NCBI GenBank assembly: GCA_000621425.1
Contig: KK211275.1
Span: 660,523-724,522 of the forward strand
Reading direction: 5' to 3'
Length of the DNA: 64,000 nucleotides
Origin: Lachnospiraceae bacterium AB2028
GTDB lineage: Bacteria > Bacillota > Clostridia > Lachnospirales > Lachnospiraceae
Shown here in pieces: positions 1 to 64,000 of this stretch. The translations under genes were made by a program, and so were the position numbers. Each line of letters begins with the position of its first letter. Positions within the stretch are counted from its first letter, which is position 1. The notes beneath the pieces are model-generated. The model did no database searches. It had not been told where the DNA came from and saw nothing but the letters and a program-made list of their open reading frames with translations.

Positions 1-536
1 CTTCCGCTCTTTGCGATCTGGAAAGCCCTCCTGATGGTATCTGCAAGGCGTGTAACATCCTTTACGATATAGCCATGCTTTGTTATGGGCATGGTAATGC
101 CTGCGATATCAACCTCCTGGAAGGTATCCTTACCAAGCCAGGGAAGCGTAACATTTGCGGTGATAGCAACAAGGGGCACGCTATCCATATACGCAGTTGC
201 TATACCGGTAACAAGATTGGTCGCGCCGGGGCCGCTGGTAGCCAGACAGACTCCGACTTTTCCGGTAACCCTTGCATAGCCGTCAGCCGCATGGGCAGCG
301 CCCTGCTCATGGCTTGTAAGCACATGTCTTATCTCTGATGAATGTTTATAAAGTTCGTCGTAAATATTAAGGATAGAGCCTCCGGGATAACCGAAGACAG
401 TATCAACGCCCTGCTCTTTCAGGCACTCAACAACAATCTGTGAGCCTGTAAGCTCACGTGGAGCATTTTTCCCTGTCTTTGCTGTTTTCTTTACTGCATC
501 ACTTTTTGCTGAAGCATTTTTTGCTCTGCCTGCCAT
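1..536 (-). CDS. ilvB: Acetolactate synthase large subunit, C-terminal part missing (runs off left edge)
   Basis: ThDP-dependent enzyme that condenses two pyruvates (or pyruvate and 2-oxobutyrate) in the first common step of valine, leucine and isoleucine synthesis. The visible ~178 residues hold the N-terminal ThDP pyrimidine-binding domain: FGYPGGSI, the catalytic-glutamate segment SHEQGAAHAADGYAR and the SGPGATN motif are all present. The start at 536 is supported by AGGAGG about 8 bases upstream. About 25 Lys/Ala-rich residues (MAGRAKNASAKSD...) precede the usual first residues of the fold, an extension most IlvB proteins lack. It lies 37 bases after ilvD and is probably co-transcribed with it. 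Confidence 0.95.
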   Translation of the reverse strand, partial: MAGRAKNASAKSDAVKKTAKTGKNAPRELTGSQIVVECLKEQGVDTVFGYPGGSILNIYDELYKHSSEIRHVLTSHEQGAAHAADGYARVTGKVGVCLATSGPGATNLVTGIATAYMDSVPLVAITANVTLPWLGKDTFQEVDIAGITMPITKHGYIVKDVTRLADTIRRAFQIAKSG

Positions 537-573
537 CTGTATCTCTTCCTCCTGATACTATTTTAGTAATTGT

Positions 574-2244
574 TCAGTCTTTTCCGGGGATCTTAAGTAT
601 CGCACCGGTATTTCCGGAAGTAACAAGCTCACGGTATCTTGCAAGATATCCCGTAACTTCCTTTACAACAGGCTTCCACTCAGCCTTTCTCTTTGCCATC
701 TCTTCATCGGAGATCTTGACATCCAGCTTGTTAGCAGGGATATCGATGGAGATGATATCGCCTTCGTGAACAAATGCTATAGGTCCGCCCACTGCAGCCT
801 CGGGTGATACATGGCCGATGGAAGCTCCCCTTGAAGCACCGGAAAATCTTCCGTCAGTGATAAGTGCAACAGATGCTCCAAGTCCCATTCCTGCGATCGC
901 AGATGTAGGATTGAGCATTTCCCTCATGCCGGGGCCGCCCTTAGGTCCTTCGTATCTGATCACAACAACATCGCCTTCCTTTATCTTTCCGCCAAGGATT
1001 GCAGCGATAGCATCCTCTTCGCAGTCAAATACCCTTGCAGGTCCTTCATGAACCATCATCTCAGGAACAACTGCGCTTCTCTTTACGATACCGGTATCAG
1101 GTGCAAGATTACCCTTAAGCACTGCAATACCGCCGTTAGGCATAAACGGATTGTCTATAGGTCTGATGACCTCAGGATCCTTATTTACAGCATCCTTGAT
1201 GTTTTCTCCTACTGTCAGACCGGTAACAGTCAGGCAGTCTGTCTTTAAGAGGCCCTTCTTGTTGAGCTCGTTCATGACTGCATATACGCCGCCTGCCTCG
1301 TTTAAGTCCTCCATATATGTAGGACCTGCAGGTGCCAGGTGGCAGAGATTAGGTGTTCTGTCGGAAACCTCATTTGCGATCTCCATATTGATTTCTACGC
1401 CAGCCTCATGAGCAATAGCAGGAAGATGGAGCATAGTATTTGTGGAGCATCCAAGTGCCATATCAACAGCAAGAGCATTCATGAATGCATCTTCCGTCAT
1501 GATATCCCTGGGACGGATATTCTTTTCAAGCATCTCCATTACTTTGTAGCCTGCTGTCTTAGCAAGGCGTATGCGAGCTGAATAAACAGCAGGGATGGTT
1601 CCGTTTCCGCGGAGTCCCATACCGATTGCCTCTGTCAGGCAGTTCATGGAGTTTGCAGTATACATACCTGAACAGGAACCGCAGGTAGGACAAACTTTTT
1701 CTTCGTACTCAGCAAGTTTCTCCTCTGTCATTGTGCCTGCAGATACGGAACCTACAGCCTCAAACATTGAAGAAAGCGATCTCTTCCTTCCGTCAACACG
1801 GCCTGCAAGCATAGGGCCGCCTGAAACAAACACTGTAGGAACATTAACCCTTGCAGCAGCCATTAAGAGACCGGGAACATTCTTGTCGCAGTTAGGTATC
1901 ATTACAAGAGCATCGAAACCATGAGCCCTTGCAAGACACTCAGTAGAATCAGCGATCAGATCACGGGTCACCAGTGAGTACTTCATTCCTGTATGTCCCA
2001 TTGCGATTCCGTCACAGACAGCAATGGCAGGCATTACTACAGGCATGCCACCTGCTTCAGCTACGCCAAGCTTTACAGCTTCAGTAATCTTATCAATATT
2101 CATATGACCGGGGACGATCTCATTGAAAGATGAAATGATACCGATCAAAGGCTTTTTCTTTTCTTCCTCGGTAAAACCAAGTGCATTAAACAAACTTCTG
2201 TGAGGTGCCTGCTGCAGACCTCTGAGTACTGCATCACTGTTCAT
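574..2244 (-). CDS. ilvD: Dihydroxy-acid dehydratase
   Basis: Dehydrates 2,3-dihydroxy-isovalerate and -methylvalerate to the 2-oxo acids in valine/isoleucine synthesis, using an Fe-S cluster and Mg2+. The 556-residue length is typical. Cluster and active-site motifs are clear: [25 protein letters not shown], and near the C terminus [12 protein letters not shown] chose the ATG at 2244 because AAGGAGG lies 5 bases upstream; an in-frame ATG seven codons earlier has the ribosome binding site inside its own coding stretch and is unlikely. A perfect 14-base palindrome (2260-2273) sits just upstream of that ribosome binding site. Between leuB and ilvB in a leuB-ilvD-ilvB run. Confidence 0.97.
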
Positions 2245-2259
2245 TGTTTCCTCCTTCTT

Positions 2260-2273
2260 CCGCATTAATGCGG
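2260..2273 (-). promoter_or_regulatory. 14-bp perfect palindrome just upstream of the ilvD ribosome binding site
   Basis: CCGCATTAATGCGG reads the same on both strands. In the leuB-ilvD intergenic RNA it could fold into a short hairpin or act as a dimer-binding operator. It ends about 4 bases before the AAGGAGG of ilvD, so a structure here could influence ilvD translation. The function is inferred from position only. Confidence 0.35.
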
Positions 2274-2332
2274 CTTTGTTAATGTTCTTTATATTATGAT
2301 TTTTGAACCCTAAGGATTTTTCAGGTTCCCTT

Positions 2333-3415
2333 TTATATACGCTCTGCGATCAGGTCGCCCATTTCCTTGCAGCCAACCTTCTTGCAGCCTTCAGACATGA
2401 TATCGCCTGTCCTGTAACCATCCTTCAAGACTTTATCTACTGCAGTCTCTATGGCATCAGCTTCCTTATCAAGGTCAAAGCTGTACCTGAGCATCATTGC
2501 AGCCGAAAGAATGGTTGCAATGGGGTTAGCAAGGTCCTTTCCTGCTATGTCAGGGGCAGATCCGTGGCTGGGCTCGTAAAGACCAAATTTAGTATCGTTA
2601 AGTGAAGCACTTGCAAGCATTCCGATGGATCCGGTCACCATTGAAGCCTCATCAGAAAGAATATCGCCGAACATATTCTCGGTAAGGATCACATCAAACT
2701 GTGAAGGATCTTTTACCAGCTGCATTGCACAGTTATCAACCAGCATATGCTCAACCGTAACTTCAGGGAAATCCTTTGCCACTTCGTTTACAACAGCTCT
2801 CCAGAGCCTTGAAGAATCAAGGACATTTGCCTTGTCCACGCTGGTAACTTTCCTGCGTCTCTTCATAGCGATCTCGAATCCCTTTATAGCGATCCTTCTG
2901 ATCTCGCTCTCTGAATATGTAAGCGTATCCGTAGCGACTTTCTGGCCATCCTTCTCTACAGTATGTCTCTCACCGAAATAAAGTCCGCCGGTAAGCTCAC
3001 GCATAATGAGCATATCAAAACCCTTAACGGATATTTCTTCCTTTAAAGGACATGCGCCCCTGAGTTCGGGATAAAGGATTGCAGGACGGAGATTTGCAAA
3101 AAGCCCAAGGCTCTTTCTTATCTTAAGAAGGCCTGCTTCCGGTCTCTTTTCAGGCGGAAGCTTATACCAGGGGGATGTATTTGTGTCACCGCCAATAGAC
3201 CCCATAAGCACTGCATCCGCAGCCTTAGCTGTCTCTATAGCCTCATCAGTAAGCGGCACGCCATGTACATCAATGGACGCACCGCCCATAAGGATATCTG
3301 TAAAGTCCATTTCATGGCCGTTAAGTTCTGCCACTTTATTCAAAACTTTCTTTGCCTCAGTAACAATTTCGGGACCGATACCGTCACCGGGAATACATAC
3401 TATATTCAGTTTCAT
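2333..3415 (-). CDS. leuB: 3-isopropylmalate dehydrogenase
   Basis: NAD-dependent oxidative decarboxylation of 3-isopropylmalate to 2-oxoisocaproate, third dedicated step of leucine synthesis. The 360-residue length fits the family. Visible landmarks are the N-terminal GDGIGPE, the substrate-binding [12 protein letters not shown], the lysine/aspartate region [14 protein letters not shown], and the NAD-binding C-terminal [18 protein letters not shown]. It starts 17 bases after the yajC stop, so it is probably read from the yajC promoter. Its partners leuC and leuD lie about 58 kb away at 60983-62798. Confidence 0.97.
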
Positions 3416-3432
3416 GACAAATTAACCTCGCT

Positions 3433-3765
3433 TTATTTTTCTGCTTTTTCTACCTGAGCGATAGCAGATTTTCTCATCGGGATACGGCAGTTCTTGTTGC
3501 TTCCGAACTCAACGATAACATCTTCCTCAGTGATATCGATAAGCACACCATAAAAACCGCTTGTGGTAACTACAACATCGCCGACTTCCATCTCCTGCAG
3601 CATCTCCTGCATTTTCTTCTGTTCCTTCTTCTGGGGACGGATCATAAGAAAATAAAAGATTGCAAGCATTGCTACGATAGAAATACCGTAAGTAAGGCCC
3701 ACACTGCCCATACCGCCTTCAGTTCCGGCTGCTGCAGCATCTGTAAGTAACATATTGATATCCAT
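3433..3765 (-). CDS. yajC: Preprotein translocase accessory subunit YajC
   Basis: Small single-pass membrane protein associated with SecDF/SecYEG. The 110 residues show one transmembrane segment (about residues 22-42, ISIVAMLAIFYFLMI) followed by the family signature RPQKKEQKKMQEM and a small conserved domain (GDVVVTTSGFYGVLIDI). It lies downstream of tgt on the same strand, the order seen in many bacteria, but 329 bases separate the two. AGGAGG precedes the ATG. leuB follows after 17 bases. Confidence 0.94.
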   Translation of the reverse strand: MDINMLLTDAAAAGTEGGMGSVGLTYGISIVAMLAIFYFLMIRPQKKEQKKMQEMLQEMEVGDVVVTTSGFYGVLIDITEEDVIVEFGSNKNCRIPMRKSAIAQVEKAEK

Positions 3766-4094
3766 AATTTTTTCCTCCTAAGAAACTGATACTTTGTGCC
3801 GATAAACTCTTTTTCGGCAGCTAATTTGTAATCTTATCATAAATGCACGATATCTGCCACAATTAGCTTATGATTTTCTATATTTCAACTCACCTTATAC
3901 AAAAATTGTTTCTACTCAACAAATTCGAATTTGCACGTTTCTACAAGCGGTGCCGGATGGAGCAATTGAACAAGGCGGGAGCATGCTCACAAGCCATACG
4001 ATATCGTGCCAGCGCGACATGAGCATGTAGCGTAGCGGAATGCGAATGGGCTGCGCATTTACAGACACATAAAAGGAAAAAAGGTATGTATTTC
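3766..4094. other. Intergenic region tgt-yajC, 329 bp, with an imperfect-palindrome island
   Basis: No plausible gene. On the minus strand the yajC leader carries AGGAGG and a small hairpin (arms 3797-3802 and 3814-3819). Positions about 3920-4075 are richer in G+C than the flanks and are arranged roughly symmetrically about 4003: the central palindrome acgatatcgt (3998-4007) is flanked by catgctca (3982-3989) and tgagcatg (4020-4027), and aaattcgaattt lies at the outer left. It could be a degenerate repeat element or a structured RNA. Confidence 0.5.
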
Positions 4095-5228
4095 TTAGTT
4101 TTCCCCTTCCAAAGCCTCCAGCTTATGCTTCTTATACATCGAAAACACTCCGCCTTCTATGGCATCCCTGATTTCCTTCATCAGGTGATTGTAAAAATAA
4201 AGGTTGTGCAGTACACAGAGCCTCATCCCCAGCATTTCCTTTGCTTTCAGCAGATGCCTGATATATGCCCTGGAAAAGCGCCTGCATGCGGGACACTGGC
4301 AGCCTTCTTCTATCGGACGATCGTCCGTTTCATACTTTGCGTTCATAAGATTTATCTTGCCTTTATTTGTATAAAGGTGGGCATGCCTTCCGTTCCTGGT
4401 AGGATATACGCAGTCGAAGAAATCCACGCCGCGGTCCACTGCCTCAAGGATATTGGCAGGCGTGCCTACTCCCATTAGATAAACCGGTTTATTCTGCGGA
4501 AGATAAGGAACCACTTCATCCAGAATGTGGTACATTTCCTCATGGCTCTCGCCCACAGCCAGGCCGCCTATGGCATAGCCCGGCAGGTCCATTTCCGTGA
4601 TGCGCTTCGCATGCTCTATGCGGATATCCGGGAAGATTGCCCCCTGGTTTATTCCGAAAAGAAGCTGTTCTTTATTTATGGTATTCTCAAGGGAATTAAG
4701 CCTGTCCATTTCTATACGGCATCTTTCAAGCCATCTGGTAGTACGGTCAACGCTGGGCTGCACATATGACCTCTCTGCCAGTGCAGGAGGACACTCATCA
4801 AAAGCCATTGCTATGGTAGATCCCAGATTGGACTGAATCTGCATGCTTTCTTCGGGTCCCATGAAGATCTTCCTGCCGTCAATATGTGACTGGAATGTCA
4901 CACCCTCTTCCTTTATTCGCCTTAACCCTGCCAGGGAAAAGACCTGGAATCCGCCTGAATCCGTGAGTATGGGCTTGTTCCAGCTCATGAACTTATGCAG
5001 GCCACCCATCTTTTTTATGACCTCGTCTCCCGGCCTTACATGCAGGTGATATGTATTTGACAGTTCCAACTGGGTGCCGATATTCTCAAGATCTTCTGCC
5101 GACACAGCGCCCTTTATGGCAGCTACTGTTCCCACATTCATAAAAACAGGGGTCTGTATGGTACCGTGAACAGTTTCCATCACTGCCCTTTTGGCGCGGC
5201 CTTCAGTTGTTATTACCTCGTATTTCAA
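4095..5228 (-). CDS. tgt: tRNA-guanine(34) transglycosylase
   Basis: Exchanges guanine-34 of GUN-anticodon tRNAs for preQ1 in queuosine synthesis. The 377-residue length is typical. Catalytic and binding motifs are present: LTDSGGFQVFSL (base-flipping aspartate region), FDCVYPTRNGRHAHLYT (nucleophile aspartate region), and a zinc site CQCPACRRFSRAYIRHL followed by a C-x2-H. The initiation codon is TTG at 5228, supported by GGAGG 5 bases upstream. Divergent from aroC across about 160 bases; yajC follows downstream. Confidence 0.96.
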   Translation of the reverse strand: MKYEVITTEGRAKRAVMETVHGTIQTPVFMNVGTVAAIKGAVSAEDLENIGTQLELSNTYHLHVRPGDEVIKKMGGLHKFMSWNKPILTDSGGFQVFSLAGLRRIKEEGVTFQSHIDGRKIFMGPEESMQIQSNLGSTIAMAFDECPPALAERSYVQPSVDRTTRWLERCRIEMDRLNSLENTINKEQLLFGINQGAIFPDIRIEHAKRITEMDLPGYAIGGLAVGESHEEMYHILDEVVPYLPQNKPVYLMGVGTPANILEAVDRGVDFFDCVYPTRNGRHAHLYTNKGKINLMNAKYETDDRPIEEGCQCPACRRFSRAYIRHLLKAKEMLGMRLCVLHNLYFYNHLMKEIRDAIEGGVFSMYKKHKLEALEGEN

Positions 5229-5262
5229 TTCTGCCTCCGTATTGCGAAATCCTAATAACTGT

Positions 5263-5291
5263 TTCTGTTTAATGCATAAAAATGTTATAAT
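5263..5291 (+). promoter_or_regulatory. Putative aroC promoter (extended -10)
   Basis: TATAAT at 5286-5291 is preceded by TGT, giving an extended -10 (TGnTATAAT). A weak -35 (TTCTGT, 5263-5268) lies 17 bases upstream. The predicted leader to aroC is about 90 bases and ends in a short hairpin (TGCCG...CGGCA) just before the AAGGAG of aroC. Confidence 0.5.
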
Positions 5292-5386
5292 CTCACTGTC
5301 TGCAATTCATAATGATAATGTTTAGGCAGCCAAAAGTCAAAGAATAGTGTTGCATTGCCGCTTAAATACGGCAGAAGGAGATAAAA

Positions 5387-6514
5387 ATGGCCGGATCGAC
5401 TTTCGGAAAAAATTTCAGGGTGACCACCTGGGGGGAATCCCACGGGCCTGCCCTTGGCGCAGTTATAGACGGATGTCCAGCAGGGCTCCCCTTGTCAGCA
5501 GAAGACATACAGAAATACCTTGACCGCAGAAAGCCCGGCACATCTGCCCTTACTACTTCAAGAAGCGAAAGCGATACAGTCGAGATACTTTCCGGCGTTT
5601 ACGAAGGCGTGACCACAGGATGCCCTATCTCCCTTATGATACGCAACACATCACAGCATTCAAAGGACTACGGAAACCTTAAGACCACATTCCGTCCCGG
5701 ACACGCAGACCTCTGCTTTGAAGAAAAATACGGCGTAAGGGACCACCGCGGCGGCGGCAGGTCTTCCGGAAGGGAGACAGCAGCAAGAGTGGCTGCAGGC
5801 GCCATTGCCGCAAATGCATTGGAAACCCTTGGAATAGAAGTTCATGCCGTTACCGCATCCATAGGAAGCGTAAGCGTGCCAGCTGAAACACTTGAAAATA
5901 TAAGCATCGAATCCCTTAAGACCGCCTACTCTCTCCACAGCGTAATGCCGGATAAAGATCTGGACAATGCTGCCACAGAGCTTATAACAAAATGCCGGGA
6001 AGAAAGGGATTCAGTAGGCGGGAGCATATACTGCACAGTTACAGGCCTGCCCGTGGGCATCGGGGAACCGGTATTTGACAAATTAGACGCCACCCTATCC
6101 CATGCTATTTTTTCCATAGGCGCAGTCAAGGCTGTTGAAATCGGCGACGGCATTGCGGTTTCAGAATTGAACGGTTCAGAAAACAATGACCGTATGAGAG
6201 CTGCAGAAGAAGGAAAAGTTTCTTTTGAAACTAACCATGCCGGCGGAATACTCGGCGGTATGTCAAGCTCAGCCCCCATAAAGATCAGGGCTTATTTCAA
6301 GCCCACCCCTTCGATATTCCGTCCACAGGAGACCGTTTGCAAAAATGAGAACGGTAAATTCGAAAGCACGGAACTCACGATTGAAGGCAGGCATGATCCC
6401 GTCATAGTTCCCAGGGCCGTTGTTGTTGTGGAATGCATGACAGCCATAACCGTATTTGACGCCCTGCTTGAGAATATGGGTTCAAAGATGGAGCACCTGA
6501 AAAAAATATATTAA
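5387..6514 (+). CDS. aroC: Chorismate synthase
   Basis: Converts 5-enolpyruvylshikimate-3-phosphate to chorismate with reduced FMN, the last step of the common aromatic pathway. The 375 residues carry the family signatures GESHGPALGAVIDGCPAGL at the N terminus, RPGHAD, the FMN-binding GGGRSSGRETAARVAAGAIA, and near the C terminus RHDPVIVPRAVVV. AAGGAG lies 6 bases before the ATG. It is one of the few plus-strand genes, apparently monocistronic and divergent from tgt. The hairpin straddling its 3' end has its T-run on the minus strand, so it serves the opposing gene. Confidence 0.97.
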   Translation: MAGSTFGKNFRVTTWGESHGPALGAVIDGCPAGLPLSAEDIQKYLDRRKPGTSALTTSRSESDTVEILSGVYEGVTTGCPISLMIRNTSQHSKDYGNLKTTFRPGHADLCFEEKYGVRDHRGGGRSSGRETAARVAAGAIAANALETLGIEVHAVTASIGSVSVPAETLENISIESLKTAYSLHSVMPDKDLDNAATELITKCREERDSVGGSIYCTVTGLPVGIGEPVFDKLDATLSHAIFSIGAVKAVEIGDGIAVSELNGSENNDRMRAAEEGKVSFETNHAGGILGGMSSSAPIKIRAYFKPTPSIFRPQETVCKNENGKFESTELTIEGRHDPVIVPRAVVVVECMTAITVFDALLENMGSKMEHLKKIY

Positions 6515-6542
6515 AAAACGCCGGCAGCAAAGCTGTCGGCGT
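6511..6542 (-). terminator. Intrinsic terminator of the response regulator gene
   Basis: A 10-bp stem with one mismatch or wobble (arms 6518-6527 and 6533-6542, loop of 5) is followed on the minus strand by TTTTTT at 6512-6517. It sits 28 bases past the response-regulator stop and beside the aroC stop. On the plus strand no T-run follows the stem. Confidence 0.8.
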
Positions 6543-6569
6543 AACACAAAATCCAAATCTTTATATTAA

Positions 6570-7364
6570 TCAATACAGTACCTGTCTCTCAATGCCGGCA
6601 AGGGTTATCTCTGCCCAGCTGTATTCAGACATGTACTCTCCGCAGAAACTATTAAGAACTCTTACATCATTTTCAAGGAGCTGCCAATAGTCACAGCTCA
6701 TCTTTGTAGTATCCACAGCCATATCATTGTGGCCGGATATGAGTATTTCCGAACAGCCCGCCTTCTTAAGTGAAGACAGCAGGCCCTGTTTTGCCTTTCT
6801 AAGCTGAGTCTGAACTGAGGCTATATTGTCATTCTCTTCCCATATGACAGCTGCAGCTTCGCCATTTTTTACTCTCGCTCCCCTACGGTCAACAAGATAA
6901 GCCAAAAGCTCCTTGCTCCTGTTAGTTTCAAACTCAACAGGATAGCCGTCAAGGAAAAGCGTGAAATTACCAAAAGTCTGGGCATGTATCCTGGATTTTG
7001 CAGGAGGCTGCGGCGTCCTGAGATTAGCCAGTTCTTCCTTTACATGCTCCACCTGAATAGGCTTTAAAAGATACCCGCTGCAATGCATCTTCATGGCATC
7101 AAGCGCATACTCATCGTAGCCGGTAGCAAATATGATATTTATGGACGGACAAAGGCTCTTAAGCTGAACTCCAAGATAGAGTCCCGTCATGCCGCGTAAA
7201 CGGATATCAAGGAATGCAACATCACAGGGATTGTCCTTAACATACTCAATAGCTGATTTACCGTCCCTAAAGGAATGCAGTTCAGCGTCAGGCGCAGCTT
7301 CTGTTATGGCATCCGTCAGGGTCTCAAGCGCAAGCGCTTCATCATCAACCGCAATGATCCTCAT
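6570..7364 (-). CDS. Two-component response regulator with SARP-like winged-helix output domain
   Basis: A receiver domain spans about residues 1-115, with the acidic pair D7/D8, phospho-acceptor D53 (AFLDIRLRGM) and the conserved lysine K101 in LLKPI. Residues about 125-195 (FGNFTLFLDGYPVEF...ELLAYLVDRRGARV) resemble the winged-helix output domain of the SARP/OmpR type, followed by a short helical tail. Total 264 residues. It lies downstream of a LytS/YesM-type kinase gene, 130 bases away, and is the likely partner, although such kinases usually pair with LytTR or AraC regulators. It has its own promoter, terminator and a GGAGG ribosome binding site. Confidence 0.85.
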   Translation of the reverse strand: MRIIAVDDEALALETLTDAITEAAPDAELHSFRDGKSAIEYVKDNPCDVAFLDIRLRGMTGLYLGVQLKSLCPSINIIFATGYDEYALDAMKMHCSGYLLKPIQVEHVKEELANLRTPQPPAKSRIHAQTFGNFTLFLDGYPVEFETNRSKELLAYLVDRRGARVKNGEAAAVIWEENDNIASVQTQLRKAKQGLLSSLKKAGCSEILISGHNDMAVDTTKMSCDYWQLLENDVRVLNSFCGEYMSEYSWAEITLAGIERQVLY

Positions 7365-7417
7365 ATTAATCCTCCATGCCGATCAATCAACTTACTAAAA
7401 GTCATTTTCTAAATGAT

Positions 7418-7446
7418 ATTATAAACAACGGCAGTTTTTCAAGTAA
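7418..7446 (-). promoter_or_regulatory. Putative promoter of the response regulator gene
   Basis: On the minus strand TTACTT (-35, 7441-7446), a 17-base spacer and TATAAT (-10, 7418-7423) lie in the kinase-regulator gap, leaving a leader of about 50 bases. This would let the regulator be made separately from the upstream kinase operon. Confidence 0.5.
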
Positions 7447-7494
7447 AATTTATGTAAACCTAAATCTGCCGGCACAAATACTAATCCCAATAAA

Positions 7495-8805
7495 CTATGA
7501 GAACTCACGTGCAACCTCACTCTGCTTTGGGATATACACATAGGATTTTGTCCCTTCGCCGGGTACCGACTCTACTTTAAGGCATCCGCCGCACATCTCA
7601 CCGAGCCTTATGCCGATATTTTTTATACCGATATGGGTTCCGTTGCCCTTGAATTCTCCCGGCTTAAAGCCAATTCCGTCATCCTCCACGCAGACAAGAA
7701 AGCCTGTATCAGTCTCTTCGGCAGATATCTTTACGGTTCCTCCGCCCTCTTTATCGCTAAGTCCGTGCTTTACGGAATTCTCAACAAGGGGCTGAACGGA
7801 AAGCGGCGGCAGAAGAAATTTAACACAGCTAACGGAATATTCAATATTGAGCATATCCCCGTAACGCATTTTTTCAAGGGACAGATATGCCTTTATATGA
7901 CGCAGCTCATCCTCAAAAGAAATAAGCTCCCTTTTTTTCAGGGTATTGATATTGAACCTAAGATAGTTCGAAAAATTTGCAAGGGCCTGCCTTGCCATCT
8001 CCGGATCCTTTATGCAGAGCCTGTCTATGACTGCAAGGGCATTATACATAAAGTGGGGCTGAATCTGGGTCAGCATTACATCCATCCTTGCATTCGCAAG
8101 CTCACGCTCACGCTCTTTATATTTCCTTGCCTGGATATTAAGCATATTGAGAAAAAGAATATTGAGCACCAGGGTATCCAACAGCATCATAAAGTATATG
8201 CCGTACAGGAAAGCCTGCAGTGCAGCGGCCACGCTTGGCAAAATCAGATATGCAAATATCGCCCTGCGCTGACTCGTCTCCAGCCTGTCCCTGAACCTGA
8301 TAGTCATCACAATATTAAGCATAAGGGACAGAATTCCCATTATAAGAGAAATGAAGTATCCTTCTGAGCGCTCATAATAATTAGTGCTGCTGATGGTATA
8401 GTACATCCCGTTGAACTGGGATATTATAAGCAGCAGTTCTGACAGTCCAAAAACAACAAAAGCTGCTATCCGCCATCCTTTGGTCTTTTTGTCACTATCA
8501 AAACAGCTAAGGATATACATAGCCATGCAAAGAGTTAATGCATACTCAAAAAAGAATTCAAAGAAATTAGAAAAAAGCAGTACTGTATGGGCATACCCCA
8601 GTGTAGTGCCCTTGAAGAAAAGCCCCAGCGCATTTGCCGTGATCTGCAGGATATTGAGTATTAACAGAATACCTGCATATGCACCGCTTTTGCCCAGTAC
8701 CCTCACCCATGCAAGCACTCCCATCAAGGCGACCATTGACACCAGGATACATGCCATGTCAATTGAGAGATTCAGTATAAGACTGTATTCCATTGAACTA
8801 GCCAT
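7495..8805 (-). CDS. LytS/YesM-family sensor histidine kinase
   Basis: Membrane sensor of 436 residues. The first ~225 residues are hydrophobic, with about six or seven predicted transmembrane helices and no large extracellular domain, so the signal is probably sensed in or at the membrane. The His_kinase-family H-box QIQPHFMYNAL has the phospho-acceptor H251; the ATPase part shows the N-box PLVENSVKHG, DDGIGF and GIKNIGIRL. The ATG at 8805 has AGGA upstream and lies 2 bases after the stop of the lactonase-family gene, so the two are co-transcribed. The downstream response regulator is the probable partner. Confidence 0.9.
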   Translation of the reverse strand: MASSMEYSLILNLSIDMACILVSMVALMGVLAWVRVLGKSGAYAGILLILNILQITANALGLFFKGTTLGYAHTVLLFSNFFEFFFEYALTLCMAMYILSCFDSDKKTKGWRIAAFVVFGLSELLLIISQFNGMYYTISSTNYYERSEGYFISLIMGILSLMLNIVMTIRFRDRLETSQRRAIFAYLILPSVAAALQAFLYGIYFMMLLDTLVLNILFLNMLNIQARKYKERERELANARMDVMLTQIQPHFMYNALAVIDRLCIKDPEMARQALANFSNYLRFNINTLKKRELISFEDELRHIKAYLSLEKMRYGDMLNIEYSVSCVKFLLPPLSVQPLVENSVKHGLSDKEGGGTVKISAEETDTGFLVCVEDDGIGFKPGEFKGNGTHIGIKNIGIRLGEMCGGCLKVESVPGEGTKSYVYIPKQSEVAREFS

Positions 8806-8807
8806 AT

Positions 8808-9863
8808 TTATCCTAACTTATGGAACACGATGCAGTTCGGCTGGTCGATGCGTATCTCCTTTGCATTCATGGCCAGGGTCCCTTTATCCAAATCAACAGC
8901 AAAGAAGGTCATCGTGTTATTCTCATGGTTAAGGGAAATCAGATGTTTGTTATCAGGGAACAGTGCAACATCCTTAGGATACATTCCGCTGATTGGAAGG
9001 CACAGGACCTTCTCAAGCTTTCCTGTCTTCTGATCGATCTTAAATATGGCTGCACTGTTGTCGCCAACATTTGATGCCACCAGATATTTGTAATCTGCAG
9101 AAAGGTTCAGCGCACTTGCCGCAGAGTCATCCGTATGGTAATCATTTATCGTAAGTACAGTTTCTATCTGCTCGAAATTAGGCGCGCCGTTTTTCTCCGT
9201 ATACTCATACACAGCGATATAGCACTTCTCCTCATGTATGATATAGATAAACTTTCCGTCCTTTGATGTTTTGATATGCCTGGGACCGGAATACTGTTCA
9301 GAGTGGATAATATCAACCATACGAAGCTTTCCTGTCTTATGGTCAAAGCTATAAACCTTTGTCTGGTCTATGCCCAGATCCGCTGCTAAAAGATATTTGT
9401 TGTCCCTGGTCATCTTGACGCAGTTTACATGGGGACGGAAATTACGGTCTACAATGCTTCCGATACCTTTATGGTATATCTCATCGGTTATCATGCCGAG
9501 AGTACCGTCTTCACCTAAAGAAAGCACTGTGATCTTGCCGTCATGATAGCCGGCTACAAAGATATACTTATCTTCGTAGTCAGTGGAAAGATAGCATCCC
9601 CTCATGCCGTTAATTGATGCAGCTGATGCAGTCTCAAGAGTACCGTCCGGAAGTATATTGTACGACTCCACGCCATAGTCAGTTATGGAATAAAGATACT
9701 TTCCGTTATGGGATATGCACATGTATGACGAATTGGAAATATTTATCTTTTCCTTTTCGGACAGCGTGCCGTTTTTGATATCCGCATCATAAACCCTGAT
9801 GCCCACGGGACTTCCCTGGGTATAGCAGGAAACATAAGCTACATATTTATCCTTAGCAGCCAT
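8808..9863 (-). CDS. Lactonase family (6-phosphogluconolactonase-like) beta-propeller protein
   Basis: A 351-residue protein of the YbhE/Pgl-like seven-bladed propeller family, with recurring blade motifs such as SHNGKYLYSITD, TRDNKYLLAADLG, SKDGKFIYIIHE, SADYKYLVASNVG and FPDNKHLISLNHE. No signal peptide, so it is cytoplasmic. Members include 6-phosphogluconolactonase and carboxy-cis,cis-muconate cyclase; the substrate cannot be fixed from sequence. It starts 12 bases after the citrate synthase stop and ends 2 bases before the kinase start, so a metabolic enzyme pair is locked to a sensor kinase in one transcript. AGAGG precedes the ATG. Confidence 0.85.
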   Translation of the reverse strand: MAAKDKYVAYVSCYTQGSPVGIRVYDADIKNGTLSEKEKINISNSSYMCISHNGKYLYSITDYGVESYNILPDGTLETASAASINGMRGCYLSTDYEDKYIFVAGYHDGKITVLSLGEDGTLGMITDEIYHKGIGSIVDRNFRPHVNCVKMTRDNKYLLAADLGIDQTKVYSFDHKTGKLRMVDIIHSEQYSGPRHIKTSKDGKFIYIIHEEKCYIAVYEYTEKNGAPNFEQIETVLTINDYHTDDSAASALNLSADYKYLVASNVGDNSAAIFKIDQKTGKLEKVLCLPISGMYPKDVALFPDNKHLISLNHENNTMTFFAVDLDKGTLAMNAKEIRIDQPNCIVFHKLG

Positions 9864-9875
9864 AAAGCACCTCTT

Positions 9876-11255
9876 TTACCAGTATCTGTTCTCTATGGAC
9901 AGATACTCTTTGTGAGTTCCCACATACTTGTATGCAGGACGGATTATCTTGCCATTATTAACCAGTTCTTCCAGTCTATGCGCACTCCATCCTGATATAC
10001 GCGCAATGGCGAATATCGGGGTGAAAAGCTCCTCAGGGATTCCAAGCATTGAGTATACGAATCCACTGTAAAAATCCACATTAGCACAGACAGGCTTAAA
10101 TACCCTGCGTCTTTCGGTTATGAGCTCTGCAGAGATCCTCTCAACCCTGTCAAAGAGTTCAAACTCTTCCATCCTGTCCTTGCTTTCAGCAAGGGCCTTT
10201 GCAGCCTCCTTAAGAAGGACTTTACGGGGATCTGACAGCGTATATACTGCATGACCCATTCCGTATATCAGGCCGCTCTTGTCAAAAGCCTCCTTGTCCA
10301 GAACCTTTGACAGGTAGTTCTTAATACTGTCTTCATCTGACGGAGATGAAATATTGTCCTTAAGGTTGCTGAACATCCTCTGAACCTTTAAGTTAGCACC
10401 ACCGTGTCTGGGACCTTTAAGTGATGCGATAGCCGCAGCGATGGCTGAATAGGTATCCGTACCGGTTGAAGTAACAACATGGGTCGTAAATGTAGAGTTG
10501 TTACCGCCGCCGTGCTCTGCATGAAGAATAAGTGCAGTATCAAGTACCTGTGCTTCAAGGGGCGTAAACTCACCGTCAGGACGGAGCATATTCAGGATAT
10601 TCTCTGCAGTTGAAAGCTCCTTTTTCGGAGTCCTGATAACAAGGTTCTTATTCAGGATGAAATGCCTGTAACCGTGATATGCATAAACGCTCATAAGCGG
10701 TGTCTTTCCGATAAGCTGCAGACACTGTCTCAGAACATTCTGTACGGAAATATCTTCCGGATTATCATCATAGGAATAAAGGCTTAAGATTGCCTTCTGC
10801 AGTGAGTTCATTATATTTCTGCTGGGATTGTGAAGAATGACATCACGGACAAAATCAGCAGAGAGCTCCTGAAGGTCTGCAAGGATAGCCTTAAATGAAT
10901 TGAACTGGCTTTCATTGGGAAGATCACCGAAAAGCAGCAGATATGTAATCTCCTCAAAGCCGTAACGGGTTCCTTCTGTGCCTTTTACCAGGTCATTAAC
11001 ACTGTATCCCTGGTAAAAAAGTGAACCTTCGGCAGGAACTTTAACACCATCCACTACCTGGGTACCGCTAACGTCCGAAATCTCGGTAAGACCTGTGAGA
11101 ACGCCCTTTCCGTTTGAATCACGGAGACCTCTTTTAACATCGTATTCCGTGTAAAGGCTCTGGTCTATAGCGCCTGACATCATACAGTACTTGACCAGCT
11201 CGTTGTACATATCATTCCTGTTTTCAGCGAGTTCCATCATTGAATATTTTGACAT
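9876..11255 (-). CDS. gltA: Citrate synthase
   Basis: Condenses oxaloacetate and acetyl-CoA to citrate. About 459 residues, longer than the ~370-430 of common bacterial enzymes because of an N-terminal extension of roughly 60 residues. Catalytic regions are visible: LHAEHGGGNNSTFTTHVV (first histidine), GMGHAVYTLSDPR (second histidine) and CANVDFYSGFVYSMLGIP (aspartate). The start at ATG 11255 is supported by GGAGGG 7 bases upstream; a TTG two codons earlier is less likely. First gene of the citrate synthase-lactonase-kinase run, 54 bases after trpS. Anaerobes of this type use it to make 2-oxoglutarate for glutamate rather than a full TCA cycle. Confidence 0.95.
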   Translation of the reverse strand: MSKYSMMELAENRNDMYNELVKYCMMSGAIDQSLYTEYDVKRGLRDSNGKGVLTGLTEISDVSGTQVVDGVKVPAEGSLFYQGYSVNDLVKGTEGTRYGFEEITYLLLFGDLPNESQFNSFKAILADLQELSADFVRDVILHNPSRNIMNSLQKAILSLYSYDDNPEDISVQNVLRQCLQLIGKTPLMSVYAYHGYRHFILNKNLVIRTPKKELSTAENILNMLRPDGEFTPLEAQVLDTALILHAEHGGGNNSTFTTHVVTSTGTDTYSAIAAAIASLKGPRHGGANLKVQRMFSNLKDNISSPSDEDSIKNYLSKVLDKEAFDKSGLIYGMGHAVYTLSDPRKVLLKEAAKALAESKDRMEEFELFDRVERISAELITERRRVFKPVCANVDFYSGFVYSMLGIPEELFTPIFAIARISGWSAHRLEELVNNGKIIRPAYKYVGTHKEYLSIENRYW

Positions 11256-11309
11256 TTGCAAGCCCTCCAGTGTTGTTTTCCTACAAGTTCCACAGCTATC
11301 TATCGAGAA

Positions 11310-12314
11310 TTATCTTATCTTCTCAGGGAAACCGACTTTCTTCTGTACCTTGCGCAGGGTCTTCTGTGCATAATACTCTGCTTTCTCGGCATTTTCCTTG
11401 ATAGCCTTATCTATATAATCCTTATTCTTTGCAAGGTCATTGCATCTTTCCTGCAAAGGCTTAAGAACAGCCACCGCGCTCTCACCTACAGCCATCTTGA
11501 AATCGCCATAGCCCTTGCCGTCAAATTCCTTCTCAGTCTCTTCCGGCGTCTTGCCTGTGCAAGCGCAGTAAATATCGATCAGGTTCTTTATTCCGGGCTG
11601 TTCATCGCGGTATCTTACTGCCGCCTCTGAATCGGTCACTGCCCTCTTGAACTTACGCATTACCACATCAGGATCATCCATTAAGTAAATGGATGCATTC
11701 TCATTCTCGTCAGACTTTGACATCTTCTTTGAAGGATCCTGAAGGCTCATTATCTTTGCACCTGCCTTACCAAGATAAGGCTCGGGAATTGTAAACACAT
11801 CGCCGTATACGCCGTTGAAACGCTGTGCAATATCCCTAGTAAGTTCCAGGTGCTGGAGCTGGTCCTTACCCACAGGCACCACATCAGCCTGATAAAGCAG
11901 GATGTCTGCAGCCATAAGCACGGGATATGTGAAAAGACCTGCATTGATATTGTCGGCGTGCTTTGCAGACTTATCTTTGAACTGTGTCATTCTCTGCAGC
12001 TCGCCCATGTATGTATAGCAGTTAAGGATCCACGCAAGCTCTGCATGACAGCTTACATGTGACTGGTAATAGATGCAGTTCTTCTCGGGATCAAGTCCTG
12101 CCGCAACATAAAGGATGAAAAGATTCCTTGCACGCCGCCTGAGTTCTGCCGGATCCTGTCTTACCGTTATCGAATGCATATCCACAACGGAATAAAAGCA
12201 TTCGTACTCATCCGAAAGCGTAACCCAGTTCTTAAGGGCGCCAAGGTAATTACCAAGGGTAAGATTTCCCGTTGCCTGCATTCCGCTGAATAATACTTTT
12301 TTGTCACCTATCAT
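11310..12314 (-). CDS. trpS: Tryptophan--tRNA ligase
   Basis: Class I aminoacyl-tRNA synthetase charging tRNA-Trp. The 334-residue length is typical. The HIGH-like motif is TGNLTLGNYLGAL near residue 15 and the KMSKS loop is intact (KKMSKSDEN). The ribosome binding site GGGAGGA directly follows a 7-bp hairpin (12327-12347). Located between a DUF5662 gene and citrate synthase, all minus strand with short gaps, so it may be part of the same transcript. Confidence 0.96.
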   Translation of the reverse strand: MIGDKKVLFSGMQATGNLTLGNYLGALKNWVTLSDEYECFYSVVDMHSITVRQDPAELRRRARNLFILYVAAGLDPEKNCIYYQSHVSCHAELAWILNCYTYMGELQRMTQFKDKSAKHADNINAGLFTYPVLMAADILLYQADVVPVGKDQLQHLELTRDIAQRFNGVYGDVFTIPEPYLGKAGAKIMSLQDPSKKMSKSDENENASIYLMDDPDVVMRKFKRAVTDSEAAVRYRDEQPGIKNLIDIYCACTGKTPEETEKEFDGKGYGDFKMAVGESAVAVLKPLQERCNDLAKNKDYIDKAIKENAEKAEYYAQKTLRKVQKKVGFPEKIR

Positions 12315-12320
12315 TTTAAT

Positions 12321-12347
12321 CCTCCCGATGCGTAACCAGGACGCATC
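12321..12347 (-). promoter_or_regulatory. Hairpin abutting the trpS ribosome binding site
   Basis: A perfect 7-bp stem GATGCGT/ACGCATC (12341-12347 with 12327-12333) encloses a 7-base loop and is immediately followed by GGGAGGA and the trpS ATG. It could modulate ribosome access. I found no T-box signature around it; a regulatory role is inferred from position. Confidence 0.4.
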
Positions 12348-12373
12348 AAATCAAATTTTATATTTTATGATAA

Positions 12374-12997
12374 TTACTTATATTCGATCCGTTCCAACAG
12401 CTGTTCCTTCGTGATTCCGCCGTGAACCATCTTAAGGACTATTTCCGTCCGCCTTTTTTGCGGAAGTTTTAGGAAATGCCTTATCCAGGCAATGGTATAA
12501 GACTCGCCCTTTTTTGCAAGCATTATAAGCCAGGTTTCCAGCAGCGTCTGTGTATAGGGATGAAGGAACTCCCTGACATCACCGTGCCTGTAATACTGCA
12601 ACGAACTTGCATCCGTATATTTGTCGCCTAAATATACCTTTGAAGCGCTTACCCGGTCTATGAACATCTCTGCTATATACCTGTCAGGCATCCTTATGGG
12701 ACGCAGTGCCACCTCAGCATTAGGACCTATCTTCGTAAAGTCAAGCCAGTATTCAAAATGGTGGCGGTTCCGCCCCTTATGGTGAAGCCAGGCTTCAGAA
12801 TAGCCTTTGGCACGCCGTTCACCGTTATTCGGGCTTTCAAAACCCTGATAATATTTTGCGCCATTTACAAACTCTACCGGCATATACTTTGAAAGGTCAT
12901 GAGTCAGCCCCTGCCAGTACAGTCCGATCTTAAAGCATCCGATACAGACAAGGAAACGGTGATATGTGATTGTCTTAAAATGTTTCCAGGGCTGCAT
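12374..12997 (-). CDS. DUF5662 family protein
   Basis: A 207-residue protein that I recognise as the DUF5662 type found in Clostridia and phages: N-terminal HFKTITYHRFLV, then LTHDLSKYMPVEF and W-H-H-K-G-R-NRHHFEYW. The His/Asp-rich pattern (HDLSK, HHKGRNRHH, LGDKY) resembles a metal-binding HD-like arrangement, but no reaction is known to me. GGAGGT precedes the ATG. It has a good promoter upstream and is followed by trpS after 59 bases. Confidence 0.75.
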   Translation of the reverse strand: MQPWKHFKTITYHRFLVCIGCFKIGLYWQGLTHDLSKYMPVEFVNGAKYYQGFESPNNGERRAKGYSEAWLHHKGRNRHHFEYWLDFTKIGPNAEVALRPIRMPDRYIAEMFIDRVSASKVYLGDKYTDASSLQYYRHGDVREFLHPYTQTLLETWLIMLAKKGESYTIAWIRHFLKLPQKRRTEIVLKMVHGGITKEQLLERIEYK

Positions 12998-13040
12998 GCA
13001 TACCTCCGCATTTCTCCCGGCTGCACAAATTAACTAAAGT

Positions 13041-13069
13041 ATTTTATCATAAACCCGGCTTTCCCGCAA
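13041..13069 (-). promoter_or_regulatory. Putative promoter of the DUF5662-trpS transcript
   Basis: On the minus strand TTGCGG (-35, 13064-13069), a 17-base spacer and TAAAAT (-10, 13041-13046) preceded by TGA give an extended -10 (TGATAAAAT). The leader to the DUF5662 ATG is about 38 bases. Confidence 0.55.
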
Positions 13070-13086
13070 TCATATGAAAAAGCCAT

Positions 13087-13120
13087 ATAAAAAAGGTGAT
13101 CCCAATGAGGTGATCACCTT
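13087..13120 (-). terminator. Intrinsic terminator after the FG-GAP/SH3 lipoprotein gene
   Basis: A stem of 9-10 bp (AAGGTGATC/GATCACCTT, arms around 13093-13101 and 13112-13120) is followed on the minus strand by TTTTTTATA. It lies 30 bases past the lipoprotein stop. Confidence 0.75.
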
Positions 13121-13149
13121 TGATCTTGTCTTTTATCAGAATCTGCGGA

Positions 13150-14337
13150 TCACTCTACCAGCGCATCCTCGACCCATCCCGTTACCCAGGGATCGTCTCC
13201 CTCTCCGAGAAAATATGCGACTTTACGCCACTTCGTTCCCTCCTTGTCGGTAGACTCATCCTTATAAACTTCCAGGGGTTCATCATTGGGTATCTGACAT
13301 ATTACATCATAGCCTGCTCCGGGACCTGTATAAAGTGTCGCATAGCCATATGAAGAATTCACATACAGATAGCACTCAGGTATTGTTTCTTCTTCCTGCG
13401 TTTCGGTATGCAGATAACCGATAGTATCCTCTGTAACATCATAGGGCCAGTACGCTGCTGCATCTTCCGGTGAAAGTTCACGGCATTCAAATGCATCAGC
13501 TTCGGAAGCCGTACCATCCTTTATGTGTTCAAGATCCGGGACAAGCAGGAAAGCTTCATAGCTAAAAGTCTGGCTCGGTCCGTCCTTTTCACCAAAATCA
13601 GCAAGAACAGCCACGCCTTCATCCGTAAGCTCTATGTCAGCAATGCGTTCGCCACGGTTCTCCAGCAGTTTCTCAAGCCCCTCGCAGCAAATATTACCAT
13701 CATTATCGATCACGGGTATTGTCTGCCATACACCATCATTACCTCTTACATAAAAATAAGTGTTCCAGAAGACAGGTCCGCCGGTACCGACTGTGAAATG
13801 TGTTATTAGCAGCTCATCGATATTATCACCGTCAATATCGTAAAATTCTATGACCTCACCTTCGTTTGGCGAGCCTGAATTCTGTGCCGTTCCGATCTTG
13901 GCCCCGTCAGAAAAACTGATCATATATGAGAAAACATATCCGCCTGCTCCGTTTCTTTCTATCACATCCGTAAGTCCGTCACCGTCAAGATCGATATCCT
14001 TATATGCAGGAACCAGATCTCCTATGTCCCCCAGCTGAAGATCATCCACCATATTTACGGCATAGGTCATCATTTTTTCCTGGCTCTGCATTTCTTTTGA
14101 CAGAGAATACAAGCTGTCAGGTTTACAGGTGCCGACAGCACTTTTTCCCTCATTATCATCTTCGGAAGGATCCGTTTCCTCAGTTACATCATCATTTTCT
14201 GTATCAGGCTCCGTCACTTCCTGCTCTTCTTCTGTCTGTTCATTTTCAACATCAGCCTTGTCAGTGCATCCTCCTGACAAAACTGCCGTTGCGACAGCTG
14301 CCGATACAGCCAATCCTATTAACTTATACTTTTTCAT
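13150..14337 (-). CDS. Lipoprotein with FG-GAP-like repeat region and C-terminal SH3 domain
   Basis: A 395-residue secreted lipoprotein. The signal peptide ends in lipobox LSGGC with C24 as the lipidated residue, followed by an acidic Glu/Thr/Asp-rich linker (about residues 27-65). The middle contains FG-GAP/VCBS-like calcium-loop segments (DIDLDGDGLTDVIERN, DIDGDNIDELLITHF). The last ~75 residues (YVNSSYGYATLYTGPGAGYDV...GWVEDALVE) look like a bacterial SH3 domain, often a cell-wall-binding module. The architecture suggests a wall-associated surface protein; no enzyme motif is seen. YqeY lies 56 bases upstream. Confidence 0.7.
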   Translation of the reverse strand: MKKYKLIGLAVSAAVATAVLSGGCTDKADVENEQTEEEQEVTEPDTENDDVTEETDPSEDDNEGKSAVGTCKPDSLYSLSKEMQSQEKMMTYAVNMVDDLQLGDIGDLVPAYKDIDLDGDGLTDVIERNGAGGYVFSYMISFSDGAKIGTAQNSGSPNEGEVIEFYDIDGDNIDELLITHFTVGTGGPVFWNTYFYVRGNDGVWQTIPVIDNDGNICCEGLEKLLENRGERIADIELTDEGVAVLADFGEKDGPSQTFSYEAFLLVPDLEHIKDGTASEADAFECRELSPEDAAAYWPYDVTEDTIGYLHTETQEEETIPECYLYVNSSYGYATLYTGPGAGYDVICQIPNDEPLEVYKDESTDKEGTKWRKVAYFLGEGDDPWVTGWVEDALVE

Positions 14338-14393
14338 TTTTCTTCTTTCTGCCTATTCTATCGCTACAAATAACAAACCGGCATCCCCGCACT

Positions 14394-14831
14394 TTATAAG
14401 CATAGCTTAGCAACCACTTCATTGATAACCTTGCCGTCAGCCTTGCCCTTAAGTTCAGGCATCACGGTCTTCATGATCTGACCCTTGTTCTTTGTAGCGA
14501 TCACATCAGCAAACTTGCTCTTAAGCAGTTTCTCAACCTCTTCAGCACTCATAAGCTTAGGCGCATACTCATTGATCACATCATAACGGAACTGGTACTC
14601 AGCCTTAAGCTCTGTTCTATCTGCAGGGCAGGAATCTATCTGCTCCTTTACGGACTTAAGTTCCTTAAGGATCACACGGTCTACCAGATCCTCTGAAATA
14701 TCATCCCTGTGGCCTTCATCAATTGCCACCTTCTTGACTGCCTGTATCACGGATGAAATAGCATCCTTCCTTTCCTTATTGTGCTCCTTCATCGCTGCGA
14801 TCATATCCTTCTGTAATGTTTCAAACTGCAT
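14394..14831 (-). CDS. GatB/YqeY domain-containing protein
   Basis: A 145-residue YqeY-family protein, the helical domain shared with the tail of GatB (tRNA-dependent amidotransferase) and thought to contact tRNA. Recognisable by the N-terminal DMIAAMKEHNKERKDAISSVIQAVKKV and the C-terminal GQIMKTVMPELKGKADGKVINEVV. Usually found next to rpsU or dnaG, which are absent here. GGAGG lies 8 bases before the ATG. A short AT-rich gap separates it from the upstream lipoprotein gene. Confidence 0.92.
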   Translation of the reverse strand: MQFETLQKDMIAAMKEHNKERKDAISSVIQAVKKVAIDEGHRDDISEDLVDRVILKELKSVKEQIDSCPADRTELKAEYQFRYDVINEYAPKLMSAEEVEKLLKSKFADVIATKNKGQIMKTVMPELKGKADGKVINEVVAKLCL

Positions 14832-14914
14832 TTCATTTTCCTCCTGATTTTAAATTTATTTCAAAAAAATTATATATTACTGAATATGTTCATATTATGA
14901 TAACACCGAAATCA

Positions 14915-15691
14915 TCACTTGAACACTATATTAAGTTCATCCGGATCATCAGCCTTAGCTACATAATCCGATAATCTGTCCTGGCTGTTCGATGCATATA
15001 TTTTGATATGCTCTCCTGTCACGCCGCCATAGGCCTGTGAATCCGGCATATGCTCATACGTCTTCACTTTATTAACTGCATCTTCATTGTCCATCACATA
15101 TATGGCAAATCCATAACTGTCGATGCCGTTATCAGTAAGCAGCTCTGCAGCCTCGTTATACAATGCACGGATTTCGCCTTCATCATATTCGCCGTATATG
15201 ACGGTATCTATCTTGAACATATTGTTCCGCAGATAATAATCAAGCGTCGTATTCTTATCATACATAGTCCCATAGAAGTGATTATATCCGGATTCCTCTA
15301 CCACTATCTTGGCATCCGGCAATACGGTATGAATGACCTCACATATCCTTTCATACGCTTGGTCACCGTATTTAACATAAATATAATCGCATTGTGTTTC
15401 TGAATACTCATCGAATCGAAATACCCTGAGTTCTTCGTCCGGCAGTTCCTCGCAGGTTACTGTGATATCACAGCTGACACCTCCGGGAAAAAGAGCCTTA
15501 TTTTTAATTTTGAGGCTGATGTCGTACTGCTCCTCTACCTCATCAATTGCAGCCGAAATATCTGCGCTGTCATTGCCACTTGTCAGTCCGCATCCGCCAA
15601 GCACAAAACTCATTAAAACAGCCGTCATAAAACAGAATATCAAATATGACACTTTACCAAACGCAGTGCATTTTTGTATTGTATTTCTCAT
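14915..15691 (-). CDS. Lipoprotein of unknown function
   Basis: A 258-residue protein with a lipoprotein signal (hydrophobic YLIFCFMTAVLMSF, lipobox VLGGC, C34). The start at 15691 is chosen for GGAG 7 bases upstream; an in-frame codon nine residues earlier lacks one. The mature part is acidic, mixed alpha/beta in appearance and rich in Tyr and Asp, with no motif I recognise. It follows an extended -10 promoter and appears to be monocistronic. Confidence 0.7.
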   Translation of the reverse strand: MRNTIQKCTAFGKVSYLIFCFMTAVLMSFVLGGCGLTSGNDSADISAAIDEVEEQYDISLKIKNKALFPGGVSCDITVTCEELPDEELRVFRFDEYSETQCDYIYVKYGDQAYERICEVIHTVLPDAKIVVEESGYNHFYGTMYDKNTTLDYYLRNNMFKIDTVIYGEYDEGEIRALYNEAAELLTDNGIDSYGFAIYVMDNEDAVNKVKTYEHMPDSQAYGGVTGEHIKIYASNSQDRLSDYVAKADDPDELNIVFK

Positions 15692-15742
15692 CTTTCCACT
15701 CCTGCTAAAACTAAACAAAACGGATCAAACCCACATTCCGGA

Positions 15743-15751
15743 ATTATACCA
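15743..15751 (-). promoter_or_regulatory. Extended -10 promoter element of the lipoprotein gene
   Basis: TGGTATAAT on the minus strand (TATAAT at 15743-15748), about 50 bases upstream of the ATG at 15691. No convincing -35 is visible, as is allowed for extended -10 promoters. Confidence 0.5.
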
Positions 15752-15903
15752 TACTCATCCGACACCCGCTATTCAGCGCTCATTATCAGCCTTGCAACCA
15801 TAAGATACAAGTCATACAATATATACAAATGTGCAGTTTTTTTGAAACTTGAAAATTTGTATTCTTTGCGTAGCTCACAGCTAACAGGTTAGAAAGGTTA
15901 ATT

Positions 15904-16224
15904 ATGAAAAAACAGAATGTAAATCCCAAAACTGAAAATACAAACGACGATGAAGATATGTTCGTTGATATTGAGCTTGATGACGGCACCGTCACCTGCA
16001 AGATAATCACTATATTTGAATGTGACAAGAAGGACTATATAGCCATCCTGCCTGTTGATGAGAATGAAAAGCCCATCAGCGAAGATGTCTGGATCTACGG
16101 TTATTCAGAAGACGCCGAAGGAAATCCTGACCTCCATTATATTGACGATGATGAAGAATACGACGCTGCAGCAGACGCATTCGACGAATACCTTGACGAG
16201 CAGATGTTCAACGGATTACAGTGA
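15904..16224 (+). CDS. DUF1292 domain-containing protein
   Basis: A 106-residue acidic protein of the DUF1292 family common in Firmicutes, with the typical beta-rich core (VDIELDDGTVTCKIITIFECDKKDYIAILPVDEN) and an acidic helical tail. No signal peptide or catalytic motif; function unknown. In other Firmicutes it often sits by ruvX (yrrK) and fur-like genes; here it is alone on the plus strand. AAAGG precedes the ATG. Its last 9 bases overlap the 3' end of the converging MATE gene. Confidence 0.85.
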   Translation: MKKQNVNPKTENTNDDEDMFVDIELDDGTVTCKIITIFECDKKDYIAILPVDENEKPISEDVWIYGYSEDAEGNPDLHYIDDDEEYDAAADAFDEYLDEQMFNGLQ

Positions 16225-17946
16225 CTTATCCGAAGTGATTTCAAACACATTTCGATTATAGCTTAACGTCAGGAAGTGTTTTCTTTTTGGGGAAATATGT
16301 TCCGCAAGATTTGAGATAACATATTTCCTCAAAGACCCTACCTCCATTTCATTATCGGTAAGATCGAAGATGACACCGTCATCTTTAATGATGAGGGTAA
16401 TATGCTCCCTCGGCACTAACGAGCATTCTGCCAATACTTTTTTCCCCGGATTATTATCATTTATCAGCATCAGGGTCTCTTCTACCAGCAGCATAACATT
16501 GTTAACGGTCTTTTCAGAATAACCTGCTTTTTTTAGATCTTCTCCAATAGCATCCCTGACAGACATTACGCTATCCTGCTCCACTTCAAGCTCATAAAAC
16601 ATAGTCTCTGCACCGGCATTTCTTTCCGAAATAAACAATGGATAAGCATCCTTGCCATATCGAAGTCTTACATAAAGAACCGAGATCAGATAACCAAGGG
16701 GCTGGGCAAGCATCAGTCCTACAGCCATGCCATAGACACCACCGATACGTATACCAAGCGTAGCCAAAGGAAGCGATATCACTAAATCCCTGAGTGCGCA
16801 GACAAGTACCCCCAATGAAATCTTATCAATAAGAATGTAATAGGATGAGTCAAGAAAAATACGGCAGGTAAAGAACAGACTGAGAGAAATGATACGCAGT
16901 TCCCAGGTAGCCATATTCACTGTAGCCGGGTCCGTAATACCCATCGCACGGATGATCAATGGTGCAAATAAAAGTATTATTCCAGTAACAACGATACTCT
17001 CGATAGCTGCAGTTTTCTTGGCGTGGTTCCATATTTCACGGACGCCGTCATATGTTTCCTCCCCCAGATAAAGGCTTATAAGCGGAGCTATCGCTTCCCC
17101 TATACCATCAAATACCAGCTGTACTTCTTTTACCAGAATGATCACCGAAGACAATATCAGCATTTCCTGACCAAAACTTGCAACAACCAGAAGGTTGCAG
17201 CAAAACGTAAAAATTGCTAAGAAAAGATAAGTGCTTGAATCAACGATACTGTATTTAGCGATATTCCCGACTATCTTCGGTGAAAAATAAAGGTTGAGCC
17301 GAAGGGAATTACGTTTTTTTGTAAAATGAATGAACTGAACAACAAGTGCTATTACAAGGCTGATAAGAGAAGCCAGTCCCAAGCCTTCTGTCCCCATCAT
17401 TTTACAAAGCGGAACAGATATGATAATGTTGCCCAGACCTGAAATTATATTTGCTATGGCACTTATAGTCTCATCACCGTCAGAGAAGACCATCCCGGAT
17501 AAAAATACATTTACAGGGGTAAGAAGGACCACATATTTCATCCACTTTAAATAGGAATTTGCATACGAAAGGATCTGTTCATGGTCACATGTATACCGAA
17601 AATAAGAATCGCCAAAAACGATAAGCAAAAGAAAGAGGATCACGCCTATGACAATTGTGGTTAACAGCCCTGTTCCAAAAGTCCTATCCGCTTCTTCTTT
17701 CTGAAATGCACCTATCTGACGCGAATATATGATAGGAGCCCCCAGCGAAAAGACCAGTGCAAAAAAACTAGCCAGCGCATATACAGGCATCACAAGATTA
17801 ACGCCGTTTACTCCGTTCTCGCCAACTATAAGGCCCGCAATGATCGTATCCGACATAACAACAGCGGACACAAGAATAGCCGATATCGTACCGCCTGTAA
17901 GCATTGAATAGTATTTAGATGATATGAAAGTTCTTTTAGAAGTCAT
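16216..17946 (-). CDS. MATE-family exporter fused to a C-terminal RsbW-like ATPase domain
   Basis: Residues about 1-440 form a MATE/MatE-type 12-helix multidrug or metabolite antiporter (N-terminal YYSMLTGGTISAILVSAVVM..., repeated halves). Residues about 449-576 are soluble and look like a GHKL/HATPase domain of the anti-sigma (RsbW/SpoIIAB) type: EKTVNNVMLLVEETLMLIND as N-box and IIKDDGVIFDLTD as G1 box. This fusion makes it ~130 residues longer than ordinary MATE proteins. It starts 2 bases after the NRPS-like gene stop with only a weak ribosome binding site, so it is coupled to it and is the likely exporter of its product. Confidence 0.85.
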   Translation of the reverse strand: MTSKRTFISSKYYSMLTGGTISAILVSAVVMSDTIIAGLIVGENGVNGVNLVMPVYALASFFALVFSLGAPIIYSRQIGAFQKEEADRTFGTGLLTTIVIGVILFLLLIVFGDSYFRYTCDHEQILSYANSYLKWMKYVVLLTPVNVFLSGMVFSDGDETISAIANIISGLGNIIISVPLCKMMGTEGLGLASLISLVIALVVQFIHFTKKRNSLRLNLYFSPKIVGNIAKYSIVDSSTYLFLAIFTFCCNLLVVASFGQEMLILSSVIILVKEVQLVFDGIGEAIAPLISLYLGEETYDGVREIWNHAKKTAAIESIVVTGIILLFAPLIIRAMGITDPATVNMATWELRIISLSLFFTCRIFLDSSYYILIDKISLGVLVCALRDLVISLPLATLGIRIGGVYGMAVGLMLAQPLGYLISVLYVRLRYGKDAYPLFISERNAGAETMFYELEVEQDSVMSVRDAIGEDLKKAGYSEKTVNNVMLLVEETLMLINDNNPGKKVLAECSLVPREHITLIIKDDGVIFDLTDNEMEVGSLRKYVISNLAEHISPKRKHFLTLSYNRNVFEITSDKSL

Positions 17947-17948
17947 AA

Positions 17949-20864
17949 TTATCCCATTCCCTCACAGGCAGCTATTATCTCAGTACATTTTTGACAGATC
18001 AGCCCGGCAAATCTTTCCATGCTGACCTCATCATACATTGCTCCGTTATAATTCAGCATCACGCCATATTCATCATAGCTCTCCAGTATCTCAACATTGA
18101 GAGCATTGTTGCATGCATAAGAGCCTTTATCCATCATTTCTGCATTTGCTGTAATCGAATCCGGTTCATAACTGTACATATCGCCCTGATATAAAAAGCA
18201 AAGAAGGTCTTTCCCCTTGTAAGCCCCGGTCTCCATAAAGTACGAAGCATGCCCATGGACAATACCTTCTTCAATCTGCTCCCTGGTTTCCTTAATAAGC
18301 CATAGGACATCGGCATCTTTTTCTATATGGAAGGATGCAGGAATATCTTTAAAGAATACTCCGACCGAGTTATTTATACGGGAATCTGCACGTCCGTTCC
18401 ATGTCCATGATATGAGTACATCCTCTGTTTTATTATATTCTGCTATTGCCATAGCTGACGCAAGAAGATATAAGCCATTTTTACCCAGCCGGTATTTAAG
18501 GCTTACTCTTTCCGAAACATCCCTGTCGAAATCAAAAAGACAGGTCAGATATGCACTCTCATTCGCATTCGTTATATGATCGGGCTTTGGCAAAGAATCA
18601 AAATTCTCCCTGTCATAACGATTACGGAAGTATTCCATATCCTTCTGCCAAGATAAAGATACTTTTCTATCCGCTTCCTCATGAAGAAGCTCAAAGCAGT
18701 AGTCCTTCGGGATATCTTTTCCCTCCAGAGCAAGTCCTACATCTTCAAAAATCTTGCCAAGGGACCATCCATCGCAGATACCATGATACACATCAAAAAG
18801 AAGAACCTTTTCCGTTTCGCCTTCCAGTATCCTGCAGCGCATCATCGGACTTCCATCCAGGCGGAAAGGCTTTACAAAACTGCTGCAGATTTCTTCAAGT
18901 TCTTTATCAGTAACCTTCTCCACGGGAAAATCCGGATCAAATTCCGGCACATACCTCTGAATATATCCACCGTCTCCGGATATCTCGATAGTACTAAGCA
19001 GTGCAGGATGCTTACGGATAACCTCCTTTACAACATCAGCCAGCCTCTGAAGGTCCACATCTTCCCTCAGACTGAACCTTATCGGAAGATTAAGCATGGT
19101 AGAATCAGGATACTTATGCTCATACTCGATAAGATATTCCTGGCTCTTATTGATGGGTGCCTGTAAATGCAGGTCTTCATCGGATTTCCTGTTATTTGTT
19201 TTCGTATTCCTCTCCGCATAAAGGGCACAGATTTTCCTTACAGTCCTTCCTTCATAGATCATGGAAATATCAAGTCCCGGAAGAACATCCTCTGCAACGA
19301 TCTGCATGGCATAAATAGAGTCTCCCCCAAGTTCAAAGAAATCTTCATCAATACCTACTGTTCTTCCGGTCTTGAGAATCCTTTCTAACATTTCACTAAG
19401 GATTCTTTCGTTCCTGCTCTCCGGAACTGTTACAGGATGTGTATGTCCGTCTATTACCGGATCCGGAAGAGCCCTCTTGTCCACCTTTCCGTTTGCATTA
19501 AGCGGTATCTCATCAATATGCATATAGTACGACGGTATCATATAATATGGCAGATGTTTAAGCAGGATGCTCGTCGCACTTTCCGGTTCCGGCACACTGT
19601 CTCCGGTGTACCACGCACAAAGAGACGTCTTTTCCCCCTGCTTTATCTGTCTTACCACGCAGAAATCAAGGCCAAAAGCTTCCTTCATTGCTTTTTCCGT
19701 TTCAGAAGGATCGACCCTGTTACCATTGATCTTTATCATGTCATCGGCTCTTCCGAGAATGGTATAGCAGCCTTTTTCATCCCGCCTTGCAATATCATTT
19801 GTCCTAAAATACTTCTTTCCATTCAAAAAACATGTTGATCTTTCGTTTTCCTCGGGCAGATGATGATAACCCCGAGACCAGGGAAGGTAAACGACCAGCT
19901 CACCCTCATCCGATTCATTGCCTTTTTCATCGATCAGCCGAAAATCCGTATCCCCCACAGGATACCCGATAGGTGTCACGTCATATGAACGATCAAGAGT
20001 AAAAAGACAGGACGGGTAACCGAACTCACTTGCTCCATATACATTAACAATATCAAACCGGTCACTGAACACCCCGGATACGATTTCTCCACCTGTAAAA
20101 GCTGCCCTAAGTGACAGTTCCGGAATCGTATTTGCAAGATTCAGGAATGTAGGTGTCATAAAAGTGGTATCAATCTTATGCTCAACAAAATAACGGATAA
20201 GCTGTTTCAGGTCCCTGGTCATTTCCGGTGAAATCACATGTATAGTACTCTGGTCACTAAGAATTCCAACAGTAATGAGTACTCCACCAACGAAGGTCTC
20301 AGGAAGTACATGTGCAAACTGCACCGGAACAGGCTTTCCCTCTCTTCCATCAGGAAAAGCATAGGGGCCAACAAATCCGTTAACGCCTTCCATTATCAGA
20401 TCATAGATTCCATACTCGTTTGCAGCCCCCTTGGGTTCCCCTGTGCTGCCGGAAGTATAAATAAAGAAGGCCAGATCATGATCATCCGGATCTGCAAAAT
20501 CATAGGAAGGTTCCATCTGCATAGCCTCTTCCCATAAATGCATATCAAAAACCGCTTTACAGCCACAGTCCTTAGCCACATACTTGCCCCTGGAACTCCC
20601 CATCATATCCTCAAGGCCAACCCAGGCTGCACCTGCCATTATCACTCCAATCCGTGTAGCAATGTACTCTACCCCTTTAGTGAAATATATAGCAGCCACC
20701 GATTCTGTTCCGATGTCGTGTGCCTTCATCCAGTGGTTGACTCTTGCAGCCTGATCATACAGCTGTCTATACGTTGTACTTCTTGTTCCGTCCCTATCAA
20801 CTACAGCCACCCTGTCAGGGAACATTTCTACAGTCTTCTGAAACATTTTTAGAAAACGAATCAT
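17949..20864 (-). CDS. NRPS-like protein: adenylation, carrier and C-terminal condensation domains
   Basis: A 971-residue protein in the order A-PCP-C. Adenylation (about 1-470): A3 YTSGSTGEPKG (136-146), A5 VYGASEFG (275-282), A7 TND (355-357), A8 GRADDMIKINGNRVDPSE (371-388) and the A10 lysine in NGKVDKRALP. Carrier: LGGDS with phosphopantetheine serine S516. Condensation-like domain from about 570: the HHxxxDG motif reads YHGICDG (693-699), with Tyr for the first His but the second His and Asp intact. A single module ending in C could condense its amino acid with an amine or a partner carrier. Product unknown. AAGGAG precedes the ATG; a strong promoter lies upstream and a fused MATE exporter downstream. 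Confidence 0.88.
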   Translation of the reverse strand: MIRFLKMFQKTVEMFPDRVAVVDRDGTRSTTYRQLYDQAARVNHWMKAHDIGTESVAAIYFTKGVEYIATRIGVIMAGAAWVGLEDMMGSSRGKYVAKDCGCKAVFDMHLWEEAMQMEPSYDFADPDDHDLAFFIYTSGSTGEPKGAANEYGIYDLIMEGVNGFVGPYAFPDGREGKPVPVQFAHVLPETFVGGVLITVGILSDQSTIHVISPEMTRDLKQLIRYFVEHKIDTTFMTPTFLNLANTIPELSLRAAFTGGEIVSGVFSDRFDIVNVYGASEFGYPSCLFTLDRSYDVTPIGYPVGDTDFRLIDEKGNESDEGELVVYLPWSRGYHHLPEENERSTCFLNGKKYFRTNDIARRDEKGCYTILGRADDMIKINGNRVDPSETEKAMKEAFGLDFCVVRQIKQGEKTSLCAWYTGDSVPEPESATSILLKHLPYYMIPSYYMHIDEIPLNANGKVDKRALPDPVIDGHTHPVTVPESRNERILSEMLERILKTGRTVGIDEDFFELGGDSIYAMQIVAEDVLPGLDISMIYEGRTVRKICALYAERNTKTNNRKSDEDLHLQAPINKSQEYLIEYEHKYPDSTMLNLPIRFSLREDVDLQRLADVVKEVIRKHPALLSTIEISGDGGYIQRYVPEFDPDFPVEKVTDKELEEICSSFVKPFRLDGSPMMRCRILEGETEKVLLFDVYHGICDGWSLGKIFEDVGLALEGKDIPKDYCFELLHEEADRKVSLSWQKDMEYFRNRYDRENFDSLPKPDHITNANESAYLTCLFDFDRDVSERVSLKYRLGKNGLYLLASAMAIAEYNKTEDVLISWTWNGRADSRINNSVGVFFKDIPASFHIEKDADVLWLIKETREQIEEGIVHGHASYFMETGAYKGKDLLCFLYQGDMYSYEPDSITANAEMMDKGSYACNNALNVEILESYDEYGVMLNYNGAMYDEVSMERFAGLICQKCTEIIAACEGMG

Positions 20865-20897
20865 GCTGTTTTCTCCTTCGCATTTGCGTATCCTTTC

Positions 20898-20925
20898 ATT
20901 GTACCTTTCCTTTACGTTTTGTCAA
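20898..20925 (-). promoter_or_regulatory. Strong sigma-A-type promoter of the NRPS-MATE operon
   Basis: On the minus strand consensus TTGACA (-35, 20920-20925), a 16-base spacer and TACAAT (-10, 20898-20903). The leader to the NRPS ATG is about 28 bases. This is the closest match to the sigma-A consensus that I found in the window, suggesting the operon is well expressed unless repressed. Confidence 0.7.
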
Positions 20926-20937
20926 ATCAAAGCACCA

Positions 20938-22752
20938 TCATTTTATCTCTTTCAGGAACCTGCTGGGTGTAATACGTTTTTCACGGTTCTTTTCAAGATG
21001 GCAGAGAAAAAGTTTCTCCTTGGCCCTGGTCATTGCCACATAAAATACGCGCCGCTCTTCCTCCAGTTCTGCCGGCTTTTCACATTTCTTTGAAGGTATA
21101 TTCCCTTCATTAAGATCAGGGATTATCACCATCCTGTATTCCAGACCTTTAGAGCCGTGCATTGTCATCAGCTGTACACCGTCCCTTGATTCCTCATTCT
21201 GCGCATTTTTCAGGCTTTCTTCATATTCCTCTATGGTTTCCAGCCAGTGCAGATAATTGTCAGTGTTCTTTGCGGAATCCGTTATCTCATCCATTTCATT
21301 TATAGTTTCTGCTTTTGGTATTCCACGCTTTTCATTTTCTTTTATCATAAATGCTTCATATCCCATAACCTTCCGTATGTAATTCATTCCGGCAAAAGGG
21401 TGCATTCCATTAAGCGTATCCAGATGATAGATCAGCTCCTTTACATTCTTTTTCACAAAATCCTTTATGTCCGGATCATACAGCATCCGTATAAGTGTCC
21501 TATCTTCTATATCACAGCGACGTATATACCTTACAGGCTTATTCATGAACCGCAGCAGATTCTCCCTGGTCTTTTTTCCGTTTGCATATGACAGGACTGC
21601 CATCAGGTCTTTAGCTATGGTTCCGTCAAAAACATTCTTTATTTTTTCCTTCATGTAAAACGGTATGCCTGCCTCCGACAAAGCTTTAGCATATGTACCC
21701 GCCGAGCTATTTGTCCTGAAGATCAGCGCAATGTCATCTGCATTCAAAAACTTAAGGCCGGTTCTGACAAGATTCAACACCCCATCAGCTTCTTCTTTCT
21801 TATCTTTAAATGCCAGCACATTAACTCCGCCCATTCCTTTATTCGCGGCCATCAGAGTTTTTTTGAACCTGTTTTTATTATGTCCTATCAGTTTGCATGC
21901 CGTGTTCACCACCTCAGGAATGCTGCGGTAATTGTATTTTAAAAGCACGCTTTCAGCTCCTTTGAATTCTTTTGGAAAATCCAGCATTATCTGCGGGCAA
22001 GATCCCCTGAATCCGTAAATGCTCTGGTCATCATCCCCGACAATGAAAAGATTATTAAGCGGTTCCGCCAGCATCCGTATCACTTCGTACTGCATGGGGT
22101 TTATATCCTGGAATTCGTCGATCAGAATATATTTAAACCTTGTGCGCCACATTGCCAGTATTTCCGGATTTTCAATGAAAAGCTGCCTGCACTTAAGCAC
22201 CATGTCATCAAAATCTATCTTGCCTGCAATTCGCATTATCTCCGCATAGTCATAATAAATCTTTTCAAAATTTTCTTTGTCCACAAGCCTGCATGGACTT
22301 TCATATCTTTCCGGCAATATACCGTCATTTTTTATTTTTGAAAAAGAATCCAAAAGGTAAGTCATTGTAAAGTCATCCGCATTAACCGACGGATAAGAAG
22401 ACAGTGCCTCTTTTATAAACTGCCGTTTCTCTTTTTCCGTGACTATATCCGAAGAACTATAGCCCAACGACTTCTTTAGAAAATTAAAATATATCCCGTG
22501 AAAAGTCCCAAAGGTAACACTCGATATATCATCCTCCATTAGAGACTCAAAGCGCTCCTGCATTTCCACAGCGGCCGCCTTTGTAAATGTAATCACTAAA
22601 ATTGACTCAGGCGCAATACCGCTCTGTATCATATTCCTGATCCTTCTTGTTATGACAAAAGTCTTGCCGGATCCCGGTCCCGCCAGCACCATCATAGGAC
22701 CGTCAAGATGCATGACCGCCCGCTTTTGCTCATTGTTCATCTGATCTGACAT
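20938..22752 (-). CDS. UvrD/PcrA-type ATP-dependent DNA helicase
   Basis: Superfamily 1A helicase of 604 residues, shorter than PcrA (about 720-750). Motifs in order: N-terminal Q-motif MNNEQKRAVMHLDG, Walker A AGPGSGKTF, LVITFTKAAAVEMQER (Ia), Walker B LIDEFQDINPMQYE, GDDDQSIYGFRGS (III), YNYRS (IV), TMHGSKGLEY (V) and VFYVAMTRAKEKLFL (VI). Expected to unwind DNA 3' to 5' in repair or replication restart. The start at 22752 has AAGGAGG 6 bases upstream; longer in-frame starts lack this. It follows gltX after a long intergenic region. Confidence 0.93.
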   Translation of the reverse strand: MSDQMNNEQKRAVMHLDGPMMVLAGPGSGKTFVITRRIRNMIQSGIAPESILVITFTKAAAVEMQERFESLMEDDISSVTFGTFHGIYFNFLKKSLGYSSSDIVTEKEKRQFIKEALSSYPSVNADDFTMTYLLDSFSKIKNDGILPERYESPCRLVDKENFEKIYYDYAEIMRIAGKIDFDDMVLKCRQLFIENPEILAMWRTRFKYILIDEFQDINPMQYEVIRMLAEPLNNLFIVGDDDQSIYGFRGSCPQIMLDFPKEFKGAESVLLKYNYRSIPEVVNTACKLIGHNKNRFKKTLMAANKGMGGVNVLAFKDKKEEADGVLNLVRTGLKFLNADDIALIFRTNSSAGTYAKALSEAGIPFYMKEKIKNVFDGTIAKDLMAVLSYANGKKTRENLLRFMNKPVRYIRRCDIEDRTLIRMLYDPDIKDFVKKNVKELIYHLDTLNGMHPFAGMNYIRKVMGYEAFMIKENEKRGIPKAETINEMDEITDSAKNTDNYLHWLETIEEYEESLKNAQNEESRDGVQLMTMHGSKGLEYRMVIIPDLNEGNIPSKKCEKPAELEEERRVFYVAMTRAKEKLFLCHLEKNREKRITPSRFLKEIK

Positions 22753-22956
22753 AATTTTCCTCCTTCTGAAATTTTTATAACTCCGCTTTTTCAAAAGTGT
22801 TTCTGATGTTACTTGATACAAACTATTGAACGCGCATTGATTGTTGTACCACGAAATATTTATAGAGTTTCGTATATGATAATTGTCTTCCAGCTTCCTG
22901 AAACTTGTAGGAAACCCACTGAAATAGTCAGATTATTCCAATGCACTCGACTGAAT

Positions 22957-23153
22957 GTGTGTATATGCTTCCGTGCCGGACGAATTTGCAAATTCGCAGC
23001 CGGCAAGATCCGATGCCTACAGTCCCTTGGGATTCGGCACAGGTCTGTGAGACAGCGTGCTTTTCGCTGGCTCACATGGTACGAATCCTTAGGGACTGTT
23101 GGCAGCTAGCTTGACGGATGCGATGCATAGGCCGGCACGGAACATATACACAC
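22957..23153. repeat. Long imperfect inverted repeat (possible structured RNA or degenerate mobile element)
   Basis: Three nested pairs of arms share a centre near 23058. Outer: 22957-22979 against 23132-23153 (GTGTGTATATG and CCGTGCCGG on both, one base of bulge). Middle: 23019-23036 against 23082-23099 (16 of 18 match). Inner: 23047-23057 against 23065-23075 (10 of 11) with a 7-base loop. The region is richer in G+C than its flanks. The side segment 22981-22996 is itself a palindrome (CGAATTTGCAAATTCG). As RNA from either strand it would form one long rod. Confidence 0.65.
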
Positions 23154-23255
23154 CACCGCACTGTATACTAATTTTCACTTTTTTTCTTCGAAACTCTGCG
23201 ATTACCGCTTTCGAAATAACTGAATAAAGATCAATAGACTAAAATATAAGAATTC

Positions 23256-23284
23256 CCACACCGGCAGAATAACTACCGGTGTGG
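23256..23284 (-). terminator. Intrinsic terminator after gltX
   Basis: A perfect 9-bp stem CCACACCGG/CCGGTGTGG (23256-23264 and 23276-23284) with an 11-base loop begins 8 bases past the gltX stop. The T-tract on the minus strand is broken (GAATTCTTATATTTT), so termination may be partial. Confidence 0.65.
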
Positions 23285-23292
23285 GTATAAGA

Positions 23293-24747
23293 TTACTTGC
23301 TTAAAAGTTCAATACCCTTACGGATACGCGCCAAAGACTCTTCCTTGCCCAGCACTTCCATTATCTCGGTAGCGCCTGCGGGCGTCATCTGCTTGCCTGA
23401 CACTGCAGTACGGATAGGCCAAAGAACATAGCCGTTCTTGTATCCCTTATCAGCAACATACTGCTGTAACATCTGATAGAGCGCATCATTAGAATAATCT
23501 TCCTGTGCCTCTAATAACGGAAGTATATCTTTAAGCACTTCCACCGAAGATTCCTTTGATGTCTTCATCTTCTTGTGGCAGTACATCTCCGTATCATATT
23601 CGGGAAGCTCATTAAAGAAATCAACCAGCTCCTCAATGTCCGGGAAGATTTCTATTCTGGTCTTTACCATTGCACCGATCTTATTCCTATCGAGACCGGG
23701 CTTAAGGTATTTCTCAAGGTAAGGACCGGCAAGCTCTTTGAACTTTTCATCATCCATTGCCTTAATGTATTCGCCGTTCATCCATTTAAGCTTTGTATAG
23801 TCAAAAACAGAAGGAGACTTGTTGATCTTCTTATAATCAAATTCCTTAACAAGCTCTTCCAGTGAGAATATCTCCCTGTCGCCCTCAGGTGCCCAGCCCA
23901 GCAGTGCCACAAAGTTAACTATACACTCAGCAAGGAAGCCCTGCTCGATAAGATCCTCAAATGAAGAATGTCCGCTTCTCTTGGAAAGTTTCTTATGCTC
24001 TTCATCCGTAATGAGAGGACAGTGAACATATACGGGAACCTCCCAGCCGAAGGCATCATAAAGACGGTTGTACTTAGGTGATGAGCTTAAGTACTCGTTT
24101 CCCCTTACCACATGAGTAATTCCCATCAGATGGTCATCCACAACATTTGCAAAATTGTATGTAGGGAATCCGTCGGACTTTATAAGTATCATGTCGTCCA
24201 GCTCTGAATTATCTACGGAAATATCTCCGTAGATTTCGTCATGGAAAGTGGTCTGTCCTTCCCTGGGGTTGTTCTGTCTGATGACATAAGGCATACCTGC
24301 TGAAAGATTAGCTTCCACTTCCTCTTTTGAAAGGCCAAGGCAGTGCTTGTCATAAATGGTAATCACCTTGTCATCCTCGCCGATAGATGTCTTAAGAGTT
24401 GCAAGCCTTTCCTTGTCACAGAAACAATAATATGCCTCGCCCTTATCAATAAGTTTCTTTGCGTACTCAAGGTAAAGCCCTTTCGCCTGGCGCTCGCTCT
24501 GAACATAAGGACCTACTTCGCCGCCTACATCGGGACCTTCATCATGGGAAAGTCCGGTCTGCTCAAGCGTCCTGTTTATGATATCAACAGCACCTTCCAT
24601 CTCGCGCTCCTGATCGGTATCTTCGATACGGAGGATAAAGTCACCGTCCTCATGCTTTGCAATAAGGTATGAGTAAAGTGCTGTCCTTAAGTTACCTACA
24701 TGCATCCTTCCTGTGGGACTGGGTGCAAATCTTGTTCTGATCTTCAT
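23293..24747 (-). CDS. gltX: Glutamate--tRNA ligase
   Basis: Class I synthetase charging tRNA-Glu, and in many Clostridia tRNA-Gln for amidation. About 484 residues, normal length. HIGH motif in [19 protein letters not shown] at the N terminus, KMSKS-type KLSKRSGH near residue 250, and a helical anticodon-binding C-terminal half. I place the start at ATG 24747 (MKIRTRF), since family members begin there; an upstream in-frame GTG adds four residues and carries the only SD-like purines, so it is possible. Followed by a terminator; monocistronic in appearance. Confidence 0.95.
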
Positions 24748-24790
24748 TTCTTTTCTCACTTTCTATTTATATCAATTTAAAATTATAAAC

Positions 24791-25639
24791 TTATGCATAA
24801 ACTCTCAGCTCATCAATGGACACCGCCACTTCATACATATCCGGAAATTCATTCCTTAGTCGTATCATCATCCGCCTGCAGTATGACATCCGTTCTCCCA
24901 GATTAAATTTCAGCAGGTTCTTGTGCCCCCAGAAATGAGTGAACAGTTTCTGTTCCCTGAGCGCATCCATATTATCACAAAAAGCATAAATATTCATCTG
25001 CTCTGCAACAGCACACATGGGAAGTATCCTTTGTTCCGCAAAAACCATATGACAGAGGTTATCACCGTCAGGAACACTCTTCCTCATAAATTCCATGGAA
25101 TGTTCCACATATCGATTCTTAAATTCATTGTCCTTTATGAAAAGCAGTGCCGTATTTGCCGGCCTGACCGTAAAATCCCATTCTTCAGGGAAGGCATATC
25201 CGTCCATCATCTTAAAACGATGGGGATCCGGATATGTTGATTCAGTGATATCTTCCCTGTGTATCACTGCTATATCGGTTGTATCCCTGTCGAAAGCATA
25301 ATCAAGATTTTTCCAGATAATAAGATCTGTATCGATCATAACGGACGGCATCTGTTCTCTCTTCAGTGCCTCAAGCTTTCCGGCAGCCCAGAACATCTGT
25401 GGTTCTATCCATTCCGGCACTGTGAGCAGTTCCGTCCCGCGCTTAAAACAATTATCAACTGACAGGCTTTCCAGATACTCCAGCGCCGTCTCATCCGCAT
25501 ACATCTTCGCAGGACCGTTGTACTTCTGATATGATGCTAAAGACAGAAGAAGCATCAGCAGTTCATAGTCCTGCATAACAACTGTCGTTGCTCCGGTGGT
25601 CTTCCCCGGTGCTGTCCATAGCGAATAAAATCCATTCAT
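24791..25639 (-). CDS. Glycosyltransferase-like protein (DUF6734-type)
   Basis: A 282-residue soluble protein with the look of a GT-A-fold glycosyltransferase: an N-terminal nucleotide-binding-like region (LWTAPGKTTGATTVVMQDYELLMLLLSLAS), the DxD-type motif MIDTDLIIWK (DTD at 103-105), a distant His/Asp-rich region (IAVIHREDITE), and FAEQRILPM as in capsule-type transferases. I believe it belongs to DUF6734; donor and acceptor are unknown. Its ATG overlaps the stop of the upstream repeat-protein gene as ATGA (25636-25639), which strongly suggests translational coupling and a joint function, for example modifying the Ser/Tyr-rich partner. Confidence 0.65.
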   Translation of the reverse strand: MNGFYSLWTAPGKTTGATTVVMQDYELLMLLLSLASYQKYNGPAKMYADETALEYLESLSVDNCFKRGTELLTVPEWIEPQMFWAAGKLEALKREQMPSVMIDTDLIIWKNLDYAFDRDTTDIAVIHREDITESTYPDPHRFKMMDGYAFPEEWDFTVRPANTALLFIKDNEFKNRYVEHSMEFMRKSVPDGDNLCHMVFAEQRILPMCAVAEQMNIYAFCDNMDALREQKLFTHFWGHKNLLKFNLGERMSYCRRMMIRLRNEFPDMYEVAVSIDELRVYA

Positions 25640-26991
25640 ATCAGATCCAGTCCGTATCCCATCTCAGCGATAAGCCTGAAAGATGGTTCAAGCTCTGCCT
25701 TCGGTATAAAACTCAATCGGCTCTTTGCCGGTCTATTGCCATTACAAAGTGCATAGTTCGAATCATTTATAAAGCGATTGCCCTGCTTATTATCATTACC
25801 ATAGAACTCTCCATTTCTTGCATCTTCAAATCCACGGTAACTTCCGCCAGCAAATCCTCTTGCAAAACTTCCCTGTACAAAGGAGCTATTATTATAACTT
25901 CCTGACAGCCAGTATTCCCTGCCGTAGCTGCCGCCGGAATAACTTCCCGCCATCCTGTACATCTGCGAGTGGTAGCTTCCACCCACAAAGCTTCCTGTCA
26001 GAGCTAAACCTGCAGACATTCCAAAGGATCCGAAGAGCCAGCTGTAACTGCCGATATTAAAGCTCCCTGCAAAGAAATTGCCGAAGCCCCAGAAATTATA
26101 GCTGCCGCCTACAAGACGATAGCTTCCCTGCAAGAACTGCTCCAGCCTGTACTGGCCGCCCATAAAGTTTCCTGTAAAGTAGCTTCCGGCTGACCACTTA
26201 TATGTGCTGTAACTTCCGAATGCATATTCCCATTCCCAGTTATGTGAAAAGGCATAGCTTCCAAATGAATAGGAACCTGCAGTATATGACCCCAGCATAA
26301 ATGCAGTGAAAGAATAGCTTCCGGCCGTAAAACTTCCATAGGAATAGCTTCCCTGCAAAAATCCGCTTATATTATAGCTGCCGGCAGAAAAACTGCCTGT
26401 ACTGTAGCTGCCAGTATTAAAAAATTTAGCAGTGTAGCTCCCCTGCGTGTAGCTTCCGTTAGCATCATTAACGGGACTGTATTTGCCAAAGCTAAACGTA
26501 GCAGGACTATAGCTTGCATTAAAGCTTACGCCCCTGCCATTGTATTCATCGTAGTCACAAGCATCTACAATGACATTTTTACGGCTAACAAAACATATAT
26601 TTTCAGGCTTCCTGATAGGACAGCCATTGTAGTACATATCATAAAGGGCACCGTCATTTTCAACAGCAAAAAGTATAGCCCTGAGCCTTCCTTTTGAAGC
26701 CTGAAGCTTCACATAAACAGGCAGGCCCTCCCCTTTGTTCAATAAGGAAACTGCCGTATCCTGGTCACAGTGAAGCATAAAGCCGCCATCAGGCAGACGC
26801 TGTGATAATTTCCTGTTGAATTCTCCGTTCCAGACTACATATACAGAAAAGGCCGACAGATCCGAACTATAATTTTCGTACATAAAGAAAGCATAGCCGG
26901 AATGAAATGCCGCAAGATGGTTTATTCGGTTGTCAAATGACTGTAGTGACTCGTCCTTACGACGGTCAAGCCAGCCAAAAACTTTTGACAT
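25636..26991 (-). CDS. Gly-Ser-aromatic pentapeptide-repeat protein with amidotransferase-like N-terminal domain
   Basis: A 451-residue protein with three parts. Residues 1-155 resemble a degenerate class-II amidotransferase (Asn-synthetase N-domain) layout: MSKVFGWL against the usual MCGIxGfl, VVWNGEFN against NGEIYN, CDQDTAVSLL against SDTEVLL, and KGRLRAILFAVEND. Ser2 replaces the nucleophilic Cys2. Residues about 159-387 are pentapeptide repeats, GS[Y/F]xx, with an aromatic at nearly every fifth position and about 25 GSY/GSF copies, predicting a right-handed quadrilateral beta-helix with an aromatic core. The last 64 residues are not repetitive. No signal peptide. The start at 26991 has only a purine-rich AAGAAAGAG as ribosome binding site. 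Promoter at 27060-27088. Confidence 0.7.
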   Translation of the reverse strand: MSKVFGWLDRRKDESLQSFDNRINHLAAFHSGYAFFMYENYSSDLSAFSVYVVWNGEFNRKLSQRLPDGGFMLHCDQDTAVSLLNKGEGLPVYVKLQASKGRLRAILFAVENDGALYDMYYNGCPIRKPENICFVSRKNVIVDACDYDEYNGRGVSFNASYSPATFSFGKYSPVNDANGSYTQGSYTAKFFNTGSYSTGSFSAGSYNISGFLQGSYSYGSFTAGSYSFTAFMLGSYTAGSYSFGSYAFSHNWEWEYAFGSYSTYKWSAGSYFTGNFMGGQYRLEQFLQGSYRLVGGSYNFWGFGNFFAGSFNIGSYSWLFGSFGMSAGLALTGSFVGGSYHSQMYRMAGSYSGGSYGREYWLSGSYNNSSFVQGSFARGFAGGSYRGFEDARNGEFYGNDNKQGNRFINDSNYALCNGNRPAKSRLSFIPKAELEPSFRLIAEMGYGLDLI

Positions 26992-27059
26992 ACAAACTCT
27001 TTCTTGGGGATAAAAACATAATTTTTTCGATATAACCCCAAAATACAATATTTTGATTA

Positions 27060-27088
27060 ATTATAATGGTTTATTATGTGATTTACAA
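27060..27088 (-). promoter_or_regulatory. Promoter of the pentapeptide-repeat/glycosyltransferase-like pair
   Basis: On the minus strand TTGTAA (-35, 27083-27088), a 17-base spacer and consensus TATAAT (-10, 27060-27065), with a predicted leader of about 60 bases. It indicates that the pair is transcribed independently of dut. Confidence 0.6.
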
Positions 27089-27121
27089 GATTTGTATATT
27101 ATAAAGCTCAAATCTGATAGC

Positions 27122-27149
27122 ATACTGCTCCCAAGAAAGGGAGCAGTAT
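27122..27149 (-). terminator. Hairpin after dut, possible terminator
   Basis: A perfect 11-bp stem (ATACTGCTCCC/GGGAGCAGTAT) with a 6-base loop, ending about 11 bases past the dut stop. No T-run follows on either strand, so it may instead protect the dut mRNA 3' end. Confidence 0.45.
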
Positions 27150-27159
27150 CAAAATTTAA

Positions 27160-27591
27160 TCAATTCTTTCCTGTCGTTCCGAATCCGCCCCGGTCGGCAG
27201 CATCCAAGTGTTCAGCCTCCTCGAACTCTATCTTGGGCTGATTTTCCATAATACGGAACTGGCAGATACGGTCATTTACATGTATCTCTGTGTCCCTTAT
27301 GGCAAGTGCCGGCATGAACCACTGATCATTGTCACCGCAATAGGAAGAATCCACTACACCGCAGTGATTTGTCTGTATTATGCCGAAATTCTTAAACGTA
27401 GAGCTCCTGGGAACAATATGAGCCTCATACCCTTCCGGAAGCTGCATAGCCACGCCTAGCGGAATGAGTTTCCACTCTCCCTTCTTAAGGCTGATTTCTT
27501 CAGCACAACGAAGGTCTATCCAGTCGGACTTTCCGTCTATGTAACGAAGTTTTTCAATCTTATCAGTGAAATATTTTATTTTTATGTTCAT
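27160..27591 (-). CDS. dut: dUTP diphosphatase
   Basis: Trimeric dUTPase that hydrolyses dUTP to dUMP, keeping uracil out of DNA and feeding dTMP synthesis. Its 143 residues show the five motifs: IDLRCAEE (1), [11 protein letters not shown] (2), [14 protein letters not shown] (3), DRICQFRI (4) and the C-terminal RGGFGTTGK (5). AAGGAG lies 5 bases before the ATG. The [10 protein letters not shown] form is the Clostridial variant of the usual GxIDxxYxGE. It is flanked by a small membrane-protein gene upstream and a hairpin downstream. Confidence 0.93.
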
Positions 27592-27607
27592 AGGCGCTCC
27601 TTATCTC

Positions 27608-27637
27608 ATAAAAATGACACCCTTACGGATGTCATTA
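27608..27637 (-). terminator. Intrinsic terminator after the 61-aa membrane protein gene
   Basis: An AATGACA/TGTCATT-type stem with an internal mismatch (arms about 27613-27621 and 27628-27636) is followed on the minus strand by TTTTTATG. It lies 17 bases past the stop of the small membrane protein. Confidence 0.6.
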
Positions 27638-27653
27638 ATTAATACCTATCTAC

Positions 27654-27839
27654 TCAGGCTTTTGCAGCAGTCTCAGGACTATCATTTCCCTGCACGCCTT
27701 CAGTCCTTTTGTTCTTCGCTTTTCTCAGTCCGAAGCCTATGAAGAAAGCGGCAACAATTGCAGTGATATAAACAAGGTACGTTACCAGATATGATAAAAA
27801 TCCATCCGGCGAAAACAAAAACAACATTAATTTATCCAT
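27654..27839 (-). CDS. Small single-pass membrane protein, unknown function
   Basis: A 61-residue protein with one transmembrane segment (about residues 14-38, LSYLVTYLVYITAIVAAFFIGFGL) followed by a basic stretch (RKAKNKR) and a polar tail, implying an N-out/C-in topology. Short proteins of this pattern are frequent in Lachnospiraceae; I know no function. The start may be codon 1 or Met5; GGAAGGG lies somewhat far upstream. It has its own terminator, which supports it being a real transcription unit. Confidence 0.6.
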   Translation of the reverse strand: MDKLMLFLFSPDGFLSYLVTYLVYITAIVAAFFIGFGLRKAKNKRTEGVQGNDSPETAAKA

Positions 27840-28029
27840 TTTTCAGAATCCCTTCCGTGAGCTGTTTCTCCCCCAACTCGATTAAATTTTACCATTGTAC
27901 CTCAATAGCGTCAATATATCCGAACCAAATTCAAGTTTACATAACGGCTAAAATAAGGCTTTTTTCGTGATTGTTCTTCAAAAAAAGCAAATTTTTAAGA
28001 AAACGCTTTCCCAAAAACAGGAACCAGTC

Positions 28030-28503
28030 TCAAAAATCGTCCGTCAGAACAGCATTATTGTCCGCCGCAGATGTTGCCAGACGGTCGCACCTTTCATTAT
28101 AGACATTACCATCATGCCCCTTTACCCAGTTCCATTTTATCTTATGGGGCTCAGCGGCTTTAAGAAGCCGTTCCCACAGGTCCACATTCTTTACAGCCTC
28201 TTTATTGCTCTTCTTCCAGCCGCGCTTTATCCAGCCGTCTATCCAGTTCTGGTTAAAGGCATCCGTCAAATACTTGGAATCCGAATAAAGCTCCACCTCA
28301 CAGGGACGGTTCAGCGTTTCCAGAGCCACTATGGCAGCCATCAGTTCCATGCGGTTGTTTGTAGTCTTTTTATACCCGGCTGAAAGCTCCTTTTCATGGA
28401 TCTCGCCCATAGAATCCGTAAAGCTTATCACTGCTCCGTATCCGCCTGGACCGTCGGGATTTCCCCTGGCAGCACCGTCTGTATATATCATTACTTTTGG
28501 CAT
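28030..28503 (-). CDS. rnhA: Ribonuclease HI
   Basis: Cleaves the RNA strand of RNA-DNA hybrids. Its 157 residues carry the DEDD catalytic set: [44 protein letters not shown] and [15 protein letters not shown]. The start at 28503 is supported by GGGAGGG 4 bases upstream, within the 13-base gap after the MutS-like gene. Last gene of the GGDEF-cdd-MutS-like-rnhA run. Confidence 0.95.
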
Positions 28504-28516
28504 TTTACCCTCCCGT

Positions 28517-30238
28517 CTATGGCCGGCTCCACTTTCCTGAAGCCTCAAATTCTCCGGCTCTTTCAGAAGCTTTTTCCGTTATCTCAGTCGGATACCCCAT
28601 TATCTCTATAAGCTTTATGGCATTCCTTGTTGCCGCAGGACCCGCACAAAGCTTATAGCTAAAGCTAATGTCATCATTATCCATATCCTCGCTGAAATGA
28701 TAATTTTCATATTCAGCCTTAAGGATTTCCGTAAGTTCCCTGTCATGGGTAGCAGCCATGGCAAAAATCCCATTCGACTTAAGATATTTAAGTATCTCTG
28801 CTGATGCCGCAATTCTCTCCACTGTATTCGTACCCTTGAGTACCTCGTCAATAAAGCAGGCGATGGTTATCTCAGGCATCTCATCCTTTGCATCCAGTAT
28901 TCTCTTAAGCGCCTTTATCTCCGCCAGGAAAAAGCTGTCTCCGGCCAGAAGATTATCCGACAAGGACATGGAACTGTATATCCTGTGATATGCAGTGGTA
29001 AAGCTGTCAGCACAGGCAAAACATAAGGTTTCAGACAATACCATATTGACCGCAATAGTCTTTAAGAAAGTTGACTTTCCTGAAGCATTTGATCCTGTAA
29101 GCAGCATATTTTCTGAAAGTGAATAACTGTTCTTCACCGGATTCTTTATAAGGGGGTGGTAAATATTTTCAGCACTTTCTGTTCCGGAAAAAACAGGCTC
29201 ACAGACATCCCCGCAGGCCTCCCTGAAGGACGCAGCAGCTACAAGCATCTCTAAATATCCTAAGGTAAAATGGATCTTATCAGCCTCGTCCTTATTTTTT
29301 AACAGTTCCTTGCCTGCTTTTTCAAAAACTATAAGGTCCAAGTGCAGCAGCATGTAGACATAGTCTTTTACCAGACCTAAAGGTGATGCCGCTCCTACAT
29401 CCCCTGCGGTTATCAGCGTCACATAGGTCCTGAAAGCCCCCATCTTATCATACGCATTTTTAAGGCTGTTAAGCTCCGGCGAAAAGAGTTCCTTCGACTT
29501 TTCATCCGGAAAAATCTTATCAATATTCTTTATGAATTCCCCGGTGCTTTTCTGTTCCCGCATCACGATACGGACTACAGAAAGCAACGGCATGATAGCG
29601 GGCTTTACTTTGAAATACCACGCCATATTAAATATAAGTGCAACAGGAAATACTATCAGTCCGAAACGAATGCTTATCAGCATTACTATAATACCTACAG
29701 TAAATATAACAGGTGCCAGTATATGCAGACTACCTTTAGCATTCTTTCCTGCATTCTTAGTCTGTTCGTCCAAATCAGATAAAACAGCGCTAAAAGAAAA
29801 CCTTTTTTCCTTTCCGCTAAGTGCCGAGAGAAACTGCAGGTGTTCCCTCTCTGCCGGATGATCCGAAAAATACCTGATCATCTCATCACGCCTTCTGATC
29901 TCATTATCATTTAACAAAGGTGAACGGAGTACATGGTAAAGTACCTCCTCGCCTGCAGAAGAATATGTGACATTTGCCCTGGCAAAAAGCCGGTTCATAT
30001 CCAGATCATTCCAGGTGATATCATCCAGTACATACCCATTTGCGTGAGCCTGGTAAAACTTTCTTATATTCTGCATTCTGTCCGCAGAAATACCTGCAGT
30101 ATTAAAACTGCCATAGCCTTCATGAATCTCTTTTTTTAATTTTTTCTCCTGGCGGCTGCGCTCTCTGAGTCCGAGCAGAATAAAAATGACTACAAATGCC
30201 GCAAAAGCGACGAGAAAAACCACTGTTGCATTATCCAT
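28517..30238 (-). CDS. Membrane-anchored MutS-like ATPase
   Basis: A 573-residue MutS-family protein lacking the mismatch-recognition domain. An N-terminal transmembrane segment (about residues 4-25, [19 protein letters not shown]) and one or two more near 180-225 ([33 protein letters not shown]) anchor it to the membrane. The C-terminal MutS domain V has Walker [14 protein letters not shown], an [17 protein letters not shown] signature region, Walker [13 protein letters not shown] and the ATHD switch. Such proteins are common in Firmicutes and Bacteroidetes but have no settled role. The start at 30238 lies just after the cdd stop. Confidence 0.85.
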
Positions 30239-30239
30239 T

Positions 30240-30668
30240 TCAAATATCCTTAAAATCAGGGCCAAAACTTTCAGGAAGTAATTCTTCCAATGAAAATTCC
30301 CTGTATCCAAAATCCTTACCGGCTACTACTATGATCATCTCAGAAGGTTCTGAGAATTCACGAAGAACCTGCCTGCACACTCCGCAGGGATATGCCATAC
30401 CCATATTATCCCCTAAGCCTCCGGCTATGGCAATGGCCTTAAACCTTCTTTTTCCTTCGCTGACGGCCTTAAAAACAGCAGTACGCTCAGCACAGTTTGT
30501 TGCTCCGTAGGATGCATTTTCAACATTGCATCCGGTATAAATGTTTCCGTCTTCGCATAAAAGAGCAGCACCTACCTGATAATCAGAATAAGGCGCATAG
30601 GAATTTTTTCTTGCCTCATATGCTTTCGATATCAGATCGTTCCGTATTTCTTCATCAAGCATCGTCAT
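30240..30668 (-). CDS. cdd: Cytidine deaminase
   Basis: Zinc enzyme deaminating cytidine and deoxycytidine to (deoxy)uridine in pyrimidine salvage. Its 142 residues show the homotetrameric type motifs: SYAPYSDYQVGAAL, CNVENASYGATNCAERTAVFKA (catalytic glutamate and first Zn cysteine) and PCGVCRQVLREF (two Zn cysteines). Its ATG overlaps the stop of the GGDEF gene as ATGA, so it is translationally coupled, and the MutS-like gene begins at once after it. Confidence 0.95.
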   Translation of the reverse strand: MTMLDEEIRNDLISKAYEARKNSYAPYSDYQVGAALLCEDGNIYTGCNVENASYGATNCAERTAVFKAVSEGKRRFKAIAIAGGLGDNMGMAYPCGVCRQVLREFSEPSEMIIVVAGKDFGYREFSLEELLPESFGPDFKDI

Positions 30669-32257
30669 TCACCTTTACTTTTAAAATCTTCTTTCATTTC
30701 AGCCTTGTCACGCTGCATTTCACTAATTGCACGCTCCGCAAGGTCTTCCACGCTTAGGTCCCTATCTTTGTCGTAATATGCCACGCCTATAGCAGCCGAC
30801 ACTTTCTCCCATGGCTTTAGGGCCCTGTCCTCACTTAATTTATTTAGCCTTGCCTTAAACTCTGCAACAAGCTTTTCGCTGTTCCTAAGGTCATCCCCCT
30901 TCAGGACAACCATAAACTTGTCGCCCCCCACCTTGAACACAGGGGAATGCTCAAACACATGACAGACAATAAAACAGAGTTTTCGTATTGCGTGATTTCC
31001 GTTATCGTAGCCGTACTCTTCATTTATTGCCTTCAGGCCGTTCATATCTACCGATGCCAGGCCAAATTCTGTCTTTTCATTCTCTATATCCAATGCAAGT
31101 TTCTTAGCCTCTTCATCAAAGGCATTACGGTTCCTTATGCCAGTAAGCATATCCTTATAGCCCTGACCACTGGCTTTTCTCACCTCAGCCTTGGTATCGG
31201 ACAGTACCTGGGAAGTATACTGCAGGCTCTTAATCTGCTTTTCCACTTCCCTTATTAGATTGCTGAATGCAGCAGAAAGGTCGGCTATTTCATCCGTTCC
31301 GTTAATGCTTTCGTCTATGCTGTCTGCAACCCTGGACTCCCTTGATTTTGTATACTCCCTGACATGGCCGGCCAGTTTTTCAATTCTTTCGGTAATGGAC
31401 CGGCTTATAACCTCGATTATGGCAAATGTCGCAACAAGATATACAAGTGCAATTATAGCAAGCTGCTTAAGCGTATCCTCAAGGATTTCCTTATTTACCC
31501 TGTCGACCTCTATCTCTGTAGCAATAAGTCCCATCTTCTCACCGTTGATAACAAGAGGTGTGTAGTAGCAGTATGTATGGCCATAGGAATTATTGAATTC
31601 TTTAAATCCTTCCTGCTTCTCTCCTGTTTCCCAGGTTTTCCACATTATCGCATAATCATCCGGACCATTGTAATATGTATCACCAAGGTACATGATCTTG
31701 TCCATAGCAGGATCCGGCGACTCACCGTCCTCAAGATGATCATTGGGCGTGGTGCGTTCGCCGTCTATCATATACATTACCTCATGATTCTGTTCATCCA
31801 TCACAAGATAATAAGTATACGGAAGGTCAAATGCCGTCCTAGCCTCCTCAAACGCCAGGAGCCAGTACATATGATAATACCTGTAGTATTCCAGCTGAAG
31901 CTCCGTTTCAACATCCGCAAAATCAACATCCCTTCCCAAAACCTTGCCTGGATGTGTATCAATGATCATCTGCTCGGCTGAGATCTGGTAGGACAGGTAA
32001 TCGTCCGCATCTATAGGCAGATTAAATTCTTTATAATGCTCAAGGTAAAAATTCTGATATTCGATAAAACGGTCTCCATCCCCGACCATAAGTCCGGCAA
32101 GATACTCACCCACATCCCGGACATTGATCTCGCACTGCCTCTTATAGCTGCTCATCTGAACTGAATAAATAAGAATTCCTGAAAGTGATAAAGTGACAAC
32201 AGTAAAAATTAAGAATACTGCTATGATCTTATTGCTGATACTTTTTTTTGCCCCCAT
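30665..32257 (-). CDS. Membrane sensor with degenerate GGDEF domain
   Basis: About 530 residues. An N-terminal transmembrane helix (IIAVFLIFTVVTLSLSGILIY), a Cache-like extracytoplasmic sensor region to about residue 260, a second helix (LAIIALVYLVATFAIIEV), a HAMP-like linker and a C-terminal GGDEF domain. The signature reads GGDKF rather than GG[DE]EF, so Lys replaces the usual acidic fourth residue and cyclase activity is doubtful; it may bind GTP or c-di-GMP only. I favour the ATG at 32257, downstream of GGGGGG; the earliest in-frame ATG at 32290 overlaps the promoter region and cannot be translated from it. Coupled to cdd. Confidence 0.8.
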   Translation of the reverse strand: MGAKKSISNKIIAVFLIFTVVTLSLSGILIYSVQMSSYKRQCEINVRDVGEYLAGLMVGDGDRFIEYQNFYLEHYKEFNLPIDADDYLSYQISAEQMIIDTHPGKVLGRDVDFADVETELQLEYYRYYHMYWLLAFEEARTAFDLPYTYYLVMDEQNHEVMYMIDGERTTPNDHLEDGESPDPAMDKIMYLGDTYYNGPDDYAIMWKTWETGEKQEGFKEFNNSYGHTYCYYTPLVINGEKMGLIATEIEVDRVNKEILEDTLKQLAIIALVYLVATFAIIEVISRSITERIEKLAGHVREYTKSRESRVADSIDESINGTDEIADLSAAFSNLIREVEKQIKSLQYTSQVLSDTKAEVRKASGQGYKDMLTGIRNRNAFDEEAKKLALDIENEKTEFGLASVDMNGLKAINEEYGYDNGNHAIRKLCFIVCHVFEHSPVFKVGGDKFMVVLKGDDLRNSEKLVAEFKARLNKLSEDRALKPWEKVSAAIGVAYYDKDRDLSVEDLAERAISEMQRDKAEMKEDFKSKGE

Positions 32258-32290
32258 AAAAAACTTCATCCCCCCACAATGAATGTTCAT

Positions 32291-32299
32291 ATTATATCA
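32291..32299 (-). promoter_or_regulatory. Extended -10 promoter of the GGDEF-cdd-MutS-rnhA operon
   Basis: TGATATAAT on the minus strand (TATAAT at 32291-32296). The -35 is weak (TGGAAA, 32314-32319). Predicted transcription starts near 32284, which excludes the first in-frame ATG of the GGDEF gene as a start. Confidence 0.55.
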
Positions 32300-32364
32300 C
32301 TTTTTCATATATTTTTCCATACTGCCTCCCCCCATTCAAAATTATCCGAAATGTCTCAAAAATA

Positions 32365-32373
32365 TGGTAAAAT
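32365..32373 (+). promoter_or_regulatory. Extended -10 promoter of the ABC cassette
   Basis: TGGTAAAAT (TAAAAT at 32368-32373) on the plus strand, about 37 bases before the first ATG of the cassette. No good -35. The following leader has no recognisable Shine-Dalgarno sequence before the ATG at 32411. Confidence 0.45.
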
Positions 32374-32410
32374 CTTATCCGTAGCGTTTATTCTTTGATA
32401 AATTAAAATT

Positions 32411-33145
32411 ATGGACGAAAAAAAAGGCAAAAATTTCACCGGTCTGCAGGCCGGCAATATCTCATATTCGTACAGGAACCACAAGGTACTCAAGAATGTT
32501 TCATTTGAGCTGCCCAAAGGAAAAGCCGCCGCGCTTTTAGGAGCAAACGGCAGCGGAAAATCCACTCTCCTGTCCATACTTTCCGGAATAAGGCATTCAG
32601 GCACTCCCGGTGACGGCAGCAATCCCTTCTATACCTATTGCGATGGAGAACATACATCAGATCTTTTCCAGGACAAGAAAAGCTGTTCACGCATAATTTC
32701 ATATGTTCCGCAGGAAGATCCCCTGATGCCTGAGCTGTCCGTAAAAGATAACCTTTTATTGTGGTACAGCGGTTCCAAAGCCGGATTCCAGTCTGCCTTG
32801 CAGAGCCATGCCATCGCAGCTCTTGATATCACTCCGTTCATGAATAAACCCGTCAGGGCTCTTTCCGGCGGCATGCGTAAGCGTGTAAGCCTTGCCGCAG
32901 CCCTTATAAACAATCCAGAAGTCCTGCTCTTAGATGAGCCTGCCTCCGCCCTTGACCTTAGCTTTAAGGCAGAGCTTAGGAACTATCTCCGGGAATTAAG
33001 GGAAAACGGAACTACCCTTCTTATCAGCACCCATGATGAAGAAGACCTTGATATATGCGATATTGCCTTTTTATTAAAGGACGGAGTTCTTTCTTCCATA
33101 TCGCCGTCCTTAAGGGGCGAAGAATTACTTAAGCTGATCCGATGA
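32411..33145 (+). CDS. ABC transporter ATP-binding protein
   Basis: A 244-residue ABC ATPase. Walker A LLGANGSGKSTL, Q-loop YVPQEDP, signature LSGGMRKRVSLAAAL, Walker B VLLLDEPASALD and the switch histidine ISTHDEED are all intact. The fold fits the ABC-2 exporter type (drug, polysaccharide or bacteriocin export). First gene of a four-gene cassette; its stop overlaps the next start as ATGA. It lacks an obvious ribosome binding site. Confidence 0.93.
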   Translation: MDEKKGKNFTGLQAGNISYSYRNHKVLKNVSFELPKGKAAALLGANGSGKSTLLSILSGIRHSGTPGDGSNPFYTYCDGEHTSDLFQDKKSCSRIISYVPQEDPLMPELSVKDNLLLWYSGSKAGFQSALQSHAIAALDITPFMNKPVRALSGGMRKRVSLAAALINNPEVLLLDEPASALDLSFKAELRNYLRELRENGTTLLISTHDEEDLDICDIAFLLKDGVLSSISPSLRGEELLKLIR

Positions 33146-34302
33146 AGAACCTGTTTAAAAATCCCAAGATAGTGATACCTGCAGCCATTATTATCATTAC
33201 TGTAGTTATTTCTATTCTGTCAGTTTTAAACTCACCCCGGTTCAGGGTGATTGCGGCACTCTATGATGCATTAGACACTGAAATGATAGATAACTGCCTG
33301 ACAGCTCCTGTCACCGTGGATGCCGGATTTATCATAAGCTCCCTTGAATGCGAAGCAGTTCCGGACGATTCAATTTTTTCCGGTGCCGGATTAAAGCTCT
33401 CTGCCATGACGGATATTGACAACAGAATGTCAGATGTGAAACTTACGCCCACATTCCTCATCTATGCAGCACCTTCAATATGCATCAGGCAGCGGGATGA
33501 TTTATTAGGAATATCTTCTCCCGAGCTATATGACAAAGAGTTAGTTTTTGATGTGCAGCACCCATTTGATGGATATGAGAATTCAGAGCTCTGCGAAATG
33601 CTCGGCACTGACCTACCTGAAGATTTAAACTATGTTTCTGCCGACCAGCTGAAATATCCGGCAGAAATAAAGAAAAAATACTCAAAAAAAGAACTGCGAA
33701 AAAAAATACTTGAATCCGACATAAAAAAGAATTCAGGATATGCACCCCTGACTGCACCGGACGGACATGAATATGACTGCGAAAGCTATACCCTTACTTT
33801 AAGCTCCGGCGAAATAATTACAGTCTGCATAGACAGGGCCGGGAAACTCCGCTGTTTAAAATATGACTGCGCATCACTTTATTTTTACGGCACTAAAGAA
33901 GTAACAGATGAATTCTACCTTGAGATAGAACAGCTACCGCTAAAGGACGACATTACTATTACTCTCACTGCATACGGAACGGCTGACAATTACAAGCAGA
34001 ACAAATACAGCATGGATAAAGAATTCACAGTTGAAGCAGATAACATCGAATTCACTTTGTATTCCGAAAGAAATACGCTGATACACATAAACGGAAGTGC
34101 CAATGCTACTCTCCTTCCGGGAGATGACACAATATGTGATGACCTTCCAGATGAAGATCTTTACAGCATGAGCCGGAGCGATATACAGAATGCACTGGCT
34201 ATGATATACGGAAACCTGCATAATAACCAGCTTACAGAATTGATAATGTCATACATGGGAGAAACGGGCTTTGATGATCCCATGAGCCCTGAAACAAGAT
34301 AA
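33142..34302 (+). CDS. Membrane-anchored protein of unknown function in the ABC cassette
   Basis: A 386-residue protein with one N-terminal transmembrane segment (about residues 10-28, IVIPAAIIIITVVISILSVL) and a large outside-facing domain rich in Asp, Glu, Ser and Tyr, without a lipobox. I recognise no domain. It is translationally coupled to the ATPase upstream (ATGA) and lies 2 bases before the first permease, so it is probably an accessory (substrate-capture or partner) subunit of the exporter. Confidence 0.7.
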   Translation: MKNLFKNPKIVIPAAIIIITVVISILSVLNSPRFRVIAALYDALDTEMIDNCLTAPVTVDAGFIISSLECEAVPDDSIFSGAGLKLSAMTDIDNRMSDVKLTPTFLIYAAPSICIRQRDDLLGISSPELYDKELVFDVQHPFDGYENSELCEMLGTDLPEDLNYVSADQLKYPAEIKKKYSKKELRKKILESDIKKNSGYAPLTAPDGHEYDCESYTLTLSSGEIITVCIDRAGKLRCLKYDCASLYFYGTKEVTDEFYLEIEQLPLKDDITITLTAYGTADNYKQNKYSMDKEFTVEADNIEFTLYSERNTLIHINGSANATLLPGDDTICDDLPDEDLYSMSRSDIQNALAMIYGNLHNNQLTELIMSYMGETGFDDPMSPETR

Positions 34303-34304
34303 AA

Positions 34305-35555
34305 ATGTTTTTAAACCTTCTTAAAATCAATTTCAAAAGGTCTCTCCGTACCCTGCCGGCACTCTTTGCCGGGGGATTTTTTCTAGCGCTTCTGATCGGG
34401 AGCTGCGTTGCCGCAGCCTCTGCCGTGCTTTACAGGAGCGAACCTCTTATAAAAGCATCCGTAGCTGTAGTTCCGGGCGACATAAGCAACCGTTACATGG
34501 ACATGGCTATTGACTATATATCCAATATGTCATCCACATCCATGGTGCTCGAATTTGAAGTAATGGACGCAGAAGATGCTGACAGGGCATTGAAGCAAGG
34601 GGATGTGATAGCTGAAATGATCTTCCCTGACGGAATGGTGGAAGGAATATTATACGGTGAAAATATACCTGCCATCATACGGATATCAGAATCAGATAAT
34701 CTCTCGGTGCTTTTCCTCTCGGAACTGATAAATGACGGAGTGACTCTCCTTTCCTCCGCACAGGCAGCCTCCTACACCGCTGCCACTATTTATTATTCTA
34801 TTGATGCAGAAGAATACCTTTCAGACGCCTATGACCATATAGACCTGATCAACTTTGCGCATGTAGCAGAAAGGGAAAAGGTCTTTGACATCACAATGCT
34901 TATCCCCGGAAGCAATGAAGGCCTTAAGGTAAGCGACGATTCTGAAGACTCAGGCATATCAGGAGCAAGGTCAGTTGCACTCTACTATATATCTTCCGGT
35001 TTCATACTTTTTGCACTCTTTTGGGGTAGCTGCATGACAGGGCTTTTAAAATATCCGTCTTCATCATTTATATCCTGTCTCTTTGCCAAGGGCATAACAG
35101 CCGGTAAATATACGCTTGCACAGTTCATAACCGCAGCATCCGTTTTTTTTGTAATACTGGCACCAATCGGATGCATAGCAGGCGGCATACTTATAGAAGA
35201 CATATCACTGCCGGCACTGCTTATATATATCCTTCTACTGTCATTTTTTGTGTCAGCATTTTCCGTATTTTTGCATGTGATCACAAAGAGCCCTTCACTT
35301 GCTGTGTTGCTCCAGTTCGTGCTCAGCACTGCCATGCTGCTTTTGTCCGGAGGAATAATCCCTTCTGCATTCCTTCCTAAAGTGATTGCAGGCTTTGGCA
35401 AACTACTGCCCGCTGCATTTTTACAAAACAGCCTCCTGGGGATATTCCTGAACATTAATACTTCCCCCGACCTCAGGGCACTCATATGGACCCTTGTACT
35501 GCTAATTGCAGCTTACGCAGTACTGAAGATCCGTCACATAAGGGGGACACTGTAA
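34305..35555 (+). CDS. ABC-2-type transporter permease
   Basis: A 416-residue permease with an N-terminal transmembrane helix (ALFAGGFFLALLIGSCVAAASAVLY), a large extracytoplasmic loop (about residues 50-215) and five to six C-terminal helices, the YhgE/ABC-2 topology. The conserved-looking segment LLLSGGIIPSAFLPKVIAGFGKLLPAAF matches the family's last-but-one helix. Its stop TAA overlaps the next gene's ATG by one base (TAATG). Confidence 0.85.
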   Translation: MFLNLLKINFKRSLRTLPALFAGGFFLALLIGSCVAAASAVLYRSEPLIKASVAVVPGDISNRYMDMAIDYISNMSSTSMVLEFEVMDAEDADRALKQGDVIAEMIFPDGMVEGILYGENIPAIIRISESDNLSVLFLSELINDGVTLLSSAQAASYTAATIYYSIDAEEYLSDAYDHIDLINFAHVAEREKVFDITMLIPGSNEGLKVSDDSEDSGISGARSVALYYISSGFILFALFWGSCMTGLLKYPSSSFISCLFAKGITAGKYTLAQFITAASVFFVILAPIGCIAGGILIEDISLPALLIYILLLSFFVSAFSVFLHVITKSPSLAVLLQFVLSTAMLLLSGGIIPSAFLPKVIAGFGKLLPAAFLQNSLLGIFLNINTSPDLRALIWTLVLLIAAYAVLKIRHIRGTL

Positions 35556-36754
35556 TGAGAATGAGATTTTCAAGACTATTGTTCATGTCCATAAAAAGAA
35601 CCCTGATGTCACCGATACTGGTACTGCTCCTCTTTTCGCTTCCGGTCATCACGCTCATAACAGGACTTTACAGCCGTTTTTCTGATGATAATATGTCCGA
35701 AAACCGTATACCTGTTGCGTATTGTATTTATGATAACGATGAAGATTCAGACGCGACATCGGCTGATAAAAGTGACGCTCGTTTTACGCCCTTAAGCAAT
35801 CCTGATCCGGACAGTATGTATTCTTTCTACGAGTGCGATTCCGAAGCTATGCTAAGGGATGAAATATTAAGCGGAAAGGCCGAGTGCGGATACTTGATCC
35901 CTTCGGATATCTTTGCCACACTCGCAACCGGCGACACTAAGAAGAAAGTGCAGGTTTATATCTCCCCTGCATCAACTCAGGCCTATATTGTCAACGAGAC
36001 AGTTTATGCAGAGATTTTTAAGGAACTGGCTCCGCTGCTTTTGAGAAACTATATATATGAATATTCCGAAATAAAGGACCAGGCGGCCCAGCTTGACGGA
36101 AAAGAGATAAACGGCGAAGTCTTTTCAGAAGACAGGATATATGAACTGTATGATGAGTTTTCAACCAACGGCAGCACTTTTTCAGTTGTGACAGATGCGG
36201 CTGACAATGACGGCACCACCGACGATACGAATTCAGAAACCGAAGATAGCCGAAACAAAAACGAAGTATCTGCAGCATCATTAAGGGGACTCTTATCCGT
36301 ACTGATAATGCTCTGCGGTTTCTGCGGCGTACTGAAATTTTTCTCACTGGCTGACAATCCGGTGCTTTCTTCCTTTAGGGTAAGATTATGCACCATATTA
36401 AGTCCCCTGTTTCTTTCCGTAGCTGTATCAGAGTTCTGCCTCATATTATCAGCACTGTTCGGAAACAAAAGTGCTTATGCATTATCTTCCGGGAATCCGC
36501 TGCAGAAAATTTCTTTTATATCGGGGAACGGTTTGATTTCAGAAATATTAGGACTATTACTTTTTATGGGATTCTGCGTCATCCTGCTTATGCTGCTTTC
36601 ATATGTGATTCCCGAAAGGAGCATCTTCTGCGCATTTATGCCGGTATACCTGTTATCTGCGTTAATTTTTACGCCGGTATTCATTGACATCCCCTCACTG
36701 ATGCCGGTATTTCGTTTTGTGAAATTCTTATTTCCTTCAGTGTGGTATATCTAA
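35555..36754 (+). CDS. ABC-2-type transporter permease
   Basis: A 399-residue permease, same topology as its upstream neighbour: an N-terminal helix (MSPILVLLLFSLPVITLITGL), a Ser/Asp-rich outside domain with a low-complexity acidic stretch (DAADNDGTTDDTNSETEDS), then about five C-terminal helices. The start at 35555 is preferred because AGGGGG lies 8 bases upstream and the TAATG overlap couples it to the first permease. The two probably form a heterodimeric pore. Its last 18 bases overlap the converging pseudouridine synthase gene. Confidence 0.85.
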   Translation: MRMRFSRLLFMSIKRTLMSPILVLLLFSLPVITLITGLYSRFSDDNMSENRIPVAYCIYDNDEDSDATSADKSDARFTPLSNPDPDSMYSFYECDSEAMLRDEILSGKAECGYLIPSDIFATLATGDTKKKVQVYISPASTQAYIVNETVYAEIFKELAPLLLRNYIYEYSEIKDQAAQLDGKEINGEVFSEDRIYELYDEFSTNGSTFSVVTDAADNDGTTDDTNSETEDSRNKNEVSAASLRGLLSVLIMLCGFCGVLKFFSLADNPVLSSFRVRLCTILSPLFLSVAVSEFCLILSALFGNKSAYALSSGNPLQKISFISGNGLISEILGLLLFMGFCVILLMLLSYVIPERSIFCAFMPVYLLSALIFTPVFIDIPSLMPVFRFVKFLFPSVWYI

Positions 36755-37699
36755 AAACATTTCTCCGGGAGGACAGATTATAACGCCCCCTTCAGACTTG
36801 CTAAATATTTCATTGTAGATGTGAAGGTTATTCTCATTAACACACTCCGGAACACTGTCCGGCAAAACAATTTTCCAGGAATGAAGCAGCTGATACTTTA
36901 AACCTTTATACGGATGTCCGCCATACTTTATATCCCCTGCCAGCGGATGTCCTATAGAAGATAAATGCGCCCTTATCTGATGGGACTTTCCGGTTATCAG
37001 TTCCACCTCAACTAATGAGTAACCATTCTTTTTGCCCAGTACCTTATAGCCTGTACTCACTGCATCCTTTTCTTCTCCACTATCTTTTATCCTGACTATG
37101 TTTCGTTCATGATCCTTGGTCAGATAGCCTTTCAGCATTCCCGCGCCTTCCATATCACCCTCGGCTATGGCAAGATACTTTTTCCTGACTGAATGTGTCT
37201 TTATAAGGTCACTTACAAGACGGCTTCCGGCATAGGTCTTAGCAGCCATCAGCATGCCTGATGTATTCCTGTCCAGCCTGTTGCATACGGACGGCGTATA
37301 AGTGTTATCAGTATTGCTGTATCGCTGCCTCAATATGTCATTTATGCTTAGCTGCCCTTTTTCTGATCCCTGGCTTAAGATTCCTGCCGGCTTATTGATA
37401 AAAAGTACATCATCCGTTTCAAGAATTATATCGAGATGCAGATCATTTTTATCCTGTGTCCCCGTTTTTGCATCAACAATGCCACGCATTTTCTCATAGG
37501 TTTCATCAGAAAAAAAGATCCGAACATGGTCACCTGCAGACAGTATGGTACTGCCGTCAGATTTTGCCCCGTTCAGATCAATATTCTTTTTCCTGAGCAT
37601 CTTATACAAAAAGCCTGTGCCGGCTGCCGGCATAAGCTTTTTCAGATATTTATCCAGGCGCTGCCCGGCCTCATCACTTCTGATGATTATCTCTTTCAT
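36737..37699 (-). CDS. RluC/RluD-family pseudouridine synthase
   Basis: Isomerises uridines in rRNA (or tRNA) to pseudouridine. Its 320 residues comprise an N-terminal S4 RNA-binding domain (QRLDKYLKKLMPAAGTGFLYKMLRKK) and a catalytic domain with CNRLDRNTSGMLM, where the second D of RLD is the nucleophile; the first motif residue is Asn instead of the usual His, a variant also seen in other Clostridial members. ITGKSHQIRAHL is the second signature. The ribosome binding site is weak. It converges on the ABC cassette. Confidence 0.9.
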   Translation of the reverse strand: MKEIIIRSDEAGQRLDKYLKKLMPAAGTGFLYKMLRKKNIDLNGAKSDGSTILSAGDHVRIFFSDETYEKMRGIVDAKTGTQDKNDLHLDIILETDDVLFINKPAGILSQGSEKGQLSINDILRQRYSNTDNTYTPSVCNRLDRNTSGMLMAAKTYAGSRLVSDLIKTHSVRKKYLAIAEGDMEGAGMLKGYLTKDHERNIVRIKDSGEEKDAVSTGYKVLGKKNGYSLVEVELITGKSHQIRAHLSSIGHPLAGDIKYGGHPYKGLKYQLLHSWKIVLPDSVPECVNENNLHIYNEIFSKSEGGVIICPPGEMFLDIPH

Positions 37700-37731
37700 A
37701 TTTCAACACCGCACTCTTAATCCACCAAAAA

Positions 37732-38319
37732 CTACAGCGATATCTGGGTCATCAGTTCCAAAACTTCCAAACTGTCATCGCTTTCATTTCCATTCTGTGC
37801 AAGATGTTTTAATCTTGCGATGAATTTATCACTCTCTGTAGATTTGTAAAATTTAATCTTTTTTCCCTTAAAACCATTCTGTTCCATAAGGGTTTTCACA
37901 TGTTCAGCGGCAGCCTCAGCATCTGCCTTTTCATCTGACAGAAGCGCGGATATTCCGCCTTCATCTGCCGCAAGGGCAGCCACTGCAAAAGATTTGCTGT
38001 AGCCTGTCATATATAGTTCATAAATTATGTTGTCGTATCCGGCGCTTTCAATCTCATCATAAAATGTAGCTGCCGGTGTATAAGCCTTTGCCTTATAAAA
38101 CATAATAGCTGATATCAGAGTCCGCGCTGCAGGCAGCATGCCAAGAACTGAAGCTATCGTCAGGTAATTAAATTTTGAGCCTGTGATAAAAATACCTAAT
38201 CCCAGGATGCCGAAGGATATTCCAAACATTATCAGGCTCATGGCACAGGTTCTTTTCCAGCCGGCCTCCCAGTAGCCCTTCATCCCTTTAGTGAATTTAT
38301 TCTTCTTGTTTTTTTTCAC
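37732..38319 (-). CDS. Membrane protein of unknown function
   Basis: A 195-residue protein with a very basic N terminus (KKNKKNKFTKG), two transmembrane helices (about residues 26-50 and 52-72, MSLIMFGISFGILGLGIFI and LTIASVLGMLPAARTLISAIMF) and a cytoplasmic-looking C-terminal domain of about 115 residues. It starts with GTG, with GAGG 11 bases upstream. I recognise no family. The neighbouring pseudouridine synthase is 32 bases downstream and may be co-transcribed. Confidence 0.65.
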   Translation of the reverse strand: MKKNKKNKFTKGMKGYWEAGWKRTCAMSLIMFGISFGILGLGIFITGSKFNYLTIASVLGMLPAARTLISAIMFYKAKAYTPAATFYDEIESAGYDNIIYELYMTGYSKSFAVAALAADEGGISALLSDEKADAEAAAEHVKTLMEQNGFKGKKIKFYKSTESDKFIARLKHLAQNGNESDDSLEVLELMTQISL

Positions 38320-38406
38320 TTTATACGATCCTCTTTTTTATACTCCCGGTAACGATAGCACCACCAATGACTCAGGCGCTTGCAAAATATTATCTAAAAA
38401 AATGTC

Positions 38407-39198
38407 CTATAAAAACATCCGCAGTATCAGTTCATCAGGCATAATCTTCGTAGCTACCCTGAACATTTTCATACCCATACCGTAAACAGAGATATTTCTT
38501 CCGCTGTATGCATCACGATAAGCCTGTAGTACCACATCTCTTGCCGCAGCCATAAAGGGCTTTTTATAATCCTTCATTTTTTCGTATTTTTCAGCCCTGC
38601 CGATAAAAGGCGTATCCACACATCCGGGACATACCGCAGTCACATAAATCTTCTTTTTCTTAAGTTCTCGGGACAAAGCTTTTGAAAGCGAATAAACATA
38701 GCTTTTGGATGCAGCATAAACCGCAAATCCCGGCTGCGGCAAAAAAGCAGCCGCACTGGCCATGTTTATGATGTGAGAACCACGTGACATAAAGGGAAGG
38801 CAGTCTGCCGTAAGCCTGGTTAATGCCACACAGTTTATTTCAGCCATACGTTCGTTTTCTTCCGGTTTGATCCTAGCGAAATCCCCCATTATGCCAATTC
38901 CCGCATTATTTACCAAAAGCCTTATATCCGGCTCGATATCCATTATTATGTCTATGAGAGCCTCATATTCTTTTGTTTTGCTTAAGTCAGCTGAAATACA
39001 TTTGCAATTTTTATTTATCCTTGAAGCAGTTTTATACAACTTTCTCTTATCACGCCCTACCAGCCACAGCTCATCAATATCTTTAGCAAATCGTCCTGCA
39101 TAATAGGCAAAATACCTGCCCATTCCGGAACCGGCACCGGTGATAATCGCAATTTTTATGCATTTATTATCTTTTATCGACTTATTATTCCTGATCAT
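38407..39198 (-). CDS. Short-chain dehydrogenase/reductase
   Basis: A 263-residue NAD(P)-dependent oxidoreductase. The cofactor motif is TGAGSGMG, followed by LVGRD, NNAGIG, the catalytic serine in NMASA, YAASK for Tyr/Lys, and PGCVDTPF. It resembles DltE/YqjQ-type SDRs of unknown substrate. A GGTGAG ribosome binding site lies 3 bases before the ATG. A short hairpin separates it from the DivIVA-like gene upstream. Confidence 0.9.
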   Translation of the reverse strand: MIRNNKSIKDNKCIKIAIITGAGSGMGRYFAYYAGRFAKDIDELWLVGRDKRKLYKTASRINKNCKCISADLSKTKEYEALIDIIMDIEPDIRLLVNNAGIGIMGDFARIKPEENERMAEINCVALTRLTADCLPFMSRGSHIINMASAAAFLPQPGFAVYAASKSYVYSLSKALSRELKKKKIYVTAVCPGCVDTPFIGRAEKYEKMKDYKKPFMAAARDVVLQAYRDAYSGRNISVYGMGMKMFRVATKIMPDELILRMFL

Positions 39199-39284
39199 TT
39201 TCTCACCGCATAAAAAAACATCCGCCCGGTATTAAGCATCAGCATACGCTTAATCCCAGACGAATGCCCAACAAATCAAAATAT

Positions 39285-39995
39285 TTACTCCTCTGAATCA
39301 GGATCAAGATCCATACTGATAGGCGCCGTAGCTCCCATCCCCTGATCCTCCGGAAACTCCATTTTATCAGCAGGTTCCGTGCCGGCATTATTGACCGCAT
39401 CAAGATTCGCCCTGATCTCATCCTGTGATTTTCTTAATGCCTCAAGCAGATGGTTCGAATTCCTTGCAGTCTCATTTGCACAGTCTTCAATAATATTCTG
39501 AAGATTATTAAGCGAAGATCTCAGATACTTATCAAACTCAGAGTACACTGCATTAGCATAATTATCAGCATCATTAACTATTGCATCCGCCTCTTCATTG
39601 GCACCCTTTAATATCTTCTGAGCTTCCCTGTCAGCATTACCTATGATGATATTGGCATTTTCTTCTGCCCTCATCATTATCTCATTTTCGCTGAGCATTT
39701 CCTTAGTCTTAGCCCTGACAGCATCCAGCATATCATCTGACTGCTCTCTAGCTTCCTGCCTGATCCGGTCAGCCTCATCACGAGCATCGGATATTATGTC
39801 TTCACGTCTTGCATATACTTCCATGCATGCGCTGACCTCTTCCGGCGTAGTCCTTCGAAGTTCATCAATAAGATCTTTAAGATTATCCCTGTCAAGGATT
39901 ACCTGATCCTGATGGAATAACGGGCTCTTCCCCTCATCTACCATTGCATTCAGCTCATCTATGCATTTCATTATACGCGACTTAGGTTTAGCCAT
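39285..39995 (-). CDS. DivIVA-like coiled-coil protein
   Basis: A 236-residue soluble protein that is almost entirely charged coiled coil (about residues 60-200, heptads of Glu/Arg/Asp/Ala) with a short N-terminal conserved region (CIDELNAMVDEGKSPLFHQDQVILDRDNLKDLIDEL) and an acidic, Pro-containing tail. Proteins of this kind are annotated in Firmicutes as ATPase or DivIVA-domain proteins and usually lie beside coaD, as here (21 bases downstream of coaD). Role probably structural, perhaps at the division site or pole; no ATPase motif is seen. GGAAGG precedes the ATG. Confidence 0.7.
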   Translation of the reverse strand: MAKPKSRIMKCIDELNAMVDEGKSPLFHQDQVILDRDNLKDLIDELRRTTPEEVSACMEVYARREDIISDARDEADRIRQEAREQSDDMLDAVRAKTKEMLSENEIMMRAEENANIIIGNADREAQKILKGANEEADAIVNDADNYANAVYSEFDKYLRSSLNNLQNIIEDCANETARNSNHLLEALRKSQDEIRANLDAVNNAGTEPADKMEFPEDQGMGATAPISMDLDPDSEE

Positions 39996-40016
39996 TATCT
40001 TTTCCTTCCCCTCGAA

Positions 40017-40508
40017 TTATTTACGTTTTTCAGAATATTTTGCATTAATAAGCGGCACTTCAAATTCAGGCACAAACTGTGAGATATCACCGCCGAAACT
40101 TATGATCGTCTTTACAGAAGAAGAACTCAGGTACGAATACTCAAGACTGGTAGTCAGGAAAATGGTATCAACCTCATCATCCGACAGTTTCCTGTTAGTC
40201 TGGGCAGTCTGAAGCTCATATTCAAAATCAGTAATTGCCCTTAAGCCCCTGATTATAATATGAACATCCTTCTCCCGGCAATAATCAACAAGAAGACCAC
40301 TAAAAGAATCAATTTCCACGTTCTTGATGTCTTTAGTGGCTTCCTTGAGTATTTTAACACGTTCATCAACTGAAAACAACGGAGATTTTGCGTCATTGTT
40401 AAGTACGCTGACCGTAAGCTTGTCAAACATCCTTGATGCCCTCTTGATCACATCAAGATGCCCATATGTCATAGGATCAAAACTTCCGGGATAGATTGCC
40501 TGCTTCAT
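40017..40508 (-). CDS. coaD: Pantetheine-phosphate adenylyltransferase
   Basis: Transfers AMP from ATP to 4'-phosphopantetheine, the penultimate step of coenzyme A synthesis. Its 163 residues carry [21 protein letters not shown] (T/HxGH nucleotidyltransferase motif) at the N terminus and [18 protein letters not shown] near the C terminus. Its ATG overlaps the rsmD stop (TAATG), the common rsmD-coaD arrangement. Confidence 0.96.
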
Positions 40509-41065
40509 TATTCTTCAACTCTTTTCCGCAAAAATACATGCTTATTGGTTTTATAGACTTTCTCCTTGATAATATCAAAACCCAGGTCTTTTGCAAAGGA
40601 AAAATCTCGATCCTTTGTTTCCTCTATGATTATTATTGTATCAGCAGTCACGGCTTTTGACGTTTTAGCTGCTGAAAGCAGAGACTCATCCGTTCCCATG
40701 CCATATGGAGGATCCGCAAAAATAACATCAGCTTTCTCACGTACACCGTAACTCATGGCAGTAACAGCATCCTGCTTAAGTACCACAGAATCGTTTATCA
40801 ATTTAGTGTGCTTAAGATTTTCCTCTATGCACTTTATCGCTGCGGCGTCATTTTCTATGAAATAAGCCTTCTTTGCCCCCCTGCTAAGTGCCTCTATGCC
40901 AATCTGGCCGCTCCCTGCACACAGATCCACAAACACAGCCCCCGGCACATCCTGCTGAAGTATATTGAAAAGCGTTTCCTTTATCCTGTCTGTAGTAGGC
41001 CTTGTGGTCATTCCTGCCGGGGTCTTAAGCAGCAGGCTCCTTGCACTTCCTGCAATAACTCGCAT
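40508..41065 (-). CDS. rsmD: 16S rRNA (guanine(966)-N(2))-methyltransferase
   Basis: SAM-dependent methyltransferase of the small-subunit rRNA. About 185 residues, with [16 protein letters not shown] at the N terminus, [19 protein letters not shown] for SAM binding and the catalytic DPPYGMG. Of two adjacent ATGs I prefer the second, 5 bases after AGAGG. It lies 30 bases after parC and is coupled to coaD. Confidence 0.94.
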
Positions 41066-41095
41066 CATTACCTCTTTCTACCGCATCTACGCAGC

Positions 41096-43339
41096 TCACT
41101 TTATCTTTGAACCTTTTCCATCCCTGTTGGCAGCCCTTATTATCCTGAGATCTATATGACGGTCATGGAATTCAACAATATTCTTTTCATCACTGTTCCG
41201 TCCAAAATATGCCTGTTCAAGATAATCGTCACCCACAAGCTTCATGCCGCGTACTCCGATTGCAGTCTTTTTCTTTTCAGGAATCTGTGTGGTATCGATT
41301 TTCAGCAGATAGCCTTTGTGGGATGCCATTGCCAGATATGTGTCATCAAACATCTCTGATACGCCCACAACTTCATCATCATCCGCAAGCTTTGTAGCTG
41401 CCACTGTACGCTTGGCCACATTGAACTCTGCACCATATACATACTTGAGCATACTCTGTTTAGTGACAAAGATAAAGCACTTCTGGTCTATATCCTCCTG
41501 GCTGACCATATAAATGACATCCTCTGTTTTGGAATCAAAACCGCTGACATTATCTATAGGCTGTCCCTTGTCCCTGAACTTTCCGTAAGGAAGATCGCTT
41601 ACCTTGATGGTATGGAGATTTCCCTTATCAGTAAACGCGCATATTCTTCCCGTATTCTTGCATTTCAGAATATAGCTGTTCTCTGCCTGTGCTGCATCGG
41701 CATTTCTCTCATAGGTAGGAATATCCACAACCCTGCAGTATCCGAAACGGTCCATTAAGAACATCATCTCCATCTCTTCAACAGGCTTTTCGACAACCAC
41801 AGCCTCTTCCACATTGTCAATTTCAGTCCTGCGCTCATGTGCGAACTGCTTTTTGACAGAATCCAGCTCCTTTATCATCTCCTGCGCCATAGATTCTTTT
41901 CTGTCCAGAAGATCCTCATACTTGTAGATATTTGCTGTAGTCTCTTCGTACTGCTTATTAAGAGCATCTATCTCCAGGCCTATCAGTCTGTAAAGCTTTA
42001 ACTCAAGTATGGCATCAGCCTGTCTCTCGGTAAAGTGAAGCATTTCTGCCATGATCTTGGACTCTTTGGCCTTGAACTTGATTCCTGTAGTCTTGCCTTC
42101 CACAAGGCAGGCCTTAGCCTGAGCCTTATCATGTGAACCCCTGAGTATCTCGATGATAAGATCTATTACGTTGCAGGCCTTTATAAGACCTTCCTGGATC
42201 TCTTTCTTTTCTCTTTCCTTTCTGAGAAGCGTCGTATATTTCCTGCGGTTTACTTCGTACTGAAACTCAACATTGTACCTGATGGCATCACGAAGGGACA
42301 ATGTCTCCGGACGTCCGTCAGCGATTGCCAGCATATTAGCACCGAAAGTATCCTCCAGCCTGGTCTTCTTATAAAGAAGGTTCTTGAAATTCTCCACATC
42401 AGCATCACGCTTAAGCTCTATAACTATGCGTATGCCTTCCTTTGAGGACTGGTTTGAAATATCAACAATATCCGTTGTCTTTCTTGTCTCCTGAAGCGCA
42501 GCTACATCCTGCAGGAACTTAGCAATACCGCTTCCTATCATGGTATAAGGGATCTCAGTGATGACAACAAGGGTATGTCCGCCCTTAGCTTTCTCGATCT
42601 CCACCTTGCCGCGGATCTTTATCTTTCCTGTACCTGTCCTATATATCTCAGCCAGTTCATCCTTATTTGTAATGATGCCGCCTGTAGGGAAATCCGGTCC
42701 CTTTATATACTTAAGCAGTTCTTCAGTAGTGATTTCTTCGTTCTTGATATAAGCCTTCTCTGCCTCAATTACTTCTGCAAGATTGTGAGGCGGTATATTG
42801 GTAGCCATTCCGACTGCTATACCTTCCGAACCGTTGACCAGAAGATTTGAAAACTTTGCAGGAAGAACCGAAGGTTCCTTTTCCGTTTCATCGAAATTCG
42901 GTATGAAATCTACTACATCCTTATCAAGGTCAGCAAGAAGATTTTCCTCTGCAACCTTTGCCAGACGAGCCTCTGTGTACCTCATGGCAGCGGCACCGTC
43001 ACCCTCGATATTGCCAAAGTTACCATGGCCGTCAACCAGTGCAAGGCCCTTTTTGAAATCCTGGCTCATTACAACAAGTGCATCATAAATAGAAGAATCG
43101 CCGTGGGGATGATATTTACCCATGGTATCACCGACTATACGGGCGCTCTTCCTGTAAGGACCGTTGTGCTTTATTCCTAACTCATGCATATCGTACAAGG
43201 TCCTGCGCTGAACCGGCTTAAGTCCGTCACGGACATCAGGCAGGGCTCTTGCAATGATAACGCTCATGGCATAGTCGATGTATGACTTCTGCATGACCTC
43301 GCTGTATTCTGTTTTAAGTATGCGTTCCTGTTCTTTCAT
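41096..43339 (-). CDS. parC: Type IIA DNA topoisomerase subunit A (ParC-like)
   Basis: DNA breakage-reunion subunit; passes one duplex through another. At 747 residues it is shorter than GyrA (820-875). The catalytic tyrosine lies in AAMRYTEARL, with the quinolone-region motif KYHPHGDSSIYDAL intact. The C-terminal blades (FGYCRVVDIPTY, DKGNLHTIKVSDLPYGKF, KQSMLKYVYG, HKGYLLKIDTTQIP) contain no GyrA box (QRRGGKG type), the element needed to wrap DNA for supercoiling, so topoisomerase IV activity is more likely than gyrase. Annotation as gyrA is possible. Lies 58 bases after parE. Confidence 0.85.
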   Translation of the reverse strand: MKEQERILKTEYSEVMQKSYIDYAMSVIIARALPDVRDGLKPVQRRTLYDMHELGIKHNGPYRKSARIVGDTMGKYHPHGDSSIYDALVVMSQDFKKGLALVDGHGNFGNIEGDGAAAMRYTEARLAKVAEENLLADLDKDVVDFIPNFDETEKEPSVLPAKFSNLLVNGSEGIAVGMATNIPPHNLAEVIEAEKAYIKNEEITTEELLKYIKGPDFPTGGIITNKDELAEIYRTGTGKIKIRGKVEIEKAKGGHTLVVITEIPYTMIGSGIAKFLQDVAALQETRKTTDIVDISNQSSKEGIRIVIELKRDADVENFKNLLYKKTRLEDTFGANMLAIADGRPETLSLRDAIRYNVEFQYEVNRRKYTTLLRKEREKKEIQEGLIKACNVIDLIIEILRGSHDKAQAKACLVEGKTTGIKFKAKESKIMAEMLHFTERQADAILELKLYRLIGLEIDALNKQYEETTANIYKYEDLLDRKESMAQEMIKELDSVKKQFAHERRTEIDNVEEAVVVEKPVEEMEMMFLMDRFGYCRVVDIPTYERNADAAQAENSYILKCKNTGRICAFTDKGNLHTIKVSDLPYGKFRDKGQPIDNVSGFDSKTEDVIYMVSQEDIDQKCFIFVTKQSMLKYVYGAEFNVAKRTVAATKLADDDEVVGVSEMFDDTYLAMASHKGYLLKIDTTQIPEKKKTAIGVRGMKLVGDDYLEQAYFGRNSDEKNIVEFHDRHIDLRIIRAANRDGKGSKIK

Positions 43340-43397
43340 TTACACTGTTCCTTTATGTTATTCCTTATCCTATACTCTATATCAATAATTCTTTTTC

Positions 43398-45332
43398 TTA
43401 AACATCCAGCATTGCGTCCTTAGCATTCTCATGGATAAAAGCCTTTCTGGGCGGTACGTCAGTTCCCATAAGAAGCTCCGTGGTATCTGATGCTATCATA
43501 GGATCCTCTATGCTGACGCGCTTAAGCATGCGGCGCTCCGGATCAAGAGTCGTCTCCCAGAGCTGGTCAGGATCCATCTCACCAAGACCTTTATATCTCT
43601 GCAGCGTAAAATTACCCTTATGTGTCTTACGGTATTTTGCAAGGGCCGCATCATCATACAGATACTCTTCCTCACCCCTTGAAGGCATAGCCTTGTACAA
43701 AGGCGGCATAGCTATATAGACATGGCCTTCGGATATAAGATCCGGCATGAACCTGTAGAAAAGAGTAAGCAGCAGTGTACAAATATGGGCACCGTCCACA
43801 TCGGCATCCGCCATGATTATAATCTTGTCATAGCGAAGCTTTGTGATATCAAAGTCATTGCCGTATCCTTCAGAGAAACCGCAGCCGAAAGCATTTATCA
43901 TAGTCTTTATCTCGGCATTAGCCAAAACCTTGTCTATACTTGCCTTTTCAACGTTAAGGATCTTACCGCGGATCGGCAGTATGGCCTGATATTCCCTGTT
44001 CCTTGCAGTCTTTGCGGAACCGCCTGCGGAATCACCTTCGACGATGAAGATTTCACACTTGGATGCATCCCTTGAACCGCAGTTTGCAAGTTTACCATTT
44101 GAGTCAAAGGAGTACTTTGGCTTAGTAAGCAGGTTTGTCTTTGCCTTTTCCTCTGTCTTTCTGATCTTGGCAGACTTTTCAGCACAGGCTATGACAGACT
44201 TAAGTACCTCAAGGTTTCTGTCAAAATAGTGCACAGCCTCATCGCCTGTAACCTTGCTCACAGCCTTTGCCGCATCCTGGTTATCAAGCTTGGTCTTGGT
44301 CTGGCCCTCAAACCTGGGGTCATGGTGCTTGATGCTTACAACAGCCGTCATACCGTTACGAACATCGGGACCGGTGAAATTGCTGTCCTTGTCCTTAAGG
44401 GTTCCCAGCTGTCTTGCATAAGTGTTTATTATATTGGTAAACATGGTCTTGAAACCGGTAATATGGGTACCGCCTTCAGAGTTGTAGATATTGTTACAGA
44501 ATCCAAGTACCACTTCCCTGAATTCGTTTACATACTGGAAAGCCACCTCGACCTCAACACCTTCAGCCTCACCTTTGTAGTAAACCACATCATGGATGCC
44601 TTCCTGGCCTTTGTTAAGAGCCTTAACAAAGCCGATTATTCCTTCCGGCTCATGGTATTCTATCTTTTCAGGCTCTGCGCCGCGAAGGTCCTGGAAGATG
44701 ATGGTAAGGTTAGGATTAAGATATGCGGTCTCATGCAGCCTGCTCTTTACATCCTCAGCCTTAAAAACAGTCTTTTCAAAAATAGTATCGTCCGGCGTGA
44801 AATTAACCTTTGTTCCAGTCTGTCTGGTATTGCCAACTTCAGGAATAAGTCCATTCACCAGCTTGGTGATAGGCTTTCCCTTTTCATACTCATCCTCATA
44901 TATATGGCCATTCCTCTTTATGGTCACCTTCATATGATTTGAAAGGGCATTTACTACTGATGAACCTACGCCGTGAAGACCGCCGCTGGTCTTATATGCG
45001 GAATCATCAAACTTACCGCCGGCATGAAGCGTGGTAAAAATGACACGTTCTGCCGAAACTCCCTTTGCATGCATCTCAACAGGCATACCACGTCCGTTAT
45101 CTTCAACAGTTGCCGAACCGTCCTTTTCAAGAGTAACTGATATCCTGTCACAGCATCCGGCAAGGTGCTCATCCACTGAGTTGTCTACTATTTCATATAT
45201 AAGGTGGTTCAGTCCCTTCGTACTGGTGGAACCGATATACATTCCTGGGCGTTCCCTTACAGGCTCCAGTCCTTCCAGTACGACGATATTTTCCGCACCG
45301 TAATTCTGTGCATCATTGTTATTTGCTGCCAT
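43398..45332 (-). CDS. parE: Type IIA DNA topoisomerase subunit B (ParE/GyrB-like)
   Basis: ATPase subunit of 644 residues with RPGMYIGST, EIVDNSVDEHLAG (ATP-binding Asn), DNGRGMPVE, LHAGGKFDDSAYKTSGGLHGVG, the toprim EGDSAGGSA and IMADADVDGAH, and the C-terminal QRYKGLGEM. GyrB and ParE cannot be separated from these motifs alone; pairing with a ParC-like gene makes ParE the better call. GGAGG lies 6 bases before the ATG. Two minus-strand promoters lie upstream, one with a LexA box. Confidence 0.85.
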   Translation of the reverse strand: MAANNNDAQNYGAENIVVLEGLEPVRERPGMYIGSTSTKGLNHLIYEIVDNSVDEHLAGCCDRISVTLEKDGSATVEDNGRGMPVEMHAKGVSAERVIFTTLHAGGKFDDSAYKTSGGLHGVGSSVVNALSNHMKVTIKRNGHIYEDEYEKGKPITKLVNGLIPEVGNTRQTGTKVNFTPDDTIFEKTVFKAEDVKSRLHETAYLNPNLTIIFQDLRGAEPEKIEYHEPEGIIGFVKALNKGQEGIHDVVYYKGEAEGVEVEVAFQYVNEFREVVLGFCNNIYNSEGGTHITGFKTMFTNIINTYARQLGTLKDKDSNFTGPDVRNGMTAVVSIKHHDPRFEGQTKTKLDNQDAAKAVSKVTGDEAVHYFDRNLEVLKSVIACAEKSAKIRKTEEKAKTNLLTKPKYSFDSNGKLANCGSRDASKCEIFIVEGDSAGGSAKTARNREYQAILPIRGKILNVEKASIDKVLANAEIKTMINAFGCGFSEGYGNDFDITKLRYDKIIIMADADVDGAHICTLLLTLFYRFMPDLISEGHVYIAMPPLYKAMPSRGEEEYLYDDAALAKYRKTHKGNFTLQRYKGLGEMDPDQLWETTLDPERRMLKRVSIEDPMIASDTTELLMGTDVPPRKAFIHENAKDAMLDV

Positions 45333-45410
45333 GAAAAACCTCCAAACTAAAGCAGATTAAAGATTCTGATAAACATAATTATTTTATGTACACCAAAACA
45401 CACAAGCCAC

Positions 45411-45419
45411 ATTATATCA
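45411..45419 (-). promoter_or_regulatory. Extended -10 promoter (proximal) of parE
   Basis: TGATATAAT on the minus strand (TATAAT at 45411-45416), about 80 bases upstream of the parE ATG. It is the same 9-mer as at the GGDEF operon. It probably gives constitutive expression beside the distal LexA-boxed promoter. Confidence 0.5.
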
Positions 45420-45484
45420 CAAAGATAATGTGTCCGTCATCAACATATTGTATTTTTCAGCTGAAATCTTGTATTATGAAAATA

Positions 45485-45513
45485 ATTATAGAACACTTGT
45501 TCGTATAATTCAA
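45485..45513 (-). promoter_or_regulatory. Distal parE promoter with a LexA (SOS) box in its spacer
   Basis: On the minus strand TTGAAT (-35, 45508-45513), a 17-base spacer and TATAAT (-10, 45485-45490). The spacer contains GAAC-N4-GTTC (45491-45502), reading CGAACAAGTGTTCT on the minus strand. This matches the Gram-positive LexA operator CGAACRNRYGTTYC at all but the last base. The box directly abuts the -10, so bound LexA would block RNA polymerase. Confidence 0.7.
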
Positions 45514-45540
45514 GTGTGAATTATTAAAATATCACTTCAA

Positions 45541-47634
45541 TTAAAGATATATATTATGAAACTCGCTGTAGCTTAAGTTTCCGCTCTCCCTGAGAGCCGT
45601 TTCAAGAGCCTTCAGTCCGCCCTGACCGTCATCCGTCATATCCTGCAGCACGGCCTTTACCCTTCCAACCATTTCCGCATCAGTATAGATATCGGCGATC
45701 TTAAAATACGGAAGCCCCGACTGGCGCAACCCGAAGAAATCTCCGGGGCCCCTCTGTTTTAAGTCTTCTTCCGCAATCTTAAAGCCGTCATTGCTTTCTT
45801 TCAGGATATTCAGGCGTTTCTGGGTATTCTTTGACACATCGCCCTTGGTTCCCGTCATAAAAACGCAATAGGCCTGCTTGTCGCCGCGGCCTACGCGCCC
45901 CCGTAACTGATGAAGCTGTGACAGTCCGAAACGCTCAGCGTTCTCCACAAGCATTATGGTAGCATTGGGCACATTAACTCCTACCTCAACTACTGTGGTT
46001 GATACCAGCACATCGGTTTTATGCTCGGAAAAATCCTTCATTATCTCATTTTTTTCAGCCGGTTTCATACGGCCGTGAAGCATGGATATCCTTATATCCC
46101 CCGGCAGCTTCTCACGCAGAGTTTCCGTATAGTCCGTCACATTAGCCAGGTCCCCGGCCATTCCCAGCTCTTCTGACTCCGACGCCTCTACCATAGGACA
46201 GATGATATATGCCTGCACCTGTTCCTCACGGATATGCTTTACAAGGAATTTATAGAAGGTCTCACGGTAGTCGATATCAACAACTGCATTTTTTCTTTCA
46301 AGCCGCTTTGCCGGCAGCTCATCGATCAGTGAAACATCCATATCGCCATACAGAATAAGTCCCAGCGTCCTGGGAATAGGTGTTGCACTCATAACAACGG
46401 TATGGGGCGTGCCGCCTTTCTTTGAAAGTGTACGCCTCTGCGCCACGCCAAAACGGTGCTGCTCATCGGTAACCACCAGCGCAAGCTCATTAAAAAGCAC
46501 ATCTTCCTCCAGCAGCGCATGAGTTCCTATCACAAGGTTCAGGCTCCCGTCTGAAAGCAGCTCCTTGCACCGTCTTTTATCAGCCTTGCCCACGGATCCG
46601 GTAAGGATGCCTGTCTTAAAAGGCAGGCCGTATTTTTCAGTAAGTTCAAGAATCTCATTATAATGCTGCATTGCAAGCACTTCCGTAGGCGCCATTATTG
46701 CCGCCTGATAGCCTGCGCTCACAGCCATTAATGCAGCCGCAAATGCAACAACAGTTTTTCCGCTGCCCACATCTCCCTGCACTAAACGTTTGGCAACACC
46801 TTCGCCTGTCATGTCTTTTTTGATATCGTTTATGGCCTTTAGCTGCGCTCCCGTAAGTTCATATGGAAGCTTTGAAATAAAGCCTGAAACCACGCCATCA
46901 GCCTGACCGTAATCTATCTTAAAGCTGTTTTCTTCCTTTTCAGTACTGCTTTTCAGCATCTGTATCCTGGCTATGAATAAAAACAGCTCATCAAAAGCAA
47001 GCCTTTTCCTGGCTGCATACAGTTCTTCCCTGGACGCTGGGAAATGAATATCATAGAAAGCCTTTGACAGCGAAACCAGCGTCTCTTTGTTTATGACAGT
47101 TTCCGGCAGGTAGTCCTTCAGCCTGTCAGATATAGAAATGATCTCTTTTACAGCCTTAAGGACCGTTGCGCTTTTAAGTCCTGCTGTTTCCGGATAGACA
47201 GGAATCAGCGTCCCTTTTGTACTCTCGTATTCATCCTCGCTTAAGACCTTGGGCTGTGCCATTACCGCCACATCCCCCTTGAAGGAAACATTCCCTAACA
47301 GAATAAGTGTCCGTCCCGGCGGAAAACTCTTTTTCATATAAGGCATGCCGAAATAATACACCTTAAGCTTTCCGGTACCGTCTCCCACATCAAAAGAAAG
47401 AACTGATTTGCCCTTACTTGAAAAGAGACTGCAGCCTCCCATGATCCGACCTTTTACCACAGCCCTTGCGCCTAATGACAATTCAGAAATCTTCTGAGCC
47501 TCCGGCACCACGGAATAAGTTCTGGGAAAATAATGCAGCAAGTCAGACACATTAAAAACACCTGCCTTATTAAGGGCGGCAGCTGATTTTTCACCTATTC
47601 CTTTTATTGATATTACAGGATCGTTTAAATTCAT
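45541..47634 (-). CDS. recG: ATP-dependent DNA helicase RecG
   Basis: Remodels stalled forks and branched DNA. Its 697 residues include an N-terminal wedge/OB region starting ISIKGIGEKSAAAL, then SF2 motifs: LVQGDVGSGKTVVA (Walker A), MAPTEVLA, VTDEQHRFGV (DEQH box), MSATPIPRTL, and the C-terminal QLRGRVGRGDKQAYC. The ATG is family-typical but has no Shine-Dalgarno sequence; a 10-bp GC hairpin (47650-47673) ends 15 bases before it. In the asp23-fakA-recG order usual for Firmicutes. Confidence 0.95.
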   Translation of the reverse strand: MNLNDPVISIKGIGEKSAAALNKAGVFNVSDLLHYFPRTYSVVPEAQKISELSLGARAVVKGRIMGGCSLFSSKGKSVLSFDVGDGTGKLKVYYFGMPYMKKSFPPGRTLILLGNVSFKGDVAVMAQPKVLSEDEYESTKGTLIPVYPETAGLKSATVLKAVKEIISISDRLKDYLPETVINKETLVSLSKAFYDIHFPASREELYAARKRLAFDELFLFIARIQMLKSSTEKEENSFKIDYGQADGVVSGFISKLPYELTGAQLKAINDIKKDMTGEGVAKRLVQGDVGSGKTVVAFAAALMAVSAGYQAAIMAPTEVLAMQHYNEILELTEKYGLPFKTGILTGSVGKADKRRCKELLSDGSLNLVIGTHALLEEDVLFNELALVVTDEQHRFGVAQRRTLSKKGGTPHTVVMSATPIPRTLGLILYGDMDVSLIDELPAKRLERKNAVVDIDYRETFYKFLVKHIREEQVQAYIICPMVEASESEELGMAGDLANVTDYTETLREKLPGDIRISMLHGRMKPAEKNEIMKDFSEHKTDVLVSTTVVEVGVNVPNATIMLVENAERFGLSQLHQLRGRVGRGDKQAYCVFMTGTKGDVSKNTQKRLNILKESNDGFKIAEEDLKQRGPGDFFGLRQSGLPYFKIADIYTDAEMVGRVKAVLQDMTDDGQGGLKALETALRESGNLSYSEFHNIYL

Positions 47635-47649
47635 ACTGATTAACAGAAC

Positions 47650-47673
47650 AGCCCCGCTGATTACAGCGGGGCT
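47650..47673 (-). terminator. Strong GC hairpin between fakA and recG
   Basis: A perfect 10-bp stem AGCCCCGCTG/CAGCGGGGCT with a 4-base loop. The sequence after it on the minus strand (GTTCTGTTAATC) is only weakly T-rich, so it is either a leaky terminator between fakA and recG or an mRNA-processing or translation-control hairpin of recG. Confidence 0.5.
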
Positions 47674-47709
47674 TTCAGTGTCATAAATAACATTCCATGC
47701 TTATAAGCC

Positions 47710-49416
47710 TTATTCTGCCGAAATAATGTAGTAATAGATCGGCTGTCCGCCATATGCAAGCTCTACATCAACATCAGGATACTTGGACTCTGCCAGATCC
47801 TTAATCTTATTCGCATCATCTTCTGTTACATCCTTACCATAGTAGATGCTGACAACCTCTGCATCCGCAGTTTCCATCTTGTCGAGCATCTCTACGATGA
47901 CTTCGCTTATATCCTTGCCAACGGAAAGTATTCCCTTGTCACCGATTCCCATGTAATCGCCCTGGTGGATCTCTGTTCCGTCAATGGAAGTATCCCTTAC
48001 GGAATATGTCACCTCACCGGTCTTTACATTCTGGATGTCAGCAAGCATTGCTTCCTTATTTTCTTCTATGGATGCACCTTCCACATAAGATATCATTGCA
48101 GTGATTCCCTGGGTAACAGTCTTTGTGGGAACAACCACAACCTGCTTATCCTTGCTGATCTTTGCAGCCTGTTCAGCAGCCATTATTACATTCTTATTAT
48201 TCGGGAAGACATAAACTATGGGAGCCTTTACGATCTCCACAGCCTTCAGGATATCCTCGGTGCTGGGATTCATGGTCTGTCCGCCCTCAACGATAACATC
48301 CACCCCAAGAGTCTTGAAGATCTCGGTCATTCCGTCACCTACGGAAATCTGTACAAAGCCGTTGTCCTTTGAAATTCCTGCCGAAACATCGATCACACGG
48401 TTCTGTGCAGCCTCTTCTTCTTTCTTTTCAGGTGCTGCTTTTTCTTCCTTTGTTTCAGCCTTTGCAGCGGCCTTCGTCTTCTCGGACTTTTTCTGTCTCC
48501 TGTTTTCAACCACTACATCTATAAGTTCACCATACTTAAGCGCCTTCTGGATCACCATACCGGGATCATTTGTATTAAGGGACATATTTAATATGCGTCC
48601 CTCTATGGTATACACGCAGGTATCTCCTACCGCATCAATGTACTTCTTAATGGTAGCCTCTTCATGATGGTTCATCTCTTTATCAAGAAACATGGCAATT
48701 GAAGTATGATAAAGGAACTTATATTTTTCTGCCGCATGCTTTTCAGTCTCAGCCTTCTTTCCGCCGTCAGCAGCTTCAGTGGTAAAAGCTATGCCCTTTC
48801 CCTGAAGGCCTGCAAGTATTCCTTCAAGCACACAGACAAGTCCTGCACCGCCGGAGTCAACCACGCCGGCTTCCTTAAGAACAGGCAAAAGCTCAGGTGT
48901 CTTATCCAGTGCAACCTTTGCACTAGCAATAAGCTCCGTGAGAATAACTTCTATATCTGTCTCGCCCTTGCGTACACAGGCTGTAGCTTTTTCTGAAACA
49001 GCCTTGGCAACAGTAAGGATCGTACCTTCCTTAGGCTGCATTACGGCTTTGTAAGCAGTCTCGGTAGCCTTTTCACAGCCGGCAGCAATAACCGCGGCAT
49101 CCAGCTCTTCGTAAGTCTTTGCAACCTTGGTAAAGCCCCTGAAAAGCTGGCTTAAGATAACGCCGGAATTACCTCTGGCACCACGAAGGGATCCTGACGA
49201 AACTGCCTTGCAGAAATCCTGCATGTTGGGATCCTTTAATGCATATACTTCCTTGGCTGCTGACATTATAGTCAGAGTCATGTTCATACCTGTATCGCCG
49301 TCAGGCACAGGGAAAACATTCAATTCATTGATATGGTCTTTGTGAGCCTCAAGCTCTTTTGCACCCGCAAGGAACATGGTGCACATCTGCTGCGGGGTTA
49401 AAACAGTAGTAGCCAC
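47710..49416 (-). CDS. fakA: Fatty acid kinase subunit FakA (DAK2/DegV-like, YloV family)
   Basis: ATP-binding subunit that phosphorylates fatty acids bound to FakB proteins for phospholipid synthesis. Its 568 residues comprise an N-terminal DAK2 domain with NVFPVPDGDTGMNM (ATP/Mg aspartates) and SLRGARGNSGVILSQ, a middle domain, and the FakA C-terminal domain. An Ala/Glu/Lys-rich linker (about residues 310-345) is longer than usual. It starts with GTG, 11 bases after GGAGG. It follows asp23 by 16 bases, the usual order. Confidence 0.92.
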   Translation of the reverse strand: MATTVLTPQQMCTMFLAGAKELEAHKDHINELNVFPVPDGDTGMNMTLTIMSAAKEVYALKDPNMQDFCKAVSSGSLRGARGNSGVILSQLFRGFTKVAKTYEELDAAVIAAGCEKATETAYKAVMQPKEGTILTVAKAVSEKATACVRKGETDIEVILTELIASAKVALDKTPELLPVLKEAGVVDSGGAGLVCVLEGILAGLQGKGIAFTTEAADGGKKAETEKHAAEKYKFLYHTSIAMFLDKEMNHHEEATIKKYIDAVGDTCVYTIEGRILNMSLNTNDPGMVIQKALKYGELIDVVVENRRQKKSEKTKAAAKAETKEEKAAPEKKEEEAAQNRVIDVSAGISKDNGFVQISVGDGMTEIFKTLGVDVIVEGGQTMNPSTEDILKAVEIVKAPIVYVFPNNKNVIMAAEQAAKISKDKQVVVVPTKTVTQGITAMISYVEGASIEENKEAMLADIQNVKTGEVTYSVRDTSIDGTEIHQGDYMGIGDKGILSVGKDISEVIVEMLDKMETADAEVVSIYYGKDVTEDDANKIKDLAESKYPDVDVELAYGGQPIYYYIISAE

Positions 49417-49432
49417 TTTAAGTCACTCCTCC

Positions 49433-49789
49433 TTAATCGATCACTCGAACACCTTCGACATAAATATTGATCTTTACAACCTCAAGACCGGTGTATTCCT
49501 CAACTTTATATCGAACATTGTTCACAAGGTTCTCTGTGACAGCCGGTATATTCACTCCATAAGCAACTATCACATGAAAATCAAGAACAAGTTTCCCCCC
49601 CTCGTTCTTAACCGTGATACCGCGGTTAACATTATCCTTCTTTAAAATACGAACTAAATCTTCCTTTACGTTAACGCTCGCCATACCCACAATGCCGAAG
49701 CACTCATTTGCGACCGTACCTGCGTACTGGGCGATAACATCATCGTTGATCCTGATGCTGCCCATATGTGTATCTATGGAACTCTTCAT
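49433..49789 (-). CDS. Asp23/Gls24 family protein
   Basis: A 118-residue member of the Asp23/Gls24 (alkaline-shock, envelope-stress) family, YloU type, encoded directly before fakA as in most Firmicutes. Typical segments are INDDVIAQYAGTVANECFGIVGMA and VIVAYGVNIPAVTENLVNNVRYKVEEYTGL. The role is probably membrane or envelope homeostasis. GGAGG lies 6 bases before the ATG. Divergent from rpmB. Confidence 0.92.
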   Translation of the reverse strand: MKSSIDTHMGSIRINDDVIAQYAGTVANECFGIVGMASVNVKEDLVRILKKDNVNRGITVKNEGGKLVLDFHVIVAYGVNIPAVTENLVNNVRYKVEEYTGLEVVKINIYVEGVRVID

Positions 49790-49886
49790 GCAAAACCTCC
49801 TTTGCCAAAGAATAACGTGATCCGTCTGTAAAACACTATGTCTGATTATATCTAATTTATGTTATCAATGCAATCAAAAAAAACTC

Positions 49887-49915
49887 TTGCAAATCATATT
49901 GGCATCTGTTAAAAT
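49887..49915 (+). promoter_or_regulatory. Promoter of rpmB
   Basis: TTGCAA (-35, 49887-49892), a 17-base spacer and TAAAAT (-10, 49910-49915), the latter preceded by TGT (extended -10). Transcription would start near 49922, just before a run of three hairpins. Confidence 0.65.
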
Positions 49916-49924
49916 AGGTTTCGT

Positions 49925-49977
49925 TGCGGTAAGTGCCGCACAGGGCTTTAATGATTTTAAGCCGGAAATTAATCCGG
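49925..49977 (+). promoter_or_regulatory. Three-hairpin leader of rpmB
   Basis: The 84-base leader between promoter and ATG holds three short hairpins in a row: 49925-49940 (TGCGG/CCGCA), 49944-49963 (GGCTT/AAGCC) and 49962-49977 (CCGGA/TCCGG). The last two share bases 49962-49963, so they compete. GGAGGTG follows at 49991. It may be a ribosomal-protein leader for feedback control; I do not recognise it as a named family. Confidence 0.45.
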
Positions 49978-50005
49978 AAAGATCCAAAAGGGAGGTGTAA
50001 AGGCC

Positions 50006-50191
50006 ATGGCAAAATGTGATATCTGCGGCAAGGGAAAGCATTTCGGCAACAATGTCAGCCATTCTCATAGAAGATCAAATCATATATGGAATGCAAACAT
50101 AAAGAATGTAAAGTGTGTCGTTAACGGAACTCCCAAGCATCTGCATGTATGCACTACCTGCTTAAAGAGCGGTGCTGTTGAGAGAGCATAA
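50006..50191 (+). CDS. rpmB: 50S ribosomal protein L28
   Basis: Small basic large-subunit protein of 61 residues. It carries the zinc-ribbon form with four cysteines (CDICGKG near the N terminus, C-T-T-C near the C terminus) and the typical GNNVSHSHRRSNHIWNANI. GGAGGTG lies 8 bases before the ATG. Monocistronic, with its own promoter, structured leader and terminator, divergent from asp23 as in many Firmicutes. Confidence 0.97.
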   Translation: MAKCDICGKGKHFGNNVSHSHRRSNHIWNANIKNVKCVVNGTPKHLHVCTTCLKSGAVERA

Positions 50192-50221
50192 TTAGCGATT
50201 TCTATTAAATCAGCAAAAGAA

Positions 50222-50249
50222 AATCACATCATGACGATGTGATTTTTTT
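50222..50249 (+). terminator. Bidirectional terminator between rpmB and the J-domain gene
   Basis: A perfect 9-bp stem AATCACATC/GATGTGATT (50222-50230 and 50236-50244) with a 5-base loop. On the plus strand TTTTTTT follows directly; on the minus strand ATTTTCTTTT follows. It can end both converging transcripts. Confidence 0.85.
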
Positions 50250-50847
50250 ATGCCCTTCTTCCGCTCATTCCGAACTGAAGACAGAGCTCTTCATATTCTT
50301 CTTTTATCTTGAGTATTATCTCCGGATCCCCGCTGATATTGTCGGGATGATAGATCTTCATCAGATCCTTATATCTTTTCTTAAGAGCTATGGGATTATT
50401 CACTCCCCTAAAAAACAGCCCTGTTGCATAGACTTCTTTTCTTTCATTGCGGATCTGTTCTGCACGCCTAAGACTCTCCCTTGTCCGCTCTATATGCTCA
50501 TATTCACGCCGGATATTCTTTTTATCCTGCTCCATGTTCTTATAAGCATTTTCTATAAGACTTTTTTTACGAGCCAGAAGATCCTCGTCCTCTTTGAGAC
50601 GCCTGCGTTCAAACTCAGCGGATTCCTTCAGCTCATTCATCTTTATGGAGAGCTGCCTGGTCTCCCGCTCCAGCTGCTTGCGTTCCTGCATGAGAGCCTT
50701 GTGCTGTGCCTTCAGCTCATCCTTCTGTGCCTGGAGCTCGTTTTTCTCCGCAGATAAACTGACCTTTTCCTTGAAAAGCCTGCGTTTCATGTCATCCAGC
50801 TCTTGATTGGTAGTGATATCGTTTATCTCTTTATCAAAATCCGACAT
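50248..50847 (-). CDS. Coiled-coil protein with a C-terminal J-domain
   Basis: A 199-residue soluble protein. Residues about 15-130 are a long charged coiled coil (KNELQAQKDELKAQHKAL, RKQLERETRQL). The last ~60 residues are a J-domain-like fold with the HPD motif in MKIYHPDNISGD, preceded by LKKRYKDL. DnaK co-chaperones usually have the J-domain at the N terminus, so this reversed order is distinctive of a Clostridial type. The start at 50847 is favoured by AGGA 4 bases upstream. It ends in the shared terminator and follows ytfJ after 71 bases. Confidence 0.75.
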   Translation of the reverse strand: MSDFDKEINDITTNQELDDMKRRLFKEKVSLSAEKNELQAQKDELKAQHKALMQERKQLERETRQLSIKMNELKESAEFERRRLKEDEDLLARKKSLIENAYKNMEQDKKNIRREYEHIERTRESLRRAEQIRNERKEVYATGLFFRGVNNPIALKKRYKDLMKIYHPDNISGDPEIILKIKEEYEELCLQFGMSGRRA

Positions 50848-50918
50848 TATTTCCTGACCAGCCTTCATCTCCGCCTATAGCAGAAAAACGACGCAACAAA
50901 CGACAGAATTAAAATGAT

Positions 50919-51338
50919 TTAGATAGTATCAAGGTCTTTTTTTACAGGATCCGTTCCTTCAGGAAAAGCGTTCTTTACAGCCTCTTCCTTGTCAGTCTTA
51001 ACTGCCACTTTTGCCTTAATGGCATCTATGGCTTCGGGAACCATTTCGATTATCTTAGTTACGTAATCAGAGTTCTTTACGCTGATAAGCCTTGAATGAC
51101 CGTTCTGGATAACCAGCACTGCAGAAGGTGTCATCTTAGCGCTCAGACCGCCGGCGCCACCGTTTTTCTTATCACGGCTTACAGCACCTGCCGCCACACC
51201 GAAGGACACATCCACTAAAGGAATAAATGTGGTATCACCTACTATGGTCGGCTCACCGATTACAGTCTTGGAACCAACCAGATGATCCATATCCTTCATC
51301 AGGGAATCCATTACATTTGAAACATTATTTTCAGCCAT
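50919..51338 (-). CDS. ytfJ: YtfJ/GerW-family protein
   Basis: A 139-residue protein of the GerW (YtfJ) sporulation-related family, with VIGEPTIVGDTTFIPLVDVSFGVAAGA and GGAGGLSAKMTPSAVLVIQNG. In Bacillus YtfJ supports spore germination, but the gene also occurs in non-sporing Lachnospiraceae, so its presence does not prove sporulation. It follows directly on the DUF2953 gene (TAA then ATG), the same pair as Bacillus ytfI-ytfJ. Confidence 0.9.
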   Translation of the reverse strand: MAENNVSNVMDSLMKDMDHLVGSKTVIGEPTIVGDTTFIPLVDVSFGVAAGAVSRDKKNGGAGGLSAKMTPSAVLVIQNGHSRLISVKNSDYVTKIIEMVPEAIDAIKAKVAVKTDKEEAVKNAFPEGTDPVKKDLDTI

Positions 51339-52340
51339 TTATTTTCCCTCCCGCTTTGCGCGTCTTATGAAACCTCTAACCTTCTTATCCATGTACCATA
51401 TTCCGGCATGCCATAATATGGGGCCCAGATAAAACCTTCCGCTTACCTTTGTATCAAGCTCATAGCTGTTCTCTTCCGCCTGTTCCGATGTAACCTCGAC
51501 TTTGCCGGGTATCATATCGATTATCGGAAGCGATATCGCATAATACTGCCAGACCTTTACCACACTGCAAGGATCATCGTTACGGTAATCAAGCTTTAAG
51601 TCCAGCTTGGTCGGAATGAACTGCTTCAGTATGGCACCCCATCTTTTCTTGGTCACTTCCCACACATACTCGGTGCCGCTGCTGCTCATCAGCCTCGAAT
51701 AATACTCTATAGTTTCGATCATCTCATCCGCCTTGGCAACGGCCTTATCTATCAGTTCATCCGCCTTTTCCGGCAGGTCGATGAGAAAATCCAGAACCTC
51801 GTCAATCTTTGTATCGATCTTACTAAAGAACTCATCAAGCTTTCTGCCAAAGCTTTTCTTTCTCGCCCTTCTTTTTCTTTTTGATTTTTCTTCAGTTTTT
51901 ATATCCGGCTCTGCTGATGTAAGCTTAGGCCGTTCTTCTTCAGCCGGCAGGCTTTTTTCAGGTTCTTCTGCAGAAACAATTTCTGCCTTATCCTCTGTGG
52001 AAACCGCCATACTGCTGTTATCAGAAACAGTCTCCGCAGTATCGTCTGTCTCCGGCTCTGCCGCTTCATCCTCAGCATTCAGGTCATAGACAACTTTGCC
52101 GAACACCTTAGCCTGGGCCTGCAGCCCGTCCTCGTACCAGACATCTATCTTCAGTATCCTGAAAAGCCAGTGTACCCTGGCCAGCGCATCAAAAGCATCA
52201 TGTTTCGTAACTATTAGCTCGTATCCAAATGGCCAGAAACAGGTCACCAGAAGAATTGCTACAAGTAACACCACAACGAGCACTATCAGCGCCAGCAGCA
52301 CTATGCCGATTATCTTTAATACTTCAAGAAATGTCATCAT
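51339..52340 (-). CDS. DUF2953 (YtfI-like) membrane protein
   Basis: A 333-residue protein with one N-terminal transmembrane helix (IIGIVLLALIVLVVVLLVAILLVTCF), a DUF2953-type start (VHWLFRILKIDVWYEDG), a long acidic then Lys/Arg-rich low-complexity insert (about residues 90-170, ending KRKRRARKKSFGRK) and the conserved C-terminal part (LDLKLDYRNDDPCSVVKVWQYYAISLPII). The insert makes it longer than YtfI (about 220). Adjacent to ytfJ as in Bacillus. Its ATG overlaps the upstream stop (ATGA). Confidence 0.85.
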   Translation of the reverse strand: MMTFLEVLKIIGIVLLALIVLVVVLLVAILLVTCFWPFGYELIVTKHDAFDALARVHWLFRILKIDVWYEDGLQAQAKVFGKVVYDLNAEDEAAEPETDDTAETVSDNSSMAVSTEDKAEIVSAEEPEKSLPAEEERPKLTSAEPDIKTEEKSKRKRRARKKSFGRKLDEFFSKIDTKIDEVLDFLIDLPEKADELIDKAVAKADEMIETIEYYSRLMSSSGTEYVWEVTKKRWGAILKQFIPTKLDLKLDYRNDDPCSVVKVWQYYAISLPIIDMIPGKVEVTSEQAEENSYELDTKVSGRFYLGPILWHAGIWYMDKKVRGFIRRAKREGK

Positions 52341-52609
52341 TTCCCGTACCGCCTGCCTGCAGCATGTGCCAGATAGCGCAGCGCGTAGTCGTAATTCTCA
52401 GCAAGACCGATTATCCTTATCTTCTGTCGCTTATAATATTTCGCATGCAGCATATAGGACGGAATCGATTCAGGCATTCCTGTCTCAGGATTAAGGTAAA
52501 GGGCAAAATAACCAAGAACCATTTCCCCCCTTTTAAGCCTGTCACATATATCTTTCCTGTGGGAAGCAATATAAGGACTTGTATATAATGCCTTTTCGAA
52601 TTCTATCAT
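52337..52609 (-). CDS. Small protein of unknown function
   Basis: A 90-residue soluble protein, basic in its C-terminal half, rich in Tyr, Arg and Lys (YMLHAKYYKRQKIRIIGL) and without recognisable motif. Its ATG follows the NUDIX stop directly (TGAATG), and its stop overlaps the DUF2953 start, so it is firmly embedded in the operon and very probably real. Confidence 0.7.
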   Translation of the reverse strand: MIEFEKALYTSPYIASHRKDICDRLKRGEMVLGYFALYLNPETGMPESIPSYMLHAKYYKRQKIRIIGLAENYDYALRYLAHAAGRRYGK

Positions 52610-53050
52610 TCATACTCCCCACAGTCTGCTGCGATATAAATTCTGATAAGTACCGTATGCCCGTTCAAGTATGGTCTTCTCATTCGCAAATTTAAGCAGG
52701 TGTATTGCCTCGTGGTACTTATAATACCCGGAATCCACAAAATACTCTTCCCGCTGGGGCTTGCTGTAATAATTGCACCCTTTCATAAGGTACCAGTGCA
52801 CTTCTTTATTAACCACATCTTCCGGCACATAAAAAGTGTAGCCCGTCTTTCCGAGATATGTAACTATGGATGCTTTCGCCCCTGATTCTTCACTTACTTC
52901 CCTGAGCGCCGTCTGCGGATATTCTTCCCCCGGCTCAACAGTGCCTTTAGGCAAAACCCATCCTTCATACCTGTTCCTGAAATTCTTATACAGCAGAAGG
53001 ATCTTGCCCCGAAAAATAACCACACCGCCACAGCTGACTGCTTCTATCAT
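52610..53050 (-). CDS. NUDIX hydrolase
   Basis: Cleaves nucleoside diphosphates linked to another moiety; substrate unknown. The 146-residue protein has a complete Nudix box, GTVEPGEEYPQTALREVSEESGA (G, E, REVSEE-x-G in place). The start at 53050 is chosen as the first codon of the family's usual beginning (MIEAVSCGGVVIF), 8 bases after AAAGGGG. It heads the tight NUDIX-90aa-ytfI-ytfJ group, about 60 bases past the PBP gene. Confidence 0.9.
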   Translation of the reverse strand: MIEAVSCGGVVIFRGKILLLYKNFRNRYEGWVLPKGTVEPGEEYPQTALREVSEESGAKASIVTYLGKTGYTFYVPEDVVNKEVHWYLMKGCNYYSKPQREEYFVDSGYYKYHEAIHLLKFANEKTILERAYGTYQNLYRSRLWGV

Positions 53051-53111
53051 GATGTCAACCCCTTTCGATGTGAAAAAACGCAAAACCACTCTAAATTATA
53101 TGATATTTGCG

Positions 53112-54572
53112 CTAATTTTGCAAACGTCTGCCGAAATATCCGGAAAAGATTCTCTGGGCTACGGGAACAGCTGCAGATCCGCCGGTGCCGGCCCTTTCCA
53201 TTATGACAGTTATGGCAATCACCGGATCATCTGCCGGTGCGTAGCCTGTAAACCAGGCGTGACTCACATCACTGCTATCAGAGATTTCGGCAGACCCCGT
53301 CTTGCCGGCCGCAGTATATGGCAAACCTTTAAGTCCTGTACCGGTACCGGACTGCACAACAGCCTCCATAAATGAACGCATGATAGCCGCCTCTTCCGGA
53401 GTCATAACCGTCCCCAAAGGTTTCGGTGCATAGTTTTTAATAATTTTACCCTCAGCAGAAACCACCTTATCCACCATATAAGGTTTCATCATCACACCGT
53501 CATTTGCTATAGCCTGGGTTATCATATTCATCTCAAGCGGAGTCACAAGGGTTTCCGACTGTCCGATAGCAGTCTGCATTATATTTTCTTCCGTCATATT
53601 CTCACGCATACTGATATGGCTCGGATTCGCAGTAAAATCAACGGGTGGAACCTGATTAAACATAAGTGACTCAAGGGTCTGCGCAAATTTACTCCTGTCA
53701 AGGCCCAAGCCTATGTTAGCAAAGGAAGAATTACAGGATTTTGCAAATGAACCTTTTAAATCCAGGCCACCATGTACGGTTCCGTGAAAACATCGTATTG
53801 TAGTATCCCCCTTTGTTATACGGCCGCTGCAGTTATAATAATACTTTGACCAGTCTGTGGGATGTTCCCTAATATATTCCAGGGTAGAAATGATCTTGAA
53901 TGTGGATCCGGGAGGATAAAGTCCCTGGGATGCCCTGTTCATAAGCGGACTCTGAGCCTCATCCGTGCTGATTTCTTTCCAGTCCGTTTCTATGGTATTC
54001 GGATCAAAGCATGGCTTTGAGACCATTGCCAGGATTCTGCCGGTCTTTACTTCAGTAACTATTACCGCACCTTTATAATTGCCAAGGCTGTTATAAGCTA
54101 TGAGCTGCGCTGTAGGATCAAGGGATGTATAAACACTGTTGCCCATATCCTTGGATTCCTTCAGGTCGTTGCTTAACCTCTCACTCAAGCTGATATCAGC
54201 ACTCATAAGGAATTCCTGCATCTGGTTTTCCAACCCCATACCGCCCTGCACACTGAATCCCACCGTGTGTGCAAACATATCATCATACGGATATACCCTT
54301 GTTTCTTTTCCTTCTGAATCAGTCTTGGTGTACGCAAGCTCGGACCCATCGGAGGCATAAATTGTCCCACGGGTTATCTCCGCCTCTATCACTTCTATTC
54401 GTTTGCGGTTGTAGGAATTGGAATAGACTTCGTTTCTTTCCCTGGTTTCATGCCATACCAAGGCAAGTATCATCAGAACATATGCAACGGAAAAAAGGGC
54501 AGCTGTTACTCCTGCCGCCCTGTTAACTGGCTTTTTCTTTCTTCTCTTGCGGTTTCTTTTTTTAGCAGCCAT
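53112..54572 (-). CDS. Penicillin-binding protein, class B-like transpeptidase (PbpA type)
   Basis: Cell-wall cross-linking enzyme of 486 residues. A strongly basic cytoplasmic tail (KKRNRKRRKKK) precedes the membrane anchor (AGVTAALFSVAYVLMILALVW). The transpeptidase motifs are intact: PGSTFK (SxxK, active serine), SCN (SxN) and GKTGSAE (KTG). It is shorter than FtsI and has no PASTA repeats. It pairs with the ftsW-type gene upstream, the usual SEDS-bPBP partnership, with a 47-residue membrane protein encoded between them. Confidence 0.92.
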   Translation of the reverse strand: MAAKKRNRKRRKKKPVNRAAGVTAALFSVAYVLMILALVWHETRERNEVYSNSYNRKRIEVIEAEITRGTIYASDGSELAYTKTDSEGKETRVYPYDDMFAHTVGFSVQGGMGLENQMQEFLMSADISLSERLSNDLKESKDMGNSVYTSLDPTAQLIAYNSLGNYKGAVIVTEVKTGRILAMVSKPCFDPNTIETDWKEISTDEAQSPLMNRASQGLYPPGSTFKIISTLEYIREHPTDWSKYYYNCSGRITKGDTTIRCFHGTVHGGLDLKGSFAKSCNSSFANIGLGLDRSKFAQTLESLMFNQVPPVDFTANPSHISMRENMTEENIMQTAIGQSETLVTPLEMNMITQAIANDGVMMKPYMVDKVVSAEGKIIKNYAPKPLGTVMTPEEAAIMRSFMEAVVQSGTGTGLKGLPYTAAGKTGSAEISDSSDVSHAWFTGYAPADDPVIAITVIMERAGTGGSAAVPVAQRIFSGYFGRRLQN

Positions 54573-54582
54573 CGGCTGATTA

Positions 54583-54726
54583 TCAGTCCTTCAGAGCCTT
54601 AAAAAGAATTGCAACACCGATATTTAAAATACAAGTGATCACGATGATCCTGAAGATCTTTTTCATTGATGCATCGGTCTGCTTCTTTACCATTTTCTTG
54701 ATAGCATTCTTAACTGTTTTTTTCAT
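54583..54726 (-). CDS. 47-residue membrane protein between ftsW and pbp
   Basis: Starts at ATG 54726 with AGGAGGGG 4 bases upstream, one of the best ribosome binding sites in the window. Lys-rich N-terminal half (KKTVKNAIKKMVKKQ) and one transmembrane helix (FRIIVITCILNIGVAILF). It could be a small regulator of the neighbouring FtsW-PBP pair; this is inferred from position only. Ten bases separate it from the PBP start. Confidence 0.65.
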   Translation of the reverse strand: MKKTVKNAIKKMVKKQTDASMKKIFRIIVITCILNIGVAILFKALKD

Positions 54727-54810
54727 TTTTCCCCTCCTGAAAAAAAATAATCTGCTTGTAAAAATTATACCACACTCAGCACCGTTCAAAAAAGAAAATG
54801 CACCGGAATT

Positions 54811-56577
54811 TCAAATGTTAAGTTTTTTATTTTTATCAGCATCAGTCCCCGTGACCACATCGTCATCCTCCGGCTCATCCTCATAGCCGTCTGCCTCGAA
54901 ACCCATATCATTATTTAGAGGTGCAGCGGTGTCTTCTTCGTATTCAGAATCATAATCCCCGTCCGCGTAACCATCATCATAATCTTCTTCCGGTTCATTA
55001 CTTTCATAACCATCGGGATCCTCATCTAATTCTTCCGTATATTCATCACCATTATCATCGTATGAGTCCGCATAATCATCATTATCTCCGTCCTCATAGC
55101 CGTCATCGTAATCATCTTCTTCATCAATATCCTCTGCGTCTATATCATAGATTTCGGCATTCTCTTCGATATCTTCATTTCCACCATCCGGTTCATCAGT
55201 ACTATCATCAATATCATAAACCTCTGATTCTACCGTCTCCTCATCAGCACCATAGATTTCATCCATCCTGATAAGTCCCACGCCCTGTACCACAGAAATC
55301 AGGCAAAGAGTTGCCAAAGCAGAACTACCTCCGCTGCTTATAAGAGGCAGTGTCACGCCTGTAAGCGGTATCAGTCTTAAGCCTCCGCCTATTGTAAGGA
55401 ACACCTGGGTACCATAGCAGACCGCAAGCCCCATAACCACAATACGGTAATACTTATCTTTTATCCTGCCTGCCAGCAATAGCATGATAAAACAGAAATT
55501 CAGGCAAAGCAGTATGAGCAGCATTCCAAAAAGTGCCCCGGACTCTTCAACAATTGCAGAAAAAACAAAATCCTCTCCTACCTCAGGTATGGTTCCGGGA
55601 AGGCCACGCCCTATGCCCCTTCCGTACCATCCCCCAGTGCCTATGGCAAAAATGGACTGGGTAAGCTGATATCCGGTAGAATCAATATCCGTCCAGGGAT
55701 CGATCCATGTATTAAACCTGACCCTTACATGGGAAAACAGGCTGTAGGCCGCTACCACCGCCCCAAGGCCGCCTACCGTTCCCAACAGTACATAGCGGAA
55801 CTTGCCGGTTCCCATGTAGACCATTGAAAAGAACATCACATAAAAGATCAGCGCCATTCCTAAGTCCTTGGAAATAACCAGAACCATTACAAACACAGCA
55901 GCGCAAGCTGATGCAATGATAAAACGCTTCATGTTATATATTTCATATAATATGCCCGCAATAAAGAATGCAAAAAGAATCTTCACGAACTCTGAAGGCT
56001 GGAAGATAAGACCAAATAACTTTATTGAAAGCTTAGCACCATTCGTTATTGCTCCCAAGGCAAAAACAGCAATAAGGGAGCCGGCGCCAACTATACCTGT
56101 CACATACCAGAATTTTTTAATAAGTTTCAGCCTATGGACTATCATCGGAATGAATACCGAAATCACAAGCGAAACAACAATTATAGTAAACTGTCTCAAA
56201 GCCTTTTGTGAAGATATACGATACTGCACCACAAAGCCTATGGACATCATGAAAAGAGTCTGTACTAATATCAGCCTGTTCAGTTCCGGATAAAAGTGAT
56301 ACATCACCCTGGAATACACGAACATGACCACCAGTTCGATAGCCCACATCATTATGACCTTAGACACCATTTCATTATCGCCTTTGTCATAATACGAAAG
56401 CGTAAGGCAGCCCATTCCACTGGAAAAAAGCAGGTAAACATGTGTTTCCAGCAGATAAAACAGCCCGTTCCTTCCATCATCATCCCTTCTTTTCATCGCA
56501 AAGAAAGAAAGAAGCGTGTAGAAAGCAAGAAGTATGATATTCAGATATTTTCCAATTTCTATCAGAAAGAGTATCAC
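54811..56577 (-). CDS. ftsW: FtsW/RodA/SpoVE-family glycan polymerase with acidic C-terminal tail
   Basis: SEDS-type peptidoglycan glycosyltransferase. Residues about 1-443 hold ten or so transmembrane helices and the family motifs LGMALIFYVMF, GGWYGRGIGRGLPGTIPEVGEDFVFSAI and LIPLTGVTLPLISSGGSS. The last 145 residues are a low-complexity acidic tail (runs of Asp, Glu, Tyr and Gly, ending with a basic KNKKLNI), absent from typical FtsW. Begins 2 bases after the U32 stop and is followed by the 47-aa membrane protein and PBP. Confidence 0.9.
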   Translation of the reverse strand: MILFLIEIGKYLNIILLAFYTLLSFFAMKRRDDDGRNGLFYLLETHVYLLFSSGMGCLTLSYYDKGDNEMVSKVIMMWAIELVVMFVYSRVMYHFYPELNRLILVQTLFMMSIGFVVQYRISSQKALRQFTIIVVSLVISVFIPMIVHRLKLIKKFWYVTGIVGAGSLIAVFALGAITNGAKLSIKLFGLIFQPSEFVKILFAFFIAGILYEIYNMKRFIIASACAAVFVMVLVISKDLGMALIFYVMFFSMVYMGTGKFRYVLLGTVGGLGAVVAAYSLFSHVRVRFNTWIDPWTDIDSTGYQLTQSIFAIGTGGWYGRGIGRGLPGTIPEVGEDFVFSAIVEESGALFGMLLILLCLNFCFIMLLLAGRIKDKYYRIVVMGLAVCYGTQVFLTIGGGLRLIPLTGVTLPLISSGGSSALATLCLISVVQGVGLIRMDEIYGADEETVESEVYDIDDSTDEPDGGNEDIEENAEIYDIDAEDIDEEDDYDDGYEDGDNDDYADSYDDNGDEYTEELDEDPDGYESNEPEEDYDDGYADGDYDSEYEEDTAAPLNNDMGFEADGYEDEPEDDDVVTGTDADKNKKLNI

Positions 56578-56579
56578 TT

Positions 56580-58799
56580 TTAATCTGCCCCTCTTGAAAA
56601 ATGGCCGGCCGTAAATCCATCGCGTCCATAAATTCTGTCAGCATCAATGCTTTCGCCATTTACTAGCATTTCAAACATAGAAAGAATTTCAACTGTTCTA
56701 TCCATATCCTCTACAGTAAACTCAAGCCTGTAATTTCCTGCGATACTGCCATCCTTTATCTTTGCCCAGGAATTATGTAAGGAAACCGGCACGCAGTTGA
56801 ATAGTATGTTATAGCAAAAATCATGTATCGGCACCATGGGAAATTTGCGTCCCTTCTCATCTTTTATTATGCATATGCCCGCCTTTTTATCGCATTTATC
56901 CACTGTCTTATATATGCAATTGGACGAATACATAAGCGGAAGACGGCCGTACAGTACAAGTTCGGGAGTACCCTTGTCAGACAGATGTACAAGTTTCTTC
57001 GAATTAAGCTCCACACCTGCAGTATAAGCCGCACAGTTCTCATCTATCACTGATGCAGAGATATCATTATAGGCATAAAGATGTATATCTCCCCTTATCA
57101 GTGACTTGTCAAAATACTCTGATGCAATAGCTAATGCATCAACACCGTCACAGTATACGCCCGCAAAAAGTCCGCTTGCCTGCAGTTCTTCAGTCTTTCT
57201 CTTAATCTTTTCCGCATCTTTCTGCCTTATTATCTCCGGCAGTGCTAAATACAATTTTTTATCCGTCTTTCCGGCTGCTTTTTTCAGTTCCGGCTCTATA
57301 AATGTATCATCGGAAAGCAGTTCAAAATTCCTGATGGTCACGCCGGTAGGCAAACTGCTCTTTAAGGCCGCTTTAAGCTGTTCTTTTGTACGAACAGCAA
57401 CAGTAAAATCCCTGCTGTTTTTAACTTTCACGGACGACACTTTACGTTCGCCTTTTTCATCACCCCGTCCCACAGTTACAGCATCTGAATGAATCTCCCT
57501 TACCCGGTTCTTTGTGACCACAACAGTCAGCTCATCCAAGGCCTGTCTTCTGAGTTTCTTAAGAACACCAACCGGTACAAAACTTTCACCGTCATTAAGT
57601 ATAGAAAACTTATCTATTACAAAATCCGTATCACCGGTCATTTTGATCTTATCAGAAAGCATTTCATCGGATACCGGAGTACCTGTAGCCTGCTGAACAA
57701 TACTGCCTTTTACAGTTACTGCTGCGCCATTCCCTGATTCCACCGAAACTGCTCCCGGCAGATTTTCCATTACTCTAAGACTCAGTTCCAGTTCCTCTCC
57801 ACGCTTTACTTTTAATGTTCCTTCCAGGGGAATTTTCTTCTTGCCGGTAAGATATTTATTCCTGATCCGATCCTTAAGCTCATCCGGAGTCTTCACATAT
57901 GCAGGAGATTTTACTGACACCATCTCCCTGCCGTTATGTTTAAAGTAGTATCCCTCCTGCCTGTCTGACCTGATATAAAGTTCATCCAGGCACCGCCTGT
58001 CATCCTCGGTAATCCTTAGCTTTCCAGTTTTCACATACTCGTCAATTATTCGCCTATAAACAGCTGTCACTCCTGCAGAATACTCCGGGCTCTTTAGCCT
58101 GCCTTCTATCTTGAAGGAGTCTATGCCTGCATCTATCAGCTTATCTATATAAGTTGCGCTGCACATATCTTTCATGCTCAGGTAATAAGCATAGTCACTG
58201 TTTTCTGTTTTATACTTCTGCCTGCAGGGACCTGCACATCTCCCCCTGTTACCGCTCCTGCCACCTGCTATTGAGCTCATAAGGCACTTGCCGGAATATG
58301 CATAGCACATGGCGCCGTGGATAAAACATTCCACCTCCACGCCGGTCTTTTTTATTTCCTTTATTTCAGCAAGTGAAAGCTCCCTGGCAGGAACCACCCT
58401 GGACACGCCCCTATCCATAAGCCATTTGCTTCCATAAGCAGTCATTACCGCCATCTGGGTGCTGGCGTGAAGCCCAAGCTCAGGATAACGCATACGAAAA
58501 GCCCGCAGGACACCAAGATCCTGGATTATGCAAGCGTCCAGACCGCTTTCATACAACGGATCCATAATCTCGAAGAGATCTGTAAGCTCGCTGTTGTACA
58601 TCAATATATTTGTTGTAAGATAGATTTTCCTGCCGAGAAGATGGGCATAGGATATCGCATCCCTGAGCTCATCAACAGAAAGATTTTTGGCAGATGCCCT
58701 TGCTGAAAAAAGCTGTGCCCCGAGATAAACAGCATCAGCTCCCGCATTCAGTGCGCCTATGGCACTTTCGTGATCACCTGCCGGAGAAAGAAGTTCCAT
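56580..58799 (-). CDS. U32-family peptidase-like protein (RlhA/YdcP-like)
   Basis: A 739-residue member of the U32 family with C-terminal DUF3656-like region. The family signature is ECFIHGAMCYAYSGKC, followed by GNRGRCAGPCR with several cysteines probably binding an Fe-S cluster. Members of this length include E. coli RlhA, which hydroxylates C2501 of 23S rRNA, so RNA modification is likelier than proteolysis. Adjacent to zapA (4 bases) and coupled to ftsW downstream. Confidence 0.85.
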   Translation of the reverse strand: MELLSPAGDHESAIGALNAGADAVYLGAQLFSARASAKNLSVDELRDAISYAHLLGRKIYLTTNILMYNSELTDLFEIMDPLYESGLDACIIQDLGVLRAFRMRYPELGLHASTQMAVMTAYGSKWLMDRGVSRVVPARELSLAEIKEIKKTGVEVECFIHGAMCYAYSGKCLMSSIAGGRSGNRGRCAGPCRQKYKTENSDYAYYLSMKDMCSATYIDKLIDAGIDSFKIEGRLKSPEYSAGVTAVYRRIIDEYVKTGKLRITEDDRRCLDELYIRSDRQEGYYFKHNGREMVSVKSPAYVKTPDELKDRIRNKYLTGKKKIPLEGTLKVKRGEELELSLRVMENLPGAVSVESGNGAAVTVKGSIVQQATGTPVSDEMLSDKIKMTGDTDFVIDKFSILNDGESFVPVGVLKKLRRQALDELTVVVTKNRVREIHSDAVTVGRGDEKGERKVSSVKVKNSRDFTVAVRTKEQLKAALKSSLPTGVTIRNFELLSDDTFIEPELKKAAGKTDKKLYLALPEIIRQKDAEKIKRKTEELQASGLFAGVYCDGVDALAIASEYFDKSLIRGDIHLYAYNDISASVIDENCAAYTAGVELNSKKLVHLSDKGTPELVLYGRLPLMYSSNCIYKTVDKCDKKAGICIIKDEKGRKFPMVPIHDFCYNILFNCVPVSLHNSWAKIKDGSIAGNYRLEFTVEDMDRTVEILSMFEMLVNGESIDADRIYGRDGFTAGHFSRGAD

Positions 58800-58803
58800 A
58801 TGA

Positions 58804-59244
58804 TCAACGCTTTATCGGATTAACATTATTATTACCGGAATTATTACGTCCTTTTAATTCGAGCTGAAGTTCCATGACTTTCTTTTCACTTTCCTTAAGC
58901 TCTTTCTGAACCTGATCCAGTTTCTTTTTCATATCATCAGCCATCATGGCTTTATTTATGCTGTCATGCTTGATATCATCAAGGTCATTGTTCTTAGCCT
59001 TAAGTTCCTGCTCAAGCTCAACTATGCGTGCCTGTGCCTTAAGATAGTCATCCGCAATATTGATTTCAAGAAGCCTGTGTCTTATATCGGGAGCTGCACC
59101 ATGAAAAGCCCTTACATTCTCACACTCTTCGATCCTGTTATTGATGTAGTTAGCTACTTTCTGCATGTACTCTTCGCTCTCGCAGCTGCTCATCGTCATA
59201 ACCTTATTGTCGATCAGGACCCTGATTGTTTTCTTCTCTGCCAT
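58804..59244 (-). CDS. zapA: Cell division protein ZapA
   Basis: FtsZ-ring-stabilising protein. Its 146 residues begin with the ZapA fold (IRVLIDNKVMTMSSCESEEYMQKVANYINNRIEE) and continue into a long charged coiled coil (about 70-135). GGGGAG lies 6 bases before the ATG. U32 follows at once downstream; ruvB lies upstream across 119 bases with no clear promoter. Confidence 0.9.
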   Translation of the reverse strand: MAEKKTIRVLIDNKVMTMSSCESEEYMQKVANYINNRIEECENVRAFHGAAPDIRHRLLEINIADDYLKAQARIVELEQELKAKNNDLDDIKHDSINKAMMADDMKKKLDQVQKELKESEKKVMELQLELKGRNNSGNNNVNPIKR

Positions 59245-59363
59245 TGCGCTCTCCCCTTTTTATTGCATGATATACAAACCTGAGACTATTTACAGATTAT
59301 TTTGTGCTTCACAACACCAAATTAATTATGTAAACCACCAAATATTATATACACATTGCCTGA

Positions 59364-60356
59364 TTAAATCAAGCCTATATGGTCATAAGCTTTATCAGTA
59401 GCCACTCTTCCTTTCAGAGTGCGGTTTATGTATCCGTTCTGTAAAAGGTACGGCTCACAAACATCCTCGATGGTACCAGCATCTTCTCCCAGCGACGCAG
59501 CAATAGTATCTATTCCTACCGGCCCACCGGAAAAATTCTTTATGATCATTCGCAGATAATTTCTATCCAGCTCATCCAGTCCATCCTTGTCCACTTTCAT
59601 AAGCTCCAGCGCATACTCTGCGGCTTCCTTTGTTATCACACCGTCAAATTTGATCTGGGCAAAATCCCTGACGCGCTTGAGCATACGGTTTGCAAGTCTT
59701 GGGGTTCCCCTTGACCGCTTTGCCATTTCCATGGCACCGTCATCAGTTATCTCTACTGAAAGCTTTCTGGCAGAATTAAGTATTATCTGTTTCAATTCAT
59801 CATGGGAATAGTATTCCAGATGTTCATTCATACCGAAACGGTCACGCAATGGTGCCGACAGAAGTCCAGACCTGGTAGTAGCTCCAATCAGCGTAAAATG
59901 CGGAAGTTCAAGCCGCACTGATTTGGTGGACTCACCGTTCTTGCCGATAATGATATCTATCTGGAAATCCTCCATCGCAGGATAAAGAACTTCTTCTACC
60001 GTTCTCGGCAGTCTGTGTATCTCGTCAATGAAAAGCACATCTCCCGGCTGTAGGTTATTTAGTATGGCAGCCAGTTCTCCCGGCTTTTCTATTGCCGGTC
60101 CGCTGGTAATCTTAATGCCCACTCCCATCTCATTTGCGATTATCCCGGCCAGGGTGGTCTTACCAAGTCCCGGAGGTCCGAAGAAAAGCGCATGATCAAG
60201 TGGCTCCCCTCTCTGAAGGGCAGCCTTTATATAAACCGACAGATTACTCTTTAATTTCTCCTGACCGATGTAGTCCTTCAGGAACTGTGGTCTGAGAGTA
60301 GTCTCTATCTTTTCATCTTCTGCTGTAAATGATGTTTCTATCATTCTCTTGGACAT
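59364..60356 (-). CDS. ruvB: Holliday junction branch migration helicase RuvB
   Basis: AAA+ motor driving branch migration with RuvA. Its 330 residues show [19 protein letters not shown], Walker [12 protein letters not shown], Walker [28 protein letters not shown] and the C-terminal winged helix ([14 protein letters not shown]). Starts 9 bases after ruvA. Confidence 0.97.
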
Positions 60357-60365
60357 TTTCTTTTC

Positions 60366-60983
60366 TTACGGCTGTTTCATGAATTTAAGGGCAGCCTTTA
60401 TAAGCACATCAGAATCCGCTCCGTCACCAACTGACTGCAGCGCCTTTGAAACAGCCTGCATTGCCTCACGCTTACTATAACCTATGGCCATCAGTGCATC
60501 GCATGTATCCTGTGCAGCACCACTGTCCATGACAGTTTCATCAGGAGCCGGCATAGTGATTCCACCCGAAATGAATTTTCCGGGATCTATCTTATTCTTA
60601 AGGTCAACTATAAGCCTTTCCGCCGTCTTAGATGAAACGCCTTTCGCTTTGGAAAGTGTCTTAGCATCTCCGGATATGATTGCTGTCCCCACCTGCTCGG
60701 GACTGAGCACTGAAAGCAACGCCATACCGGCTTTCGGTCCCACGCCACTTACCGTTATCAAAAGTTTAAAAAGGTCAAGCTCATCCTGGGTCGGAAATCC
60801 GTACAGCGACAGCGCATCCTGAGTAAGGGATGTATAAGTATAAACCACCGTTTCATCCCCTACAGGCGGAAGATAATCCATACGCCCTTCAGGGAAGTAG
60901 ATATTATATCCTATCCCCGAAGTCTCAATAACAATATGTCCCGGTGTCTTTTGCACCAGTATTCCTTTGAAATAAGCGTACAT
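60366..60983 (-). CDS. ruvA: Holliday junction DNA-binding protein RuvA
   Basis: Junction-binding partner of RuvB, 205 residues: N-terminal OB domain (YAYFKGILVQKTPGHIVIETSGIGY), helix-hairpin-helix regions (LLITVSGVGPKAGMALLS, LSKAKGVSSKTAERLIVDL) and the C-terminal RuvB-binding domain. Its ATG overlaps the leuD stop (TGATG), so it is coupled to leucine-synthesis genes. Confidence 0.96.
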   Translation of the reverse strand: MYAYFKGILVQKTPGHIVIETSGIGYNIYFPEGRMDYLPPVGDETVVYTYTSLTQDALSLYGFPTQDELDLFKLLITVSGVGPKAGMALLSVLSPEQVGTAIISGDAKTLSKAKGVSSKTAERLIVDLKNKIDPGKFISGGITMPAPDETVMDSGAAQDTCDALMAIGYSKREAMQAVSKALQSVGDGADSDVLIKAALKFMKQP

Positions 60984-61474
60984 CAGTCTGCGTTTGAATT
61001 AAGATAATTTACAAGACCTTCAGCCTTGATGATCTTCTGCATAAACTCAGGGAAAGCCTGCCCTTTAAAAGTCTCTCCCGTAGTCTTGTCAGTGATGACA
61101 CCGTCATCAAAATTTACCTCAACCTCATCTCCGTCCTTTATGGCAGTTGCTGCCGCAGGACACTCAAGAATAGGCAGGCCTATATTGATTGCGTTCCTAT
61201 AGAATATTCTTGCAAAAGTATCTGCTATAACGCAGCTTACTCCTGCTGCCTTAATGGCAATAGGGGCATGTTCCCTGGATGAACCGCAGCCGAAATTCTT
61301 GTCAGCCACAATGATGTCACCCTTTTTAACCTTTTTTACAAACTCTGCATCTATGTCTTCCATACAGTGCTGTGCAAGCTCTGCAGGATCGGATGAATTA
61401 AGATATCTTGCGGGTATTATAACATCAGTATCAACATTGTCACCGAATTTAAAAACTCTTCCTTCAGCTTTCAT
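60983..61474 (-). CDS. leuD: 3-isopropylmalate dehydratase small subunit
   Basis: Swivel-domain subunit of isopropylmalate isomerase. Its 163 residues match the short, archaeal/Clostridial type: [35 protein letters not shown], and [18 protein letters not shown]. It follows leuC by 64 bases. The overlap with ruvA is one base. Confidence 0.95.
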
Positions 61475-61538
61475 TTATACTCCTTCTGCCGCATTATGCA
61501 GCTTTGCTTCATCACACTTACTGTAAATACTGTTACTA

Positions 61539-62798
61539 TCAGATATCCTCAGGGGACGCTATGCGGCCTGCAATAGCTGATGCGGCAGCAACGGCAGGGC
61601 TTGCCAGATATATCTCACTCTTTACATGGCCCATTCTTCCGACGAAATTTCTGTTGGTAGTGGATACGCATCTCTCACCCTCGGCAAGTATGCCCATATA
61701 TCCGCCAAGGCAGGGACCGCAGGTAGGTGTGCTCACTACAGCACCTGCCTCTATGAAGATCTTAAGCAGTCCTTCTTCCATAGCCTGCATATATATCTTC
61801 TGGGTTGCAGGGATTATTATGCAACGCATGCCCTTTGCAATATGCTTGCCCTTAAGTATATCAGCTGCGATACGCATATCGTCTATACGGCCGTTTGTAC
61901 ATGAACCGATGACTACCTGGTCAATTGCTATATCACCGCAGTCATCTATTGTATGAGTATTCTCAGGCAAATGCGGGAAAGCAACCGTAGGCTTAAGCTT
62001 ATCCAGTTCTATGGTATATTCCTCATCATATACGGCATCGGCATCAGCTTCATAAACATTCCACTGACGTGTGGTATGCTCCTTAAGATAAGCAATGGTC
62101 TTGTCATCTACAGGGAAGATACCGTTCTTTCCGCCGGCCTCTATTGCCATGTTTGCAATGGTGAAACGGTCATCCATTGAAAGGTACTGAATGCCATCGC
62201 CAACAAATTCCATGGACTTGTAAAGCGCACCGTCCACGCCGATCATTCCGATGATGTGGAGTATGATGTCCTTACCTGATATCCACTTTGCAGGCTTGCC
62301 GGTAAGATTGAACTTTATAGCAGACGGAACCTTGAACCACGCCTTGCCTGTAGACATTCCTGCTGCCATATCGGTAGAACCTACACCTGTTGAAAACGCG
62401 CCTACCGCACCGTATGTACAGGTATGGGAATCAGCACCGATTATCACATCACCGGGAACTGTAAGACCTTTCTCCGGAAGCAGGGCATGCTCTATACCCA
62501 TCTCACCCACTTCAAAATAATTGGTGATATCATTCTTTCTTGCAAACTCACGCACGCACTTGCAGTGCTCTGCAGACTTTATATCCTTATTCGGAACAAA
62601 GTGGTCAGGCACAAGAGCAATCTTATCCTTGTTGAATACAGTCTGCTTTGAAAATTTATCCATCTCATGTATGGCTACGGGGCTTGTTATATCATTGCCC
62701 AGTACCAGATCCAGGTCACACATGATAAGCTGTCCGGCTTCTACCTTATCTAAGCCTGCGCCGTGTGCAAGGATCTTCTGTGTCATTGTCATTCCCAT
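61539..62798 (-). CDS. leuC: 3-isopropylmalate dehydratase large subunit
   Basis: Aconitase-type [4Fe-4S] subunit interconverting 2- and 3-isopropylmalate. The 419 residues are of the short LeuC2/HACN type: [26 protein letters not shown] (cluster cysteine), [13 protein letters not shown] and [12 protein letters not shown] (the other cluster cysteines), and [19 protein letters not shown] lies 10 bases before the first ATG. Preceded by a TATAAT promoter overlapping the terminator of the upstream gene. Confidence 0.96.
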
Positions 62799-62867
62799 TT
62801 TGTACGAACCTCCTTAAAATTTTAAGTCAAAGGTGTTGATTCCAATAGCCTTTAGCATACAAAGCAT

Positions 62868-62896
62868 ATTATAGTAAACATAAGTCAAAAAAACAA
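62868..62896 (-). promoter_or_regulatory. Putative promoter of the leuCD-ruvAB operon
   Basis: On the minus strand TTGTTT (-35, 62891-62896), a 17-base spacer and consensus TATAAT (-10, 62868-62873), with a leader of about 65 bases. I see no T-box or leader peptide in it. The -35 overlaps the T-run of the preceding terminator. Confidence 0.5.
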
Positions 62897-62927
62897 TAAT
62901 CCGCTGGTATAAAGCAAAAGCCAGCGG
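62887..62927 (-). terminator. Intrinsic terminator after the edge NRPS-like gene
   Basis: A 7-bp stem CCGCTGG/CCAGCGG (62901-62907 and 62921-62927) with a 13-base loop, followed on the minus strand by ATTATTGTTTTTTT. A second hairpin (62921-62952, GCCGGCGG with CCGCTGGC) competes for the same upstream arm. Confidence 0.65.
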
Positions 62928-62978
62928 CAGGCATATGCTCCACCGCCGGCATATAAATATACTAAACTACATTTTACA

Positions 62979-64000
62979 TTACTGCACAATCTTTACCGTA
63001 GTAGGCACCATATGCTTGCCCATACGCTCAGCCACAAAGTTCTGAAGTGCTTCCGTATCGATTTCCTTGTCTGTCTTTATATCCACAGCCTGATTGAAAG
63101 CATTGTTGGTACCATACTCAACATAAGCCTTTGTCTCCTTTACGCCGGGGAAGGTATTGCATAATTTCTCCAGTTCAAAGAGATTGGGATAAAATCTTCC
63201 TGTAAGGGACTCTCTGAGTATAACCCTTCCCGACTGATAGAGAGCTTCAACTTCGCCCTTAGGAGTGATCCTTGCCTCGATACCCGTATCATAAAGAGTT
63301 CCCGGCGAATACAGGCTCTCTATGGATTCAAGATCATCATCCGTCTTTACATCCAGGATGTAGAGCCTGCCCCATGCACCGTAAGGCTTTTTCTTACCAT
63401 GATCATCAAGGATGTACGGCTTAACCTCCGCATCATCAGCCAGACCCTTTACCAGCTGCATTCCCAGAGCTGAATTAAGCTTTCCTGCAGTAACTGTAAA
63501 GTGCTTGGGATAAAGCCTGGGGCTTAAATGGTACTTAAGACGCCTTGCTGACCGCTCCTCTGACATCGCAAAGATAACATTGTCCATTGCCTCCATGAAG
63601 ATAGCCAGCATCTCCCTGTCATAACGGTTCTCCCAGTACCTGAGCTCATATACATAACCGCCGTTCCTCTGATGTATCATCAGGTGGAAAGGAAGAGAGT
63701 CAAGCTGCAGGTGCATTGACTGGGCAGGTTCACCGCCGATCTGAGGTATGGTAAGGATGTCGCCCTGGTACTGGATGAACATCTCATCGTTATGCTGGGT
63801 AGCCATATGGCATTCCATTGTATGGAGTATCTGATCGGCATTACGCTTTACCATATCCTTTACTGTCTCATGAGGAACCCTCTTGTACCTAAAAAGATAT
63901 GTAACAAACAGACAGCCTGCAAGACGCATCCATCTGCCGTCTGTCCTTCCGCTGTGGATACTGGAGATAACAACATCGTCTCCCATACCCCAGAGACCAA
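62979..64000 (-). CDS. NRPS-like protein, C-terminal part (5' end beyond right edge)
   Basis: The reading frame stays open to the right edge, so at least 340 residues are visible and the start is missing. The first ~110 residues align by eye with the second half of a condensation domain (ISSIHSGRTDGRWMRLAGCLFV, compare WNGRADSRINNSVGVFF in the protein at 17949-20864). The final ~130 residues (RITPKGEVEALYQSGRVILRESLTGRFYPNLFELEKLC...FVAERMGKHMVPTTVKIVQ) resemble the C-terminal subdomain of an adenylation enzyme. No carrier serine motif is visible in this part. The start context and the rest of the cluster lie outside the window. Confidence 0.65.
   Translation of the reverse strand, partial: GLWGMGDDVVISSIHSGRTDGRWMRLAGCLFVTYLFRYKRVPHETVKDMVKRNADQILHTMECHMATQHNDEMFIQYQGDILTIPQIGGEPAQSMHLQLDSLPFHLMIHQRNGGYVYELRYWENRYDREMLAIFMEAMDNVIFAMSEERSARRLKYHLSPRLYPKHFTVTAGKLNSALGMQLVKGLADDAEVKPYILDDHGKKKPYGAWGRLYILDVKTDDDLESIESLYSPGTLYDTGIEARITPKGEVEALYQSGRVILRESLTGRFYPNLFELEKLCNTFPGVKETKAYVEYGTNNAFNQAVDIKTDKEIDTEALQNFVAERMGKHMVPTTVKIVQ

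Follow-up and report, generated by a model that had tools for sequence, protein, structure and literature searches.

The window, a 64,000-nucleotide stretch of the Lachnospiraceae bacterium AB2028 genome, contains two adjoining genes that encode a repeat protein (P0001) and a putative glycosyltransferase (P0002); their features are listed in Table 1. The two frames have the four bases ATGA in common, as stated in an earlier first-pass annotation that had described the genes as coupled, and a four-base overlap was found in 14 of the 41 adjacent tag-enzyme gene pairs measured. The promoter named in the same annotation exists as a sequence, TTGTAA-17-TATAAT, but the region holds five such sites against a shuffle mean of 6.5, and the site does not stand out from chance. 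P0001 is the single match in its own genome and has no Pfam match, and NCBIfam holds no family for either protein. The C-terminal GYGLDLI of P0001, on which the first-pass annotation was silent, is referred to below as the tag.

The neighbours recognised by eye at the loci of the pair are housekeeping genes (dut, gltX and others). Elsewhere in the window, a 971-residue NRPS-like protein with AMP-binding, PP-binding and Condensation domains is encoded at 17949-20864 (-), and the gene after it, at 16216-17946 (-), encodes what appears by eye to be a MATE-like exporter.

Table 1. Position of the genes, domains and motifs of the two-gene locus in the window.
Feature	Position	Strand	Basis
Tagged repeat protein P0001, 451 residues	25636..26991	-	ORF and relatives
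DUF6734-family predicted GT-A glycosyltransferase P0002, 282 residues	24791..25639	-	Pfam, AlphaFold2, Foldseek
N-domain of P0001, residues 1-137, alpha/beta, without known family	26581..26991	-	AlphaFold2, Foldseek, profile
GS[YF] low-complexity region of P0001, residues about 159-390, predicted disordered	25822..26517	-	AlphaFold2, repeat counts
C-terminal tag GYGLDLI of P0001, residues 445-451	25639..25659	-	Kept with the partner enzyme across lineages
DTD (DxD) of P0002, residues 103-105	25325..25333	-	Both Asp invariant, 49/49 aligned
HFWGHK (H-x-x-G-x-K) of P0002, residues 235-240	24920..24937	-	H, G and K invariant, 49/49 aligned
ATGA stop/start overlap of both genes	25636..25639	-	Sequence
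Promoter-like TTGTAA-17-TATAAT upstream of the pair	27060..27088	-	Not above shuffles

Architecture of the repeat protein

In the AlphaFold2 model of P0001 (28 relatives), residues 1-137 form a confident alpha/beta domain with pLDDT above 90 over most of its length. A Foldseek search with this model returned nothing below E 0.35 from the PDB and nothing below E 0.27 from viral models. The N-terminal part had been likened to a class-II amidotransferase or Ntn domain with Ser2 as nucleophile, and this likeness found no support: none of the 28 family members matches a Pfam family of that kind at E<=1, the N-domain profile finds no such PDB sequence at E<=5, and Foldseek shows none among the best 50 of 298 rows. 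Most relatives have Ser, Ala or Gly at residue 2 and one has Lys, so that this position does not hold a conserved nucleophile. The N-domain profile A1 gave no match outside its own genus among the 392 order genomes drawn. In a set of 20 sequences, the profile matched a locus of the distant genome G801 (L096, i-Evalue 1e-8), which encodes a 350-residue protein (L096:9188-10240) with a g1-type N-domain, no repeats recognisable by eye and the end GYGLELIDAR. By eye, this gene sits upstream of an apparently cut DUF6734 gene that adjoins an IS30-like transposase.

The aromatic repeats reported earlier are present, with 19 GSY and 6 GSF copies matching the stated figure of about 25. In the repeat region, [GS][ST][YF] occurs 27 times, whereas 500 shuffles averaged 4.2 occurrences and never exceeded 10. 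The claim of about 45 consecutive pentads stood in part: the register is real, 35 of 46 positions being aromatic in one register, but the unbroken run was overstated, as the longest +5 chain of aromatic residues has 14 members (residues 181-246; maximum 9 in 2000 shuffles). The proposed pentapeptide helix with an aromatic core found no support in the AlphaFold2 model, in which residues 138-451 are without strands and have a pLDDT of roughly 28-41, a value that poor alignment of repeat regions may lower.

The repeats also vary between relatives. Aromatic residues recur most strongly with a period of 5 in 18 of the 28 members and with one of 10 or 15 in two; the period is 6 in L050, 7 in L055, L053 and L042 and 13-14 in L056 and L058, L039 and L059 being irregular. 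The Pfam family Pentapeptide_2 matches three of the 28 members, two of which are L051 and L052 by a scan of ten members, and does not match the window protein. The few Pfam matches among the 28 genus members fall in the repeats wherever their place was shown. The NigD_N match of L058 spans residues 214-229 only, inside the repeats, and is probably spurious; LbR_Ice_bind matches two members, and the one match with a place shown is likewise inside the repeats. In another genome, G043, a weak match to the repeat protein (E 2.9e-4; L065) covers the repeat part only. Across the aligned sequences, the repeat region is labile within the genus and the tag end is not. The first-pass model as a whole, a self-processing amidotransferase-like domain joined to an aromatic pentapeptide helix, can draw on the pentad register of the window protein and on the three Pentapeptide_2 matches. 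Against these stand the absence of an amidotransferase match by Pfam, PDB-sequence profile and Foldseek, the unconserved residue 2, a model in which the helix is not predicted and repeat periods that differ in some relatives, and we give it next to no chance.

The partner enzyme belongs to DUF6734

P0002 matches the Pfam family DUF6734 (PF20508) with an E-value of 1.9e-9 and 37.8 bits against a curated cut-off of 27, and its AlphaFold2 model has a pLDDT of 92.1 and a pTM of 0.90. No PDB match was found at the sequence level. Foldseek returned 159 matches at E<=0.001, the best being UGGT catalytic domains (E 4e-7), followed by GT8 enzymes, glycogenin and LARGE1, mixed with the sugar nucleotidyltransferases RffH, RmlA and GDP-mannose pyrophosphorylase. 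UGGT and LARGE1 extend glycans carried by proteins. Because the TM-scores of P0002 to known enzymes are modest (about 0.35-0.50) and nucleotidyltransferases are in the Foldseek list, another sugar-nucleotide reaction is possible.

The DxD motif, H127, E129, EQR and H235-G238-K240 are invariant in all 49 aligned enzymes, which comprise 25 of the 33 from the genus and 24 of the 25 from outside it. We take the H-x-x-G-x-K motif to resemble the HxxGxxKPW motif of GT8 enzymes. The first-pass description of the second gene as encoding a DxD glycosyltransferase-like protein agrees with the predicted GT-A-type fold and with the invariance of the DxD among relatives. The pairing of P0002 with the repeat protein denotes by itself an association and not catalysis, and the enzyme fold could be there just to bind the tagged protein or to sense sugar nucleotides for it, without transfer. 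Catalytic-type residues kept in 49 of 49 sequences would be unusual for a pseudo-enzyme, and we consider this reading unlikely.

A mobile or defence origin was rejected on the searches made: viral contigs hold no relative of the N-domain or the enzyme, plasmids gave no match to one enzyme query and phages none to another, and PADLOC and PHROGs have no family for six proteins.

The pair and its tag are conserved in the genus

The N-domain protein is present in 32 of 35 genus genomes and the enzyme in 33. The pair is in all 23 genomes of high quality (completeness of 90% or more, contamination of 5% or less); completeness is 72-81% in the three genomes that lack an N-domain match. It was expected that repeat-protein homologues would be co-located with a glycosyltransferase gene, and they adjoin the enzyme at all 28 genus loci where both are visible, a count that includes one locus (L035) whose enzyme is cut by the contig. 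GYG[LI]xLI forms the C-terminus of 27 of the 28 aligned genus proteins, two of which add a Trp after the tag; the exception is cut by a contig. The conserved elements are the final heptapeptide, GYG[LI]x[LI]I, and the partner enzyme.

At the DNA level, the tag pattern matches 31 of the 35 genomes, in one copy each except in G010, and the copy nearest the enzyme lies at most 76 bases away in all 31. The tag stands beside the enzyme in each of the 33 enzyme-bearing genomes, 31 times by DNA pattern and twice by translation; G005 and G029 bear the enzyme and tag variants outside the DNA pattern. In G010, three tandem copies of the tag-coding end lie after the repeat gene and ahead of the start of the enzyme gene (L049:1889-2094); the repeat gene's 3' end was apparently duplicated in place.

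At three genus loci (L054, L057 and L059), all in members that bear sporulation genes, the repeat gene comes straight after cotJB-cotJC, and in two of the three a gerA-like gene stands ahead of these; cotJC and gerA were in most loci assigned by clustering with scanned copies. This arrangement would suit a spore-coat or crust protein served by a spore-surface glycosyltransferase. However, SpoIVA is found in 7 and CotJB over the cut-off in 6 of the 35 genus genomes, and the window's genome (99.99% complete) has neither SpoIVA nor CotJB over the cut-off, while the pair is in every high-quality genome. A spore-coat role was rejected, as most genus genomes keep the pair without SpoIVA and CotJB, the window's included; such a reading is highly improbable in general, and in the window species the pair is unlikely to act in spores.

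The tag accompanies the enzyme outside the genus

Outside the genus, the enzyme subfamily occurs in six further genomes among 295 of the order and in 19 further genomes among 381 of the class. The tag was found in 24 of these 25 enzyme-bearing genomes: in 19 the directly upstream gene ends in it, and in five the tagged gene is unlinked, which argues against mere hitch-hiking of neighbours. The whole-genome pattern found no tag in the remaining genome, G219. In the five genomes of genus g513 (L137, L138 and L140-L142), no tag lies near the enzyme; a methyltransferase gene (Methyltransf_3 in the one copy scanned) is upstream of it in all five, and each genome has one GS[YF]/GSG-type protein ending GYGI[DN]LI elsewhere by whole-genome pattern, one of them cut by a contig. 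A YceG-like gene is also ahead of the enzyme in L137. By the pattern used, there is one tagged protein per genome.

The carriers of the tag differ widely. Five genomes of one genus encode 23-residue peptides such as MAFSSEVKEVPTSNVGGYGLELI, whose frames lie directly upstream of the enzyme and are preceded, by eye, by ribosome-binding-like sequences. Six genomes have proteins of 146-162 residues, made of a domain of about 108 residues and an (SG)n run, and five have proteins of 81-195 residues, in which a domain of about 75 residues is followed by a tail with TSY, SSF and GSF and, in some, EYEYEYE. The others include a 175-residue protein with TSYL repeats and proteins of 73 and 260 residues. 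Carriers from different lineages show no detectable similarity apart from the tag, which is the only sequence common to all of them, and ten carriers from outside the genus all score below the Pfam cut-offs. The tag lies at the extreme C-terminus in nearly all carriers, the additions being the Trp of some genus members and the DAR of G801. In a tree of the 49 enzymes, the genus, f172, the (SG)n group and the 23-residue-peptide group each fall on one side of a branch, as expected if the enzyme and the tag persisted and the remainder of the carrier was altered from lineage to lineage.

Two genomes with a DUF6734 protein were kept out of the 25. The enzyme of G801 is known from a Pfam match to part of the domain and not from the subfamily profile; the strict pattern misses its tag, which is followed by DAR. 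G733 has no tag by pattern, and its DUF6734 protein is encoded between an eCIS_core protein and baseplate-type (Baseplate_J) proteins (L095), which hints that a contractile injection locus may include a glycosyltransferase.

For chance matches, the enzyme search and the pattern control were taken as one sample, being of equal size with identical enzyme-bearing genomes. A loose DNA pattern matches 29 of the 295 order genomes, seven of which carry the enzyme (E<=1e-10); one of the seven, G219, matches by a sequence that is no tag, with a stop inside (L151). The other matches are in 22 of the 288 enzyme-less genomes. None of these 22 combines [LI] at both position 4 and position 6 of the tag with D/N/E/G/H at position 5, none lies behind a Ser-rich tail, and several are chance matches in very short frames (for example L176, L178 and L185). 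As a backward control pattern matches 30 genomes (counted from the table), the 22 look like background. Extra pattern matches in the enzyme-bearing genomes G061 (L170), G1152 (L161) and G1168 (L168) were likewise discarded, their frames not being tagged proteins.

A possible tag-directed glycosylation pair

We infer that the two genes form a tag-directed protein O-glycosylation pair, an account whose probability, on sequence and models, we judge to be evenly balanced. The C-terminal GYG[LI]x[LI]I would dock the tagged protein onto the DUF6734-family GT-A enzyme, and the enzyme would take sugar from a nucleotide donor and attach it to hydroxyl residues in the flexible tail beside the tag, most likely Ser/Thr in the GSY, GSF, TSY, SSF or SG runs. 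The N-terminal part, which differs between lineages, would set what is modified. Binding of the tag by the enzyme is the simplest account, because the tag is at the extreme C-terminus in nearly all carriers, is common to all of them and accompanies the enzyme even when unlinked. The enzyme looks active from its residues and predicted fold, and would then presumably transfer sugar to the carrier. The earlier idea of a modified scaffold is reasonable in this respect, because a glycosyltransferase-type fold is predicted and the repeat homologues adjoin the enzyme. Against a tag-enzyme pair count the missing tag of G219, the residues after the tag in G801 and the chance GYG[LI]x[LI]I* matches in short frames of enzyme-less genomes.

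As to the acceptor, Ser/Thr precede the tag in all 25 carriers listed (24 non-genus genomes and G801) and are the element common to otherwise different tails, whereas the (SG)n tails have one to three aromatic residues in the 40 before the tag. On the other hand, the tag tyrosine is the only hydroxyl residue constant in every carrier and the 23-residue peptides hold as few as 2-7 Ser/Thr, so that the acceptor may be this tyrosine; Ser-Gly runs can be plain linkers. With low confidence, we consider the Ser/Thr of the tail somewhat likelier acceptors than the tag tyrosine.

Were the tag tyrosine the acceptor, the tagged protein would be a glycogenin-like protein primer in a system of two proteins, with the Ser/Gly tail as a linker. 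The constancy of this tyrosine and the presence of glycogenin among the nearest folds of P0002 speak for such a primer, which would also be the most economical explanation of the 23-residue peptides, and in L139 the pair has a starch/glycogen-synthase gene (Glyco_transf_5, E 6e-71) some 4 kb away. This neighbour was noticed at L139 only, however, and on the other strand (L139:10630-12120); the likeness to glycogenin is at the level of the fold and common to UGGT, LARGE1 and others; and the aromatic-Ser repeats exceed the needs of a linker. We regard a protein primer as possible but rather doubtful. According to a review, glycogenin glucosylates its own Tyr195, and the sequenced genomes of glycogen-storing bacteria showed no glycogenin homologues (PMC11046441). 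The present pair resembles glycogenin, a GT8 enzyme, in the GT-A fold and in a possible Tyr acceptor, and differs in that the enzyme and the tag tyrosine are on separate chains. Tag-directed priming, in which one glycosyltransferase would place sugar on the tyrosine of a portable C-terminal heptapeptide carried by unrelated proteins and peptides, would amount to a two-part bacterial counterpart of glycogenin or to another protein-primed glycan; we think this improbable.

Short carriers could also be precursors of a ribosomally made peptide product that is modified and then exported, long carriers being fusions. The 23-residue frames directly upstream of the enzyme in five genomes would fit such precursors, as would an ABC ATPase gene that directly follows the enzyme in 24 of the 29 genus loci with a visible next gene; at the one locus scanned (L034:3749-6908), the ATPase is followed by an ABC-2 permease with ABC_transp_aux and a weak IFT52_GIFT match. 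But the window clade is without the ABC pair at the locus, and among the few genes beside the short-peptide loci no exporter or protease was recognised by eye. A peptide product therefore seems quite improbable to us.

Relation to known systems

Tag-directed glycosylation of the tail, the reading we prefer, has partial parallels. Serine-rich repeat adhesins are reported to have dedicated glycosyltransferases and accessory Sec systems (PMC7948813, PMC6973325). They have in common with P0001 a low-complexity Ser-rich region, which in their case is described there as glycosylated inside the cell. Unlike in these adhesins, the enzyme here is of another Pfam family, the carriers range down to 23 residues and recognition is apparently by a C-terminal heptapeptide; no signal peptide, accessory Sec genes or GtfA/B were recognised by eye in the neighbourhoods viewed.

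Glycocins are glycosylated ribosomal peptides, with a small peptide gene beside a glycosyltransferase gene. The same adjacency is seen here, but the C-terminal signature is common to large proteins as well, no exporter was recognised by the short forms and the DUF6734 enzyme is presumably not of the glycocin type. In exosortase/PEP-CTERM style systems, one enzyme goes together with a short C-terminal tag that different proteins share. This holds for the present tag too, whereas the enzyme has a predicted glycosyltransferase-type fold and each genome has a single tagged protein by our pattern.

The literature searched does not name DUF6734, PF20508, GYGLDLI, GYGLELI, GYGINLI or GYGLNLI. Dedicated pairs of substrate and glycosyltransferase are already known; what is new is a portable C-terminal tag on unrelated proteins and peptides. 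The co-occurrence of one enzyme with a short peptide signature in several bacterial families of a class, on carriers that range from 23 to more than 450 residues, opens a new approach to protein glycosylation. Should the tag be enough to recruit the enzyme, glycosylation could be steered to any protein in a testable and possibly useful manner, and the pairing hints at what DUF6734, a Pfam family without assigned function, may do.
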